Shown here piece by piece: positions 1 to 64,000 of a stretch of DNA of 64,000 bases (position 1 is the first letter of the stretch; each line of letters opens with the position of its first letter). The notes beneath the pieces were generated by a model. The model was not told the DNA's origin and did not search any database. It was given only the letters and a program-made list of their open reading frames with translations. Source of the stretch: Calothrix brevissima NIES-22 (GTDB lineage Bacteria; Cyanobacteriota; Cyanobacteriia; Cyanobacteriales; Nostocaceae); contig NZ_AP018207.1 of assembly GCF_002367995.1 (NCBI RefSeq), positions 3,843,083-3,907,082 on the forward strand. The letters run 5' to 3'. The position numbers and the translations under genes are program-made.

Positions 1-144
1 ACTGTGTTTGATTGCCATTTCCCAAACACTGACAAGACTCAGCAGGTTATCATTGTTTTCAATTTGCGATCGCAAATTCTCGCTAATTCTTGGATTACCC
101 ATAACAAACCAAATAAAAGTATGAGTATCCAGTATTTGTCTCAT
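1..144 (-). CDS. PIN-domain toxin, VapC-like (partial, cut by window edge)
   Basis: The first 48 codons of a minus-strand gene are present; the rest lies outside the window. The translation begins MRQILDTHTFIWF and ends in VWEMAIKHS. The LDTHTFIWF segment carries the first acidic metal-binding residue of PIN-domain ribonucleases, and the xWEMAIK segment with a conserved Glu follows at the usual spacing. PIN toxins of the VapC type cleave RNA and are held inactive by a co-expressed antitoxin. The start codon overlaps the stop codon of the antitoxin gene (ATGA), as in translationally coupled toxin-antitoxin pairs. The family call is firm; the cellular target cannot be told from this fragment. 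Confidence 0.8.
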   Translation of the reverse strand, partial: MRQILDTHTFIWFVMGNPRISENLRSQIENNDNLLSLVSVWEMAIKHS

Positions 145-368
145 TCCATATATTCCTTAAAATCTTCTAATGGTTCGTCAAAGTCATCAGATATAGTTAT
201 TAATCCCTTAGCACTACCAAACTGAGGACGGCGTTTAACTGGTGATACAGGTGTTAACTTGACTACAGGTTGATTGTCTTTGATAATAATAATTTCTTCA
301 CCGCTCAGGGCTGCTTCAATCAAATCAGATAAGTGTTGTGATGCTTCATCTAGAGTAATTTGCTGCAT
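141..368 (-). CDS. Phd/YefM-type antitoxin
   Basis: This 75-residue protein starts MQQITLDEASQHLSDLIE and contains GEEIIIIKDNQPVVKLTPV, the typical fold of the N-terminal DNA-binding half of Phd/YefM antitoxins. The C-terminal third (residues about 48-75) is acidic and would be the disordered segment that wraps the toxin. It lies directly ahead of the PIN toxin with a 4-base overlap, so the two form one operon. Such antitoxins usually repress their own promoter, which would lie in the 80 bases beyond position 368. The neighbour and the sequence agree, so confidence is high. Confidence 0.85.
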   Translation of the reverse strand: MQQITLDEASQHLSDLIEAALSGEEIIIIKDNQPVVKLTPVSPVKRRPQFGSAKGLITISDDFDEPLEDFKEYME

Positions 369-445
369 AAATACTACCTTCAGATATTTAATTCTAGGTT
401 AATCTCAATCTCTATATCAATATTCAAGCCAAAATATTTGAGTAA

Positions 446-1108
446 TTATCTTAAAAATTGTTGATGCACTTGCGAGTTCAATCCTTGCTGTAATATCGCT
501 AAAACTTGCGTCATTTCTCCAGTTAATAATGCAGTCACATCCAACCATAAACCAGGAAATACACGACTTTTAATAATCCCATCAGCATCAGGGTTTAATG
601 TGACATACTCACCATTTTCTAAAATAAACCAATCAAATTTATTTTCAAATACTTGCCAAACAATATATTCTTTAACGCCATTGCGACGATATACTCGCTT
701 TTTATCATATAAATCATTAGCCGCACTACTAGCAGCAACTTCTGCAATTAATTCAGGTGCGCCTTCTATATAGTCATCTTCGCTAATTCGAGTTTGTCCA
801 CCGAGTTGTTCGTTAAGTATCAGTACAACATCCGGTTGTACTTCATTATCTGCATCTAAGCGGACTGTTGTATTATCGCCTAACTCCACACCTGGGGTAG
901 AAACTTTGTAAGTACCTAACCAGATAATCAAGTTCCCATGAGGCTGTCCATGACTTTTAAAACGTAATGGTGAGGCCACGTAAACGACTCCTTCGATTAA
1001 TTCTGCTTTTTTAATATTCGACATCGTATGATAGCGACGTTCAAATTCTCGGCGAGTTAGGCGATCGCCACTTTCTAAAGGTGGTATTTTGATATCTGAA
1101 GCTGTCAT
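446..1108 (-). CDS. Uma2-family (DUF820) putative endonuclease
   Basis: A 220-residue protein of the Uma2/DUF820 family, a restriction-endonuclease-like fold that is greatly expanded in cyanobacteria and has no settled cellular role. Visible family marks are an N-terminal LTRREFERRYHTM segment, AELIEGVVYVASP, then VQPDVVLIL (motif with the catalytic Asp), PELIAEVAASS (the Glu of the (D/E)xK-like region), KKRVYRRNGVKEYIVW and a C-terminal FPGLWLDVTALL. The acidic residues of the nuclease core are kept, so it could be active. It stands alone on the minus strand. It is one of four Uma2 genes in this window. Confidence 0.85.
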   Translation of the reverse strand: MTASDIKIPPLESGDRLTRREFERRYHTMSNIKKAELIEGVVYVASPLRFKSHGQPHGNLIIWLGTYKVSTPGVELGDNTTVRLDADNEVQPDVVLILNEQLGGQTRISEDDYIEGAPELIAEVAASSAANDLYDKKRVYRRNGVKEYIVWQVFENKFDWFILENGEYVTLNPDADGIIKSRVFPGLWLDVTALLTGEMTQVLAILQQGLNSQVHQQFLR

Positions 1109-1155
1109 TTATGAATTCCTCAAAAAAATTTCTCTGCATCTAGTATAAGCAATTC

Positions 1156-1767
1156 TTATATAAACCAATTTTTCCAAGCTTCCCAACGATCTACAAGTTG
1201 AGCAAATTCCTCGTAACCACCGGATCTTGGATGAGCACCATCATAATTTCTTGCTTCTTCTCTCCAAATTGTTGATTTTTGTAAATATTGAAAAATGTTG
1301 AGATAGGGAATATTTAATTCCTGACAAACTAAACCAAACTTTTGGACTAAATTAGCAATTCGTTGATTTTGTGCCTCATCTGTGCATGGAGGCGGACTTA
1401 CCATCAAAACTGGATATAGTTGTTGAGCCTGACTCAAAATATTGTGGATATTATCAATTGAATCTTCAACAGCAACACGAGTTTTACCGTTTTCAATAGT
1501 CGTGTCATTTACCCCAAAGGAAAATACTACTCTCCCGTCACATTCTTTTGGTAGGCGATAGCTAGCTTCTCTATACCAACGGTTTCTTAGTTCTGTACTT
1601 GTTTCTCGCCGCACACCTAAATTATAGTAAGTAATTTCATAACCTTTCTTCTGCGCATTTACACAAATTCTCCCAGTCCAGCCAAGACATTCTTGATCGC
1701 CTGTACCATTTACAAAAGACTCACCCAGAAAGCAAATTCTCATTTGGGATGGAGATTTTTCAGTCAT
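1156..1767 (-). CDS. SGNH/GDSL-family hydrolase
   Basis: A 203-residue esterase-like protein. The blocks of the SGNH family are visible in order: block I GESFVNG near residue 15, with Ser17 as likely nucleophile (Glu replaces the usual Asp of GDS), block III FSFGVND with the oxyanion Asn, and block V YDGAHPRSGGY with the catalytic Asp-x-x-His pair. No signal peptide is seen, so it probably acts in the cytoplasm. The substrate cannot be inferred. The start at 1767 gives a short extra N-terminus before the first strand (MRICFLGE); an internal Met at residue 9 is an alternative start. It follows the RuBisCO terminator on the same strand and should be a separate unit. Confidence 0.8.
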   Translation of the reverse strand: MTEKSPSQMRICFLGESFVNGTGDQECLGWTGRICVNAQKKGYEITYYNLGVRRETSTELRNRWYREASYRLPKECDGRVVFSFGVNDTTIENGKTRVAVEDSIDNIHNILSQAQQLYPVLMVSPPPCTDEAQNQRIANLVQKFGLVCQELNIPYLNIFQYLQKSTIWREEARNYDGAHPRSGGYEEFAQLVDRWEAWKNWFI

Positions 1768-1784
1768 TAAACCTCTACTCCATT

Positions 1785-1828
1785 GCTATAAAAATAAAAA
1801 AGAGAGGTAAAAATATATACCTCTCTTG
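1785..1828 (-). terminator. Rho-independent terminator of the rbcLXS operon
   Basis: On the minus strand an AAGAGAGGTA stem pairs with TACCTCTCTT around a short A/T loop and is followed at once by a run of T with few interruptions. It lies about 160 bases past the rbcS stop and about 20 bases before the SGNH hydrolase start, so it separates the two. Between it and rbcS lies a 10-base inverted repeat, AGTAAGTCGG at 1852-1861 and CCGACTTACT at 1968-1977, of unknown meaning. Confidence 0.75.
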
Positions 1829-1988
1829 AATGAATTTAATTATTTAAGCTTAGTAAGTCGGCGGGAATAAACCAAACTAGATTACGCAAAGTAAATATGG
1901 TTGAAACCCTACGAATGACAAAGGACAAATGACAAATGACAGACTTCACCAGTTGTCTTTAATTGCACCGACTTACTCAAATCAGCTT

Positions 1989-2318
1989 TTAGTATCTGCT
2001 GGGTTTGTGAACGATAAAGCTGACAACTTGGCACTGCTTGATGTTGTCGAAACCTACAACACGGATGTAGTTGTTGGAATATTGAGAACGGCAAGCTTGA
2101 ACTTCGCTCAATACTTCGCGGGTGGATTTAGCACCAAACAAAGGTAGCTTCCACAGTGTCCAGTAGTATTGGGTAGGTTCAGAATCTTCGTTGAATTCGA
2201 CTGCTGGAATGTAACCTTGAGTCAGAATGTACTGAACTTGCTTTTCGATTTGAGCGTCAGAAAGAGGAGGTAGATAAGAAAGGGTTTCGTAACGACGCTC
2301 TTTTGGTAGGGTTTGCAT
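1989..2318 (-). CDS. rbcS: Ribulose bisphosphate carboxylase small subunit
   Basis: A 109-residue small subunit of form IB RuBisCO, which caps the L8 core to make the L8S8 carboxysomal enzyme. The start [19 protein letters not shown], the [11 protein letters not shown] segment and the C-terminal [20 protein letters not shown] are classic for cyanobacterial RbcS. Length matches the cyanobacterial form, which lacks the longer plant loop. It is the last gene of rbcL-rbcX-rbcS. The 78-base gap to rbcX holds short repeated AACAGT/ACTGTT motifs able to fold, which may tune the relative level of RbcS. Confidence 0.98.
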
Positions 2319-2396
2319 AGCTTTTGATAGTGAGTTGGATTGGTGTTCATTTATCAGTTAACAGTTACCATCTTCTTGCTGATAACTGTTTACTGT

Positions 2397-2795
2397 TCAC
2401 TGTTCATTGTTTTGATCTGATATTGTCTGCTGTTCGGCTTGCGGGGTAGAGTCTGATGAATTCAATTGCGTGATGCGTTCTAAATGTTGGCGACGTTGCT
2501 CCATATTGGCTTGCTGAATGCCGCTACGAACCATTTCTGGTAAGAAATCGGCAACTTCTTCGGCAATGTGTTCTCTGACAGTCATAATGCGTAATGCCAA
2601 ATCTGACTTTTCCAGGAACAATTGCTGAATATATGCTTCTCCGTCTTGAATTTTATTGGCGGAGAAGTTTTGCAACCAATGAGCCAAGGGAGGATTCGTT
2701 TCGCTTAACTGTGCCAGTACAGTCCGCAGTGCCTGATAAGTCAGGTAGCTTTGGAGAGTCTTGGCTGTGTCTTTCGCAATTTGTTTGAGATTCAT
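2397..2795 (-). CDS. rbcX: RuBisCO assembly chaperone RbcX
   Basis: A 132-residue homodimeric assembly chaperone that clamps the C-terminal tail of RbcL during L8 core formation. The helical core MNLKQIAKDTAKTLQSYLTY, the AHWLQNFS segment and REHIAEEVADFLPEM are recognisable RbcX sequence. The tail after about residue 110 is Gln-rich and weakly conserved, as usual for the family. It sits between rbcL and rbcS, the standard order in filamentous cyanobacteria, and is read as part of the same operon. The 97-base gap to rbcL contains a short AAAGTAA tandem repeat. Confidence 0.97.
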   Translation of the reverse strand: MNLKQIAKDTAKTLQSYLTYQALRTVLAQLSETNPPLAHWLQNFSANKIQDGEAYIQQLFLEKSDLALRIMTVREHIAEEVADFLPEMVRSGIQQANMEQRRQHLERITQLNSSDSTPQAEQQTISDQNNEQ

Positions 2796-2892
2796 GCTTG
2801 ACCCCAGCCGAAAATTAAGTAAAAAGTAAAAAGTAAAAAGTTAAGAGAATTATTTTCTTTTACTTCTTACCTTTTACCGCTTCACTCAGCGA

Positions 2893-4323
2893 TCAGACAG
2901 TATCAACGGCCTCGAATTCAAACTTGATTTCCTTCCACAGTTCACAAGCAGCAGCTAATTCAGGAGACCACTTAGCAGCTTCACGGATAATGTCGTTACC
3001 TTCACGAGCCAGGTTGCGACCTTCGTTACGTGCTTGAACAACAGCTTCTAAAGCAACGCGGTTAGCAGTTGCACCAGGAGCGTTGCCCCAGGGGTGTCCC
3101 AGAGTACCACCACCAAATTGTAGTACAGAGTCGTCACCGAAGATTTCTACTAGTGCGGGCATGTGCCATACGTGGATACCACCAGAAGCAACTGCCAATA
3201 CACCAGGTAAAGAAGCCCAGTCTTGGGTGAAGTAGATACCGCGAGACTTGTCTTGCTCGACGTAGTTTTCACGTAATAGGTCAACGAAGCCCATTGTGAT
3301 ACCACGTTCACCTTCTAATTTACCTACTACGGTACCGGTGTGGATGTGGTCACCACCAGACAAACGTAGGGCTTTAGCCAATACACGGAAGTGGATACCG
3401 TGGTTCTTTTGACGGTCAATTACTGCGTGCATTGCGCGGTGGATGTGCAGTAGAACGCCATTATCACGACACCAACGCGCCAAAGTGGTGTTAGCGGTGA
3501 AACCTGCGGTCAGGTAGTCGTGCATGATGATGGGCTGATTGAGTTCTTTAGCATACTCAGCCCGCTTCAGCATTTCTTCGCAAGTAGGAGCGGTAACGTT
3601 GAGGTAGTGACCTTTAATTTCACCGGTTTCAGCTTGAGCTTTGCTGATCGCGTCAGACACGAACAAGAAGCGATCGCGCCATCTTTGGAATGGAGCAGAG
3701 TTAATGTTTTCGTCGTCTTTGGTGAAGTCCAAACCACCGCGCAAACACTCGTATACAGCGCGTCCGTAGTTCTTAGCAGACAAACCTAATTTAGGTTTGA
3801 TGGTACAACCCAACAGAGGACGACCGTATTTGTTTAATTTGTCACGCTCAACTTGAATACCGTGAGGAGGCCCTTGGAAGGTCTTGATGTAAGCAACAGG
3901 AAAGCGAAGGTCTTCCAAACGCAATGCCCGCAAAGCTTTAAAACCAAATACGTTACCGACGATTGAGGTCAAAACGTTGGTGATAGAGCCTTCTTCAAAC
4001 AAATCCAAAGGATAGGCAATGTAAGCAATAAACTGGTTGTCTTCGCCAGGAACAGGTTCGATATCGTAGCAACGACCTTTGTAGCGATCTAGATCGGTTA
4101 ACAAGTCAGTCCATACGGTTGTCCAAGTACCAGTAGAAGACTCAGCCGCTACTGCTGCTGCTGCTTCCTCAAAAGGAACTCCAGGCTGAGGTGTAACACG
4201 AAACGCCGCCAAAATATCGGTGTCTTTGGGTGTGTAATCGGGTGTGTAATAAGTAAGTCTGTAATCTTGAACCCCGGCTTTATACCCAGCTTTTGCCTGA
4301 GTCTTCGTTTGAGCGTAAGACAT
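2893..4323 (-). CDS. rbcL: Ribulose bisphosphate carboxylase large subunit (form IB)
   Basis: A 476-residue catalytic subunit of RuBisCO, which fixes CO2 onto ribulose 1,5-bisphosphate in carboxysomes. The catalytic motifs are intact: TIKPKLGLS with the proton-abstracting Lys, [10 protein letters not shown] with the Lys that becomes carbamylated and binds Mg, [12 protein letters not shown], and the loop 6 segment VVGKLEGE. Full length and high conservation leave no doubt about identity. The start at 4323 gives the usual [18 protein letters not shown] long leader separates it from the likely promoter near 4682-4722. No damage or odd residues were seen. Confidence 0.99.
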
Positions 4324-4681
4324 AAATTCCCTTCCAAGAAGTCACACTTAATTACTTCACAAATCACGCTTAGTGCAATTTCCCCTCACCCTGCGCTCTC
4401 CCCCTGTAAGCAAGGGGAAGCCCAAGAAAATTTTTTTTAGTTAGGGGTTGTCTATGGCAAAGGGTAGCGGTTTTGATTTCGGAACATTTGGTGTGCTATT
4501 GCAAACACAATCGCCAATTTCCTTGATTTTTCGACGCACACAGCTATGTGCTTCTACTATTCCTCTTTCCCAGGCATATAAATTCTTTTTATCTCTTTCT
4601 CTCATTTCTCTAATGTGTTTCCCAGCCCACATAACCTTGCTGTGACGCAAAGTGATTTTTTACCCATTTTTCCTGAAGTAC

Positions 4682-4722
4682 AACTTAGGCATTAGGGGTT
4701 TTTCACCTGTATATCCGTCTAC
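4682..4722 (-). promoter_or_regulatory. Candidate NtcA-type promoter of rbcL
   Basis: Read on the minus strand, GTA-N8-TAC (4722 to 4709, a full match to the NtcA consensus) is followed after exactly 21 bases by TAAGTT (4687 to 4682), fitting the TAN3T -10 element. This is the layout of class II NtcA-activated promoters (GTA-N8-TAC, 20-24 bases, TAN3T). It would start transcription about 350 bases ahead of the rbcL start codon. NtcA (BifA/VF1) is known to bind upstream of rbcL in Anabaena, which supports the reading. Whether NtcA activates or represses here cannot be told. Confidence 0.55.
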
Positions 4723-4975
4723 TTTCCTTGTTCTACAAGGAAATACTCAGATTTATGTAGCTTGAGTTGGGTTTAGAGAAATGGTGAGCGCAAGACAAAA
4801 ATTGCACACCACGTAATTTGTAACTTGTCTCACAATATATCAAGAAATCAATAAGTTATACTTTGAAACTTTTTAACTTATATATTTAAATTTTTTATTA
4901 CATAAAGTTTTAAACATTTTGTTAAGAGTGGTTTACAAAAGTACATTTATAGTTATATATGCTTTGGGCTAGTAG

Positions 4976-5034
4976 GGGAGACGGGGGACAAGGGGGACAA
5001 GGGGGACAAGGAGGACAAGGAGGACAAGGAAGCA
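4976..5034. repeat. 9-bp tandem repeat, GGGGGACAA type
   Basis: About six units of a 9-base G-rich motif (GGGGGACAA and GGAGGACAA variants). The same motif family recurs at 14780, 21339 and 46117 and, inverted, near 28226. These are short tandemly repeated repetitive sequences of the sort common in Nostocales genomes. Confidence 0.85.
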
Positions 5035-5039
5035 AATAA

Positions 5040-5151
5040 CTATTGACTATTGACTATTGACTATTGACTATTGACTATTGACTATTGACTATTGACTATT
5101 GACTATTGACTATTGACTATTGACTATTGACTATTGACTATTGACCATTGA
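5040..5151. repeat. 7-bp tandem repeat, (CTATTGA)15 plus one variant
   Basis: Fifteen perfect CTATTGA units run from 5040 to 5144, followed by one CCATTGA variant. The array lies about 90 bases before the propeller-gene start. Heptamer arrays of this kind are typical of heterocystous cyanobacteria and can change copy number by slippage. Confidence 0.95.
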
Positions 5152-5237
5152 CCACCCAGAAAAATTGCTGAAGGCGTTTAAAAAATCTTGGTGAAGGGAA
5201 CACTGAAAATTAACCCTCTCTTTAAGGGAATCTCACC

Positions 5238-6353
5238 ATGATTAAGCGTACTAATGTATTGATTACTTCTATCCTTGCAGGAATGGTGATGCTACCCAGC
5301 ATGGGAATTATCGCCTTGACTAATCCAGCGACAGCCCAAAAAACCGATAGTCCTGCACCAACACCCACAAAACCGGTTACTAATTCATCTAAGCCAACTA
5401 ACTCTTACCCAGCTGTTGCGCCACCTCCGCGAGTAGACCCTTTGCCGAATGAAAGGGAAGAACAGGAAAATTCTCTAGAACCAGATTACCGCGTTAGCAA
5501 CTTGTTAGCAGATGTGACTGGTAATCTTTGGGTAGCTTCTTGGCGGGGTTTGTCTCGCATTGACCCGAAAACTGGCAAGATTGTCTCTCGCGTAAGTCTA
5601 CCGAATGTCGCTATTAGTGCTTTAGCACAAGACAAAGTAGGGCGTGTTTGGGTGGGAAATTATGAAGGATTAATCCGCGTTGAACCCCGCACCAGTGAAA
5701 TTACTGCTCAAAATTTATTTTTGCCTTCTAAACGAGTTTTATCGCTATTAATTGACAAACGTGGCTATTTGTGGGCGGGAACTGATAACGGCTTGGCCTT
5801 GATTAGTCCTGACCAAGGTTTAATTATGACTACGTTAAAAAATTTGCCTGGTGTTAGTGCTAACGCCTTGACTTTAGATGCAGATGGTCAATTATGGGTA
5901 GGCACTTTAGACGGACTGATCCGTGTAAATACGTCTAATGCTTTAATTATCAAGCGGATTGCCGATTTACCAGGAACAACTGTGCAAGCTTTGGCGATTA
6001 GTCCAGAAGGATTAATTTGGGCGGGGATGCCAAATAATTTGCTAGTGATTAACCCGAAAACTGGTGCAGTCATGCGTTCTGTCACTCGCCTGCGCGGACG
6101 TAACGTCACAGCAATACGTTTCGCTCAAGATGGTAGTGTATGGATCGGTACCAACAATGGTTTGTTACGATTAAATCCAAATACAGGCGCTGTTTTAGAT
6201 GAGGTTGCAGGACTTCCTTCTAGTCGGGTACTTGCTTTGATTCCTGATATTGCCAATAAATTATGGATTGGCACTAGTGAAGGTTTAGCTTGGTTAATGC
6301 CGAAAATGGAAAGTGCAAAAACCCATCTGGCTTTTAGTCGTGCGGTGAAGTAG
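5238..6353 (+). CDS. Exported beta-propeller protein (Reg_prop-type repeats)
   Basis: A 371-residue protein with an N-terminal signal peptide (residues 1 to about 33, hydrophobic MVMLPSMGIIALTNPATAQ), a Pro/Thr-rich linker to about residue 75, and then seven repeats of about 40 residues with the pattern D-G-x-LW-(V/A/I)-G-T-x-x-GL-x-x-(I/L)-(N/D)-P-x-T-G. These match the two-component-regulator propeller repeats that form the periplasmic sensor of hybrid two-component proteins. Seven blades would close one propeller. No kinase, transmembrane or DNA-binding part follows, so it is a free-standing periplasmic or surface propeller of unknown ligand. The start at 5238 has AAGGGA about ten bases upstream. 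Confidence 0.75.
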   Translation: MIKRTNVLITSILAGMVMLPSMGIIALTNPATAQKTDSPAPTPTKPVTNSSKPTNSYPAVAPPPRVDPLPNEREEQENSLEPDYRVSNLLADVTGNLWVASWRGLSRIDPKTGKIVSRVSLPNVAISALAQDKVGRVWVGNYEGLIRVEPRTSEITAQNLFLPSKRVLSLLIDKRGYLWAGTDNGLALISPDQGLIMTTLKNLPGVSANALTLDADGQLWVGTLDGLIRVNTSNALIIKRIADLPGTTVQALAISPEGLIWAGMPNNLLVINPKTGAVMRSVTRLRGRNVTAIRFAQDGSVWIGTNNGLLRLNPNTGAVLDEVAGLPSSRVLALIPDIANKLWIGTSEGLAWLMPKMESAKTHLAFSRAVK

Positions 6354-6560
6354 GGATTGGGCATGGGGCATTGGGCATTGGGCATTGAAACAATTTTGGA
6401 TTTTGGATTTTAGATTTTAGATTGGAATCCAAAATCGCAAATCTAAAATCTAAAATTCCTTGTCCCCCTTGTCTCCCTTGTCCTCCTTGTCTTCCTTGTC
6501 GCCCTTCCTCAGTCCTCTGCCTTTCTAGCGCCTTACCCCTAACCTCTAATCGGATTAAAA

Positions 6561-7331
6561 ATGGTCGTTACCACCCAGCAATTAATTCAATGGAAACAAC
6601 AAGGGCGTTCAATTGTCGCGTTGACCGCTTGGGATTATGCGATCGCGCAATTACTCGATGCAGCTGGGGTAGACTTAATCCTGGTAGGTGACTCGATGGC
6701 TGTGGTTCTTGGCTATGAGACCACATTGCCGATTACTTTAGAGGAAATGCTCTACCATGCTAAATCTGTGCGTCGTGGCGTTAAACGTGCCTTAGTGGTG
6801 GTAGATTTGCCATTCTTGACTTATCAAGAAAGTATTCAACAAGCTATGCATTCGGCTGGGTTGGTGTTAAAAGAAACCGGCGCTCAAGCTGTGAAATTAG
6901 AAGGCGGCTATCCGGCGATGGTAGAAACGATTGCGCGACTGGTACAAGCCGGAATTCCTGTGATGGGACATGTAGGTTTAACGCCACAATCAGTTCATCA
7001 ACTGGGTTTGCGACAACAAGGGAAAACTCAGGAAACTGCTGAGAGAATTTTAAATGAAGCGATCGCTCTCGAACAAGCTGGTGTATTTGCGATCGTCCTT
7101 GAGCATATTCCCGCAGATCTAGCACTCCGTATAACTCAAAAACTCAGTATTCCTACTATTGGCATCGGCGCGGGAATCCATTGTAATGGACAAGTGTTAG
7201 TCACCTCTGACGTTCTAGGACTTTCAGAAAAACACCCACCCTTTGCTAAAGTTTATACTAATCTCCGGGAGACCATTACCAAAGCCGTACAGGATTATGC
7301 ACTAGAAGTGCGCGAGCAAAAATTCCCCTAG
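6561..7331 (+). CDS. panB: 3-methyl-2-oxobutanoate hydroxymethyltransferase
   Basis: A 256-residue enzyme that transfers a hydroxymethyl group from methylene-tetrahydrofolate to 2-oxoisovalerate, making ketopantoate for pantothenate and coenzyme A. Recognisable segments are [38 protein letters not shown] (Mg-binding Asp), [29 protein letters not shown] and [17 protein letters not shown]. Length is normal. It is monocistronic here: no panC lies next to it, and both sides are repeat-rich. Confidence is high. Confidence 0.97.
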
Positions 7332-7346
7332 TACCGCTACGCGGAA

Positions 7347-7409
7347 GTCAAAAGTCAAAAGTCAAAAGTCAAAAGTCAAAAGTCAAAAGTCAAAAGTCAA
7401 AAGTCAAAA
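7347..7409. repeat. 7-bp tandem repeat, (GTCAAAA)9
   Basis: Nine perfect GTCAAAA units lie just after panB. It is one of several heptamer arrays in the window. Confidence 0.95.
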
Positions 7410-7484
7410 GGATAATACTCAAGGCTTGTGACTGTAATTACAAAAATTAGTAAATGTCTGACAACTGACAACTGACAATTGTAC

Positions 7485-7504
7485 AGACGCGATAAATCGC
7501 GTCT
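7485..7504. repeat. Interspersed palindrome, AGACGCGAT-N2-ATCGCGTCT (copy 1)
   Basis: A perfect 9-base inverted repeat around a 2-base spacer, set in a TGTAC...GT context. Nearly identical copies lie at 14942-14961 and 28198-28217, so it is a dispersed small repeat family and not a local terminator. Confidence 0.85.
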
Positions 7505-8159
7505 CTGACAAAAAAATAGTAATTGAAGATGAAAATATTGCAATTATCACTGCCGGAAAATCAACCATGCAAGATGAGCAAGCGACAAGTTTGCAATATC
7601 CCATCAACAATTACTACAGTTCTAACTTGAATCGGGAGGAAAAACTTAAATATTGAGTTTTATTTACAGGAAACGTGTTTTTATGAGAAGGGTAGATATT
7701 TTGACACAGAATTGCTATCTATACCCAATATGACTAGTGTAGGTAAACTCCTATAGTTTGTGGAAAGCTATTCTGAGGCTTCAAAATTGAGAAAAAATCA
7801 GATAGAGAAGATATAGAACCAAATTAACTGCTTTTGAGTTTTGACTAAAGCTTTGACTCAATTACAGAGGTACTAAATTTTTAGCAGTAAGCTAAATTGT
7901 AGAACAAATAATACAGATGTTGTTTTGGGCTTTTAGATAATCTCAGCAAACAAACCAGCTAATTGTTCCACATTCGCTAACCTCAAAAAAATCGCAAAAC
8001 TCAAATATCTGTAGAGTTAGAGTATTTAACGACCGAATATTTCATGCAACGGCTAAGATAAATATTTATCAGACTTAAAGGAATTTTTCCCTAGCCAATG
8101 CAGATTTATATTTCTGGTAAATTGCCAATTCTATTGAGAAATAGCAAAATTCAAAACTG

Positions 8160-8459
8160 CTAATTATGTAAATCTGCAAATCTTTTATCAAGGCGAAAAT
8201 CAGGCGCAGGTTCTAGCTTCAGCCAATGTTTACGTTTATTTTTATTTTTGAGGATACTTACATAATTATCAGCGTAGCGGAAAGCTGATGCACGGTCGTA
8301 AGTAGCGATAGCCACTGCTTGAGAGAAAACCTTTGCAGGAATTTCATAACCAGAAAATTTCTGCATTAAGATAAACAAGTCTTCTTCGGTGACAGGTAAA
8401 CTAATTTCTTCTACCTGTTCTGGTTCGTTAAAGATATCTTCATTTAGCGTTCTGGACAT
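8160..8459 (-). CDS. Small conserved-looking hypothetical protein
   Basis: A 99-residue protein that I do not recognise. The first 25 residues are acidic (NEDIFNEPEQVEEISLPVTEED); the rest is mixed helical with a basic KNKNKRKHW stretch near residue 72. No membrane segment or catalytic motif is visible. Its start overlaps the end of the next upstream gene by 20 bases, so the two are likely coupled. An active coding status is supported by the overlap and by clean codon use. Confidence 0.55.
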   Translation of the reverse strand: MSRTLNEDIFNEPEQVEEISLPVTEEDLFILMQKFSGYEIPAKVFSQAVAIATYDRASAFRYADNYVSILKNKNKRKHWLKLEPAPDFRLDKRFADLHN

Positions 8460-8688
8460 TTAGCACCTCCCCAAATGCATAAGAAGCGAAACCGGCGATG
8501 AAATTAAGTTGTTGCTCGCGAGTCTGTAAATTTACGGGTAGTTCACTACTAGAACAGCCAATTTCCCGCAAAATTTCCAAACAGTAAGCACTCAGTTCAG
8601 TATATGAAGCTCTTTCCCAATTTCGAGCCACCTCTTTAGCTTTCTCTAGATTGACTCGAATTACAGTCATTACAGGGCTTGTCATCAA
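8440..8688 (-). CDS. Small hypothetical protein, first gene of a two-gene unit
   Basis: An 82-residue protein beginning MMTSPVMTVIRVNLEKAKEVARNW; the Met at residue 7 is an alternative start. The segment VNLEKAKEVARNWERASY resembles the helix of small proteins that couple to other factors, but I cannot assign a family. The following gene starts inside its last 20 bases. A G/A-rich stretch (AGGAGGG-like on the minus strand) precedes the start at about 8693-8700 and fits a ribosome-binding site. Function unknown. Confidence 0.55.
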   Translation of the reverse strand: MMTSPVMTVIRVNLEKAKEVARNWERASYTELSAYCLEILREIGCSSSELPVNLQTREQQLNFIAGFASYAFGEVLNVQNAK

Positions 8689-9267
8689 TCTACCCTCCTA
8701 ACTTGATATTCGCCATTTTTATCTGAACAACAAAATGGCGTAACCGTGTTATTGCGGAATTTATCTAGGAGGGGGGGGGATGATATCCGGGTATTTACGG
8801 TTAAAGTTCTTGGGCGATCGCTTCCCTTATATTTTGAATTGATACACTACCAGTATCTATGTATTTGCTTGGTAATTTATAGCAGCAAAAAGGTTGTAGC
8901 CTTTTGTTGTTAATCTTTTTTTAATTTTTTGCGTATACTTACTTGCATTTACTTAAGTATTATCACGCAGATAACAGAGGGTTGAATGATTAACTTTCAA
9001 CCGAAAAAAACTAGAAAATTTCTGATGACAAAATACTTCTCAGCTTGGAAATGCAGCGCTGGCTGATGACTCCAAAAAGAATTATGCTTTACATTTAGCA
9101 ACATTGCCAATATAACTTTAGTTAGAATTTTGGAGCTTATACGAATATTCACGGTTATCCGTTGCCATAATATCAATTTCTCTAGGTTTTTCCCATGATT
9201 GCATAGCTACAAATGTAGGTTGGGTTGAGGAACGAAACCCAACGCCGAAAAACCTTGGCTGCTTAAC
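8689..9267. other. Gene-poor spacer
   Basis: Between the two small genes and the 21-bp repeat I see only a poly-G run near 8769, A/T-rich sequence and one HIP1 octamer. No gene or RNA gene is supported. Confidence 0.5.
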
Positions 9268-9561
9268 GAGTATCAAAGACTCATTCACGAGTATCAAAGA
9301 CTGATTAACGAGTATCAAAGACTAGTTAATGAGTATCAAAGACTGATTAACGAGTATCAAAGACTAGTTAATGAGTATCAAAGACTGATTAACGAGTATC
9401 AAAGACTGGTTAATGAGTATCAAAGACTGGTTAACGAGTATCAAAGACTGGTTAACGAGTATCAAAGACTGGTTAACGAGTATCAAAGACTCATTCACGA
9501 GTATCAAAGACTGGTTAATGAGTATCAAAGACTCATTCACGAGTATCAAAGACTGATTAAT
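9268..9561. repeat. 21-bp tandem repeat, 14 copies
   Basis: Fourteen contiguous units of 21 bases, each beginning GAGTATCAAAGACT and ending in one of a few variants (GGTTAAC, GATTAAC, AGTTAAT, CATTCAC). The invariant first 14 bases contrast with the last 7, which shuffle among few forms. Because 21 is a multiple of three, frames stay open: the plus strand reads EYQRLVN heptads and the minus strand NQSLILV. The plus frame has no ATG, GTG or TTG start between its upstream stop and the array. The minus frame overlaps the end of the next gene. I do not call a protein here. Confidence 0.95.
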
Positions 9562-9595
9562 GAAGTTCCAAGCCTCGGTTAGCAGTATTAATTTA

Positions 9596-10078
9596 TTAAT
9601 TACCAGATGCAGCTTTAGTTGGTCTACCTTTGAGAGCTTTAAAGCGTTCACCTAACTGTTCTGCTAGAGTTTTTAAACCTGGTGTTTTTTTCGCAGCAGT
9701 TTTGACGTAATCATACACTGTTAAACTGCTAGTCATCGCTTCACTACCAACTGCTAAAAGAGTATCATCTACTTGTTCGGTGAGTTGGCGCATTGAGGTT
9801 AAAAGTTCGGTGAGTGTGGTGGCTAATTGATAATCTTGCACAAATTCCTCAACGTTAAAGCTGGCTGGGAGAATCTCCCGGTTAGATTGCGCCGCACTGA
9901 CGCTATTGTTGACAAAGGCGAAGCTTTTATCACCCATTTTGTATAATTTGCGCCGTTCTTCTGTACTTAGGGTAACGAGAAAGGGCAGCTTTTTTTGGAT
10001 GGTTTGTAGTGCTGCTTTAATTTCTTGGATATCTTCTGGAGAAACGGTTGCAGTAATATTTTGATAGGGCATTGCCAA
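9596..10078 (-). CDS. Hypothetical helical protein
   Basis: A 160-residue soluble protein of a type common in cyanobacteria but without a function that I know. It is predicted mostly helical: PEDIQEIKAALQTIQKKLPFLVTL near the start, LSTEERRKLYKMGDKSFAFVNN, then a long amphipathic TELLTSMRQLTEQVDDTLLAVGSEAM. The end is basic (LKGRPTKAASGN), which could contact nucleic acid or be a tail. It stands alone. The 21-bp repeat array lies 35 bases beyond its stop, so the array is in its downstream region. Confidence 0.65.
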   Translation of the reverse strand: MAMPYQNITATVSPEDIQEIKAALQTIQKKLPFLVTLSTEERRKLYKMGDKSFAFVNNSVSAAQSNREILPASFNVEEFVQDYQLATTLTELLTSMRQLTEQVDDTLLAVGSEAMTSSLTVYDYVKTAAKKTPGLKTLAEQLGERFKALKGRPTKAASGN

Positions 10079-10359
10079 TTCCTTTGGTAATTATATGAGC
10101 TTGGTAGTATTGTTGGCTCAGTATATAATTCCCACTGTTTTGGCTAATTGAACATTTTGCCGCTAATTTGCCAGAAATTGATGTTTGTTGTTGAGTAGTC
10201 AGGCTTGGTCAGGGTCTCAACAGATACAAAGAGTAGATTTTTTGTTGATACAGCGTATATCAGGTAAATGAAGTACGCACTTCGGGGCATGGCACTTGCC
10301 CATACCTGTCAACTTAAGCTAAAAGCTATATAGGGCGGGCGTTGTACAAAAACTTTCGC

Positions 10360-10447
10360 CCTCATCCCCTAACCCCTTCTCCCCCAGGAGAAGGGGAATT
10401 AAATCTCTTGCTCCCCTCTCCCGGTGGGAGAGGGGTTGGGGGTGAGG
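10360..10447. repeat. Large imperfect inverted repeat (CCCTCA...TGAGGG)
   Basis: The left arm CCCTCATCCCCTAACCCC and the right arm GGGGTTGGGGGTGAGGG fold into a long hairpin, with two inner C/G-rich hairpins between them. This is a widespread cyanobacterial intergenic repeat type, probably a small non-autonomous element. Confidence 0.75.
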
Positions 10448-10495
10448 GGCAAAAACCTTGCTACAAAGCGGGTTTCGCGTTAAGTTGACAAGTCA

Positions 10496-10520
10496 GGGCA
10501 TGGCAGTGCCATGTCCTGAC
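10496..10520. repeat. Interspersed dyad GGGCATGGCA/TGCCATGCCC (family 2)
   Basis: The dyad GGCATGGCAGTGCCATG lies here. Relatives are at 10283-10312 (degenerate), 16733-16757 and 51843-51867. In the better copies the motif ends in GCCCCTAC. It is a dispersed palindromic repeat family. Confidence 0.75.
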
Positions 10521-10640
10521 AATTATCTGAACCTCACGAACTTGCAATCTGCTGTATTTAATGAACCGCCAAGTACGCCAAGTACGCCAAGAGAAAAGAA
10601 GTAATTATTCAGTGCTAGTTTACAGAGAATTAATATTGGC

Positions 10641-13600
10641 TTAAATGACTTCTAACTGCTTCAACTTTTTCTGAGCAAACTCCCGCACTTTCTCATCTGG
10701 GTCATTTTTGGCTTTGTCCTGGAACAGTGGTAAAGTTTGGGGATGCTGAGGAAACTGCCTGATAATTATGTCAAGGGCAATGTACCGAGGATTTGGGTTA
10801 GACAGGGGATTATGGCTATCCTTAAACAGGTCATTAGCAGCGCAGTGGTAGTAAATTTCAAACAAATCAGGTTGATATTTAAAGTGTTTAGCTAATTGTG
10901 CGATCGCTGTACCTCGCACATTGTAATTATCATCCTGGATAGCGCGGTTTTTGAGGATGGTTTTGGTGTCCGGGTCATCTGGGAATTTCTCGGTTAATTG
11001 TGCGATCGCTGTACGTCGCACATCGTTATCATCATTCTGGGTAGCGCGATCTTTGAGGATGGTTTTGGTGTCCGGGTCATCTGGGAATTTCTCGGCTAAT
11101 TGTGCGATCGCTGTACGTCGCACATCGTTATCATCATTCTGGGTAGCGCGATCTTTGAGGATGGTTTTGGTGTCCGGGTCATCTGGGAATTTCTCGGCTA
11201 ATTGTGCGATCGCTGTATCTCGCACATCGCTATCATCATCCTGGGTAGCGCGGTGTTTGAGGAAAGTTTTGGTGTTCGGGTCATCTGGAAATTTTTCGGC
11301 TAATTGTGCGATTGCTGTACCTCGCACATACTCATGATCATCCTGGGTAGCGCGGTGTTTGAGGATGGTTTTGGTGTTCGGGTCATCTGGGAATTTCTCG
11401 GCTAATTGTACGATCGCTGCACGTCGCACAGAGTAACTATCATCCTGGGTAGCGCGGTGTTTGAGGATGGTTTTGGTGTTCGGGTCATCTGGGAATTTCT
11501 CGGCTAATTGTGCGATTGCTGTACCTCGCACATAACCAGCATCATCCTGGGTAGCGCGGTCTTTGAGGATGGTTTTGGTGTCCGGGTCATCTTTAAAGTT
11601 CTGGGCTAATTGTGCGATCGCTGCACGTCGCACATCGTAATCATCATCCTGGGTAGCACGATGTTTGAGGATGGTTTTGGTGTCCGGGTCATCTTTAAAG
11701 TTCTGGGCTAATTGTGCGATCGCTGCACATCGCACATAGTTATCATCATCCTGGGTAGCATGGTGTTTGAGGATGGTTTTGGTGTCCGGGTCATCTTTAA
11801 AGTGCTGGGCTAATTGTTCGATGGCTGCACCTCGCATATCATTATCATCATCCTGGGTAGCACAGTGTTTGAGGAAGGTTTTGGTATCAGAGTCATCTTG
11901 GAAGTGCTGGGCTAATTGTTCGATGGCTGCACATCGCACATAGTTATCATCATCCTGGGTAGCACGGTGTCTGAGAAAGGTTTTGGTGTCGGAGTCATCT
12001 TGGAAGTTCTGAGCTAATTGTTCGATGGCTGCACATCGCACATAGTTATCATCATCTTGGGTAGCGCAGTGCTTGAGAAAGGTTTTAGTGTCCGGGTCAT
12101 CTTTGAAGTTCTCGGCTAATTGTGCGATCGCTGTACGTCGCACATCTTTATCATCATCCTGGGTAGCGCACTGTTTGAGGATGGTTTTGGTGTCCGGGTC
12201 ATCTTTGAAGTGCTGGGCTAATTCGTGGATGGCTACAAATCGCACATAATTATCATCATCCTGGGTAGCGCGGTGTTTGAGGATGGTTTTGGTGTCCGGG
12301 TGATCTGGGAATTTTTCGGCTAATTGTGCGATCGCTACACCTCGCATATAGTAATCATCATCTTGGGTAGCGCGGTCTTTGAGCCAGGTTTTGGTGTCGA
12401 GAGATTCTTGCCAAGTGGTTGCGACTGCTGCAACAGCTTGAGTCCGAATTTCCTGAACTAGCTTAGTTTCTTCTCGATTAATTCGTGAGTCGTAATAGTA
12501 CCAGAGGTCATAACTAGTTAAAGCTTTTATTTTGTTCAGTAATTTATTGGCTATTAACGCAATGACTGAGCGATTTCTCACCTCTCCAAGGCACTTAGCT
12601 GCTAGAAATAAATTGATGAACTTTTCCTCTTCCCCATCTTGCACCATTAAATATTCAATAATTTCACCAACAAATTTAGGCTCAATCATTCCTGCAATTA
12701 GCAGCAATACCTCTTGCCAAGTTTCATCATGCCAGTGTTTACCAAAAACTTCATTCTTCAGTTGCTCAAGTGTTAAAGTTTGCGTTTCTTTAAACTGCCA
12801 GACAAACTCCCAAGCACAGAAATATTCTAAAAATGTTCTATGAACAAAGGCATAGTAATCTGCACCCAAGAAACATAACATAAAGTTGCGAGTCCGCAGT
12901 TGATTAATCATTACCCTCGCAGCTTCTCTGGCTTGACTGACTTCTATAGTTTTGAGATAGTCAGTCAAAATCTTAACTAAATCATCTTCTCTAATTAAAT
13001 TACCTGCTAAACCTTTGTCGCTAGTTTGCATAAAATAAGCAACTTGACGCAGCATTGCTTGCTTATCTTTATAATCAATAGTTTTAGGATCTATTCTTTT
13101 ATCTTCTTGTAATGCACGTTCTACATCCCATTGATGTAACAATACCCGCGATGCTTGGTTATAAAGTTCGGCTCTATCTCTGGGTAATTCCTGATTGCGA
13201 TTGAGAATTGCCATCATTGTCAACAATAAAGGATTACCTGCTAATTCTTTAATAGCCTGAGAATTCTCAATTCCTCTTTGCAGTCGCTCCCGTTTTCTGA
13301 CTTTATCTACTGCATCGCTGAAAGTTAAATCATGCCAACGCTGAATAAAATTCTGAATTTGTGCTGAGTCTAAATCTTGCAACATGAAGTGATGAAATTC
13401 AGCATTCTTTAACCGTTGCGGTTTATAGCCAATGACGCGAGAAGTAACAATTACCTGCACATGAGGATATTCATTAGTGAAGCGATGAATATCTGTAATC
13501 ACATCCTCTCGCTTACCAGGATCAAAAACTTCATCTAAACCATCAAACATCACCAAAGCTTTACCAGCTTTAAGCTGTGCGTGCAGTTGATGTTGATTGA

Positions 13601-14738
13601 GATGAGAAATTGCACCGCTACATTTATGGAAAAATTCGAGAAAATTATGGCATTCCTTTTCATCTCGCCGTCGCATATAAGTGCGTAACTCAATTAATAA
13701 AGGAATCGGCAAGGAGATAATATTATTCAGTGGCGACTCTGCCCAATTTAAAGCCAGATATTGCAACAATGTAGACTTACCTGAACCAGGATCGCCCAAA
13801 ATTACAACATATTTATACTTTTGCTTTTCATTGACTATATCTAATACTGGACGTATTGGTTGTTCTAAATAAACACGTTTATGCTTTTCTAATTCTTCTG
13901 TTGCGACTTCTGTTTCTAATTGGTTAGTTTCTTTTAATCGTCTGAGATGTTCTTTGGGTAGTTCGTAAACTGCGGGTAAAACTTGTTCAACTTCCCGGAC
14001 ATTTTGCTCGATAAATATGCGCCATAATTTTAGTTCGTTATAAGCGTAACCACTAGTATCAAAGCTATCTAATTTGAGATGACCGTAACTTTCTCGAATT
14101 CCTTCTTGATAGCGTTCTAAATCAAAATCGGGAATAATCCCGGCAATCTGTGTAGTGTTTTCGCGAATTTTATCTAAATTTCTAGAATCAAGAATTTCTC
14201 TAAGTTCAGGAACTTCTAAAATTATTTCTTTAACTTTCTTGATATATTTCTTACTCAGCAGTTGCCAATTAAAATCATCTGGTAAGGGAGATGAAGAATT
14301 AAGTTGATACCAAATTTCTGCTAATTTCTTGGTGTTGATAGCTTGACAGTTATATTCAAAAGCATTGCCTAATATTTCTCTGACTTGGGGATGCTTAAGA
14401 AATTGCTTAATAGGCTGAATATAGTTTTTAATTTCATCTTCATCAAGTGCATGATATTCTAAATCCTGCTGCATCAGTTGCAAAAATTCCGTCAGCGCCA
14501 TAACTTCAGCTTTTTGCAGTGGTTCTTGCTGAAAAGGAACAGTTACAGCAGAGTGAAAGATAAATTTAAAAAAATCTTTAGCGCAGTCTTTGACTAAATC
14601 TTTGGCAAAGTCTTCGCTGATAATGGTTTTAACGAGAAATCCAAATGCTTTACCAGCTACCCAGGTAGTGAACCATTCAATCAGCATACTCGTGTCTATT
14701 GATATTTTGACTATGAGTATATACATCAGTCTCAGCAA
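10641..14738 (-). CDS. NACHT NTPase with long HEAT-like repeat array (NLR-like)
   Basis: A 1365-residue STAND-type protein. The N-terminal helical region (1-290) is followed by a NACHT ATPase: Walker A GDPGSGKST at about 315-323, Walker B LVMFDGLDE at about 395-403, then VTSRVIGY and a winged-helix region with HRTFLEYFCAWEF. From about residue 780 to 1290 come fifteen 34-residue HEAT-like units of the pattern LAxxFxDDPDTKTILKxRAT, fourteen of them near identical at DNA level (102-base period). Bacterial NACHT proteins of this build are antiphage or signalling receptors in which repeats sense a trigger and the N-terminal part acts as effector. No effector domain was recognised. A likelier start is Met18 (14687, MLIEWFTTWVAGKAF). 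It stands alone. Confidence 0.9.
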   Translation of the reverse strand: MLRLMYILIVKISIDTSMLIEWFTTWVAGKAFGFLVKTIISEDFAKDLVKDCAKDFFKFIFHSAVTVPFQQEPLQKAEVMALTEFLQLMQQDLEYHALDEDEIKNYIQPIKQFLKHPQVREILGNAFEYNCQAINTKKLAEIWYQLNSSSPLPDDFNWQLLSKKYIKKVKEIILEVPELREILDSRNLDKIRENTTQIAGIIPDFDLERYQEGIRESYGHLKLDSFDTSGYAYNELKLWRIFIEQNVREVEQVLPAVYELPKEHLRRLKETNQLETEVATEELEKHKRVYLEQPIRPVLDIVNEKQKYKYVVILGDPGSGKSTLLQYLALNWAESPLNNIISLPIPLLIELRTYMRRRDEKECHNFLEFFHKCSGAISHLNQHQLHAQLKAGKALVMFDGLDEVFDPGKREDVITDIHRFTNEYPHVQVIVTSRVIGYKPQRLKNAEFHHFMLQDLDSAQIQNFIQRWHDLTFSDAVDKVRKRERLQRGIENSQAIKELAGNPLLLTMMAILNRNQELPRDRAELYNQASRVLLHQWDVERALQEDKRIDPKTIDYKDKQAMLRQVAYFMQTSDKGLAGNLIREDDLVKILTDYLKTIEVSQAREAARVMINQLRTRNFMLCFLGADYYAFVHRTFLEYFCAWEFVWQFKETQTLTLEQLKNEVFGKHWHDETWQEVLLLIAGMIEPKFVGEIIEYLMVQDGEEEKFINLFLAAKCLGEVRNRSVIALIANKLLNKIKALTSYDLWYYYDSRINREETKLVQEIRTQAVAAVATTWQESLDTKTWLKDRATQDDDYYMRGVAIAQLAEKFPDHPDTKTILKHRATQDDDNYVRFVAIHELAQHFKDDPDTKTILKQCATQDDDKDVRRTAIAQLAENFKDDPDTKTFLKHCATQDDDNYVRCAAIEQLAQNFQDDSDTKTFLRHRATQDDDNYVRCAAIEQLAQHFQDDSDTKTFLKHCATQDDDNDMRGAAIEQLAQHFKDDPDTKTILKHHATQDDDNYVRCAAIAQLAQNFKDDPDTKTILKHRATQDDDYDVRRAAIAQLAQNFKDDPDTKTILKDRATQDDAGYVRGTAIAQLAEKFPDDPNTKTILKHRATQDDSYSVRRAAIVQLAEKFPDDPNTKTILKHRATQDDHEYVRGTAIAQLAEKFPDDPNTKTFLKHRATQDDDSDVRDTAIAQLAEKFPDDPDTKTILKDRATQNDDNDVRRTAIAQLAEKFPDDPDTKTILKDRATQNDDNDVRRTAIAQLTEKFPDDPDTKTILKNRAIQDDNYNVRGTAIAQLAKHFKYQPDLFEIYYHCAANDLFKDSHNPLSNPNPRYIALDIIIRQFPQHPQTLPLFQDKAKNDPDEKVREFAQKKLKQLEVI

Positions 14739-14776
14739 GCATTGCAGATTTTACGATAATTTAAAAACAAGAACTA

Positions 14777-14961
<185 letters not shown>

Positions 14962-15011
14962 ATAACAAATGACTAATGACACGCGAATTAAATTCATATT
15001 AGGAATACTGT

Positions 15012-15737
15012 ATGGTTCTCCAAATTAACCCCATCCAAAAAGAACCAATTATTACTTGGGAAGCACTTCCAGCCGATTTTATTTTACCCGACGATCCCGT
15101 GGAAAATATTCAGCAACCAACTCTCGCAGCAGCGCTTACCGATGCTTTAGGAACAGCAGGATACATTCAACCCCAGATGTTGATTGGCTCGAATTTTGGC
15201 TTGGTAGCCACAGTCAATAAAAAAATCGTCGTTAAAGCGCCTGATTGGTTTTATGTACCTCAAGTTCAACCTGTAGCTGCTGATGTTATTCGCCGTAGTT
15301 ATACCCCAAATTTAGAAGGCGCTGCTGTAGCTGTAGTTATGGAATTTCTTTCTGATACAGAAGGGGGAGAGTTATCAGTGCGTTCAACTCCGCCTTTCGG
15401 TAAACTCTATTTTTACGAAAAAATTCTTCAGGTTCCTACTTACGTTACTTACGATCCCTACGAACCAAGTTTAGAGGTACGCTGCTTACAAAATGGACTA
15501 TATACTTTGCAGCCAGCAGACGCAAATGGGCGTTTCTGGATTCCGGAGTTAGAGTTATTTCTGGGAATTTGGCAAGGTGAAAGATTATGCCAAAGTATGA
15601 ATTGGTTACGCTGGTGGGATAGAGAGGGAAATTTGCTGCTGTGGAGTAGCGAACAAGCTGAACAGGAACGCCAACGAGCTGAAAAGTTAGCAGCTAAGTT
15701 ACGTGAGTTAGGTGTTGATCCAGATGCGATCGCATAA
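15012..15737 (+). CDS. Uma2-family (DUF820) protein with C-terminal coiled coil
   Basis: A 241-residue Uma2-family protein. The core has VKAPDWFYVPQV (acidic residue of motif I in a shifted context), AAVAVVMEFLSDTEGGEL with Glu in the strand that normally ends ExK, KLYFYEKILQVPTYVTYDPYEPSLEVRCL and FWIPELELFLGIWQGE. The catalytic Lys is not obvious, so activity is uncertain. The last 35 residues, SEQAEQERQRAEKLAAKLRELGVDPDAIA, form the Gln/Arg/Glu coiled coil with a ...LGVDPDxI end that recurs in the Uma2 gene at 16803. Second of four Uma2 genes here. Confidence 0.8.
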   Translation: MVLQINPIQKEPIITWEALPADFILPDDPVENIQQPTLAAALTDALGTAGYIQPQMLIGSNFGLVATVNKKIVVKAPDWFYVPQVQPVAADVIRRSYTPNLEGAAVAVVMEFLSDTEGGELSVRSTPPFGKLYFYEKILQVPTYVTYDPYEPSLEVRCLQNGLYTLQPADANGRFWIPELELFLGIWQGERLCQSMNWLRWWDREGNLLLWSSEQAEQERQRAEKLAAKLRELGVDPDAIA

Positions 15738-15785
15738 AGCAATAACGGGAATAATAAGCTACCCCGCTTTACCAAAAATCTATCT

Positions 15786-16691
15786 ATGGGCGGAGTAGCA
15801 CATCAGCACCGAAATTCCATGAAATTGCCAAAAAATCAATTCAGCCATCTCACAGCGATAGAAAGAAATAACCTTTCATTCCCGGCACAGTTTTTATTAA
15901 ATCAAAATCTGTTGCAAGGTAAAATTTTAGATTTCGGTTGTGGCTTTGGTAATGATGTGAAAATTTTACGTCAAAAAGGTTTTGATATTACAGGTTACGA
16001 TCCTTATTATTTTCCTGAATATCCTCAAGAAAAATTTGATACTATTATCTGCTTTTATGTATTAAATGTTTTATTTACTGAAGAACAAGCCAATGTCCTC
16101 ATGGAAGTCTCTCATTTACTCAAACCAGGAGGTAAAGCTTATTATGCAGTTAGAAGGGATATTAAAAAAGAAGGTTTTCGGGAGCATTATGTCCATAAAA
16201 AACCTACCTACCAATGTGTAGTTAAACTCCCCTTTCATTCTATTTATTTGGATGAAATGCGAGAGTTTTATGAATATACTCATTATAATTATCAACGCAA
16301 TTCATCTCATAATTGTATATTCTGTAATCCTTATAAACATCTAATATTATTAACTGAATCAGCCACAGCTTATGCAATTTTTGATGGCTATCCTATCAGT
16401 AAAGGTCATGTTTTAGTAATTCCTAAACGTCATGTTAGCAACTATTTTGAGCTACCGTTTAAAGAACAATCTGCTTGCTGGCTCATGGCGAACAAAGTTC
16501 AAGAAATTCTGCAACAAGAATTTGCACCTGATGGTTTTAATGTGGGAATGAACATTAATCGAGCAGCCGGACAAAATATGATGCACGCCAGTATTCATAT
16601 TATCCCTCGCTACAAAGGTGATACTGTCGGCGCTAAAGGTGGAATGCGAAATGCGATCCCGCAGAGGAATAAGTCAGGGATTTCCAATTAA
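15786..16691 (+). CDS. Fused SAM-dependent methyltransferase and HIT-domain protein
   Basis: A 301-residue two-domain protein. Residues about 45-145 form a class I methyltransferase (motif I ILDFGCGFGNDVKIL, then GYDPYYF, FDTIICFYVLNVL and LLKPGGKAYYAV). Residues about 178-285 form a HIT domain: CIFCNPYKHLILLTESATAYAIFDGYPISKGHVLVIPKRH split as zinc-type CxxC, then GFNVGMNINRAAGQ and MHASIHIIPRYKGD. The HIT signature is HxHxHxx; here it reads HASIHII, so the middle His, the usual nucleophile, is Ser. Met12 at 15819 (MKLPKNQF) is an alternative start. The fusion architecture is known in bacteria, but its substrate is not. Confidence 0.85.
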   Translation: MGGVAHQHRNSMKLPKNQFSHLTAIERNNLSFPAQFLLNQNLLQGKILDFGCGFGNDVKILRQKGFDITGYDPYYFPEYPQEKFDTIICFYVLNVLFTEEQANVLMEVSHLLKPGGKAYYAVRRDIKKEGFREHYVHKKPTYQCVVKLPFHSIYLDEMREFYEYTHYNYQRNSSHNCIFCNPYKHLILLTESATAYAIFDGYPISKGHVLVIPKRHVSNYFELPFKEQSACWLMANKVQEILQQEFAPDGFNVGMNINRAAGQNMMHASIHIIPRYKGDTVGAKGGMRNAIPQRNKSGISN

Positions 16692-16732
16692 AAAAATACA
16701 GCATATTTCAGGTAAATTAGGTAGGCCCTTCG

Positions 16733-16757
16733 GGGCATGGCAGTGCCAATGCCCCTA
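16733..16757. repeat. Interspersed dyad GGGGCATGGCAGTGCC-AATGCCCC
   Basis: A near-perfect dyad that ends in CCCCTAC, of the same family as the elements at 10496 and 51843. It lies between the converging methyltransferase-HIT and Uma2 genes, where it could also act as a terminator-like hairpin. Confidence 0.75.
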
Positions 16758-16802
16758 CAATCTGTTGCATTCTTTTTTAAAATTGGTATTACTTAATGAT
16801 AT

Positions 16803-17663
16803 TTAACCAAGACTATCGGGATCGATTCCTAAGGCTCTTAATTGTTCCGCCAATAGTTGAGCACGTTGCTCTGCTTGTTGTGCGCGTTGCTCTGCTTGTT
16901 CGGCTTGTTGTTCGGCTCGCTGTGCGCGTTGAGCTTCTTGTTGAGCGCGTTGAGCTTCTTGTTGAGCACGTTGAGTTTCTTGTTGAGCGCGTTGAGCTTC
17001 TTGCTGTGCGCGTTGAGCTTCTTGCTGTGCGCGTTGTACTTCTTGCTGTATTTGTTCTTTAGGAGTGGGATAGCGCTTACCGTCTGCGTCGTACCAATAG
17101 AGCCATTCTCTTGTGACACCGCTATAATTTCCTCTTTCGCAGCCAATTCCTAAGCCAATTTCTGGTAACCAAACTGGGTTTCCTGATTGCAATTCATATC
17201 TACCATTAACTAACTTATACACTTCTAGGCGCGGTTTACGACGACGGCGAGAAGAATAAATTACATAGTAAAGTACGCCTAATTTGGCATATTGATCTAA
17301 TTTAGCTGTGTATTCTTTACGATAATTTTGGGAAACTACTTCCAAAACCAAACTAGGTATAACATTCTCATCCCACAATACATAACTGGGACGCAATTCT
17401 TCATCGTAAAACCGCTCTACACCTAAACTCAGAAACCCATCAGGCACAATTGCAGGTTCATCGGGGTGATAATATATACCCATGTCTACCCCAAAAAACC
17501 AATCCATTCTATCTGCCCAAAGTATGAGCAGAATTGCCTTCAGTAATCCTGGTATTAATTCTTGTAGTTCATTATCCACAGGTGTGTCGTCAGAGTCTGG
17601 TAATTCTTCGGCTGAGGGCAAGTACCGAGGCAGATTGTAGTTTAACATGGCGGCTTTCCCCAA
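16803..17663 (-). CDS. Uma2-family (DUF820) protein with long coiled-coil tail
   Basis: A 286-residue Uma2 protein. The nuclease core runs to about residue 190: IVPDGFLSLG (Asp of motif I), PSLVLEVVSQNYRKEYTAKLDQYAKLGVLYYVIY (Glu and downstream Lys), RLEVYKLVNGRYE and PVWLPEIGLGIG. From about residue 205 to 275 it is a Gln/Ala/Arg-rich coiled coil made of seven-residue QRAQQEA units, ending LRALGIDPDSLG. The repeat DNA is degenerate in third positions, so the protein sequence seems to be under selection. It converges on the methyltransferase-HIT gene. Confidence 0.85.
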   Translation of the reverse strand: MGKAAMLNYNLPRYLPSAEELPDSDDTPVDNELQELIPGLLKAILLILWADRMDWFFGVDMGIYYHPDEPAIVPDGFLSLGVERFYDEELRPSYVLWDENVIPSLVLEVVSQNYRKEYTAKLDQYAKLGVLYYVIYSSRRRRKPRLEVYKLVNGRYELQSGNPVWLPEIGLGIGCERGNYSGVTREWLYWYDADGKRYPTPKEQIQQEVQRAQQEAQRAQQEAQRAQQETQRAQQEAQRAQQEAQRAQRAEQQAEQAEQRAQQAEQRAQLLAEQLRALGIDPDSLG

Positions 17664-17753
17664 AACTCACCAGAATTATAGCGATTTCTGGGGTTACTGA
17701 CAGCAATTAATCATTATGCGATCGCTACTCTATTTACTGATAAACATTTCTTT

Positions 17754-17873
17754 ATGATATGTTGCCTCAATTCTTCTTGTCTCAATCCAGCCCATGCTGA
17801 TGGAACAGAGTTTTGTTCTCACTGTGGTGTTCCCTTAATTGTATTGCGTCACTATCGCCCAATTCGGGTATTA
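17754..17873 (+). pseudogene. 5' fragment of Ser/Thr protein kinase gene, split by insertion sequence
   Basis: Forty codons are left of a gene whose N-terminus reads MICCLNSSCLNPAHADGTEF and then CSHCGVPLIVLRHYRPIRVL. The CC..C...CxxC pattern is the zinc-ribbon that opens many cyanobacterial Ser/Thr kinases. The frame then runs into the insertion sequence. Joining 17873 directly to 19384 (removing the element and one target copy) restores an unbroken frame: RPIRVLGSGGFGKTYLAED, with the glycine-rich loop intact. Reconstructed length is 689 residues. Confidence 0.9.
17868..17873. repeat. Target-site duplication GTATTA, left copy
   Basis: GTATTA occurs immediately left of the element and again at 19378-19383 immediately right. 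The unduplicated sequence reconstructs the kinase frame. Confidence 0.85.
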
Positions 17874-19377
17874 CTGGAGTTTAGACTAAATGGGAGAGAT
17901 GAAAGAGAAAAAGGGGATGTCTGATTGAAGACAGTCCCCCTTTCGGCAGAAGCTAAGAGAGAATCACCTACTCTTATCTGCCAATATGAAACGTGCCAGA
18001 CTCGAAGAATTTCGTCAAGCCGCCTATACGCATCTAGGCAAAGCACATGATGCAACATTTGAACTAACAGATGCGATACTGTTGACCCGTAATGTCTACA
18101 GTCTGGCAGATTTATCTTTATCGCCAGTGTTTAGACGTAAATGGCCGAGTATCTATGAAGCGATACAAGATACCAAACCAGACCGTGAGAAATTAATGGA
18201 GTTATATATCAAGCAAATACCAACAGAAAAACGCATATTGTTGGCAGGAGACCATACAGCTTGGTCACGCCCAGATGCGGTGACACTCAAAGAACGGACA
18301 ATAGAACACAGTAGCACAGCGATCGCGGGAAATAAACCGATTACGATTGGGCAGGGATATAGTACTATAGCTTGGATACCAGAGGATTCAGGAAGTTGGG
18401 CACTACCGCTGAGGCATGAACGGATTACCAGTTGGGACAATCCGATTGAGAAAGCAGTTGAACAACTCAAAAAGGTATGTGAATCAATGTCTGTTCGACC
18501 AATTTCGCTTTGGGACAGTGAATATGGTTGTGCGCCTTTCGTATTAAAGACAGCTAGTATAAAAGCCGATATCTTAGTTAGACTGCGTTCAAATCTGTGT
18601 CTATGGGGCGCACCACCTGCTTACTCTGGCAAGGGTCGTCCTCGCAAGCATGGTGCTCAATTTAAACTCAATGAACCCTCAACCTGGGGCGAAGTGGCAT
18701 CTGTGCTGGAAGTAAATGACCCAAAATTGGGACGAGTTAAAGTCAGTCTGTGGGAAGATTTGCATTTTCGCAAAGCTGCTGCACGCCCAATGATGCTACT
18801 GAAGGTGGAACGTCTTGATCTTGATGGCAATTTGAGAGTATTAAGACCCTTGTGGTTGGCTTGGGTTGGGGAACAAATGCCACCATTGGATGAAGTTTGG
18901 CGATTGTACTTGCGCCGATTCACGATTGACCATTGGTATCGTTTTCTTAAGCAACGCTTACATTGGACAGTACCAAAATTCAGTACTCCAGAACAATGTG
19001 AACATTGGAGTGACTTAATGCCGTTAATCACTTGGGAGTTATGGTTAGCTTGTGATATCGTTGCTGATAATCCTCTTCCTTGGCAGAAGTCAATGGATAA
19101 ATTGACCCCAGGACGAGTTGCTCAAGCTATGGGTGGAGTTTTCGCCGCGATTGGTACTCCTACCTCTCCACCCAAACCTCGTGGAAAGTCCCTTGGGTGG
19201 ACACCAGGTAAAGTCCGTAACCGGAAAATACGATATCCAATTGTTAAAAAGACTGCTTCTAAACCACGCAAAGAGGAACAAAAATCTGCTTAATCTCAAA
19301 TATCTTCATTCTTGAAGGTTGTGTTTTATTAACTCAGCACTGCTGGGTCATTTGTTGCTGTCTAGTCTAAACTCAAA
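17874..19377 (+). mobile_element. Insertion sequence, 1504 bp, copy 1
   Basis: The element is bounded by a 12-base perfect terminal inverted repeat, GAGTTTAGACTA at 17877 and TAGTCTAAACTC ending at 19374, with three extra end bases on each side (CTG left, AAA right). It is flanked by a 6-base GTATTA duplication. It carries one transposase gene and a leader of about 110 bases. A second copy lies at 56396-57899 in the same orientation, offset by exactly 38522 bases, with an identical encoded protein. I place it with IS4/IS701-like DDE elements but cannot name the family with certainty. Confidence 0.93.
17986..19293 (+). CDS. DDE transposase of insertion sequence, copy 1
   Basis: A 435-residue transposase. 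Likely catalytic residues are Asp in LLAGDHTAWSRP (about residue 89), Asp in SLWDSEYG (about 178) and an acidic residue in YLRRFTIDHWYRFLK. That last segment fits the IS4-type Y-(2)-R-(3)-E-(6)-K signature except that Glu is Asp. Basic clusters GKGRPRKHG and TPGKVRNRKIRYPIVKK at the C-terminus could bind DNA. The start at 17986 lies 110 bases inside the element. The gene is full length with no frameshift, so it may be active. It belongs to a transposase family frequent in cyanobacteria. Confidence 0.9.
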   Translation: MKRARLEEFRQAAYTHLGKAHDATFELTDAILLTRNVYSLADLSLSPVFRRKWPSIYEAIQDTKPDREKLMELYIKQIPTEKRILLAGDHTAWSRPDAVTLKERTIEHSSTAIAGNKPITIGQGYSTIAWIPEDSGSWALPLRHERITSWDNPIEKAVEQLKKVCESMSVRPISLWDSEYGCAPFVLKTASIKADILVRLRSNLCLWGAPPAYSGKGRPRKHGAQFKLNEPSTWGEVASVLEVNDPKLGRVKVSLWEDLHFRKAAARPMMLLKVERLDLDGNLRVLRPLWLAWVGEQMPPLDEVWRLYLRRFTIDHWYRFLKQRLHWTVPKFSTPEQCEHWSDLMPLITWELWLACDIVADNPLPWQKSMDKLTPGRVAQAMGGVFAAIGTPTSPPKPRGKSLGWTPGKVRNRKIRYPIVKKTASKPRKEEQKSA

Positions 19378-19383
19378 GTATTA

Positions 19384-21333
19384 GGTAGTGGCGGATTTGG
19401 CAAAACTTATTTAGCAGAAGATGTAGAAAAGTTTAATGAACTATGTGTAATTAAGCAATTTGCTCCCCAAATACAAGGTGCTGGTGCGATACAAAAAGCA
19501 ACGGAGTTATTTGAGCAAGAAGCAAGGCGACTGCAATTTTTAGGAGAACATCCTCAAATTCCTACACTGTTAGCATATTTTGAGCAAGATAATCGATTGT
19601 ATTTAGTGCAGCAGTTTATTGATGGAGATAATTTATTTGAGGAATTACGACAACAGGGTAATTTTAACGAGCAAAAGATTTGGCATTTACTGCTCAATTT
19701 ATTAACTATTCTGCAAACGGTTCACGAGCGAAAGGTAATTCATCGAGATATTAAGCCACCGAATATTCTCCGGCGTAAATTACCTTCTAAAAATCATGGT
19801 GATATTGTACTCATTGATTTTGGCGCATCAAAACAATTGAGTGAAACGGTAATTACTCAACCAGGCACAACTATCGGCTCGTTTGGTTATGCGCCTCCAG
19901 AACAAATGCAAGATGGACAAGTATATCCAGCTAGCGATTTATATAGTTTAGGTACTACTTGCTTTCATTTATTAACTGGTGTTGCACCTTGGGAATTATG
20001 GAAGCAACAAGGATATGCTTGGGTTGCTAATTGGCGACAGCATTTATCGCTACCCATTAGTCACAAATTAGCGATGATTTTGGATAAGTTGCTGCAACTG
20101 AATTATCAGAAACGTTATCAATCAGCGAGGGAAGTTTTACAAGATATTAATGATGTTGAATCTCATTCACAAATTCCACCTACAGTTGCTTATCACCAGT
20201 CAGCTTCACCGCCATCACCAGAATTAGTACCGACGGTAAATTATCAAATTCCATCATCAAATTCATCAACAGAATTACCAACAAAATTAGACTATCAACC
20301 TCCGCCATCAACAGTAGTAGACTTAGCAAAATCAAAACAGCAATTAAAATTACCTTTGCTGATAAGTGGTGCTATCTTACTGCTGGGTTTGGGAGGATAT
20401 GGTGTTTGGCAATTAAGTCAACCGATTGTAAATAAAGGAATTGAGGCGGAAAAATTAGCATTAGCTAATACCTTGGATGCTCATGATGGCGCAGTTAATT
20501 CCTTAGCAATTACTGCTGATGGACAAACTTTAATTAGTGGAGGGGCAGATAATAAAATTAAAATTTGGAATTTAGCATCTGGAGATTTAAAAACTACTCT
20601 TAGCAAAAATTTAGACGCGATTACTTCTGTTGCTATTAGCCCTAATGGAAAAACTTTATTTAGTGGCAGTAAAGATGGTAGTATTCAGATTTGGAATTTA
20701 CCAGAGGGAACATTAAAAACTACTCTACCAAAGAGTAAAGATGCAGTAAGTTATGTTGCTATTACACCAGACGGAGAAACTTTAGTTAGTGGCGGAGGTA
20801 ATACAATTCAGGTTTGGGATCTGCAAACTGGAAAGCTAAAAAATACCCTCACTGGACATACAAAAGCAGTGATGGCTGTAGCTATTAGCTCTGATGGGCA
20901 AACTTTAGCTAGTGGTAGCGCTGATAATACTATCAAGATTTGGAATCTAGAAACTGGACAATTAAAAAATACTCTCACGGGACATAAAGAATCAGTAATG
21001 AGTGTGGCAATTAGCCCTAATGATGAAACTTTAGTTAGTGGTAGTTTAGATGATACGATTAAAATTTGGAATTTAAAAACTGGTAAATTAACTAATACGC
21101 TTACCGGGCATTTTTATCCAGTTAGTACTTTAGCAATTAGTGCAAATAGTGAGACTTTAGTGAGTGGTAGCTGGGACGATCGCATTAAAATTTGGAATCT
21201 CAAAACTGGAACCATTAAAAATACTCTAACTGGGCATATAAGTGCAGTAAATAGTGTAGTAATTAGCCCAGATGGACAGAGTGTCATTAGTGGTAGTAGT
21301 GACAGGACGATTAAAATTTGGCGATCGCCTTAG
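19384..21333 (+). pseudogene. 3' fragment of Ser/Thr protein kinase with WD40 propeller
   Basis: 649 codons continue the kinase broken at 17873. Kinase parts: GSGGFGKTY loop, CVIKQF (Lys), HRDIKPPNIL (catalytic loop), LIDFGASKQ (DFG), YAPPEQ. A transmembrane segment (LLISGAILLLGLGGYGVW, about residue 255 of the fragment) follows a Pro/Ser linker. The end is a seven-blade WD40 propeller (units ending in IKIWNL). The protein should phosphorylate Ser/Thr in response to a signal read by the propeller. Without the N-terminal part, translation could begin only inside the kinase, for example at the TTG at 19597, which would lack the nucleotide loop. Probably inactive. Confidence 0.9.
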
Positions 21334-21870
21334 GGAAGGGGACAAGGAGGACAAGGGGGACAAGGAGGACAAGGAGGACAAGGAGGACAAGGGGGATTAT
21401 AATACCCCATGCCCGATGCCCAATGCCCAATGCCCAATGCCCAAAAACCTACCTTTAGATAGATGTACTAAATTTATAAGTAGTTATCAAAAGCAAAGGA
21501 GACAATTGCTGGCCTGGGAAATTTACTGGTAGCGATCGCCTTTTTCGCTCTAGTGCCAAGACAAGGTGAATTCCCCAGCATCTACCGAGTCTCTGAGAAA
21601 TATAGGTAACTCTTAACTATTAATAAATATATATTGCTGTCCCCAGTTAATGCTTTATATTTACCCAAAGGTGGCGCAAGCAGCTACCGATATCCAAAAT
21701 GAGGAGGCAGCATCGTACCACCCCTGTAACTGATGCATATCCTCACTCCCAGGTGTCAGTGTAAGGATAAGTTGATATTAAAACAAAGAATTTTTGCTGA
21801 ATTGTAACGGATAAAGACTACACTTAAAAGTCTTGTGCAGCAAAACCTGTAGCTTTAACTTAAAGTAATC
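21334..21870. other. Spacer between kinase remnant and serA
   Basis: It holds a 9-bp GGACAAGGA-type array (21339-21391), an ATGCCCA tandem repeat (about 21408-21443), and then about 400 bases with no supported gene. The final 200 bases should contain the serA promoter; I could not place it confidently. Confidence 0.55.
21339..21391. repeat. 9-bp tandem repeat, GGGGACAAG/GGAGGACAA type
   Basis: About six units of the G-rich 9-base motif also found at 4976, 14780 and 46117. Confidence 0.85.
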
Positions 21871-23451
21871 ATGTCCAAGGTTCTTGTCTCCGATCCTATT
21901 GACCAAGCTGGAATTGACATTCTCTCGCAAGTTGCTACTGTTGATGTCAAAACAGGTTTAAAACCAGCAGAACTGATAGAAATTATTGGTGAGTATGACG
22001 CGCTGATGATTCGTTCGGGTACGCGCGTTACTCAAGAAATTATTGAAGCCGGTACGCAGTTAAAAATAATTGGGCGTGCTGGTGTGGGTGTGGATAACGT
22101 GGATGTCCCCGCAGCCACGCGCCACGGGATTGTAGTAGTCAATTCTCCTGAAGGTAACACGATCGCGGCTGCCGAACATGCGATCGCCATGATGTTATCT
22201 TTATCTCGCCATATCCCCGACGCCAATGTGTCGGTGAAAAAAGGTGAGTGGGATCGCAAAACTTTTGTCGGCGCAGAAGTTTACAAAAAAACCCTGGGGA
22301 TTGTGGGGTTAGGTAAAATTGGTTCCCATGTGGCGGCTGTTGCTAAGGCAATGGGGATGAAGCTATTAGGTTTCGATCCCTTTATCTCCACAGAACGGGC
22401 TGAACAAATTGGCTGTCAATTAGTCGATTTAGATTTGCTGATTCAGCAAGCTGACTATATCACCTTACATATCCCCAAGACCTCGGAAACAGCGCATTTA
22501 ATCAATGCCACAACTTTGGCAAAGATGAAACCAACTGCCCGGATTATTAACTGCGCTCGTGGTGGCATCATTGATGAAGCGGCTTTAGCTGAAGCGATTA
22601 AGCAAGGGACAATTGCTGGTGCGGCTTTAGATGTGTTTGAGTCTGAACCTCTAGGCGAGTCAGAATTGCGATCGCTTGGTAAAAATGTCCTCCTCACTCC
22701 CCACTTAGGCGCATCCACAGCCGAAGCCCAGGTGAATGTCGCCATAGACGTAGCTGAACAAATTCGCGATGTGCTTTTAGGACTTCCCGCACGTTCCGCC
22801 GTCAACATTCCCGGACTCAGCCCCGATGTGTTGGAAGAACTCAAACCCTACATGGAATTGGCAGAAACTTTAGGCAAACTCGTCGGACAATTAGCTGGCG
22901 GTCGAGTAGAATTACTGAATGTCAGATTGCAAGGCGAACTAGCAACTAATAAGAGTCAGCCTTTAGTAGTTGCTTCCCTCAAAGGACTGCTTTACCAAGC
23001 ATTGCGGGAACGGGTAAATTACGTCAATGCCAACATTGAAGCCAAAGAACGGGGAATTCGCGTGATTGAAACCAGAGATGCTTCTGTACGCGACTACGCA
23101 GGTTCCTTGCGGTTAGAAGCTACAGGTACTTTGGGAACTCATTCTGTCACCGGCGCGTTGTTAGGCGAGAAAGAAATTCACCTAACTGACGTTGATGGTT
23201 TTCCGATTAACGTTCCCCCCAGCAAATATATGCTGTTTACCCTGCACCGCGATATGCCAGGGATCATCGGTAAACTCGGTTCCTTACTAGGCAGTTTTAA
23301 TGTCAATATTGCCAGTATGCAGGTAGGGCGGAAAATTGTTCGCGGTGATGCAGTTATGGCTCTCAGCATCGACGATCCCTTACCTGATGGCATTTTGGCA
23401 GAAATTACCAAAGTGCCTGGTATTCGGGACGCATACACGGTAACCCTGTAA
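21871..23451 (+). CDS. serA: D-3-phosphoglycerate dehydrogenase
   Basis: A 526-residue long-form enzyme that oxidises 3-phosphoglycerate to 3-phosphohydroxypyruvate, the first step of serine synthesis. The catalytic half has IGRAGVGVDNVD, the NAD motif GLGKIGSHVA, NCARGGIIDEAAL (Arg), the acidic residue in ALDVFESEPL and LLTPHLGAST (His). Residues about 320-450 form the intervening substrate-binding domain, and the last 75 residues are an ACT domain (LFTLHRDMPGIIGKLGSLLG) for serine or effector binding. Length is that of the type found in cyanobacteria and plants. prmA follows 72 bases later. Confidence 0.98.
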   Translation: MSKVLVSDPIDQAGIDILSQVATVDVKTGLKPAELIEIIGEYDALMIRSGTRVTQEIIEAGTQLKIIGRAGVGVDNVDVPAATRHGIVVVNSPEGNTIAAAEHAIAMMLSLSRHIPDANVSVKKGEWDRKTFVGAEVYKKTLGIVGLGKIGSHVAAVAKAMGMKLLGFDPFISTERAEQIGCQLVDLDLLIQQADYITLHIPKTSETAHLINATTLAKMKPTARIINCARGGIIDEAALAEAIKQGTIAGAALDVFESEPLGESELRSLGKNVLLTPHLGASTAEAQVNVAIDVAEQIRDVLLGLPARSAVNIPGLSPDVLEELKPYMELAETLGKLVGQLAGGRVELLNVRLQGELATNKSQPLVVASLKGLLYQALRERVNYVNANIEAKERGIRVIETRDASVRDYAGSLRLEATGTLGTHSVTGALLGEKEIHLTDVDGFPINVPPSKYMLFTLHRDMPGIIGKLGSLLGSFNVNIASMQVGRKIVRGDAVMALSIDDPLPDGILAEITKVPGIRDAYTVTL

Positions 23452-23523
23452 ATAGCATGAAGGATGAGGGATGAAGGCTGAAGTAATTTCATCTTTTATC
23501 CTTCACAATTCATCCTTGAAAAT

Positions 23524-24444
23524 ATGGCAAAAACCTGGTGGGAATTACAGATTTTATGTGAACCAGACTTAGAAGATTCAATCTTTTGGCGTCTGGAAAA
23601 TTTTGGCTGTCGCGGTACGGCAGTGGAAAATAAAGGTAATGCCTCTTTAGTCAGGGCTTATTTACCGGAATTTCAAGCACATTTGTTAGATTTAGCGGCG
23701 CTATCGCTGTGGCTGCGTCAAGATGCTTTGTGTGTTGGGTTAACCGCACCTGCTTTAAATTGGCAGATCATTAATGAGGAAGATTGGGGTACTAGCTGGA
23801 AGCAATATTGGCAACCGGAGAAAATAGGCGATCGCTTTTTAATCAATCCCGCCTGGCTACCATTACCAGAAAGTACCGATCGCCTCGTGATTCGCCTCGA
23901 TCCCGGAGTAGCATTTGGTACAGGCAATCACGCTACAACTCAACTTTGTTTAGAATCGCTAGAAATGCGGATGAGTGAATTACCAAGGTCTTTCACTCGT
24001 GTATCTACTAAAAAAGAACCAGTAGTAATTGCGGATATAGGATGTGGTTCTGGTATCCTTTCTATTGGGGCAGTCCTATTAGGTGCAGAAAAAGTCTATG
24101 CTGTAGATACTGACCCCTTAGCAGTGCAATCTACCTTCAGCAATCGCGCACTCAACGACGTTAGCCCAGAACGCTTAGTACCAGCAGAAGGCAGTGTAGA
24201 CATATTACAAAAACTCATCGCTCAACCACTAGATGGGATTGTCTGCAATATTTTGGCTGATGTCATTATCGAATTACTACCCGAAATGAGTGCGATCGTC
24301 AAACCCACTACTTGGGCTGTCTTTAGCGGTATTCTCCTGGAGCAATCAAAAGCTGTAGCTGATGCCTTAGAAGATAATGGCTGGATTGTTGCTACCTTGT
24401 GGAAAAAGAAAGAGTGGTGTTGTTTGAACGTCCGCCGTTCTTGA
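23524..24444 (+). CDS. prmA: Ribosomal protein L11 methyltransferase
   Basis: A 306-residue SAM-dependent enzyme that trimethylates ribosomal protein L11. It starts [18 protein letters not shown] (small N-terminal L11-recognition domain) and carries [20 protein letters not shown], motif [31 protein letters not shown] and [12 protein letters not shown], all diagnostic of PrmA. It follows serA after a spacer with a short inverted repeat (GAAGGATGAG-like/TCATCCTT), so cotranscription is possible. A clear terminator lies 35 bases beyond its stop. Confidence 0.96.
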
Positions 24445-24478
24445 ACTACCCAGCCTGATGATTTTGCTAATTGGCGTT

Positions 24479-24508
24479 AGCCTACCTTTTGGGTAGGCTG
24501 CTGTTTTT
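24479..24508 (+). terminator. Rho-independent terminator after prmA
   Basis: Stem AGCCTACC (24479-24486), loop TTTTG, stem GGTAGGCT (24492-24499), then GCTG and TTTTT. It lies between the convergent prmA and thioredoxin genes. Confidence 0.85.
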
Positions 24509-24519
24509 GATCCCAAATC

Positions 24520-24837
24520 TTAAAGAATCTTTTGGAGATGTTGTACTAACTGAGGTGCTTGCATCACGCCTTCAATTCTATCTACTGGTTGACCTTGCTT
24601 AAACAGTACCAAAGTTGGGAGAGCGTAAATTTGATACTGAGTAGCTATTTCTTCATATTTTTCTGTATCTATTTTCACAATACGTAATTTATCTTTAAGT
24701 TGGGCATTAACTTGCTCTAAAATTGGCACCATCATTTGACAAGGGCCGCACCATGAAGCATAAAAATCTACCAACACAGGTACATCAGAACCAGACAACA
24801 TCTCTTCAAAGCTGTTGAATTGTTTTTTAGTAGCCAT
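24520..24837 (-). CDS. Thioredoxin
   Basis: A 105-residue thioredoxin that reduces disulfides in target proteins. The active site FYASWCGPCQMM and the cis-Pro in IYALPTLVLFKQGQ are intact. I choose the start MATKKQFNSFEEML at 24837; an upstream ATG at 24912 would add 25 residues with no thioredoxin character. It is alone on the minus strand. Which of the several cyanobacterial thioredoxin types it represents cannot be fixed from sequence alone. The upstream region contains a GTCAAGA heptamer array. Confidence 0.93.
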   Translation of the reverse strand: MATKKQFNSFEEMLSGSDVPVLVDFYASWCGPCQMMVPILEQVNAQLKDKLRIVKIDTEKYEEIATQYQIYALPTLVLFKQGQPVDRIEGVMQAPQLVQHLQKIL

Positions 24838-24900
24838 ATGACACACCGATTTTGTCTTGATTGATTTAATAGTAATGCTTGGTTGAGAAAATGGGACTAA

Positions 24901-24934
24901 GTCAAGAGTCAAGAGTCAAGAGTCAATGGTCAAG
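24901..24934. repeat. 7-bp tandem repeat, GTCAAGA type
   Basis: Three perfect GTCAAGA units followed by variant units, located between the divergent thioredoxin and sqdB genes. Confidence 0.85.
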
Positions 24935-24963
24935 TCTTGAAAACACACCCTATTCCCTAATGA

Positions 24964-26196
<1,233 letters not shown>

Positions 26197-26207
26197 CCCG
26201 AATTAGT

Positions 26208-26347
26208 TGGTAATTTCTAATTCATAATTCATAGTGATGATGATTGAGCGGGTGCTACTCACTTACATCCTGTCCATTTTGAAAAAACCATATCTCTCAA
26301 AATAGACAGCGTTCAATTACAAATTATGAATTACGAATTAGTAATTA
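26208..26347. repeat. Inverted-repeat element, possible small MITE-like sequence
   Basis: The arms AATTTCTAATTCATAATTCAT (left) and the reverse complement of ATGAATTACGAATTAGTAATT (right) match with three mismatches. An inner inverted repeat (GTCCATTTTGA...TCAAAATAGAC) lies inside. The element fills the gap between sqdB and the DUF4291 gene and ends three bases before its start codon. Confidence 0.65.
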
Positions 26348-26350
26348 TTT

Positions 26351-26995
26351 ATGCGACTGATAACAGAACCTTATTTAAATCAAGTTAGTCGCTGGCCACA
26401 AACTGGTCGTCACATTCTCGCCCAATATGACGACCAGTCAATTGTTGTGTATCAAGCATATCGTCCAGCTATTGGTCACTTCGCCGCCAAACATGGTTAT
26501 TTTGGCGGCGATTTTAGTTTTGAGCGTATGAGTTGGATCAAGCCAAATTTTTTGTGGATGATGTATCGTTCCGGATGGGGTATAAAAACTGAGCAAGAAG
26601 TAGTATTAGCTATTTGGATTCATCGTTGGGCTTTTGACGAAATGTTATTACAGGCAGTACATTCTACTTTTATCCCAGAAATATATCTCAGTGAAAATGC
26701 TTGGAAGTTGCAGTTAAAAGAATCACAAGTAAGATTACAATGGGACCCAGACCATCACCCATCAGGGGCCAAATTGCAACGACGGGCTATCCAGTTAGGT
26801 TTGCGAAAAGAAATGCTGGCTAATTATGCCAAAGATTGGATTTTGCAGATTGAAAATATTTCCGATTTTGTGCAACAACAACGGCAAAACATTAATTCTG
26901 ACTGTGCACAATTGATTACACCACACGAGACAGTTTACCCTGTGATTGAGCAACAAATGCAAAACAAGCTGGGATTATCTGCCTGGACTGAATAG
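26351..26995 (+). CDS. DUF4291-family protein
   Basis: A 214-residue protein of the DUF4291 family, whose reaction is unknown. Recognisable segments are HILAQYDDQSIVVYQAYRP, RMSWIKPNFLWMMYRSGW, VLAIWIHRWAFDEML, VRLQWDPDHHPSGAKLQRRAIQLGLR and the His/Asp-rich DPDHHP. No signal peptide or membrane segment is seen. Its stop lies 6 bases before sqdX, so the two are probably cotranscribed. That placement suggests a link with lipid or sugar metabolism, but it could be incidental. Confidence 0.85.
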   Translation: MRLITEPYLNQVSRWPQTGRHILAQYDDQSIVVYQAYRPAIGHFAAKHGYFGGDFSFERMSWIKPNFLWMMYRSGWGIKTEQEVVLAIWIHRWAFDEMLLQAVHSTFIPEIYLSENAWKLQLKESQVRLQWDPDHHPSGAKLQRRAIQLGLRKEMLANYAKDWILQIENISDFVQQQRQNINSDCAQLITPHETVYPVIEQQMQNKLGLSAWTE

Positions 26996-27001
26996 TTTTT
27001 T

Positions 27002-28138
27002 ATGAAAATAGCCCTATTCACCGAAACCTTTTTGCCCAAGGTAGACGGTATTGTAACGCGCTTGCGTCACACCGTTGACCATCTACAACGTCATGGAAAT
27101 CAAGTCTTAGTAATTGCCCCCGAAGGCGGAATTACAGAACATAAAGGAGCTAAAGTTTACGGCGTTAGTGGCTTTCCCTTGCCATTATATCCAGAGTTAA
27201 AAATGGCGCTACCGCGACCAGCCATAGGGCACGCCTTAGAAGAGTTTCAACCAGATATTATTCATGTCGTTAATCCGGCGGTTTTGGGATTAGCTGGAAT
27301 ATTTTATAGCAAAGTCCTGAAGATTCCTTTAGTCGCGTCTTACCATACCCATTTACCGCAATATCTCCAGCATTACGGCTTAGGAATGTTAGAGGGTTTG
27401 CTGTGGGAATTACTCAAAGGCGCACACAATCAAGCTGAGTTAAATCTCTGTACTTCCACGGCGATGGTGGAAGAATTAAGCGCACATGGAATTGAACGGG
27501 TAGATTTGTGGCAACGAGGCGTAGATACAGAATTATTTCATCCCGATTTAGCTAGTGACGAAATGCGATCGCGTCTTTCACAAAATCATCCCGAAAGCCC
27601 ACTATTATTATATGTCGGTCGCTTATCTGCCGAAAAAGAAATTGAGCGGATCAAACCCATTCTCGAAGCAATTCCCCAAGCGCGGTTAGCATTAGTCGGA
27701 GATGGCCCCCACCGCCCATCCCTAGAAAAACACTTTGCAGGTACTAATACAAATTTTGTTGGTTATCTCATGGGGCGAGAATTAGGTTCAGCCTTTGCTA
27801 GTGCTGATGCCTTTATCTTTCCATCTCGGACTGAGACATTAGGATTAGTCTTACTAGAAGCCATGGCCGCAGGTTGTCCTGTAGTTGCTGCCCGTTCAGG
27901 TGGAATTCCTGATATTGTTACAGACGGGGTTAATGGCTATCTATTTGAGCCAACAGCAGATATTCAAGGTGCAATTACCGCTACTGTTCGCCTATTACAG
28001 GAGAAACAAGAACGTGATTCAATCCGTCAAAATGCTCGTCAAGAAGCTGAAAGGTGGGGATGGGCAAATGCCACACGCCAATTACAAGATTACTATCAAA
28101 AAATAATTTTTTCGCAAAAGTTGACAAAAGTAGTCTAA
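27002..28138 (+). CDS. sqdX: Sulfoquinovosyltransferase (sulfolipid synthase)
   Basis: A 378-residue GT4 glycosyltransferase that moves sulfoquinovose from UDP to diacylglycerol, the last step of SQDG synthesis at the thylakoid membrane. It starts MKIALFTETFLPKVDGIVTRL, then has PDIIHVVNPAVLG, SYHTHLPQYLQHYGL, LWQRGVDTELFHP, LLYVGRLSAEKEIE, FIFPSRTETLGLVLLEAMAAG (nucleotide-sugar Glu) and GVNGYLFEP. Identity is supported by sqdB 800 bases upstream. The ribosome entry site is short because the preceding gene ends 6 bases before the start. Confidence 0.95.
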   Translation: MKIALFTETFLPKVDGIVTRLRHTVDHLQRHGNQVLVIAPEGGITEHKGAKVYGVSGFPLPLYPELKMALPRPAIGHALEEFQPDIIHVVNPAVLGLAGIFYSKVLKIPLVASYHTHLPQYLQHYGLGMLEGLLWELLKGAHNQAELNLCTSTAMVEELSAHGIERVDLWQRGVDTELFHPDLASDEMRSRLSQNHPESPLLLYVGRLSAEKEIERIKPILEAIPQARLALVGDGPHRPSLEKHFAGTNTNFVGYLMGRELGSAFASADAFIFPSRTETLGLVLLEAMAAGCPVVAARSGGIPDIVTDGVNGYLFEPTADIQGAITATVRLLQEKQERDSIRQNARQEAERWGWANATRQLQDYYQKIIFSQKLTKVV

Positions 28139-28197
28139 ATAGCCATTATTAGCTGCGTACACTAGGACGTAGGAATGGGACATTGGGCATTGGGCAG

Positions 28198-28217
28198 AGA
28201 CGCGATTCATCGCGTCT
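28198..28217. repeat. Interspersed palindrome AGACGCGAT-N2-ATCGCGTCT (copy 3)
   Basis: Third copy of the family, inverted relative to copies 1 and 2 (CTGTAC follows instead of TGTAC preceding). Next to it, 28226-28310 is made of reversed 9-bp and CCCCTAGCC-type repeats. Confidence 0.85.
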
Positions 28218-28330
28218 GTACAATTGTCTCCCTTGTCCCCCTTGTCCTCCTTGTCCCCTAGCCCCTAGCCCCTAATCCCTAATCCCTAGCCCCTAGCCCC
28301 TGTTCCCTCATACCTCGTCTAAGAATCTCC

Positions 28331-30979
28331 ATGACACTCCCTAACCCTGGTAGCGTCTTGGCTACATTAACTGAACTTACTCAAGTTAATCGTACCCACG
28401 CCTTGCTGCGTCGTGTTAAAGATCTTTCTGTTAATGAATTTGTTTGTTTATTAGATTTTATTACTGCTGAATTCCAGCAATTTCTTAGAGCTATTGAATT
28501 AATTAATAATGAAGCTCTAGAAACAATGCTGGAGAAAGTTTTAGAAGCAATTACACTCAAAATTGGTCAAATTCTCCAAGCAGAACATACAGCTATTTTT
28601 TTAGTTGATTATGACAAAAACCAGCTTTGGTCAAAAGTTCCCCAAGATAATAGTCAAAAATTTTTAGAAATACGCACGCCAATTTCTGTTGGTATTCCCG
28701 GTCATGTTGCTAGTACTGGTAAGTGTTTAAATATTTCGGAAACTGCTACTCATCCCTTATTTAGCCCAGAATTAGAAAAGCAAATGGGCTACAAAATTAG
28801 CAACCTGCTATGTATGCCGGTGGTGAGTAGTAAAAATCAAATTGTCGCTGTGGTACAACTGGCGAATAAAGCCGGAGATATTCCATTTAACCATGATGAT
28901 GAAGAAAGATTTCGGGATTTTGCGGCTGCAATTGGCATTATTTTAGAAAGTTGCCAAACTTTCTATGTTGCAGCTCGCAATCAACGAGGAGCTACAGCAC
29001 TTTTAAGGGCGACTCAAACTTTAGGGCAAAGTTTAGATTTAGAAGCAACTTTGCAAATAGTGATGGAACAAGCCCGAATTTTAATGCAAGCAGACCGCAG
29101 TACCCTATTTTTATATCGTAAAGAAATGGGGGAATTATGGACAAAGGTAGCAGCAGCATCTGATGGGACAAATTTTATCGAAATCAGAATGCCTTGTAAT
29201 CGGGGAATTGTGGGCTATGTGGCTGCAACTGGACAAGCTGTAAATATTCCCGATGCTTATCGCGATCCCCGCTTCGATCCCACGACAGATAGAAAAACAG
29301 GTTATGTAACGCGCAATATTTTATGTTTACCTGTATTCAATTCTGCTAATGAATTAATCGGTGTTACTCAATTAATTAATAAGCAACAAGGTAGTTTTAC
29401 TGCTTCAGATGAAGAATTTATGCGAGCTTTTAATATCCAAGCGGGAATTGCTTTGGAAAATGCTCGCCTCTTTGAAAATGTATTATTAGAAAAACAATAT
29501 CAAAAAGATATTTTACAAAGTTTATCTGATGCGGTCATATCTACAGATATGGTTGGTCGAATTGTCACTATTAATGATGCAGCTTTAGAATTACTTGGTT
29601 GTCCCATTGGCGAGAATCCCCACAAAAATCAAAAACATTTGTGGGAACAAAATTTATTAGGACGCTTTGTTTGGGAAGTTGTCCCCATTGAAAATTTACA
29701 AATGCGTCTGGAAGATAGTTTAAAAACAGGGGCTAAACATTATGTACCCGAACAAAATTTGACTGTGGGGTTATACCATGTCCCTATTTCTGAGAACCAA
29801 GTTAAGGCTGAAACAGAAGGAGAAAGAAATCAGCAAATTCCCAATTCTAGTAACGCCAATCCTGTAGGAGAACCGCTTTACATTCCTGGTTCCTTAATTT
29901 TGGCATTGTGCGATCGCCAAAATCAAGATGTTTTTATTCCCTGGAATTTACCCCTGACTCCTCAATCTAAGTTTTTGAGTGCGAGTGAGGTGCAAAAAGT
30001 CGAACGCAGCACCAATCTGACGGTGAATCCGTTAACTAATCCTGAAGGTGGGGTTCGCGGTGGGTTGGTGGTGTTGGAAGACATCAGCCAGGAAAAACGC
30101 ATGAAAACTACCATGTATCGTTACCTCACACCCCATGTAGCTGAACAGGTAATGGCTTTGGGGGAAGATTCCTTAATGGTAGGGGAAAGGAAGGAAGTAA
30201 CAATTTTGTTTTCTGATATCCGGGGATATACTACCCTCACAGAAAATCTCGGTGCAGCGGAGGTTGTATCATTACTGAATCAGTATTTTGAAACAATGGT
30301 AGAGGCTGTTTTCAACCATGAAGGCACTCTAGATAAATTTATTGGCGATGCTTTAATGGCGGTATTTGGCGCACCTTTACCCCTGACAGAAAATCATGCT
30401 TGGCGCGCTGTACAAGCTGCACTCGATATGCGCCATCGGTTAGCAGAATTTAACCAACGGCGAATCGTTCAAGCACAACCACAAATCCATATCGGTATCG
30501 GTATTAGTTCCGGCGAAGTAGTTTCTGGTAACATCGGTTCCCATAAACGAATGGATTACACTGTGATTGGCGATGGTGTCAATTTAAGCTCTCGCTTAGA
30601 AGGTGTAACAAAAGAATATGGTTGTGATATTGTTTTAAGCGAATTTACTTATAACTTGTGCAGCGATCGCATTTGGACGCGACAATTAGATAAAATTCGG
30701 GTGAAAGGCAAGCATCAAGCTGTAAATATCTATGAGTTAATTAGCGATCGCACTACTCCTCTTGATGATGCCACCCAAGAGTTTTTATTCTATTATCAGT
30801 CTGGGAGAATGGCTTATTTAGCCCGTAATTTCCAGCGCGCCATTGACTGCTTTGAAAACGCCAAGCACATTCGATCCCAAGACCAAGCTGTTGCAATTCA
30901 CCTAGAACGCGCCCATAATTACAAACAAACACCACCCCCTGATTCTTGGGATGGTGTCTGGACAATGGCGAGTAAGTAA
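28331..30979 (+). CDS. Class III adenylate cyclase with tandem GAF and PAS (CyaB-type)
   Basis: An 882-residue cyclase. Order: N-terminal region, GAF-A (about 50-205), GAF-B (about 225-385), PAS (about 395-590), cyclase domain (about 615-800) and a C-terminal TPR-like segment (about 815-870). The architecture equals Anabaena CyaB1/CyaB2, in which cAMP binds a GAF domain and activates the enzyme. Metal ligands are Asp629 (ILFSDIRGYT) and Asp673 (FIGDALMAVFG), 44 residues apart; the adenine-selecting Lys is in LDKFIGD. The DYTVIGDGVN segment fits bicarbonate-responsive class IIIb cyclases. All catalytic residues are present. The gene is monocistronic. Confidence 0.92.
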   Translation: MTLPNPGSVLATLTELTQVNRTHALLRRVKDLSVNEFVCLLDFITAEFQQFLRAIELINNEALETMLEKVLEAITLKIGQILQAEHTAIFLVDYDKNQLWSKVPQDNSQKFLEIRTPISVGIPGHVASTGKCLNISETATHPLFSPELEKQMGYKISNLLCMPVVSSKNQIVAVVQLANKAGDIPFNHDDEERFRDFAAAIGIILESCQTFYVAARNQRGATALLRATQTLGQSLDLEATLQIVMEQARILMQADRSTLFLYRKEMGELWTKVAAASDGTNFIEIRMPCNRGIVGYVAATGQAVNIPDAYRDPRFDPTTDRKTGYVTRNILCLPVFNSANELIGVTQLINKQQGSFTASDEEFMRAFNIQAGIALENARLFENVLLEKQYQKDILQSLSDAVISTDMVGRIVTINDAALELLGCPIGENPHKNQKHLWEQNLLGRFVWEVVPIENLQMRLEDSLKTGAKHYVPEQNLTVGLYHVPISENQVKAETEGERNQQIPNSSNANPVGEPLYIPGSLILALCDRQNQDVFIPWNLPLTPQSKFLSASEVQKVERSTNLTVNPLTNPEGGVRGGLVVLEDISQEKRMKTTMYRYLTPHVAEQVMALGEDSLMVGERKEVTILFSDIRGYTTLTENLGAAEVVSLLNQYFETMVEAVFNHEGTLDKFIGDALMAVFGAPLPLTENHAWRAVQAALDMRHRLAEFNQRRIVQAQPQIHIGIGISSGEVVSGNIGSHKRMDYTVIGDGVNLSSRLEGVTKEYGCDIVLSEFTYNLCSDRIWTRQLDKIRVKGKHQAVNIYELISDRTTPLDDATQEFLFYYQSGRMAYLARNFQRAIDCFENAKHIRSQDQAVAIHLERAHNYKQTPPPDSWDGVWTMASK

Positions 30980-31054
30980 ATGGTCATTTGTCATTGGTCA
31001 TTTGTCATTGGCCATTGGTTAACTGTTGACTGTTGACTGTTGACTGTTGACACT

Positions 31055-31381
31055 TTATCCTTCTGGTTCATTCTGGTTATCCTGGTCATCCTGAAACGGA
31101 CTTTCACCAATTTTTAGTTGTTTCTTAGTCCGTTTTAACTGTTTCCAAAGCTCTTTAATTTGTTTGTAAGCTTCCTCAGGCGGTAATTTACCTCCTGTTT
31201 CTAAGTTACATATATAACTTATGCGCTGGGCAAATTCTTGTAGATTTGCATTGAAAACTAAGTTTTCTGGCTTCACATGACCATAGTAACGGCCACGCGG
31301 ATAGAGAAAATCATCTTTAGTCACTGTTTTTTTCTCCACTGCTTCAACTCCCCCCTGTGTTGATATCTGAAGCTGAATCAT
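31055..31381 (-). CDS. Small conserved cyanobacterial protein, function unknown
   Basis: A 108-residue soluble protein. The core DDFLYPRGRYYGHVKPENLVFNANLQEFAQRISYIC (given here only to residue-level pattern: DFLYPRGRYYG then NLVFNANLQEFAQ) is typical of a cyanobacterial family, perhaps the one catalogued as DUF7219, which I recall only from memory. The C-terminal half is helical and Lys-rich (KELWKQLKRTKKQLK) and ends in an acidic Asp/Gln/Asn tail. It lies convergent to the cyclase gene across a heptamer repeat. No role can be inferred. Confidence 0.65.
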   Translation of the reverse strand: MIQLQISTQGGVEAVEKKTVTKDDFLYPRGRYYGHVKPENLVFNANLQEFAQRISYICNLETGGKLPPEEAYKQIKELWKQLKRTKKQLKIGESPFQDDQDNQNEPEG

Positions 31382-32221
31382 TAGCCGTTCTACATCTCCG
31401 TTTTGTCCAGTCGGGAGTAATTGAAAATTTAAACCCCTCTTGTGTAAACCTTTTGGGTGAAATTGTCAATTCTAATTCTGACCAGAGATCGTCAAAGCTA
31501 AAAATCATCAAAATAGCAAGATTTACCAAGAAGGTTTTTGATTACCTTGGCAACAGTCGGATTAGTTAGTCCACCTAGTTACCAATTCATTTCATCTTAG
31601 TGCACGATCGTCCGAAATAACGAACCTGATTAATTAAGCTAAAAGCCGGAACGAGCGTGTATTAATATATACTATATTAGCTAAATAATTTCTATTTATT
31701 GCATATAAAAGTTTGATTACATTGTTAAAAAATACACTTTTATAAAAAGTTTAGCATGTGTCCGGGAATCCGGTTTAAGAGTTGAAAAAAGAACTTACTC
31801 TACTACTAAGCTATTCTGCTTTTAAGTTGCCCAATCCATTGTGAGGGCTGTTGACTGTTGACTGTTGACTGTTGACAGCCTTGATTAGTGGTTATGCAAT
31901 TTAAACTGGCGTTAGCTTACCCTCATTGTGTACTTCAGGAGAAACTCTCAGACTCTGCGGGTGGAGTTAAGTTGACTAGTCCCAGCGATCGCGGGATTTG
32001 GACTTATCCTCACCCACTGCTGTTGTTAAGATTCTAATCCGGGAACTGTTGCCAATTAACTACCTATTGGCGTAAATTCACAAATTAAACAGGAGTGCTA
32101 TCTATTTGTTATGATTGGCAGGCTAATTGATAAGTAATAGCTAATTACTAATAACTAAAGATAAAATGGTTTAGCTTTAAGCAAGAAGATCTGCCCATCA
32201 CCTGTAAATTTACTGCTCACC
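31382..32221. other. Long spacer upstream of purC
   Basis: This 840-base gap holds an A/T-rich block (31600-31760), a GTTGACT tandem repeat (31849-31877) and a potentially folded stretch at about 31905-32075. In the last, GTCCC/GGGAT closes a CAGCGATCGC loop within a GCGGGTG/CACCCACTGC stem. No gene is seen. The fold may be a small RNA or a purC leader; 6S RNA in Synechococcus lies beside a pur gene, but I cannot match it here. Confidence 0.4.
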
Positions 32222-32959
32222 ATGTCTGTTCATTCCAAGTTATACGAAGGCAAAGCAAAAATTCTCTATACAACGGACGATCCTGAAGTCTTGTTGGCTG
32301 ATTTTAAAGACGATGCCACTGCCTTTAATGCCCAAAAACGGGGCAGTATCCAAGGAAAAGGAAACATTAACTGTATTATATCTAGTAAGCTGTTTCAGCA
32401 GCTAGAAGCACAAGGTATAAAAACTCATTTTATTGACAGCCCAGCCCCAAATCAAATGCGGGTGAAGGCAGTGAAGATTGTACCTATAGAAGTAGTTGTG
32501 CGCAATATTGCTGCGGGTAGTCTCTGTGCGCAAACTGGTCTAGCATTGGGCACAATACTCAAACAGCCATTGGTAGAGTTTTATTATAAAAACGATCAAT
32601 TGGGAGATCCATTACTAACGCGCGATCGCCTCTTCCTCATGGAACTAGCTACTTTGGAACAAGTTGAGACAATTACTCATCTAGCATTGCAAATCAATGA
32701 GTTCCTGCGCAGCTTTTGGCACAGTTGTGGCATTACCCTAGTAGACTTCAAACTAGAGTTTGGCTTAGATTCCCAAAATCAAGTTATCTTAGCCGATGAA
32801 ATCAGCCCTGATACTTGCCGTTTGTGGGACAGCGCCGAAGCAGATACTAACCGTCGCGTCATGGACAAAGACCGCTTTCGTAAAGATTTGGGAAATATCG
32901 AAAATGCCTACCAGGAGGTTTTACAAAGAGTTTTACAAGCAGTAGAAAGCCAAAATTAA
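32222..32959 (+). CDS. purC: SAICAR synthetase
   Basis: A 245-residue enzyme that joins aspartate to CAIR in purine synthesis. Conserved parts: KLYEGKAKILY, DDATAFNAQKRGSIQGKG, VVVRNIAAGSLC, LVEFYYKNDQLGDPLL, LVDFKLEFGLD and LADEISPDTCRLWD. Length and motifs are complete. It is followed after 99 bases by the Omp85 gene, the gene order known from Anabaena; whether they share a transcript is not clear. Confidence 0.97.
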   Translation: MSVHSKLYEGKAKILYTTDDPEVLLADFKDDATAFNAQKRGSIQGKGNINCIISSKLFQQLEAQGIKTHFIDSPAPNQMRVKAVKIVPIEVVVRNIAAGSLCAQTGLALGTILKQPLVEFYYKNDQLGDPLLTRDRLFLMELATLEQVETITHLALQINEFLRSFWHSCGITLVDFKLEFGLDSQNQVILADEISPDTCRLWDSAEADTNRRVMDKDRFRKDLGNIENAYQEVLQRVLQAVESQN

Positions 32960-33058
32960 ATAACCTTGGTAAAAAGAATATTTTTGTTTTTTACCTTATT
33001 ACATGAGAGCATAATTGCTTTTTGATGGTGTGTGGACGAGAAGAGGACTTAAAATAAC

Positions 33059-35617
33059 ATGCGTTTATCTCCCGTACTAGTGGCAGCTGTAGCAATTACA
33101 GCCCCTTTAGGTACTCCGCTAAGTGCAAATGCACAAACCCCTAACAATGCGCAACAGACAACAGAGTCGTTAATCCCAACGACAAATCAGCAACCAGAAA
33201 CGGAAGTTACTCAACAAAAAGCCGATACGGAGGCATCGTCCCAGGTTTCGGCGGTAGAAACTGTAAATTTACCTAATATTGTTGCCGCTAAACCCAATTC
33301 AGCAACACAAAATGGCGCGTCAGAATTTATCGTTCCCACGACAACATCAACCATTCCCCAAACTAAACCAACTCTGCCCACAGTTCCTAGTGCGGGAGTG
33401 AGGCTACTGAAGGGTTTAAAGCCACAAACAATTGCTGCTGCCTTCCCAAAAGTAAATCCTGAGAAGGTAAAATTTGTAACTATTTCCCTGCCACCCATAG
33501 CTAAAAATACGGTGGTCAAGGGATTAGAGGGGCTGCAACCACAGGCGATCGCACTATTACCCAAGTCCTCAGCAGCGACAGTGACGCCACAAGTCACAAT
33601 TCCCAGTAATCAGCCAAAAATTGCCCAAAATTCTCCCCAAGTACTTCCCACTAATCCGCCAACAGCTACGCCACAACCTGCACCTGCTCCCGTACCTTCT
33701 CAAGTACCAAATAATACTCCTATACCGGGTAATACTACTCCCCCTGGATCTCCTAACAATCAAGAACCGACTACGGAATCAACTGAACCCAGGGTATTAG
33801 TAGCAGAAGTAGCGGTGAGATCCCAAGCTGGGCAATTAGCGCCAGAATTGGAAAATCAAGTTTACTCAGTTATTCGTACCCAACCGGGAAGAACCACCAC
33901 CCGTTCCCAGCTGCAAGAAGATATTAATGCCATCTTTGGTACAGGCTTCTTCTCCAATGTTCAGGCGGTGCCAGAAGATACACCATTGGGTGTAAGGGTA
34001 AGTTTTGTTGTCCAACCAAACCCAGTCCTGACTAAAGTAGAAATTCAAGCCAATCCAGGGACAAATGTGGCTTCCGTACTGCCACAAAATACAGCAGATC
34101 AAGTGTTCCGCGAGCAGTATGGGCGGATTTTGAACTTGCGTGACTTGCAGGAAGGTGTCAAGCAGTTAACCAAGCGTTATCAAGACCAAGGTTACGTACT
34201 GGCGAATGTCATCGGCGCACCTCAAGTCTCTGAAAATGGAGTTGTGACTTTACAAATCGCAGAAGGGGTAGTAGAAGATATTAAAGTCCGGTTCCGTAAT
34301 AAAGAAGGCCAGGATGTAGACGAACAAGGAAAACCAATCCGGGGTCGGACACAGGACTATATTGTTACCAGAGAACTGGAGTTAAAGCCAGGACAGGTAT
34401 TTAACCGCAATACCGTACAAAAAGACTTGCAACGGGTATATGGGTTGGGAATCTTTGAAGATGTTAACGTTTCCCTCGACCCTGGTAGCGACCCCAGCAA
34501 GGTAGATGTGGTGGTGAATGTAGCAGAACGCAACAGTGGTTCCATTGCGGCTGGTGCGGGTATCAGTTCTGCTAGCGGATTATTCGGTACTATTAGTTAC
34601 CAGCAACAAAACCTCAATGGTAGAAACCAAAGACTAGGCGCAGAATTACAAGTAGGTGAACGAGAACTATTATTTGACTTGCGCTTTACAGATCCTTGGA
34701 TAGCTGGCGATCCTTACCGGACTTCTTACACAGCGAATATTTTCCGCCGCCGTTCAATTTCCTTGATTTTTGACGGTAAAGATAACAATATTGAGACTTT
34801 TAACCCTGGTGATACCGAAGGCGATCGCCCCCGTGTTGTTCGTTTAGGTGGCGGTTTAACCTTTACCCGGCCGCTTTCGGCGAATCCTTACGCCAATTCG
34901 GAATGGACTGCTTCGGCTGGTTTCCAATATCAACGGGTTTCCACCAAAGATGCAGATGGTAACAGCAGAACCCAAGGTACTGTTTACCAGAATGGACTAC
35001 CGACAGAATTAATTCCCCTGACTCAATCTGGTTCCGGCGATGACGATTTATTCTTATTGCAGTTAGGTGCGCAACGCGATCGCCGCAATAACCCCTTACA
35101 ACCAACTAGCGGTTCCTATCTCCGCTTTGGGGTAGATCAGTCAGTACCCATAGGCCAAGGTAATATCTTCCTTACCCGCTTACGGGGAAGTTATAGCCAA
35201 TATGTTCCCGTCAAGTTTATTAGCATTGGCAAAGGGCCACAAACTCTCGCCTTCAACTTACAGGGAGGTACAGTTTTAGGCGATTTACCACCCTATGAAG
35301 CCTTTACCCTTGGTGGTAGTAACTCTGTGCGTGGTTATGAAGACGGTACATTAACCAGTTCTCGCAGTTACGTGCAAGCCTCTGTTGAGTATCGCTTCCC
35401 CGTATTTTCCGTAGTAAGTGGTGCATTATTTTTTGACTTTGGCAGCGATTTAGGTACTAGTACCAGAGCCGCCGAACTACTCAACAAAAATGGCACCGGT
35501 TACGGCTACGGTCTAGGCGTTCGCGTACAATCACCACTAGGGCCAATTCGGATTGACTATGGTATTAGCGACGATGGCGATAGCCGCATTAACTTTGGGA
35601 TTGGAGAAAGGTTTTAA
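33059..35617 (+). CDS. Outer-membrane assembly protein Omp85 (BamA/Toc75 family)
   Basis: An 852-residue outer-membrane protein that inserts beta-barrel proteins. A signal peptide (residues 1-26, ending SANAQ) leads to a long Pro/Thr/Gln-rich linker to about residue 240, typical of cyanobacterial Omp85. Three POTRA domains follow (about 245-325, 325-405, 405-490; note GTGFFSNVQAVP, GYVLANVIG and GIFEDVNV). The C-terminal barrel (about 490-852) includes GGSNSVRGYEDG, the conserved lid-loop motif region, and ends with the terminal Phe signal INFGIGERF. It heads lpxC-fabZ-lpxA-lpxB, tying protein and lipid assembly of the outer membrane, as in Anabaena alr2269-alr2273. Confidence 0.95.
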   Translation: MRLSPVLVAAVAITAPLGTPLSANAQTPNNAQQTTESLIPTTNQQPETEVTQQKADTEASSQVSAVETVNLPNIVAAKPNSATQNGASEFIVPTTTSTIPQTKPTLPTVPSAGVRLLKGLKPQTIAAAFPKVNPEKVKFVTISLPPIAKNTVVKGLEGLQPQAIALLPKSSAATVTPQVTIPSNQPKIAQNSPQVLPTNPPTATPQPAPAPVPSQVPNNTPIPGNTTPPGSPNNQEPTTESTEPRVLVAEVAVRSQAGQLAPELENQVYSVIRTQPGRTTTRSQLQEDINAIFGTGFFSNVQAVPEDTPLGVRVSFVVQPNPVLTKVEIQANPGTNVASVLPQNTADQVFREQYGRILNLRDLQEGVKQLTKRYQDQGYVLANVIGAPQVSENGVVTLQIAEGVVEDIKVRFRNKEGQDVDEQGKPIRGRTQDYIVTRELELKPGQVFNRNTVQKDLQRVYGLGIFEDVNVSLDPGSDPSKVDVVVNVAERNSGSIAAGAGISSASGLFGTISYQQQNLNGRNQRLGAELQVGERELLFDLRFTDPWIAGDPYRTSYTANIFRRRSISLIFDGKDNNIETFNPGDTEGDRPRVVRLGGGLTFTRPLSANPYANSEWTASAGFQYQRVSTKDADGNSRTQGTVYQNGLPTELIPLTQSGSGDDDLFLLQLGAQRDRRNNPLQPTSGSYLRFGVDQSVPIGQGNIFLTRLRGSYSQYVPVKFISIGKGPQTLAFNLQGGTVLGDLPPYEAFTLGGSNSVRGYEDGTLTSSRSYVQASVEYRFPVFSVVSGALFFDFGSDLGTSTRAAELLNKNGTGYGYGLGVRVQSPLGPIRIDYGISDDGDSRINFGIGERF

Positions 35618-35796
35618 GTTGGTCAGTTGTCAGTTGTCAGTTGTCAGTTGACAAAAATCAATGACTATTGACCATTGACTCTTAACCCTTGACTCTTGCC
35701 CCCTAACCAGGAAAGATAATATTTTCAGGTGCAGTTCGCAGGTTTGATCAATCTGAAGATGAACAATACCAACCGCAAAAAATTGACTTTTTGCTT

Positions 35797-36630
35797 ATGC
35801 AACAACACACAATAGCAGCATCTATCGCGCAAACCGGAATAGGGCTGCATAGCGGTGTGAATACCCATGTACGGATACTACCAGCCGAAGTGGGTAGCGG
35901 GCGCTACTTTGTGCGCGTGGATTTACCAGATGCGCCAATTATTCCCGCCCAAGTTGCAGCAGTGAGTCAAACAGTCCTCTCTACCCAGTTGGGTAAAGGT
36001 GAAGTCAGCGTTCGTACTGTAGAGCATTTATTGGCGGCGCTGGTAGGTATGGGTGTGGATAATGCCCGAATTGAAATTGATGGCGCGGAATTACCCTTGC
36101 TAGATGGTTCGGCGCGAATCTGGGCAGAAAGTATCGCTGCTGTTGGCTTGCTGTCACAACCCACAAATGACAGTTTATTATCCCCAGTTATTCAAGAGCC
36201 AATTTGGATTTATGAGGGCGATACCTTTGTTGCAGCTATCCCCGCACCGGAAACGCGCTTTAGTTATGGGATTGACTTTGACCTACCGGCAATAGGTAAT
36301 CAATGGCACAGTTGGTTGCTATCTGCTGCTAGCTTTGCGGCAGAAATTGCTCCGGCGCGTACCTTTGGTTTACTGCATCAACTCGAATATTTGCAAAAAT
36401 CTGGCTTGATTAAGGGTGGTAGCTTAGAAAATGCCCTTGTTTGCGGCCCTGATGGCTGGTTAAATCCACCATTAAGATTTGCAAATGAACCAGTACGTCA
36501 TAAAATCTTGGATTTAGTAGGAGATTTGAGTTTAGTGGGAAATATACCTCAAGCTCACTTCTTAGCGTACAAAGCCAGCCATAATTTACATATTCAACTG
36601 GCACAAAAAATTTTAGATTTAGGGCATTAG
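35797..36630 (+). CDS. lpxC: UDP-3-O-acyl-N-acetylglucosamine deacetylase
   Basis: A 277-residue zinc enzyme that commits precursors to lipid A. Zinc ligands are visible in [20 protein letters not shown] (His) and in [15 protein letters not shown] (His and Asp). TGIGLHSG near the N-terminus and NDGWL-like [14 protein letters not shown] complete the pattern. I take the ATG at 35797 ([10 protein letters not shown]) as start; a TTG two codons upstream is possible. It is slightly shorter than the E. coli enzyme, as usual in cyanobacteria. A GTCAGTT heptamer array lies in the 180-base gap after Omp85. Confidence 0.97.
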
Positions 36631-36710
36631 ATTGCTCAATCAATCCAAAATCTAAAATCTAAAATTCCCTCGCTGACTCGATTCCAGATTCACAAACAAG
36701 CGCATAGCCC

Positions 36711-37229
36711 ATGACAACCCTTACCGAAGCCAATTCCACCAATGCGATCGCTACTGCTTCTATCGTTGAAGCCGAAAGTACACCAGAGGTAAAAACAACC
36801 TTCGTTAGCGAAGAAATTCAAAACCTCTTACCTCACCGCTACCCGTTTTTACTGGTAGACAAAATTATTGACTACGTTCCCGGCAAATCAGCAGTCGGCG
36901 TGAAAAACGTCACCATCAACGAACCCCACTTTCAAGGTCATTTCCCTGGAAGACCTTTAATGCCGGGAGTGTTAATTGTGGAAGCAATGGCACAAGTAGG
37001 CGGTGTAGTCTTAAAACAACTACCAGATTATGATACGGCTGGATTGTTTGTCTTTGCTGGGATCGATAAAGTCCGCTTTCGTCGCCAAGTAGTCCCTGGT
37101 GACCAGCTAATCATGACAGTGGAACTGTTGTGGGTTAAACAGCGTCGTTTCGGTAAAATGCAAGGTCGTGCTGAAGTAGATGGTCAGTTAGCTGCTGAAG
37201 GCGAATTGATGTTTTCTCTAGTAAACTAA
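36711..37229 (+). CDS. fabZ: 3-hydroxyacyl-ACP dehydratase
   Basis: A 172-residue hotdog-fold dehydratase of fatty acid elongation. The catalytic pair is His77 ([14 protein letters not shown]) and Glu91 (VLIVEAMAQ). [14 protein letters not shown] marks FabZ as distinct from FabA. The first 30 residues are an Ala/Thr/Glu-rich extension not needed for catalysis. It lies between lpxC and lpxA, the usual place in lipid A clusters. It ends 317 bases before lpxA, a wide gap filled by a structured element. Confidence 0.97.
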
Positions 37230-37339
37230 AAGCCTAACTCTTGTGGTAAGGGCACAGCCGTGAATGTGCCTTTACTGAGACCTGAAAAAGGATAACAGTA
37301 AAATAAACATGCCACAATAGCAAATTATAATTTCTTAAA

Positions 37340-37546
37340 TTTCTTCGCCCTCACACCTAACTTGCTTTGCCCGACACTTCGGTCACTGAAGACCTAGTTT
37401 TTCAGTACCTAAGTACTTCAACGTTCCGCAATGCCATTCGCCTGAATGGAAATGGCAGTCACGAAAATGGGGTTTACCCCAGCATCGCGCTGCTTATTTC
37501 ACCATTTGCAGGTGTAGGCTTTTAAGACAGTTCTGGAGATTCACCC
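37340..37546 (+). ncRNA. Structured RNA-like element before lpxA (candidate HEARO/omega-RNA relative)
   Basis: About 200 bases contain a chain of short hairpins: CTTC/GAAG (about 37375), AGTAC/GTACT (37405-37420), CCATT/AATGG (37432-37450), TGGGG-TTTA-CCCCA (37469-37482), AGCA/TGCT and CACC/GGTG (37500-37514). It ends GGAGATTCACCC directly before the TTG start of lpxA. A dense run of hairpins that ends at a start codon is how the omega RNA (HEARO) of IscB nucleases is placed, but no IscB gene follows. The family assignment is from memory of general layout and is weak; the structure itself is plain. Confidence 0.35.
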
Positions 37547-38368
37547 TTGAAGACGCTTATTCACCCAACTGCTGTAATTCATCCTAACTCGGAACTCCAC
37601 CCATCAGTGCAAGTCGGTGCCTATGCTGTGATTGGAGCGCATGTTAAAGTCGGCCCGGAAACTATAATTGGCGCTCACGTAGTGCTAGAAGGGCCTTGTG
37701 AAATTGGGGCAAGAAATCAGATTTTCCCTGGTGCAACTATTGGCATGGAACCCCAGGATCTCAAATATGTAGGAGAGCCTACCTGGGTCAAAATTGGTGA
37801 CAATAACCAAATTCGTGAATATGTTACCATTAACCGCGCTACTGGTGCGGGAGAAGCAACCATCATCGGTAACGGTAACCTACTGATGGCTTATGTCCAT
37901 GTAGCTCATAACTGCGTCATCGAAGATCATGTAATTATCCCCAACTCAGTGGCGCTAGCAGGTCATGTCTACATCGAATCTAAAGCTAGATTAGGTGGAG
38001 TTTTGGGAGTTCACCAATTTGTCCGGATTGGCAGACATTCCATGATTGGTGGGATGGCACGTATTGACCGCGATGTACCGCCATATATGCTTGTAGAAGG
38101 TAATCCTGCTAGAGTCCGCACCCTCAATTTAGTAGGTTTAAAACGCTCTGGGATGGATGCAAATGAGATCCAAATGCTCAAAAAAGCCTTTCGGATTCTT
38201 TATCGCTCTAACTTGACTTTTAAAGAGGCGTTGGAACAGTTAGAACTGTTAGGCGATACCGAACAGTTACAAAACCTGCGGCGCTTTCTACTACTTTCTA
38301 AAATGCCGGGAAGACGAGGTTTAATTCCTGGTAAGGCTAAAGTCAGCGCTAGTGGTGATGAGTCGTAA
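37547..38368 (+). CDS. lpxA: UDP-N-acetylglucosamine acyltransferase
   Basis: A 273-residue left-handed beta-helix enzyme that adds the first acyl chain in lipid A synthesis. Hexapeptide repeats fill residues 1-190; MAYVHVAHNCVIEDH holds the catalytic His, and GATIGMEPQDLKYVGE, YVTINRATG and GGMARIDRDVPPYMLVEGNPA are family marks. The helical C-terminal tail (KAFRILYRSNLTFKEALE) is typical. The start is TTG, because no ATG fits ahead of the conserved MKTLIHPTAVIHP; GGAG sits 9 bases upstream. The weak start and the structured leader hint at translational control. Confidence 0.96.
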   Translation: MKTLIHPTAVIHPNSELHPSVQVGAYAVIGAHVKVGPETIIGAHVVLEGPCEIGARNQIFPGATIGMEPQDLKYVGEPTWVKIGDNNQIREYVTINRATGAGEATIIGNGNLLMAYVHVAHNCVIEDHVIIPNSVALAGHVYIESKARLGGVLGVHQFVRIGRHSMIGGMARIDRDVPPYMLVEGNPARVRTLNLVGLKRSGMDANEIQMLKKAFRILYRSNLTFKEALEQLELLGDTEQLQNLRRFLLLSKMPGRRGLIPGKAKVSASGDES

Positions 38369-38540
38369 GTGGAAAGAGAAGTTTGAGTTGCGGACTCAAT
38401 TCTCAACTCAAACTCAGAAAAACGAACCGCATTCGACGTAGTCGTTCCCGCAGGGTAGGCGCGAAGTACACAAAGGAAGAGATTTGAAGAGAGATTTTGC
38501 ACAAAACTCTCATGTATTCTTCTCTGCGCCTCTGCGCGAC

Positions 38541-38583
38541 GGACACATTGCTCAAGTCGGCAAAGCCGCCCATGCAAGTGTCC
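38541..38583. repeat. Nested hairpin GGACAC...GTGTCC inside a repeat
   Basis: GGACACATTGC pairs with GCAAGTGTCC (one bulge) around an inner GGC/GCC hairpin. The hairpin splits a CTCTGCGCCTCTGCGTGAGA-like sequence that is a common cyanobacterial intergenic repeat, so it looks like one small element inserted into another. Confidence 0.5.
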
Positions 38584-38631
38584 TCCTCTGCGTGAGATAA
38601 AAAATATTTCTTATTTTTCCCTAATTAATCA

Positions 38632-39813
38632 ATGCGGATATTTATCAGCACTGGCGAAGTATCTGGCGATTTGCAAGGTGCTTTAATAATTGCGGCGCTC
38701 AAGCGTCAAGCTGTGGCTGCTGGCTTAGAATTGGAGATTGTGGCGCTGGGTGGCGAAAAAATGGCCGCAGCTGGCGCAACTATTCTCGGCGATACGAGTC
38801 ATATCGGCTCAATGGGTATTTTAGAATCCCTGCCTTATGTTTTACCAACTCTTCTAGTCCAAAGAAAAGCGATCGCTTTTCTTAAACAACATCCCCCAGA
38901 TTTGGTGTTGTTAATTGACTATATGAGTCCGAATCTGGGTATTGGCACTTATATGCAGCAAAATTTGCCCGATGTGCCAGTAGTTTATTACATCGCGCCC
39001 CAAGAGTGGGTATGGTCGATAAGTTTGCGCAATACTCACCGCATCGTCGGCTTTACTAAGAAACTCTTAGCTATCTTCCCAGAAGAAGCCCGTTATTATC
39101 GCTCATCAGGGGCTGATGTCACCTGGGTGGGGCATCCCCTAGTTGACCGGATGCAAAGCGCCCCCAGCCGCCAGGAAGCCCGCGCTAAATTGGGAATTGC
39201 TCATGAGGCGATCGCAGTTACTTTGTTACCTGCTTCTCGACAGCAAGAATTAAAATATCTGTTACCGATAATTTTTCAAGCTGCACAAACGATACAAGCT
39301 AAATTACCAGAAGTACATTTCTGGATTCCCCTATCTTTAGAGGATTTTAGACAGCCAATTGAAACAGCTATTGCGCATTACGGTTTACGAGCTACTGTTG
39401 TATCTGGACAACAAAAAGAAGTTTTTGCGGCTGCTGATTTCGCGATTACTAAATCAGGTACGGTTAACTTAGAACTAGCTTTGTTAAATGTGCCGCAAGT
39501 CGTTGTCTATCGCTTGAATCCGATTACCGCTTGGATGGCGCGGAAAATTCTCAAAGGTTCCATTCCCTTTGCATCACCAGTAAATTTACTAGTGATGCGG
39601 GAAATTGTCCCAGAGTTATTACAAGAAGCAGCGACAGCCGACAATATTACCCAAGCGGCAATGGAATTATTGCTGAATAACGAGAGAAAACAGCAAACTT
39701 TCCAGGATTATCAAGAAATGCGCCAATGTTTAGGAGAAGTGGGAGTGTGCGATCGCGCAGCTAGAGAAATTTTGCAGATGCGTAAATCTACTGAAATTTC
39801 CGCAATTGTCTAG
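38632..39813 (+). CDS. lpxB: Lipid-A-disaccharide synthase
   Basis: A 393-residue GT19 glycosyltransferase that joins UDP-diacylglucosamine and lipid X. Marks: FISTGEVSGDLQGALI at the start, LGGEKMAAAGA, SHIGSMGILE, LLIDYMSPNLG, YYIAPQEWVWS, VTWVGHPLVDRM, TLLPASRQQELKYLLP and ITKSGTVNLELAL. Length is normal. It completes lpxC-fabZ-lpxA-lpxB. An acyltransferase follows after 54 bases. Confidence 0.97.
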   Translation: MRIFISTGEVSGDLQGALIIAALKRQAVAAGLELEIVALGGEKMAAAGATILGDTSHIGSMGILESLPYVLPTLLVQRKAIAFLKQHPPDLVLLIDYMSPNLGIGTYMQQNLPDVPVVYYIAPQEWVWSISLRNTHRIVGFTKKLLAIFPEEARYYRSSGADVTWVGHPLVDRMQSAPSRQEARAKLGIAHEAIAVTLLPASRQQELKYLLPIIFQAAQTIQAKLPEVHFWIPLSLEDFRQPIETAIAHYGLRATVVSGQQKEVFAAADFAITKSGTVNLELALLNVPQVVVYRLNPITAWMARKILKGSIPFASPVNLLVMREIVPELLQEAATADNITQAAMELLLNNERKQQTFQDYQEMRQCLGEVGVCDRAAREILQMRKSTEISAIV

Positions 39814-39867
39814 AAATCTCTACAGGAATCATTGTCTGAGCTTTCCTGTTCCTGTTAAGATTCGTGA

Positions 39868-40716
39868 ATGTCAGAAACACAACATCATCTCGATACAAAA
39901 CTTGGTTGGTCTTTGGATCGGCGAGATCCGAGATTCATCGAATCAATCATGCCCATACTTGGGTGGTTTTATGACCATTATTTCCGCGTGCAAACTAGCG
40001 GTTGGGAGCATGTATCACCCCAAGAAAAAGTTTTATTTGTTGGTTCCCATAATGGGGGACTAGCAGCGCCGGATATGTTGATGATGATGTATGACTGGTT
40101 CCGAAGATTTGGTGTAGAACAACCAGTCTACGGTTTAATGCATCCCACTGTCTGGGAAGTAACGCCACCAATAGCAGAATTAGCAGCCAAGGGGGGAGCG
40201 ATTATAGCTCATCCAAAAATGGCTTATGCGGCTTTGCGTAGTGGTGCTAGCGTGCTGGTATATCCTGGCGGTGCGGAAGATGTTTTTCGTCCATATAGTT
40301 TACGCAACAAAATATACTTTGCTGGACGACAAGGATTTATTAAGCTAGCGCTGCGAGAACAAGTTCCAATCGTACCAGTAATATCCTCTGGTGCCCACGA
40401 TACCCTAATTGTGCTGACTGAGTGTTATAACATTGTGCAGCAACTCCACAAATTAGGGATGCCTTGGTTACTTGGGGTTGATCCTGTAGTATTTCCAATT
40501 TACCTTGGTTTACCTTGGGGATTATCTATCGGCCCATTGCCAAACATCCCTTTCCCTGTGACTATACATACAAGAATATGTCCGCCGATTAAATTTGAAC
40601 ATTACGGTAGAGAAGCAGCGAGCGATCGCAACTATGTCAATGCATGTTATGAATTAGTTGTTAACCAAATGCAACAAGAATTAGATGAATTGGTGAAACA
40701 AACTCATCAATACTAA
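39868..40716 (+). CDS. Lysophospholipid/DGAT-like acyltransferase
   Basis: A 282-residue LPLAT-superfamily acyltransferase. Instead of the usual HX4D it reads GSHNGGLAAPD (His61, Asp69), and instead of FPEG it has YPGGAEDVFRP. That combination resembles the MGAT/DGAT-like branch that includes plant phytyl ester synthases and Synechocystis slr2103, which makes neutral acyl lipids; I offer this as a probable relative only. GWFYDHYFRV and LPWGLSIGPLPNIPFP are hydrophobic stretches that could lie on a membrane. It follows lpxB closely, so a role in envelope lipids is also possible. Confidence 0.75.
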   Translation: MSETQHHLDTKLGWSLDRRDPRFIESIMPILGWFYDHYFRVQTSGWEHVSPQEKVLFVGSHNGGLAAPDMLMMMYDWFRRFGVEQPVYGLMHPTVWEVTPPIAELAAKGGAIIAHPKMAYAALRSGASVLVYPGGAEDVFRPYSLRNKIYFAGRQGFIKLALREQVPIVPVISSGAHDTLIVLTECYNIVQQLHKLGMPWLLGVDPVVFPIYLGLPWGLSIGPLPNIPFPVTIHTRICPPIKFEHYGREAASDRNYVNACYELVVNQMQQELDELVKQTHQY

Positions 40717-40737
40717 GTTAATTCAAAAAGCCTAAAA

Positions 40738-41325
40738 TTACATAATCTGCTGCAAATTTAATACAAATCCAGGTAACACATCCTCACCAGATAAACTTAC
40801 CGGATTATCTAATATTTCTACATCTTTTCCTGGACGATAAATTTCTACGCGCTGATTTTTGCGATCGATTAACCAGCCTAAGCGAGCGCCATTTTCAATA
40901 TATTCTTGCATCTTCTCCTGCAAATCCTTTAAAGAATCGCTAGGGGAACGTAACTCTACAACAAAATCAGGACAAATCGGCGCAAATTTTGCTTGTTGTT
41001 CTGGGGTTAAAGCATTCCAGCGTTCAGCTTTTACCCAAGAAGCATCCGGAGAACGTTCTGCACCATTAGGTAGTTTAAAGCCAGCAGACGGGCCAAATAC
41101 TTCACCTAAATGATTTTGCTCGTTCCAAATATCAAGTTGAGTAGTGATTTTAACGTTACGTCTACCCGTATCACTACCTGTAGGTGCCATAATTAATAAT
41201 TCCCCTGATGCTGTGCGCTCAAATCGATAATCGCGGTTTTTCTGACATATCTGGAAAAACTGCTCGTCAGTCAACTCGATTTTTAATTTGAGTATAGAAG
41301 GTAAAGGGGTTGTTGTAGCTTCCAT
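40738..41325 (-). CDS. Uma2-family (DUF820) putative endonuclease
   Basis: A 195-residue Uma2 protein with a complete-looking core: ERTASGELLIMAPTG, NEQNHLGEVFGPSAGFKLPNG, RSPDASWV (motif I Asp), CPDFVVELRSPSDSLKDLQEKMQEY (Glu and downstream Lys), GARLGWLID and QRVEIYRPG, ending LPGFVLNLQQIM. It is the most typical of the four Uma2 genes in the window. It converges with the acyltransferase gene, with 21 bases between stops. Function in the cell is unknown. Confidence 0.88.
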   Translation of the reverse strand: MEATTTPLPSILKLKIELTDEQFFQICQKNRDYRFERTASGELLIMAPTGSDTGRRNVKITTQLDIWNEQNHLGEVFGPSAGFKLPNGAERSPDASWVKAERWNALTPEQQAKFAPICPDFVVELRSPSDSLKDLQEKMQEYIENGARLGWLIDRKNQRVEIYRPGKDVEILDNPVSLSGEDVLPGFVLNLQQIM

Positions 41326-41524
41326 AGACTTGTCCCAGCATCTTACTTTCTAGTTTAGTGGGGTTTGGCAGGCGATCGCACTTTGGAGAGCGATCGGAGC
41401 TTAAACAATTTGCAAAAAACCGCAAATTGCACTCAAAGATTTAGTAGAAGTGATGCAATTGAATAAATAGTTGTTGACAGAAAGCCAATTTCTATATTCA
41501 TTAGAGAGTTTTATTTCTCAAGCT

Positions 41525-41554
41525 TTGACCTATACCCAGAAGATAGTGTATAGT
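41525..41554 (+). promoter_or_regulatory. Candidate promoter of the Cas4-like/Argonaute operon
   Basis: TTGACC (41525-41530) and TATAGT (41549-41554) are 18 bases apart, a good match to the housekeeping sigma-factor consensus. A short inverted repeat, TTTTCTT/AAGAAAA, overlaps the expected start site and could be an operator. The first gene starts about 100 bases downstream. Confidence 0.45.
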
Positions 41555-41651
41555 TTTCTTTTTTAAGAAAAATAGAAAAATTCTACTTATGATTCGAGAT
41601 GTTGCGCAGTATGCTAGACGCCAAATTCTATCATAGGGACTAGCATTTTTT

Positions 41652-42473
41652 ATGAAAAAGCGTTGGCTGCCATCTGCAAGTTATAATCTTTGGTCTTTAT
41701 CAAATCCACGAGTGGGACAAGAATTCTGGTTTTGTGATATGAAGCGAGGCTTTAAGAAGGTTCGTCAAAAAGAAGCTCAAGTTAAGGCTTTGTTGGATCA
41801 AGATAACAATCATCAGCGAATTGGTAAATTGGCACAAGCGGGGGTTTATGAATTTTATCAACATCCGCAATTTTTGTTCCAATCTCAGGGTGTGGTAAAA
41901 GTTGTAGAGCTGCTTAAATTAAATCAAGAGCCTGAGGCAGTTCAAGAGCGAGTAATTTTGATTATAGAAAAATACTTTAATAACCCTATTCTGCAAGGAA
42001 AGCAAATTATTCAGTTGAGCAAAGGTGATGAAGAATTGTTTTCACCGATCGCTATTCAAGAGGGTACTTATTCTTTCAATTTATATGCACCAACTGACTG
42101 TGTTTTTAAAGACAATGATGGTAAGATCCATATTTTAGATTTTAAAACAGGTAACTCAGAATTTGATAAACGACAAGCTTACGTGTATTTATTAGCAGCC
42201 AGCTATCTCTATCCGCAGCAAACACTTATAGCCTCATTTTACAACTTGGAAACTAGCCAGGCATCTGACATAATTACAGCTACTGAAGAGGAATTAAGAT
42301 TCGTACAGATAGAGTTATCTGACATAGCAAAAAAACATGAAATTGAAAAAAATAGGTACAGAGAAAATCCTTCGGATTTTGCCAAAATATTTCCTCCAAA
42401 TCCTGGAAAATCATGTAATTACTGTACATTTAATAGTATTTGTAAATTTTCCGTAAGTGAGGTTTCTAAGTGA
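41652..42473 (+). CDS. Cas4-like PD-(D/E)XK nuclease with Fe-S cysteines
   Basis: A 273-residue RecB/Cas4-type nuclease. Motif II is Asp149 (PTDCVF), motif III is Asp163-Phe-Lys165 (ILDFKTGN), and Gln174 or its neighbour in the QAYVYLLAASYLYP helix follows as in the RecB family. The four cysteines expected of a Cas4-type iron-sulfur cluster are present: Cys28 near the N-terminus and a C-terminal CxxCx5C (CNYCTFNSIC). No CRISPR array or cas gene is nearby. Its stop overlaps the GTG start of the Argonaute gene by four bases, so the two are translationally coupled and probably work together. Confidence 0.85.
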   Translation: MKKRWLPSASYNLWSLSNPRVGQEFWFCDMKRGFKKVRQKEAQVKALLDQDNNHQRIGKLAQAGVYEFYQHPQFLFQSQGVVKVVELLKLNQEPEAVQERVILIIEKYFNNPILQGKQIIQLSKGDEELFSPIAIQEGTYSFNLYAPTDCVFKDNDGKIHILDFKTGNSEFDKRQAYVYLLAASYLYPQQTLIASFYNLETSQASDIITATEEELRFVQIELSDIAKKHEIEKNRYRENPSDFAKIFPPNPGKSCNYCTFNSICKFSVSEVSK

Positions 42474-44728
42474 TTGCTGCTGCAAATATTACTAAACCAA
42501 AAATTTTTTCTAGCGAAATTTTCCGTCTGAATTTTTCTCACCTTAATGTTTTACGTTTTCAACTTAATCCTCAGATTGAACAGGAAGAAGCTATACGCTT
42601 GAGCTTCCATCTTAGTCTGACTTTACCTCAAATAGTTGTCGTTTGGGATAGCCCATATTTTTATGCTTTGGCAATTCCTAATTATCCTTTACATCTTTTC
42701 GTTCAGGAGTGGGAAGACATTGTAGCACAAGTTGTTGAAAAGGGACTACCAGAATTTAGCGATCGCACTTGGCAATTTCAAGAGATTCCTCTTACAGGAA
42801 CAGTACCAGCTAATGTTATTTCTTTATTAGCTTTTCAAGTATTAAAGACATTTAAACCATATCCATTTTCATCCATAACTGCACTCCCTAAAAATGGCGT
42901 GCAAGTAAAACGTGAGGTAAAAGTTTGGTCAGAACCAATCGAAATCGATGGAATCTTACAACCAGCTATTGCTTTAACGATTAAAAGCAAGTTTGTCTTA
43001 ACAAAAAATCTATCTGATTTCTATCTTAATCATCCTAATAAAGATAACCCAGACGAGGTTTTAATCGATCTAAATGTTCGCTCCCGTTCTCGTGATATTC
43101 AAGGTAACGGTACTATTAAACAAATTATTAAAGAGCCTTCCTTAGTACACAAGCAAAAACTCATCAATCTAGCCAAGAGTGAAATTAGTAAGCAAGCTCT
43201 GCAAGATGTTCTATCTGATAAGCTCCTGGTTGCTGTAAAGTTTGGCAAAAGTAAAAAGCTCTATGAATATGGTATGTCTGCTTTGTATCCCTGCGTCACG
43301 TCTGAAACAGCTAGTAGGTTTGGAGTTAATTGGGGACAATTGCTTAAAGAAACCAAAATTTCTTACAAAGAACGAACAAATTTATTAGCTACATACAAAA
43401 AAGAAGCTGAAACTGCCTTAAGTGCTTACGGATTTGAGTTAGGACTCAGCATCAATAGCCTTCAGTATCCGAACTTATTTTGGTATCCCTCTGTTCCAAT
43501 TGAAAATACACTCCTGCTGTTTGGTAACGGATTGATTGGCGCTCAGAATAAAATTCTTACAGGTCTTTCTAAAGGTGGTGTTTACCGCCGTCACAACAAA
43601 TTTTCTGACCTATCCAGACCAATTCGCATTACTGTTCTGAATCTTTGTGAAGTGGAGTTTGATTACTTTATAGAACAGCTTAAACAACGATTAAAAAGCT
43701 ATAAATTTGAGAGCCTATTTGTTAGCAACTCAATATCGATACAAAACTTCAGTGCGGCAAAGGCAAGAGCAAAAGTGGAGGAAGTAGTGAATGAATTAAT
43801 GGAAATTCCACCTGACATAGTTTTGGCATTTTTGCCTCAGAGTGACCGTAATGCTGATGAGGAAGAGGGTGGTAGCCTTTATCACAAAATATACGATTTA
43901 TTACTTAGTCGCCAGATAGCTAGCCAGATGATTTATGAGGATACATTGAAGAATCCTGATTATTACAAATACAAAAATATTCTCAATCAGGTGGTTCCAG
44001 GAATTCTCGCTAAGGTGGGTAATTTACCTTTTGTTCTGGCAGAGCCTCTACCAATAGCTGATTATTTCATTGGTTTAGATATTTCTAGAGAATCTAAGTC
44101 AAAATTGGCTGGAACGGTTAATGCTTGTGCAAGTATTCGTCTTCATGGTAAGCAAGGAGAGTTTATTCGCTATCGTCTAGAAGATGCTTTAATTGAAGGT
44201 GAGGAAATCCCTAAAAGAGTATTAGAAAAATTACTACCAGCAAAGCAACTAGAACGAAAAACTGTACTGATTTATCGTGATGGGCGCTTTTGCGGAAAAG
44301 AAGTTGCTAATCTCCTAGAATGGGCTGAAGCTATTGGCTGTAAATTGATATTAGTAGAGTGTAGAAAGTCTGGTATTCCTCGACTATATAATTTTGTTAA
44401 CAAAACCATAACTGCACCAGAAAAAGGTTTATCTCTCCGTATTTCTTCTACTGAAGCAGTTCTAGTAACTACTCAAGTAACTGAAGAGATAGGTCTTGCC
44501 GATCCTTTACGTTTGACAGTTCTCACAGCAAACCATCGAGCTTTAATTTCTCCTCCCATAGATCAGGTGGTTGAAATTACGTTGAAACTCACCTTACTGC
44601 ATCATGGAGCATTAAAAATGCCTCGCTTACCAATGCCAGTATATGGAGCGCATAAGATGGCAAAACTACGATTAAGGGGGATTTATCCAAGCAGTATGCT
44701 AGAAGGTGATTGCCAGTTTTGGCATTAA
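42470..44728 (+). CDS. Prokaryotic Argonaute, long type with intact catalytic tetrad
   Basis: A 752-residue Argonaute: N and PAZ-like regions (1 to about 370), MID (about 375-525) and PIWI (about 530-752). The PIWI tetrad appears complete: Asp537 (FIGLDIS), a Glu near 578 (EGEEIP), Asp604 (IYRDGRF) and His728 (PVYGAHKMA). Such proteins use short nucleic-acid guides to cut invading DNA or RNA. In the MID pocket the usual Y-x3-K reads Tyr471...Tyr475, while Gln486 and Lys515 are kept, so 5'-phosphate binding may differ. The start is GTG, coupled to the nuclease gene. The next feature is a terminator shared with psbA. Confidence 0.9.
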   Translation: MIAAANITKPKIFSSEIFRLNFSHLNVLRFQLNPQIEQEEAIRLSFHLSLTLPQIVVVWDSPYFYALAIPNYPLHLFVQEWEDIVAQVVEKGLPEFSDRTWQFQEIPLTGTVPANVISLLAFQVLKTFKPYPFSSITALPKNGVQVKREVKVWSEPIEIDGILQPAIALTIKSKFVLTKNLSDFYLNHPNKDNPDEVLIDLNVRSRSRDIQGNGTIKQIIKEPSLVHKQKLINLAKSEISKQALQDVLSDKLLVAVKFGKSKKLYEYGMSALYPCVTSETASRFGVNWGQLLKETKISYKERTNLLATYKKEAETALSAYGFELGLSINSLQYPNLFWYPSVPIENTLLLFGNGLIGAQNKILTGLSKGGVYRRHNKFSDLSRPIRITVLNLCEVEFDYFIEQLKQRLKSYKFESLFVSNSISIQNFSAAKARAKVEEVVNELMEIPPDIVLAFLPQSDRNADEEEGGSLYHKIYDLLLSRQIASQMIYEDTLKNPDYYKYKNILNQVVPGILAKVGNLPFVLAEPLPIADYFIGLDISRESKSKLAGTVNACASIRLHGKQGEFIRYRLEDALIEGEEIPKRVLEKLLPAKQLERKTVLIYRDGRFCGKEVANLLEWAEAIGCKLILVECRKSGIPRLYNFVNKTITAPEKGLSLRISSTEAVLVTTQVTEEIGLADPLRLTVLTANHRALISPPIDQVVEITLKLTLLHHGALKMPRLPMPVYGAHKMAKLRLRGIYPSSMLEGDCQFWH

Positions 44729-44797
44729 AATTAACCTCAACGTTACAGATATTTTGCGAGCGCCAGTTTTGGCTGTAACACTACCAATATAACCATG

Positions 44798-44831
44798 AAA
44801 AAGCGCCCTCCCAACCGGGAGAGCGCTTTTC
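44798..44831. terminator. Bidirectional terminator between Argonaute and psbA
   Basis: AAAAGCGC and GCGCTTTT arms with an inner CTCCC/GGGAG stem and AACC loop. T runs on both strands make it work for the plus-strand Argonaute operon and the minus-strand psbA. Confidence 0.85.
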
Positions 44832-44865
44832 AATTCACAGAGAAGCTATTGTTATCTTCAGACAA

Positions 44866-45978
<1,113 letters not shown>

Positions 45979-45979
45979 T

Positions 45980-46000
45980 CAGACGTTTAGTTTGCGTCTG
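45980..46000 (-). promoter_or_regulatory. Hairpin in the psbA leader
   Basis: CAGACG and CGTCTG are separated by nine bases on the minus strand, placed at the start of the predicted psbA mRNA. It could affect transcript stability or translation in the light. Confidence 0.5.
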
Positions 46001-46007
46001 TAATGTT

Positions 46008-46037
46008 ACTTTACACTGCTTTACAAAAATTAATCAA
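46008..46037 (-). promoter_or_regulatory. Candidate psbA promoter
   Basis: On the minus strand TTGATT (46037 to 46032) and TAAAGT (46013 to 46008) are 18 bases apart. Transcription would start a few bases before the leader hairpin, about 60 bases ahead of the start codon, a normal psbA leader length. Confidence 0.45.
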
Positions 46038-46116
46038 GGGCTGATATATTTGTAAAATTAATACACTTAATTAGTTTTGCTTATCTAATAGTCTGAATTG
46101 TGACCGAGGAAAGGCA

Positions 46117-46167
46117 GAGGGGACAGGGGGGACAAGGAAGACAAGGGAGACAAGGGAGACAAGGAAG
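46117..46167. repeat. 9-bp tandem repeat, GGGAGACAA type
   Basis: Five to six GACAAGGGA/GACAAGGAA units of the family seen at 4976, 14780 and 21339. It lies between the psbA promoter and the pentapeptide-repeat gene. Confidence 0.8.
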
Positions 46168-46273
46168 AAATAAATCTTTTAAGTTAGCCATTCACGCCAG
46201 GTTTTGGCACAATCAAGCATGAAAATCTGTCTTTCCCATGCCCAATGCCCATTTTCAAGCTAGTCTTCATAAG

Positions 46274-46307
46274 TTTTGAGAGACGTTACAAGTAACGTCT
46301 CTCAAAA
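46274..46307. repeat. Perfect 16-base inverted repeat
   Basis: TTTTGAGAGACGTTAC and GTAACGTCTCTCAAAA flank AA. The arms begin and end in A/T runs, so it may terminate the minus-strand pentapeptide gene, whose stop is 29 bases away, or it may be a dispersed palindrome. Confidence 0.7.
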
Positions 46308-46335
46308 ATGTTTATGAATTGGCAGACAGCAGAGT

Positions 46336-46992
46336 TTATCCCACTTCCAGAAAATCTTGTATTGGTAAGGTTTCTCGACTCACGAAGCAGTAACTTAAAT
46401 CTAAACCTGTCAGATCCACTTCTGTAAAATCAACGTAACGAAGATCTGTTTTAAAGAAGATGGCTTTGGTGAGAATGGCGTGACTTAAATCTGTTCTGCT
46501 TAAGTTAGCGCCAGTCAGGTTTGCACCTCTAAGATTTGCTCCGGCGAGAAAAGCACCACTGAGGTTTGCATAACGTAAGTCAGCACCAGCCAAATTTACG
46601 CCGCTAAGATCGGCATTACGCAGATTTGCTAGCCGTAAATCTGCTTGGAATAAGGAAGCTTTGTGCAAGTCAACTTGAGTCAGGTTTGCCCGAATCAGGT
46701 TAGCAGCCTTGAGGTTAGCCCAAATTAAATTTGCTTGACTTAAGTTGGTTCTCCACAGGGAAGCTGCTGTTAAGTTGGCTTCAATCAGGTTTGCTCCCTG
46801 CAAGTTTGCTTGAGATAAAGTTGCTTGAGTCAGGTTAGCGCCAGCTAAATTGATTCCTGCTAAACATACCTCACTCAAGTTGGCTGAGTGCAGGCTTACT
46901 TGAGTGAAATTTCTCTCGCCTGCACTATAGCTTTTGAGAAGTTCATCAACATCCATCAAGCCTGCCCTCCCAAATCTCGAATAATTGTTCAA
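46336..46992 (-). CDS. Pentapeptide-repeat protein
   Basis: A 218-residue protein. After a 27-residue head (ending LLKSYSAGERNF) nearly the whole chain is made of A(D/N)Lxx units, more than 25 of them, which form a square right-handed beta-helix. Such proteins are abundant in cyanobacteria; only a few have known roles (for example DNA-gyrase protection, or transport in HglK), and none is evident here. No signal peptide is seen. It is transcribed divergently from the caspase-GUN4 gene, sharing a 367-base gap. Confidence 0.9.
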   Translation of the reverse strand: MNNYSRFGRAGLMDVDELLKSYSAGERNFTQVSLHSANLSEVCLAGINLAGANLTQATLSQANLQGANLIEANLTAASLWRTNLSQANLIWANLKAANLIRANLTQVDLHKASLFQADLRLANLRNADLSGVNLAGADLRYANLSGAFLAGANLRGANLTGANLSRTDLSHAILTKAIFFKTDLRYVDFTEVDLTGLDLSYCFVSRETLPIQDFLEVG

Positions 46993-47359
46993 AAATTAGA
47001 CTATGTGAGTGAAAATTGCTGTAAATAGCTTGTTGGTGTGGCTGGGTAAGACACTGGAGTAATCTTCAAGCTATTTAACAATTTGCTTGGCAGTAGTGGT
47101 TTTGAGCAGCAACGATAGGCGTTTTGCTCAAGGTGACGAGTTAGCGATCGCTTTTTTCGTTCACTTTGATGCCAGAATAGATACTTTACATGTCTTTATG
47201 TAAAGAAATATAACAATTTCGTTACAAATAAGCAACAATTTCTCAGTTATCTTTTGATAATTTCTGGTTATATGGGCAAAAATATCCCCTACCCAGGGAA
47301 CTAACTGAACCAGATTTACGTATATTTAAGGAAATAGTTTCTTTCTTAAAGCTGCTTAG
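46993..47359. other. Divergent promoter region
   Basis: The gap between the pentapeptide gene and the caspase-GUN4 gene must hold both promoters. It is A/T-rich from 47170 to 47350 and contains one HIP1 octamer. I cannot place a promoter with confidence and see no gene. Confidence 0.5.
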
Positions 47360-49570
47360 ATGTGTCCAGTTGGGGTTCGTACTAGTCACTCAACTCATGC
47401 CCTAGAAACGGGTGTGGCAAAGCTTTGGCTTTTATTGGTGGGTGTAAACCAATATGAAGATGAAGAAATACCCAGTTTGCAATATTCAGCTTTGGATTGT
47501 CAGGGGTTAGGTGAAGCTTTACATATTGCAACACAAGCTTTTCCCCAAAAAGAGGTAATAATATATAACGATTTCGCTTCTAAACAGCCAAAGTTAGCAA
47601 ATGTTCTAACCAGTCTCAGAGAAATTGCGGCAGTGACTAAACCGATTGACACTGTGCTATTTTATTTCTCTGGGCATGGGATGCTAGAACCATCGACGCA
47701 GCAAGTAATACTTTGTTTACAAGATACACAAAAATCAAACTTAATAGATACTGGTTTACAGTTGCAGGAAGTTTTGCAACTATTAGAAAATTGTTCTGCC
47801 CAGCAACAATTATTAATATTAGATGCTTGTCATAGTGGAGGAATGACGCTGTTAGGTGCAAGAGGCGAAGTAGATCCGCAGCTTAACCCGACACCAGAGT
47901 TGGTGGAACTTCTGCGACAACGCGCCGCCAAACGAAAAGGATTTTATGCTTTATTATCTTGCGATCGCTCTCAGCAATCTTGGGAATTTCCCCAATTAGG
48001 GCATGGAGTATTTACATATTACTTAATTCGCGGGTTAAAAGGAGAAGCTGCTGATTCTCAAGGTATTATCGAAGCTGATGGACTTTATCGCTATGTTTAT
48101 CACCAAACACTGACATATATAGATAAAGCTAATCAACAACTACGAGTGATTAATCAACTAAAAAAAGGAAGGGGAGATAATTCGATCCATCCCGAATATC
48201 CTTCACAAACTCCTAAGCGCATTGTAGAAGGAGTTGGTGAAGTAATTTTAGGAATTAAACCGAAAAATATTCCCGCCTCACGACATCCACGACAAGCATT
48301 AATTGTAGAAGGATTGTATCAAAGTCAAGCCTCCCTATCCTTGAGTAAAATACTCAACACTGCTGGTAGTTTTGCCGTTAATTATTGGACTATAGGTGGG
48401 AACAATTCCCAGTCAAATGTGCGCAAAGCAATTCAAAAATGCTTACTTTCGGAATCTTTTGCGGAATTAAATACTAATTCTACTAACACAGATCAAATTG
48501 CAACAGTTTTATTATATTTGCGTGGGCAAATTCAAGAGACAGAACAAGGCGAAGCCAGATTATTATTGTCTGATGAAGTAACAATCAATCGCGCATGGTT
48601 GAAAAAACAACTACGCCGATGTCAGTCGCAACAAATTATTATTTTAGATTGTCCCATAGAAAAAGGTGGCGGGAAAGTCTCGCTGCGGGATTGGCTAGAA
48701 GAACTGCAATTAGGATTAGATGCAGGACAATGTTTAATTGCGGCGGCTGTACCCCCTGAAAATAGGGAAAAATTTGCAAATACGCTGTTAGCAACCTTAA
48801 ATCAAGGAATACAAGCAAGTGGACTCACCGCAGCTGCTTGGATTACTCAATTACAAGTAGAATTTGCCCAAACTGATATTCAATTATATTTTTGGTTGTC
48901 TGGTTCTCAGGGAATCATTGAAGTTTTACCGGGTAAAACTCTATTTACTAATGAAAATATCGAAGAAAAAGCGGAAAATATTCATAATTCTCCCCCAGAT
49001 GATTTAACTTCTGAAGTGGGGATTGATTACGCTTATTTACGCGATTTACTGCAAGCTCAAAGATGGCAAGAAGCAGATCGAGAAACTACAAATCTCATCC
49101 TCAAGGTAGTTGAAAAACAGTCCTACTTAGATATTCATACAATCAACAAAATTCCTTGTAAAGACCTTTATACTATTGACAAACTTTGGGTAAGTTATAG
49201 TCATGGACGCTTTGGATTCAGCGTTCAGAGTCGTATCTGGGAGGGTATTAAAGATAGTGCTGCTACCGATCCGATGTTGGCTTTAATGATTGGTAGTGCC
49301 AAAGTTGCTGCGTCTGAAACTTGCATTGACTTTGCAAATCGTGTTGGTTGGCGCTTACGAGATTATTGGCTTGATTATAACAGTCTCACCTGGGAGGGGG
49401 ATGCACCTATGGGACATCTACCTTATGTAGGTTTTTTTGAACCGGTTTGGCGTGTCAAAGTGTTAGGAGTGTGGGAATGGCATAGTGCGATCGCAACTGC
49501 TAATTGGTGGGAATTATGCGTTGCTCTGTTTAGGCGCATTGAAACTTGTAAAAACGGTAGTTCTATCTAA
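47360..49570 (+). CDS. Caspase-like (orthocaspase) protein fused to GUN4 domain
   Basis: A 736-residue multidomain protein. The N-terminal peptidase C14 fold (about 20-260) has the dyad His106 (FYFSGHG) and Cys157 (LLILDACHSGG), both intact. The middle (about 300-535) is another alpha/beta region without clear family. The C-terminus (about 558-715) is a GUN4 domain: YLRDLLQAQRWQEADRETT, IPCKDLYTIDKLWVSYSHGRFGFSVQSRIW, then GWR. GUN4 binds porphyrins and stimulates Mg-chelatase in chlorophyll synthesis. The fusion suggests a protease gated by tetrapyrrole binding. GUN4 fused to kinase or caspase domains is known in cyanobacteria, but the function is not established. Confidence 0.9.
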   Translation: MCPVGVRTSHSTHALETGVAKLWLLLVGVNQYEDEEIPSLQYSALDCQGLGEALHIATQAFPQKEVIIYNDFASKQPKLANVLTSLREIAAVTKPIDTVLFYFSGHGMLEPSTQQVILCLQDTQKSNLIDTGLQLQEVLQLLENCSAQQQLLILDACHSGGMTLLGARGEVDPQLNPTPELVELLRQRAAKRKGFYALLSCDRSQQSWEFPQLGHGVFTYYLIRGLKGEAADSQGIIEADGLYRYVYHQTLTYIDKANQQLRVINQLKKGRGDNSIHPEYPSQTPKRIVEGVGEVILGIKPKNIPASRHPRQALIVEGLYQSQASLSLSKILNTAGSFAVNYWTIGGNNSQSNVRKAIQKCLLSESFAELNTNSTNTDQIATVLLYLRGQIQETEQGEARLLLSDEVTINRAWLKKQLRRCQSQQIIILDCPIEKGGGKVSLRDWLEELQLGLDAGQCLIAAAVPPENREKFANTLLATLNQGIQASGLTAAAWITQLQVEFAQTDIQLYFWLSGSQGIIEVLPGKTLFTNENIEEKAENIHNSPPDDLTSEVGIDYAYLRDLLQAQRWQEADRETTNLILKVVEKQSYLDIHTINKIPCKDLYTIDKLWVSYSHGRFGFSVQSRIWEGIKDSAATDPMLALMIGSAKVAASETCIDFANRVGWRLRDYWLDYNSLTWEGDAPMGHLPYVGFFEPVWRVKVLGVWEWHSAIATANWWELCVALFRRIETCKNGSSI

Positions 49571-49789
49571 ACGCAGATATATAAAGTAGTTCGCTCATTA
49601 TCAAAACAATTCATCAGGGTGAAGTATGAGGCTAAGAAACAACCTACTGACGTTCATTAATTTCCTGGAATTTACTCAACAACAACTGTATCCCAAAATA
49701 TACTGAACTTTCTTGATTTTACAGCAAGTGATTTGTATAAACATAGTAAAAATATCAGTAATCATACTATTGTGACTTGAGGACTAACA

Positions 49790-50467
49790 ATGCAGTACAC
49801 CCAATTACAACGCATTTCTCCAGATTTTTCTTTGACGTTATGGGAATCAGAATTAACTCCTCATCCCTCAGTACAGTCGAAATTTAAGCGCCTGTTAGAT
49901 ATTTTGGGGAGTTTGGTGGGACTTTGTATTTTAGCAATTTTATTTGTGCCAATTGCGATCGCTATTAAAATCGATAGTCCAGGGCCAATTTTCTTTGCTC
50001 AAGAACGTTACGGACTACAAGGAAGGCCATTTCGGCTCTATAAATTCCGCTCAATGGTAAGTGAAGCTGAACAATTAAAATCTTTAGTGGATAACGAAGC
50101 TAATGGTTTAATATTTAAAAACAAAAATGATTTTAGAATCACTAAAGTTGGACGCTTTTTAAGAAGTAGCAGTTTGGATGAACTGCCGCAATTCTGGAAT
50201 GTTTTACTCAATGATATGAGCTTAGTTGGTACTCGTCCGCCTACAGGTGATGAAGTTATTCACTATACACATAAACATTGGCAACGTTTAAATGTTAAAC
50301 CAGGTTTGACAGGCGAATGGCAAGTTAATGGACGTTCTCAAGTAACTAATTTTGAGCAAATAGTTGACTTAGATTTAAAGTATCAAGATAATTGGCATCC
50401 ATTATATGATTTACACTTAATTATCAAAACAATCTATGTCATTGTTGCTAGAGTTGGGGCATTTTAA
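49790..50467 (+). CDS. Initiating sugar transferase (polyprenyl-phosphate glycosyl-1-phosphate transferase)
   Basis: A 225-residue WcaJ/RfbP-type enzyme that puts the first sugar phosphate onto undecaprenyl phosphate for exopolysaccharide or O-antigen. It has one membrane segment (GSLVGLCILAILFVPIAIAI, about 40-60), then DSPGPIFFAQERYG, FRLYKFRSM, GRFLRSSSLDELPQFWNVLL, DMSLVGTRPPTGDE and KPGLTGEWQVNGRS. It lacks the N-terminal membrane region of the larger members, so it is a minimal catalytic form. It is not next to other polysaccharide genes. Confidence 0.93.
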   Translation: MQYTQLQRISPDFSLTLWESELTPHPSVQSKFKRLLDILGSLVGLCILAILFVPIAIAIKIDSPGPIFFAQERYGLQGRPFRLYKFRSMVSEAEQLKSLVDNEANGLIFKNKNDFRITKVGRFLRSSSLDELPQFWNVLLNDMSLVGTRPPTGDEVIHYTHKHWQRLNVKPGLTGEWQVNGRSQVTNFEQIVDLDLKYQDNWHPLYDLHLIIKTIYVIVARVGAF

Positions 50468-50501
50468 AACAATAATCTAGTCAATGAAAAATATCAATTA
50501 C

Positions 50502-50525
50502 GGCGCGATCGTCGCGCCTTTAAAT
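50502..50525 (+). terminator. Probable terminator after the sugar transferase
   Basis: GGCGCGA and TCGCGCC arms with a TCG loop, followed by TTTAAATT. The T tract is short, so termination may be weak; the hairpin also contains a GCGATCG core. Confidence 0.6.
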
Positions 50526-50760
50526 TAGATAAATAGGAACTAGGTAATGGAGGCGAGAGAGATTTTCATATTTGCTTGTGAGATGTTATCGTGAGATAAT
50601 AGCTTGTAAGTATAGAATATAGCCAACTTTCTTAATTAAAGTTTTGCAGATACTTAAATAGGATTTACTGAGAGCTAACAACTCAGGTAATAAATAGAAA
50701 ATTATTAGTTAAAATTTTCCCGATTTCGCAAAATATAAAAGTTATATTATTTATTTGATC

Positions 50761-51822
50761 ATGAAATTTCAACCAATTTCTTATAGTTGGGTGGCTCTAC
50801 ATCCAAAACCTCAAGGCGTCATTCAATTTGTTGGCGGTGCTTTCTTTGGTACATTTTGTCCGATGCTGTTCTATCGTTCTCTACTGCAGAGATTATTTAA
50901 TGATGGTTATACGATTGTTATTTTGCCATTCAATTTTACTTTCAATCATTATGCCGAGTCTGGCTTTTTAATCAGAGAACAGTATGAAATTATGCCAGAG
51001 CTTGTCAGAAGAGCAATATTTGCTGGTTATGATTATAAACCCTATCTCAGCGACCAAAATTTTTCTTGGATAGGTCATAGTATTGGCTGTAAATATATTG
51101 CTATTTTGGAAGCTTTTAGTGCTTTACCTACAATTAGCAAACCTAGCGAACCTCAATATTATCAGGATATTCAAGAACTTAGGAAATTTATTGCATCTGT
51201 AGTGAAAACAACATCCAAGCCAACAGATTCTCAAGTTAAAATTGAGAATAAGACTGAAAGTATTGTTAAAGACTTGTTAATTCTGATTGACGATTTACAA
51301 GTAAAGCGGGAAAAAGCTATCAAATTAGTCAAATATTATATCAAGCGAGAACCTAACTACCAAGAGTTAAAAAAAGAAATTGAAATTACCAGTATCTTTA
51401 TTAAGAATCAACCCTCTTTATTATTAGCTCCTGTAAATACAGGTTTGGATAGTGCTATTCCTCAGCCTTTAGCAGGTATAGTGATTAATTTAGGTTTAAA
51501 TGTCAAACCTACGCCAGCAGAAACTTTTAGTTTAATCACTTATGCTAATTTATTTAATCTTCTGGGGTTAAATTCATTTCAAACAGATAAACTAGCTTTA
51601 TCAACTTGTCAGTGGTTTGAGAATGATTGTAAAAAACCACCCGCAGGTTTTAAGGTAGTTTTAAAAGGTGGACATTTAAGACCATTAGGGATTCAACTGG
51701 GTAATGTTGCTATAAATTTTCCCGATTTTAGCGATAATATCCCTTTGATTGAGTCTATACAAAAAAGATATGCAGAGTTTGAATATCCTGTTAGTAGATT
51801 ATTCCAAAGTTTAAGAAAGTAA
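50761..51822 (+). CDS. DUF1350-family alpha/beta-hydrolase-like protein
   Basis: A 353-residue protein of the DUF1350 family found in cyanobacteria and plastids. PQGVIQFVGGAFFGTFCPMLFYRSLL forms the first strand and oxyanion region, and FSWIGHSIGCKYIAIL matches the nucleophile elbow G-x-S-x-G in altered form (GHSIG), with Ser as likely nucleophile. A charged insertion (about 145-210, Lys-rich) is larger than in many members. I start at the ATG at 50761; a TTG two codons upstream is possible. It stands alone. Substrate unknown. Confidence 0.85.
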   Translation: MKFQPISYSWVALHPKPQGVIQFVGGAFFGTFCPMLFYRSLLQRLFNDGYTIVILPFNFTFNHYAESGFLIREQYEIMPELVRRAIFAGYDYKPYLSDQNFSWIGHSIGCKYIAILEAFSALPTISKPSEPQYYQDIQELRKFIASVVKTTSKPTDSQVKIENKTESIVKDLLILIDDLQVKREKAIKLVKYYIKREPNYQELKKEIEITSIFIKNQPSLLLAPVNTGLDSAIPQPLAGIVINLGLNVKPTPAETFSLITYANLFNLLGLNSFQTDKLALSTCQWFENDCKKPPAGFKVVLKGGHLRPLGIQLGNVAINFPDFSDNIPLIESIQKRYAEFEYPVSRLFQSLRK

Positions 51823-51842
51823 TCTAGTACAGATAACTATAA

Positions 51843-51867
51843 GGGCATGGCACTGCCATGCCCCTAC
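51843..51867. repeat. Interspersed dyad GGGCATGGCACTGCCATGCCC
   Basis: A near-perfect palindrome followed by CTAC, the best copy of the family also seen at 10496 and 16733. It lies between convergent genes. Confidence 0.8.
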
Positions 51868-51878
51868 AGAAATTGCTT

Positions 51879-53771
51879 TTAACTCGCCCAGATATCGCGC
51901 CATTTCACTGTACCAGTATCAGCTAAAATCCAACGCCGACTAACAAGATTTTCGCGCACAGGTGGTTGATTTTGTCGCCACAGAGCATATTTATAACATA
52001 TTGCTTTACCTGCGCTTTCATTAAAGGGTATTTCGCCAAACCAGGTATTTTCATTGATATATTCTAAAGCGTAGGCTTTGCTAATATCCCAATTACCTAA
52101 TTCTGGACAATCGCCGGTTACCACAACTGTATCACCTGGTTGCGTTTTCAAACCATTTACTTGCGCTCTGACAATGGTTGTACCTTTAACTCGCTCACCT
52201 AAATAACTAAGTACAATTAGTTCTTTATGATGTAGTTTTAACCCTAAAATATTACCATTCTTAACTTCGATTTGGCGTTGGGTGACAATACAGTTATATT
52301 CGCCATCTTCTAATTCTGTATTTTCTATATTAATAATCGCTGTATCTCCTTTATTCATCGCCACAAAACAACGATAATCGCGATAACTACGCAGATAACA
52401 GTAAATATTATCTGTAATATATTTTTGTTTTTGACTTCCCAAAGAAACAGCAGGATTTAAACGGCGTAATTTAGATAATAATTGGATATCTTGATAAAGC
52501 TGGGTATCTGTATCCCATTTTTCCATGATTGGACGATTATAAGGATCGTTACCACCATGAGTATCATTATGGAGATATTGCTCTGTTCCATAATAAATAC
52601 AAGGAATTCCCCGGCTAGTTATAATCAAAGCCATCGCTAATCTTAAAAGTTGCGGATCGGAGTTGAGGCTTTGAAATCTGGGCATATCATGATTATCAAT
52701 GAAGGTAATCAATTCTGTTGCCGTGTTGTAAAGATAATCGAGATTGAATATATCTTGAACTAAATGAAATCCTCCTGGTGCATTGTAGGCTAAAGCTTGG
52801 CGAATTCCTTCGCATAAGCCAAAGTCTAAAATTGACATTCCTGACTCATTAGCAAATTTAATTGAACTGCTTTTTCTGGGATTGCTAAATCCCCATTCAC
52901 CAAAGATAAATACAGAAGGTTTGTGAGTTTGAATATCGCTATTAAATTCTTGCCAAAACCAGATAGGCATGTGCTTTACTGTATCCACTCGTAAAGCATC
53001 TACTCCTTTATCTAACCATTGTTTAATAGCGATTTTAATATAATTACGGTAATCGGGATTACTTTCGTTAAATGTCGCCAATCCTGACATTTCGTAATAA
53101 AGTAATTGATATTCGTCTTCCCAATCGGTAATTTCTGGATTATGGTGATACCAATTATTGACATCATTATAGTAATCGGCAATTAATACCCCATCTTCGT
53201 AAAGCTTTCCTTTTTCCCCGTTAACATCTGGGCTGCTGTGATTACACACAATATCTAAAATTAATTTCATGCCACGCTCGTGTAAGCCGGAAATTAATTT
53301 ATCTAAGGTGCCGCTTTTAAATAGTGAATTTTCTTCGCCTGATGGTAAGAAACGGGGATTTATACGTTTAAAATCTTTTGTCCAATAGCCATGCATAGCA
53401 GCATTATCAAATTGTAATGCTTCTACTTGTTCAAATAAGGGAGAAATCCAAATAGCTGTAATTCCTAAGTTTTTTAGATAATCTAGTTTGTCTATAATTC
53501 CTTGTAAATCTCCACCCCAATATTTGCCCCATTTTTGTTTAGTAGGATCGTAAAGTTCGGGATGATTGCCTGCATTATTGCTGGGGTCTCCATCGTTAAA
53601 CCGGTCTACAATGATGAAGTAAATTGTTTCTTGACGAAATTCAATTGCTCTGGTAAAAAGAAACTCAAAATCTGAGACTGTTTCTGATGCTACTACATCT
53701 GTATGAAAGCCAGCAGCAGCTTTAGTGGCTTGAACTTCAATCTCAGAGTGTGATGAAGAAATTTGTACCAT
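51879..53771 (-). CDS. GH13 alpha-amylase/CGTase-like enzyme with starch-binding CBM20
   Basis: A 630-residue glycoside hydrolase. The catalytic triad regions are VDALRVDTVKHMP (nucleophile Asp), FIFGEWGFS (acid Glu) and TFIDNHDMPR (Asp); LILDIVCNHSS and ETIYFIIVDRFNDGD are conserved. The last 100 residues (from TIVRAQVNGLKTQPGDTVVV) are a CBM20 domain that binds starch or glycogen. I start at MVQISSSHSEIE (53771); a longer frame to 53867 lacks support. No clear signal peptide is seen, so it may act on cytoplasmic glycogen. It could be a cyclomaltodextrin glucanotransferase relative. Confidence 0.9.
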   Translation of the reverse strand: MVQISSSHSEIEVQATKAAAGFHTDVVASETVSDFEFLFTRAIEFRQETIYFIIVDRFNDGDPSNNAGNHPELYDPTKQKWGKYWGGDLQGIIDKLDYLKNLGITAIWISPLFEQVEALQFDNAAMHGYWTKDFKRINPRFLPSGEENSLFKSGTLDKLISGLHERGMKLILDIVCNHSSPDVNGEKGKLYEDGVLIADYYNDVNNWYHHNPEITDWEDEYQLLYYEMSGLATFNESNPDYRNYIKIAIKQWLDKGVDALRVDTVKHMPIWFWQEFNSDIQTHKPSVFIFGEWGFSNPRKSSSIKFANESGMSILDFGLCEGIRQALAYNAPGGFHLVQDIFNLDYLYNTATELITFIDNHDMPRFQSLNSDPQLLRLAMALIITSRGIPCIYYGTEQYLHNDTHGGNDPYNRPIMEKWDTDTQLYQDIQLLSKLRRLNPAVSLGSQKQKYITDNIYCYLRSYRDYRCFVAMNKGDTAIINIENTELEDGEYNCIVTQRQIEVKNGNILGLKLHHKELIVLSYLGERVKGTTIVRAQVNGLKTQPGDTVVVTGDCPELGNWDISKAYALEYINENTWFGEIPFNESAGKAICYKYALWRQNQPPVRENLVSRRWILADTGTVKWRDIWAS

Positions 53772-54013
53772 AATAAAATTCAAAAAAGCTAAAGGTTGAT
53801 GTATTAGACAAGCTGCGTTACGTCTATGCACCAGTAATATACAGTAAATTGTCACCATAATTGTCACAACAATCTTGTCTATCTACCTGTTTGCTGTGAC
53901 AATTAATTTAAGCGTGGGTCGTGAAAAAATTCATTGAGGAATTAGATGTGTTGCTCAAACATACTCTTAAAATAAGTTCAGAGTAAATTTTTAAGTTTTG
54001 ATTACATAGTAAA

Positions 54014-54466
54014 ATGCCCCAAGTTTTAGAACAATCAATTCAAATTAATGCTCCAGCTACGGTGGTAGAGCATTGTATTACTGATTTAGCACTGATGCAT
54101 CAATGGCTGAACCCAGTGTTACGTTGTGAACCTGTAGGAAAAGTTTGGAGTACGGATGTAGGTAGTCAAAGTCGGTTTATGATTCAGATTCCGGTAATTC
54201 AACCTACATTGAATACTGTGGTTGTAGAACGCCAACCGGGTTTAGTGGTTTGGGGTTTTAAAGGATTTTTTCAAGGACGCGATCGCTGGGAATGTCAACC
54301 AATCTCTCAGGGAACTAACCTGTTAAATCGGTTTGAGTTTGATATCCCTAACCCCTTAGTCAGTTGGGGTTTTAATACTTTCGCTGCTGCTTGGACAAAA
54401 CAAGATATGCAAGCTCAACTATACCGTCTCAAGCGGCTGGCGGAAGGGATAGATTATAGTCAATAG
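54014..54466 (+). CDS. SRPBCC-family protein
   Basis: A 150-residue START/polyketide-cyclase-like protein with a hydrophobic pocket. It begins EQSIQINAPATVVEHCITDL, then LMHQWLNPVLRCEPVG, and ends in the long C-terminal helix WGFNTFAAAWTKQDMQAQLYRLKRLAE, the typical helix-grip layout. Ligand unknown. It is read divergently from the amylase gene and ends just before a heptamer array. Confidence 0.85.
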   Translation: MPQVLEQSIQINAPATVVEHCITDLALMHQWLNPVLRCEPVGKVWSTDVGSQSRFMIQIPVIQPTLNTVVVERQPGLVVWGFKGFFQGRDRWECQPISQGTNLLNRFEFDIPNPLVSWGFNTFAAAWTKQDMQAQLYRLKRLAEGIDYSQ

Positions 54467-54484
54467 TCAGTGGTTAATGGTCAA

Positions 54485-54575
54485 CAGTCAACAGTCAACA
54501 GTCAACAGTCAACAGTCAACAGTCAACAGTCAACAGTCAACAGTCAACAGTCAACAGTCAACAGTCAACAGTCAA
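54485..54575. repeat. 7-bp tandem repeat, (CAGTCAA)13
   Basis: Thirteen perfect CAGTCAA units between convergent genes. Its Gln/Ser/Thr/Val/Asn open frame on the plus strand is a by-product. Confidence 0.95.
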
Positions 54576-54595
54576 CAGTTGTGTCTTAGGGTTTT

Positions 54596-55414
54596 TTATC
54601 TTCCCAATTCGGTGAGTAAGCGGCGGATGGCGATGGAGTCTTCGGCGTCGGGGACTTTGGTAAGGTAGGTTTGCAGATCGTCGGCGGCTTGGGGGTAGTG
54701 ACCGAGTTGATAGTAGATGAGACCGCGATCGCGTAATTCTACACTGACACCAGGAAATAATAGTAAAATTTTTTCTACGGTAGCTAGGCTTTTTTCGAGT
54801 TCTTGCTTTTTTAAATAAATAAATTTTAAATTGGTGAGCATTCTGGCTAAAAATTGCCGATTGCTGACTGGAGCTAAAAATTCTGGTTGTAATTGTACAG
54901 GTTGCTGAAACATTTGTGAGAGTCTTTCTTCACAATCTTGCGCAAATAAAACTTCACCTTGATGAAATGCATCAACAAAAATTTCCATATCCGCAATATC
55001 GGGACGAATGAGGAAATGTCCCGGCATTCCTATGCCGATCATGGGAAAATCTATTCGTCGGGCAATTTCTAGATAAACTAAGGCTAAAGTAATCGGAATG
55101 CCTAATCGACGGTCAATAACATCATTTAAAAAGCTATTACGCGGATCGTAGTAGTTGGTTTTATTGCCAGCAAATCCTAAATCATCATACAAATACTGAT
55201 TGATACTTTGAATTATCCGCAATGGATAGGCTGATTCAGGCAAGCGTTCTTGTAATTCTGCTGCCATTGTATCGAAAGCATTGAGATATTCTTGGGGATC
55301 GAGGTGAGGATATTCTTCCTGTGCAATATATAAAGCTGCTTTTACCAGGTTGATATGCTCGTCAGGCTGTTGAATCTCCTGATAAAAATATTGTCGCGCT
55401 GACGAAAAATTCAT
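54596..55414 (-). CDS. SirB1-family protein with TPR-like C-terminus
   Basis: A 272-residue protein: the N-terminal transglutaminase-like SirB1 domain (INQYLYDDLGFAGNKTNYYDPRNSFLNDVIDRRLGIPITL shortened here to its marks YDDLGF, NSFLNDVIDRRLGIPI and GMPGHFLIRPD) and, from about residue 195, helices of two TPR-like units (FIYLKKQELEKSLATVEKIL and GLIYYQLGHYPQAADDL). The catalytic Cys of true transglutaminases is replaced, as usual in SirB1 members, and the molecular role is unknown. It lies just downstream of the split hybrid kinase on the same strand. Confidence 0.85.
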   Translation of the reverse strand: MNFSSARQYFYQEIQQPDEHINLVKAALYIAQEEYPHLDPQEYLNAFDTMAAELQERLPESAYPLRIIQSINQYLYDDLGFAGNKTNYYDPRNSFLNDVIDRRLGIPITLALVYLEIARRIDFPMIGIGMPGHFLIRPDIADMEIFVDAFHQGEVLFAQDCEERLSQMFQQPVQLQPEFLAPVSNRQFLARMLTNLKFIYLKKQELEKSLATVEKILLLFPGVSVELRDRGLIYYQLGHYPQAADDLQTYLTKVPDAEDSIAIRRLLTELGR

Positions 55415-55559
55415 AAGCGATCGCTCAATCGAGGTATAAGAATGAAGCGCGCCAACTGAGAACAGTTGGTTAAACTATTTTTATTTTAGGTCATTTGTCA
55501 ATGGTCATTTGTCATTTGTCATTTGTCTTCCTTGTCCCCTAGCCCCTAGCCTCTAGTCC

Positions 55560-56388
55560 CTAATTTGCTAAAAGTTGCTCGATTAAGGCGGTTAATTGCT
55601 TGAGTTTAACAGGTTTAGCTAAATATTCACTGGCTCCAACGGCGAGACATTTTTCGCGATCGCCAAGCATGACCATTGCTGTGAGGGCAATAATTGGTAT
55701 TGTGGCTAGTTGCTGATTTTGGCGAATTTGTTCAATTGCTTGTAAGCCATCAACTACTGGCATTTGGATATCCATGATAATTAAGTTAGGATTTTGGCTG
55801 TAGGCTAGGTCTATTGCTTCTTGGCCATTTCTCGCCATGATGATGCGATAACCTTTGGCTTCTAGGTAACTAGAGATGGTGTTGATGTTGGCTTCGTTAT
55901 CTTCGGCTAACAAGATTAGGGGTGATTGGGTGTTGGGTGCAGTAATAACTTGTGGTGGAGCGATCGCTTCTGAGTTGGGCGCTATATTTGCAGATGGGGT
56001 AAAGTTTAAAGTTGAAGGTTGCTGAATTGGACAAGCAGAGTAAGGTAAATATATGCTGAAGCAGCTACCTTGACCGAGTTCGCTTTGCAAGTTGATATAT
56101 CCGCCATGCATTTCTGTGATGCGTTTGACTAGAACTAACCCTAGTCCGCTACCTTCATATTTACGGTTTAGGCTGCTGTCAATTTGGACAAAGGGTTGAA
56201 ATAGTTTAGCGCGATCGCTGGGCGCAATACCAATACCAGTGTCGGAGACAGAAAAGACAATCCAGTTATTTTCCTCTGTTATCTCACCCAGATTTTGTAC
56301 AGTTACTTCTAAGCTAACTCTACCGCCACTAGGGGTAAATTTAATTGCATTGGATAATAGATTGATTAATACTTGCTGGATGCGTCGC
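55560..56388 (-). pseudogene. 3' fragment of hybrid histidine kinase (ATPase and receiver)
   Basis: This is the C-terminal part of the kinase broken by the second insertion sequence. It begins at the N box (RRIQQVLINLLSNAIKF), then DTGIGIAPSDR (G1), KLFQPFVQID (F) and GSGLGLVLVKRI (G2), and a receiver domain with LILLAEDN, IIMDIQMPVVDG (phospho-Asp), LTAM and KP. Joining 56388 to 57900 (with one target copy) gives 6750 bases, exactly 2250 codons, with LEKEIAVDERRIQQVL across the seam. On its own the fragment has no HisKA domain; an internal ATG at 56111 could yield a receiver protein of 183 residues. Confidence 0.9.
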
Positions 56389-56395
56389 TCATCTA

Positions 56396-57899
56396 CTGGA
56401 GTTTAGACTAAATGGGAGAGATGAAAGAGAAAAAGGGGATGTCTGATTGAAGACAGTCCCCCTTTCGGCAGAAGCTAAGAGAGAATCACCTACTCTTATC
56501 TGCCAATATGAAACGTGCCAGACTCGAAGAATTTCGTCAAGCCGCCTATACGCATCTAGGCAAAGCACATGATGCAACATTTGAACTAACAGATGCGATA
56601 CTGTTGACCCGTAATGTCTACAGTCTGGCAGATTTATCTTTATCGCCAGTGTTTAGACGTAAATGGCCGAGTATCTATGAAGCGATACAAGATACCAAAC
56701 CAGACCGTGAGAAATTAATGGAGTTATATATCAAGCAAATACCAACAGAAAAACGCATATTGTTGGCAGGAGACCATACAGCTTGGTCACGCCCAGATGC
56801 GGTGACACTCAAAGAACGGACAATAGAACACAGTAGCACAGCGATCGCGGGAAATAAACCGATTACGATTGGGCAGGGATATAGTACTATAGCTTGGATA
56901 CCAGAGGATTCAGGAAGTTGGGCACTACCGCTGAGGCATGAACGGATTACCAGTTGGGACAATCCGATTGAGAAAGCAGTTGAACAACTCAAAAAGGTAT
57001 GTGAATCAATGTCTGTTCGACCAATTTCGCTTTGGGACAGTGAATATGGTTGTGCGCCTTTCGTATTAAAGACAGCTAGTATAAAAGCCGATATCTTAGT
57101 TAGACTGCGTTCAAATCTGTGTCTATGGGGCGCACCACCTGCTTACTCTGGCAAGGGTCGTCCTCGCAAGCATGGTGCTCAATTTAAACTCAATGAACCC
57201 TCAACCTGGGGCGAAGTGGCATCTGTGCTGGAAGTAAATGACCCAAAATTGGGACGAGTTAAAGTCAGTCTGTGGGAAGATTTGCATTTTCGCAAAGCTG
57301 CTGCACGCCCAATGATGCTACTGAAGGTGGAACGTCTTGATCTTGATGGCAATTTGAGAGTATTAAGACCCTTGTGGTTGGCTTGGGTTGGGGAACAAAT
57401 GCCACCATTGGATGAAGTTTGGCGATTGTACTTGCGCCGATTCACGATTGACCATTGGTATCGTTTTCTTAAGCAACGCTTACATTGGACAGTACCAAAA
57501 TTCAGTACTCCAGAACAATGTGAACATTGGAGTGACTTAATGCCGTTAATCACTTGGGAGTTATGGTTAGCTTGTGATATCGTTGCTGATAATCCTCTTC
57601 CTTGGCAGAAGTCAATGGATAAATTGACCCCAGGACGAGTTGCTCAAGCTATGGGTGGAGTTTTCGCCGCGATTGGTACTCCTACCTCTCCACCCAAACC
57701 TCGTGGAAAGTCCCTTGGGTGGACACCAGGTAAAGTCCGTAACCGGAAAATACGATATCCAATTGTTAAAAAGACTGCTTCTAAACCACGCAAAGAGGAA
57801 CAAAAATCTGCTTAATCTCAAATATCTTCATTCTTGAAGGTTGTGTTTTATTAACTCAGCACTGCTGGGTCATTTGTTGCTGTCTAGTCTAAACTCAAA
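56396..57899 (+). mobile_element. Insertion sequence, 1504 bp, copy 2
   Basis: Same ends (GAGTTTAGACTA and TAGTCTAAACTC), same orientation and same length as copy 1 at 17874. It is flanked by a TCATCTA duplication of 7 bases (56389-56395 and 57900-57906). It is inserted within the hybrid kinase on the opposite strand, between the HisKA and ATPase domains. Different target duplications show that both copies arose by separate insertions. Confidence 0.93.
56508..57815 (+). CDS. DDE transposase of insertion sequence, copy 2
   Basis: A 435-residue transposase with the same translation as that at 17986, including the DHTAWSRP, WDSEYG and YLRRFTIDHWYRFLK segments. No frameshift or stop is present. 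Identity over the whole protein between copies 38.5 kb apart indicates a recent transposition. Confidence 0.92.
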   Translation: MKRARLEEFRQAAYTHLGKAHDATFELTDAILLTRNVYSLADLSLSPVFRRKWPSIYEAIQDTKPDREKLMELYIKQIPTEKRILLAGDHTAWSRPDAVTLKERTIEHSSTAIAGNKPITIGQGYSTIAWIPEDSGSWALPLRHERITSWDNPIEKAVEQLKKVCESMSVRPISLWDSEYGCAPFVLKTASIKADILVRLRSNLCLWGAPPAYSGKGRPRKHGAQFKLNEPSTWGEVASVLEVNDPKLGRVKVSLWEDLHFRKAAARPMMLLKVERLDLDGNLRVLRPLWLAWVGEQMPPLDEVWRLYLRRFTIDHWYRFLKQRLHWTVPKFSTPEQCEHWSDLMPLITWELWLACDIVADNPLPWQKSMDKLTPGRVAQAMGGVFAAIGTPTSPPKPRGKSLGWTPGKVRNRKIRYPIVKKTASKPRKEEQKSA

Positions 57900-60800
57900 T
57901 CATCTACAGCGATTTCTTTTTCGAGTTTTGCCAAGCTCAGATGTAGATGAATTTGTTTTTTGAATGCTTGTTGTTTAACTATGTCTAAGCTAGTTTTGCA
58001 CAGCTGGGCTACGGAGACTTTAGCGATTTGTAATTCCAGCTTATCGGCTTCAATTTTTGACAGTTCGAGAATGTCGTTAATTAAAGCTAAAAGATGCTGT
58101 CCGCTACGTTCAATGGTGGCGATCGCTTGTTGCTGTTGGTGGTTTAAGTAACCCAATATCATATCTAGTAAACTTTCTGACATCCCCAAAATTGCGTTTA
58201 GGGGAGTGCGCAGTTCGTGGCTCATATTGGCGAGGAACTCGTCTTTGAGGCGGGTAGCACGACGTAGTTCAGCATTTGTCTGTTCTAAACCTTGTTCGTA
58301 TTCTTTTTGTATGCGGATATCACGCATGATGGTGGAAAAAAATTCTACTTCTCCTTGGGGGGATTTATGAGCAATTATTAATTGAGAAACGGGAATTTCT
58401 TGTCCTTGGGCATCTAATAAGATATTTTCTCCCAGCCAGCTACCGTTGTTAATAGCGGCGGGTACAGCTTCCTGTTCTAGCAATTCCAGGCATTTTTGGG
58501 GATGGTAATCACTGGGTTTTTGCTGGGTAACTTCTGCATCATCCAGTCCCCGCAGCAGTTTCAGGGCAGTATTGTTCCAGATGGCGTTACCAGCTACATC
58601 AGCTATGAGGATGTAATCAGTTGAGGCTTCTAGTAAAGCAATCAGGCGATTTTGCGATGCTTCTAAGCTTTTGCGCTCTGTAATATCTGCAGCATAGCCG
58701 ACAATTTCAATGGGATTTCCTTGGGAATCGCGGACTAGGCGGATTTCATTCCACATCCAGATATAATGTCCTGCTTGATGCAAAAAGCGGTATTCATTAA
58801 TTAGCTGCCCTTGCGCATACAATTGCGGTATTCTTGCCAGTATTTGAGGTAAATCTTCCGGATGGATATGGTTGATCCAAAAGCTAGACTCAGCCAAAAA
58901 TTCTGCTGCGGTGTAGCCTGTGACATTGTAGATATTATCGCTGACAAAGGTAGTCCCATAATCGCGATCGGGTTTACAGCTAAAAATCACCGCCGGACTA
59001 GCAGAGAGTACAAATTGCAATCTTTCTTTGAGGAGAAGATTTTCTTGTTCGGCTAGTTTGCGAGCTGTAATATCTTGGGCTGTACCTATTATTTGCTGGA
59101 CTTGTCCTTCTGGATCGCGGCTAAAGATGGTATCCCAACTGTATAGCCAACGCCATTGGCCGTTAGCATCTCGCATCCGATATTCAAATTCGATAATTTC
59201 CCCATTTGCAGCCATGACGATGCTTTCCCGTTGGGTAATTAATCGCTGAACATCATCAGGGTGTAACAATTCTTGCAGGAAGTTAGCCCCCATTGCTTGC
59301 ACAGCTTCCAGGCTATAGCCGAGAATTGAGGTAATCTCGCGGTTTACGTAAACATTGCATTGGGTTTGCAAGTCGTAAAGATAGAGGATATTTGGTGATG
59401 CATCGGCAATTTGTTGAATAAATCGCTGACTGTCTTCTAATGCTAATTCTGCTTGTTTGCGATCGCTAATATCTGCCGCATAACCGACAATTTCTACAGG
59501 GTTACCGTAGCGATCGCAAACTAAACGCAGTTCATTGCGTATCCAAATATAATATCCGCCTTTGTGTGAAAAGCGGTATTCATGAATATGATATCCCTGC
59601 TCAAACAATTGAGACATGCCTTCTAACACCCGCGATACATCCCGTGGGTGAATGCGATCTATCCAGAAACTAGAATCAGATAAGAACTCTGCTGGGGTAT
59701 AACCAGTTACATTAACGATATTATCGCTGATAAAAGTAGTATAATAAGGCTCCTCAGTTGTACAGGTAAAAATCACGGCTGGACTCGAAGCTAGTAAGAA
59801 TTGCAATCGTTCTTTGAGTAGTTGATTTTCCTGCTCGGCTAGTTTGCGAGCTGTAATATCTTGGGCTGTACCAATAATTTGTAAAACCTGTCCCTCAGCA
59901 TTGCGGCTAAATACAGCATCCCGACTGTAAAGCCAGCGCCATTCACCATCAGCATGTCTCATGCGATATTCTAATTCAATGATTTCCCCATCCGCCGCCA
60001 TCTGCAATATTGCTAATCTGCTGGATAGTTGGTTGAAATCTTCGGGGTGTAACAAGATGGAAAACATATTTTCTCCCATTGCTTGCACAGCTTCCGGGCT
60101 ATAGCCGAGAATTGAGGTAATCTCGCGGTTTACGTAAACATTGCGCTGGGTTTGCAAGTCGTAAAGATAGAGCATATTTGGCGATGCATCGGCAATTTGT
60201 TGAATAAATCGCTGACTTTCTTCTAGTGCTAATTCTGCTTGTTGGCGTTGCGCCGCTTGCTGATAGGTATCGCTAATATCAGCACCATACCCAATAATTT
60301 CTATGGGGTTACCTTGTGCATCGCAGACTAAGCGCAGTTCATTGCGTATCCAGATATAATGTCCGGCTTTGTGTAAAAAGCGGTATTCTTGAATGCGATA
60401 GCCTTGCTCAAACAATTGAGCCATTCCTGCCACTATTTCTTGTTCGTCCTCTGGGTGAACATAACTAGACCAAAAGTTGTAATTATACAAAATCTCGTCT
60501 GGGGTATAGCCTAGCAGAGTAGTAATATTGTCACTAACAAAAGTCACTTCACCTGTATTAGCATTAACAGTAAAAATTACGGCTGGACTAGCAGAGAGTA
60601 AAAATTCTAACCTTTCTTTTAATTGTTGATTTTCTTGCTCTGCCAGTTTACGGTCGCTAATATCAGCAAAGTAGCCGATAAATTCAATAGGCGTTCCTTG
60701 GTGATTCTGGACTACACTCAGTTCTGAGCGTAACCAAATATAATGACCGTGCTGATGGCGGAAGCGATATTCATGAATATGCGATCCTGGTGTTAATAAT

Positions 60801-63800
60801 GGAGATTGAGCTAACAATCCAGGGAGATCGTCTGGGTGAACGCGATCGCTCCAGAAGCTAGACTCAGCTAAAAATTCTGCTGGGGTGTAACCAGTGACGT
60901 TGTAGAGATTGTCACTTATAAAGGTAGCGGCATAATCGCCTTGAGGGTTACAGGTAAAGATTACGGCTGGACTAGTAGAAAGTAAAAATTCTAGACGTTC
61001 TTTTAATTGTTGATTTTCTTCTTCTGCTAATTTGCGAGCCGTAATATCTGTTAAGGTGCCAATATAGCCAATCACTTGATTATTGGCATCAACTTCTGGA
61101 GCAACTTGGACATAGAACCAATTAACGCTGCCATCTGGACGTAAATGCCTACCCTCACCTTGATCGATTGTATGATTGCCAGTAAGTGATTGGGTAGAAT
61201 TTTCCATCCACTCAGCGAGGCGTTGCTCTCGATCCTCTGGATGCAAAGCTTCAATCCATCCCTTACCCAAAGCAGAGTCTTTGGATCTACCTGTCATTTG
61301 GCTCCAGCGATCGTTAACATAGACGCAGTTGAAAGGCTCATCAAATCGGAAAATCGCCACGGGAGCGGCAGCAGCTAAGGTAGCATAACGGCGTTTGCTT
61401 TCTCGCAGCGCTGCTTCAGCTAATTTGCGTTGGGTGATGTCGGTTTCCGAACCAGTCATGCGAATGACTTGTCCAGATTCATCGCGCAATACTTGACCGC
61501 GATCTAGCACCCACATATAACTGCCATCTTGACATTGAGTCCGATATTCAGCTTCAAAAAATTCGGTTATCCCGGCAAAGTGGTCTGCAATATCAGCCAT
61601 GATGCGATCGCAATCTTCTGGATGTATCCGGCTTAAACACTCATCTGGTGAATCACTAATTTCATCGTCGCTAAAGCCACGCATCTGCTTCCAGCGCTGA
61701 GAATAAAAAATTTTGTTATTCTTGAGATCCCAATCCCATATACCATCATTAGTTCCCCTGAGAGCTAATTGCCAACGTTCTTCACTAGCTTGCAAGGCTG
61801 CGGTGCGCTCGGCAACTCGGTTTTCTAATTCTTGGTTTAATTGCTGTAAACTTTGGGTAGCTAAATGGCGTTCAATGGCAATACTGGCAATATTTGCCGC
61901 TTGGGTAACAGTTTCGCATTCGCACAGATTAGGCGTGCGGTTTTCTCGATAATAAACGCCAAATACGCCTAAAATTTCCCCGTTACTGCCAACAATTGGT
62001 ACTGACCAACAGGCTTTTAAGCCTTGGGGTAAAGCCAAATCTCGATAGTTTTGCCACAGTGGATCGCTAGCAATATCAGCAACAATCACGATTTCTCGGC
62101 GAAAAGCAGCTGTTCCACAACAACCAATGCCTTCATCAATGGGTAGTCCATTGATTTGTTGCATATAACTGGCTAATAATTGGGTACTAATGCCAAAATT
62201 TAATTTGCCGTTACCGTCGTGCAGCATAATCGAACATACAGCATTGTCTAGTTGCATTTCGATGGCTTGCAGCAGATCGGGCAAAATGTCTGTCAGTGGT
62301 TCAGCTTTGGCAATGCGCTCTAAAATGGCGTTTTGTGCTTGTAGTTGTTGGTAAGCTGTGGCTTGCTGAATAGCGATCGCTAATTGTATAGAAATCTCTT
62401 GCAGTAAGGTTAATTCTCCCGCTTGCCAATGGCGATAGTCGGCACATTGATGTCCTACCAACAAACCCCACAATTTATCTGCTACTAAAATTGGGACTAC
62501 TAAATTGGATTTGACTTGAAATTGCTCTAATAAACCTAAATAGCAATCAGCATAACCATAGTTATAGATGTTCTCGATAGCTAGGGTTTTACCTTGGCGA
62601 TATAACTCTGCTGCTTCCTGGCGAAAACAAGGATCGTTAATGGTAGCTGCTTTTAAGGCTTGCCAATTCCCAGTTACAGACTCAGCGACAATTGTGCCAC
62701 TCCAATCGGGTTGGAACTGATAAACTAACAAGCGATCGCACTGCAAAAAGTCCCTTAAAGCAGTCACCGCCGTATCTAATACTTCTTCTAAGTTGAGAGA
62801 AGCGCGAATTTTGTTAGCGATTTGTGTTAATAATTGTTCCCTGGCTACCTGTTCTTGAATTTTGGCAGTACGTTCCTGAACTAATCGCTCTACCAAAGCA
62901 GAAATTGCCATTGGATTAAAAACACTCAATATCAAGCTTTGGGTGACAATACCTAACAATTCACCGTCATCGCGGGTAACAATCACTTGATTGATTTGCT
63001 GCTGTTGCATTAATTGCCATACTTCTCCCAGGCAACTATCGACACCTACAGCATCCACAAATCTACTCATATAACTTTGGGCTGTAAATGCAGTTAAATC
63101 CTGGTCTACACCTAATATCTGCACAATGTCCCGTTCAGTCACAATCCCCAAGGGAATAACTTTTGCATCAGCATTATCAACAATGACTACTGAATTGACG
63201 CCGCGATCGCTCATTAACTCTGACAATTCCGCTAGAGTTGCTGTAGGCGCTGCTTGGACGACAGATTGCTCCATGACATCAGCTGTCGTCAGTAAATTCA
63301 AAAGGTCAAAGGGGCGCAACAGTTGACGTATACTATCGTGGGTGAGTAGTCCTACTACCTGACCCTGGTTATCTATTAAAGGTAAATGACGAATGGGGTA
63401 GTGCTGAAATAAACTCAGGGGTACAAAAATGTCGGTAAAGTTTGTCACTTGCAAAGTGCGCACCGGGGAAGACATCACTTCCGCGATCGCTATTTCTGCT
63501 AAATTTTGACCAGAACTGCTGAGGCGCACTAAATCAGCCTCAGTTAAAATACCTAAAAGTCTTGTATTTTCTATTACTAAAATGCAACTGTATTTTGCTT
63601 GCAATAGTAGGTAATTAAATGTAATATTATTTTCAATAGTTAAATTATTAGTTGTACTACCTGCATTCATCAGCGCGATCGCATCAACCACAGTAGCATC
63701 AGGCGCGATCGTCAAAGGATCGCTAATAATCGCCGTTGCCAATTCAGCTGGAAGCCATAAATTCGCAGGGGTAAACATAGGTGAAAGCAAAAGGTGAAAC

Positions 63801-63820
63801 GCGCCTGAGACTGTAATCAA
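57900..63820 (-). pseudogene. 5' fragment of giant hybrid histidine kinase (CBS, GAF, nine PAS, HisKA)
   Basis: About 1973 residues are left, and the frame then runs into the element and stops at 57884. Order: two CBS pairs (to about 310), GAF-1 (about 325-485), GAF-2 (about 495-655), a coiled coil, nine PAS/PAC units (about 675-1780) and HisKA with His1868 (ANMSHELRTPLNAIL). GAF-1 has DPCF with Cys398 and a canonical Cys426 (ADCYLGLLEQF), 28 apart, as in DXCF cyanobacteriochromes. Met15 (63778, MFTPANLWLP) may be the true start. PAS units alternate between two types, which suggests internal duplication. Without the ATPase part this fragment cannot autophosphorylate alone. Confidence 0.9.
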
Positions 63821-64000
63821 AAGTAAAGCAGATAAACAGTTACCGCGATGTCAACTATTGTATCTTGTGGCTCTTTACCTGTTGAGCTTGAATAGTCAAA
63901 TATCAACAACGTTTAGTGAAAAAATTTCTATTTACCAATTGCTTCATGATGGTGATTTCTCCGTAAAACTCGCAAATGCTAAGAATTGCTGACTCTCTTG
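63821..64000. other. Upstream region of hybrid kinase
   Basis: The last 180 bases have no supported gene. They should hold the kinase promoter on the minus strand; I cannot place it. Confidence 0.4.

Follow-up and report, generated by a model that had tools for sequence, protein, structure and literature searches.

Organisation of the locus

The stretch of Calothrix brevissima NIES-22 DNA analysed here (64,000 nucleotides, hereafter the window) carries two genes in the same orientation, one for a Cas4-like nuclease and one for a long Argonaute, flanked by a promoter candidate with a short leader and by a terminator hairpin (Table 1). The four-base overlap between the two reading frames had been proposed in a preliminary description of the region and can be read directly in the sequence; a four-base overlap is found in 32 of 47 paired loci, a count from which six repeat fetches were left out. 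One mRNA would thus probably give rise to both proteins.

Table 1. Features of the Argonaute–nuclease locus; coordinates refer to the window.
Feature	Coordinates	Strand	Basis
Sigma-70-like promoter candidate, TTGACC-N18-TATAGT	41525..41554	+	10/12 consensus matches
5' leader containing the short inverted repeat TATGAT...ATCATA	41588..41635	+	kept in 4/4 aligned relatives
Argonaute-associated Cas4-like PD-(D/E)XK nuclease, 273 aa	41652..42473	+	Pfam PDDEXK_1, PADLOC Aga_Cas4-like_Nuc, PDB 9iab/9iac
GTGA stop/start overlap of nuclease and Argonaute genes	42470..42473	+	sequence
Long Argonaute, 752 aa, GTG start, tetrad D537 E578 D604 H728	42470..44728	+	Pfam Piwi, PADLOC pAgo_II, PDB 9iad
Terminator hairpin between ago (+) and psbA (-)	44796..44832	.	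fold z -7.5 (+), -6.5 (-)

The promoter-like site claimed upstream of the genes stands only in part. Its TATAGT element occurs at the same place in all four close relatives aligned, but sites of this type are no more numerous than chance predicts (8 found versus 10.1 expected from shuffles), and the site was therefore rejected as stand-alone evidence. The leader RNA does not fold better than its shuffled counterparts (z -1.3). A short ORF within the leader looks non-coding when compared with relatives by eye. Searches of the window with Rfam and for tRNAs gave no match, and the terminator anticipated downstream was recovered as a hairpin that is strong on both strands.

The nuclease and the Argonaute

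The nuclease matches Pfam PDDEXK_1 (E=3.8e-11), the PADLOC family model Aga_Cas4-like_Nuc (PDLC02405, E=1.2e-137) and, over nearly its whole length, the PDB entries 9iab (E=9.5e-94) and 9iac (E=8.4e-92); judged by eye, its catalytic and cysteine residues are present in the alignments to both structures. In a residue alignment in which identical rows were entered once, leaving 47 of 53 Argonaute-paired and 19 of 20 solo sequences, C28, C255, C258 and C264 are the same in 66/66 rows, and D149, D163, K165, Q175 and Y179 are equally invariant in both groups. The earlier reading of this protein as a PD-(D/E)XK nuclease that carries four cysteines of the Cas4 type is borne out by the Pfam match and these residues, and the cysteines would make up the iron-sulphur-type set of a predicted cluster site. 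G58 and Q62 are likewise identical in all 66 rows, so that the motif, known as GxxxH in RecB and Cas4 nucleases, would here read GxxxQ if the register is right. Position 69 is Y in the window nuclease but H in 19 of the 21 sequences aligned.

A PD-(D/E)XK core together with four cysteines is typical of the CRISPR Cas4 family, and the window nuclease has both. It differs from CRISPR Cas4 in its genomic setting: scanning the window for direct repeats revealed no CRISPR-like array, in agreement with the preliminary description, and the single Cas1 match of the genome lies approximately 3.1 Mb away. Moreover, the nuclease scores 14.6 bits against the curated Cas4 model TIGR00372 (cut-off 65), and its family profile finds no Cas4 structure in the PDB up to E=10. 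Taken together, the curated score, the absent structure match, the absent array and the distant Cas1 rule out a Cas4 of a CRISPR system. AddB-type nucleases are weakly matched (TIGR02786, E=0.0061), but the window protein is a stand-alone polypeptide of 273 aa and, at 14.7 bits, stays far below the cut-off of 486.5. In the accessible part of a Cas4 phylogenomics paper (PMC5704561), Argonaute does not appear and cyanobacteria are mentioned once.

The Argonaute is matched by Pfam Piwi (E=1e-14), by PADLOC pAgo_II (PDLC02380, 1142 bits) and by the PDB entry 9iad, 'Protein argonaute', which aligns with residues 12-751 (E=3.1e-231). The apparently complete DEDH tetrad noted previously is recovered in the alignment to solved relatives, where the catalytic residues were judged present by eye; the fourth residue is H in the window protein versus D in 9iad. 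These residues suggest an active long Argonaute. The protein combines the full length (9iad alignment), the PIWI domain and the DEDX tetrad of long-A Argonautes, and 15 PDB sequences match the family profile at 1e-5 or better. Judging by their names, these 15 appear to be long catalytic Argonautes or mutants thereof.

Across 87 aligned Argonautes, the D, E and D columns of the tetrad are kept throughout, and the fourth position is occupied by D in 74, H in 10 and a gap in 3. The candidate guide-pocket residues Y489 (79/87), Q507 (74/87) and K515 (87/87) are also widely retained; we presume that these positions hold the guide. Identical rows were entered once in this alignment, L001, L005, L033, L035, L036-L073 and L134-L159 were not entered, and six short or disrupted rows (L094, L118, L169, L175, L200, L201) were dropped. 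The window Argonaute belongs to a sub-clade in which H replaces D in the tetrad.

Conservation of the pair and its proposed function

The preliminary description had called for a survey of gene neighbourhoods in other cyanobacteria. Argonaute matches were obtained in 40 genomes of the host family, and at the 30 loci examined in sequence the nuclease adjoins the Argonaute in every case, one of them with a stop in the Argonaute gene. In G325 and G454 of the same family the nuclease lies, by coordinates, beside a split Argonaute, and eight genomes (G293, G296, G338, G350, G354, G356, G418, G420) have part-length Argonaute matches only. In the class sample, the pair is adjacent in 19/19 genomes that have both genes. 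The pair is therefore conserved in other genomes, and the lack of conservation that had been named as an objection was not encountered. Exceptions exist in the order sample, where G554 and G598 carry full-length Argonautes (44-46% identity) with no nuclease match in the genome; the Argonaute match of G145:C242 likewise has no nuclease listed on its contig. These three cases imply that the nuclease is not strictly needed.

The two proteins have also diverged together: pairwise Argonaute and nuclease distances correlate with r = 0.93 over 52 pairs, partly through shared descent, and the best of 2000 permutations reached 0.28. From one of the locus sets, L001, L005, L117 and L036-L065 were left out, mostly second fetches of loci present under other numbers. 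It is hardly credible that the genes are chance neighbours or an operon in decay in the NIES-22 genome. Several relatives do have Argonaute genes with stops or split matches, and none of the seven sampled genus-mates has an Argonaute, yet in the window both frames are open and all catalytic residues are present, and the four-base overlap recurs in paired loci. Chance adjacency as such is ruled out by the conservation of the pair across genomes, the distance correlation and the overlap.

Among the seven genus-mates no clean empty site was found. In all seven, the match at the acyltransferase end stops at query base 830-847, and the Uma2 part is matched in another place. The caspase gene that forms the other flank likewise lies apart; in G292 and G365, for instance, it is on the same contig but at a great distance. 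The nuclease has no match in 50,697 phage records.

The tetrad, the overlap and the conservation agree with the earlier proposal that an active-looking long Argonaute shares an operon with a Cas4-like nuclease. It is important to point out, however, that the pairing is not the less usual one it had been called: it is common in a cyanobacterial clade, both partners have PADLOC models and PDB relatives, and it has been in print since 2009. The pair was noted for Microcystis and a Clostridium in 2009 (PMC2743648), and such pairs were described in both 2009 and 2018 (PMC2743648, PMC6299218). The window pair is thus a further example of a defence pair already known from cyanobacteria, to which it adds a member of the H-tetrad sub-clade. 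By description, it resembles SeAgo and the Cas4-like nuclease of Synechococcus elongatus PCC 7942, a cyanobacterial long-A Argonaute with a Cas4-like nuclease, as the window pair also appears to be; when transposon insertion removes ago or cas4 in this species, an RSF1010 plasmid is more readily conjugated or maintained, and natural transformation is favoured as well (Taton 2023, PMC10653904).

The solved nuclease 9iac shares 97% identity with the nuclease that accompanies the Argonaute at locus L021, and 9iab, 9iac and 9iad, having consecutive codes, probably stem from one study. A 2025 paper in Molecular Cell reportedly deals with Argonautes of cyanobacteria and nucleases of the Cas4 family (ACE1); we assume that the Argonaute-associated Cas4-like nuclease is the protein so named. 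The biochemistry of these relatives reportedly includes a physical Argonaute–nuclease complex, with the nuclease acting at guide processing.

We consider it likely that the locus encodes a two-gene DNA-guided DNA interference system, composed of a cyanobacterial long Argonaute and its associated Cas4-like nuclease. The Argonaute would bind short 5'-phosphorylated DNA guides and, once loaded, cut matching invader DNA at its D-E-D-H site. The nuclease would act in the same complex or pathway; judging from its relatives, its most likely task there is to produce or trim guides, with single-stranded DNA as the source. In NIES-22, plasmids, phage DNA and transforming DNA that enter the cell would be lost as a result. 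Alternatively, the nuclease could act after target recognition, degrading Argonaute-cut DNA or nearby single strands with no part in guide making. A full nuclease site in a tight operon with a complete-tetrad Argonaute suits either step, and the computed data fit both; what speaks against the later step is the guide processing reported for the relatives, and we regard this alternative as unlikely.

Nuclease genes without an Argonaute

The NIES-22 genome holds a second copy of the nuclease gene with no Argonaute. A nuclease but no Argonaute trace is present in 133 of 192 sampled host-family genomes, a count of genomes rather than of individual solo copies; of the 177 in the host-family nuclease search, a few (G324, G358, G410) are weak or partial. 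The 19 aligned solo sequences retain all catalytic and cysteine residues, and a phosphoglucomutase gene sits beside the nuclease at 18 of 19 solo loci examined. PADLOC model PDLC02405 also matches the solo gene L105 of genome G097 (E=3.7e-123), and the searches of the groups to which G097 belongs gave no Argonaute match in it. PADLOC thus scores a solo gene as an Argonaute partner, so that this gene alone is no evidence of a defence system.

The abundance of nuclease-only genomes and the constant neighbourhood of the solo gene would suit a nuclease that began as a DNA-repair or housekeeping enzyme of the host and was borrowed by the Argonaute, with the operon as one of its two homes. The median dN/dS points the same way, being lower for solo than for paired genes (0.11 versus 0.24), with synonymous sites near saturation (dS under 1.5 in 44/78 solo and 41/66 paired comparisons). 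Against this origin, the solo copies form one clade (100/99; 99 in a 99-row tree for which 23 paired, 5 solo and 3 f60 loci were chosen from those newly added) beside many deeper paired lineages in an unrooted tree, and within the class and order samples, genomes that have the nuclease alone were confined to groups f1, f3 and f60. The single clade and its limited spread favour a solo copy derived from the paired form, and a housekeeping origin appears rather improbable.

In our view the solo nuclease matters more than one added member of a described pair, and it offers a clean test of the role of the nuclease without Argonaute. It is reasonably probable that most genomes of the host family and of group f3 also carry the partner nuclease without an Argonaute, as a gene passed on vertically beside phosphoglucomutase, and that its product is still nuclease-competent, as the conserved residues suggest. 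On this view, a defence nuclease would have parted from its Argonaute and taken up housekeeping, perhaps in DNA repair or in controlling DNA uptake, or the change would have run the other way; in group f60 the same may have happened independently.

A described Argonaute–nuclease pair

The operon in the window holds up as an ordinary example of a cyanobacterial defence pair that has been described before. The nuclease and Argonaute genes were found as a plus-strand pair where the preliminary description had placed them (see table), and they have the four bases GTGA in common, as it had read. Its view of the pairing as less usual was not upheld: the pair is a known system, because it has published descriptions and matches in PADLOC and the PDB. 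A part of Makarova 2009 (PMC2743648) reports, for Microcystis and a Clostridium, Cas4-related nucleases accompanying long Argonautes that seem to be active; sections of Ryazansky 2018 (PMC6299218) list Cas4 orthogroups among Argonaute operons and place a nuclease in the operon for 45% of catalytic long-A Argonautes. Passages of Taton 2023 (PMC10653904) call the clustering of intact long-A genes with Cas4-like genes occasional, and state that RSF1010 plasmids and transformation are favoured in S. elongatus without ago or cas4.

The nuclease matches PADLOC Aga_Cas4-like_Nuc (E=1.2e-137) and the PDB entries 9iab (E=9.5e-94) and 9iac (E=8.4e-92), the latter sharing 97% identity with the nuclease that is paired with an Argonaute at one fetched locus (L021). 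A 2025 paper reportedly finds that a nuclease of this kind binds its Argonaute and processes DNA guides. Identity with CRISPR Cas4 was ruled out by the curated score (14.6 vs 65 bits), and the nuclease family profile found no Cas4 structures up to E=10. The four Cas4-type cysteines noted earlier (C28, C255, C258 and C264) are invariant, together with D149, D163, K165, Q175 and Y179, across 47 nucleases encoded beside an Argonaute gene (paired) and 19 encoded without one (solo). The RecB/Cas4 motif is GxxxH; the present family differs in having GxxxQ (G58, Q62), if the motif applies and the register is right.

Residues 12-751 of the Argonaute align to PDB 9iad, 'Protein argonaute' (E=3.1e-231); the next PDB matches are other long Argonautes, among them Aquifex, Clostridium, KmAgo and Thermus proteins. 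Alignment columns place the tetrad at D537, E578, D604 and H728, so that the DEDH reading was correct. The D, E and D are unvarying in 87 aligned relatives; at the fourth position 74 carry D, 10 carry H and 3 have a gap. Because H is confined to these 10 (the window protein, L002, L003, L004, L007, L074, L078 and L079, plus L186 and L187 from another family) and D occupies 74, DEDH is, as judged from sequence, a sub-clade trait. The histidines of the window protein and of L186 and L187 lie in two separate groups of an otherwise-D clade.

Conservation, mobility and loss of the pair

The gene-neighbourhood survey that had been proposed found the pair conserved in other cyanobacteria, with samples drawn at the level of family (n=192 genomes), order (n=243) and class (n=291). 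In the class sample, 33/291 genomes have an Argonaute match, 32/291 a nuclease match and 19 both, always together on one contig (19/19); one of these, G145, has a further Argonaute match at the start of contig C242, with no nuclease listed there. The 14 Argonaute-only genomes hold matches of at most 39% identity, except for a fragment of 108 residues in G053. Argonaute matches occur in 40/192 genomes of the family sample, and the nuclease is present at all 30 loci fetched (the best 30, from 40 genomes), one of which (L094) has a stop in Argonaute. In the order sample, 51 of the 60 genomes with an Argonaute match (60/243) also have a nuclease match, and adjacency is not universal; the two genes are separated by 3.4 kb in G555, and G338 holds an Argonaute fragment only. 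Among the nine without a nuclease, G554 and G598 encode full-length Argonautes at 44-46% identity and the other seven are 31-36% identical.

The 4-base overlap recurs in 32/47 paired loci. Protein distances of Argonaute and nuclease are correlated (r = 0.93 over 52 pairs, against at most 0.28 in permutations), to which shared descent contributes. Gene order is inverted in L192 and L193, with Argonaute upstream and the nuclease downstream.

A 44-kb Nostoc plasmid bears the pair and Argonaute is found in 0/7 sampled genus-mates of the window genome; the operon therefore appears patchy and probably mobile. Argonaute matches that are split or hold internal stops in twelve genomes (G325, G356, G404, G454, G531, G546, G569, G606, G618, G645, G649 and G659) suggest that the gene is often lost.

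Nuclease copies without an Argonaute

The Argonaute-free nuclease copy is the part of the result worth following. In the window genome, a second nuclease copy lies at C1:4225569-4226351 (L102:7938-8810), about 318 kb beyond the window end; it is 52% identical to the window nuclease, and the 16.8 kb retrieved around it contain no Argonaute. A nuclease match occurs in 177/192 family-sample genomes, including 7/7 genus-mates. The protein search gave an Argonaute trace in 40 genomes and the Pfam Piwi search in 39, together 45; the nuclease with no Argonaute trace is found in 133. Nuclease-only genomes of the class and order samples belong to three family-level groups only, f1, f3 and f60.

Of the f1 and f3 solo loci, 19 were compared for synteny, in two sets. 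In 13/14 loci of the first set the nuclease adjoins a gene that Pfam identifies as a phosphoglucomutase/phosphomannomutase: identity is 76-100% in 12 of these, with the query locus counted among them, and 44% over a partial match in L115, with none at L113. This gene is present in 5/5 of the second set, hence at 18/19 in total, and the solo copy of the window genome is divergent from it. This neighbour was found at 0/13 paired loci with longer flanks (L116 and 12 others) and at 0/3 f60 solo loci.

Catalytic and cysteine residues are intact in the 19 aligned solo copies, and solo copies match the PADLOC model with E=6.8e-124 and 3.7e-123. In a careful unrooted tree of 66 rows the 19 fall on one side of a branch with support 100/99; a quick unrooted tree with 99 rows puts its 24 solo copies into one group (99), with many paired lineages beside. 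The f60 copies (L188, L190, L191) form a separate group in the latter, their placement unsure on long branches, and are possibly an independent loss of the Argonaute partner. Median dN/dS is 0.11 for solo vs 0.24 for paired copies, with synonymous sites near saturation and 44/78 solo and 41/66 paired comparisons usable.

Operon signals and other features of the window

Of the regulatory sites read earlier, the promoter-like site is present and its TATAGT is kept in 4/4 aligned close relatives; as evidence alone, however, it does not count, with 8 such matches in the region vs 10.1 in shuffles. The terminator stood, its hairpin folding far above shuffles (z -7.5 and -6.5 on the two strands); a simple terminator scan found 2 vs 2.7 expected, not above chance, and picked up this hairpin just in part and on the minus strand. 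The inverted repeat in the operon leader is a possible operator.

Features of the window and their positions
Feature	Position	Strand	Remarks
Tandem repeat array	9221-9619		21-base unit
NACHT-HEAT STAND protein	10641-14738		102-base repeat, 15 copies at 10893-12422
DDE transposase ORFs (two)	17986-19293; 56508-57815		identical 435-aa translations
Promoter-like site	41525-41554		TTGACC-N18-TATAGT, upstream of nuclease gene
Leader inverted repeat	41588-41635		TATGAT/ATCATA, kept in four relatives
PD-(D/E)XK nuclease	41652-42473	+	273 aa; Pfam PDDEXK_1 E=3.8e-11
Argonaute	42470-44728	+	752 aa, GTG start; Pfam Piwi E=1e-14
Hairpin	44796-44832		between ago and convergent psbA gene
Caspase + GUN4-like domains	47360-49570		combined in a single protein

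Elsewhere in the window, the two transposase ORFs are probably a recently active insertion sequence, and the NACHT-HEAT STAND gene is a possible further defence or signalling gene.
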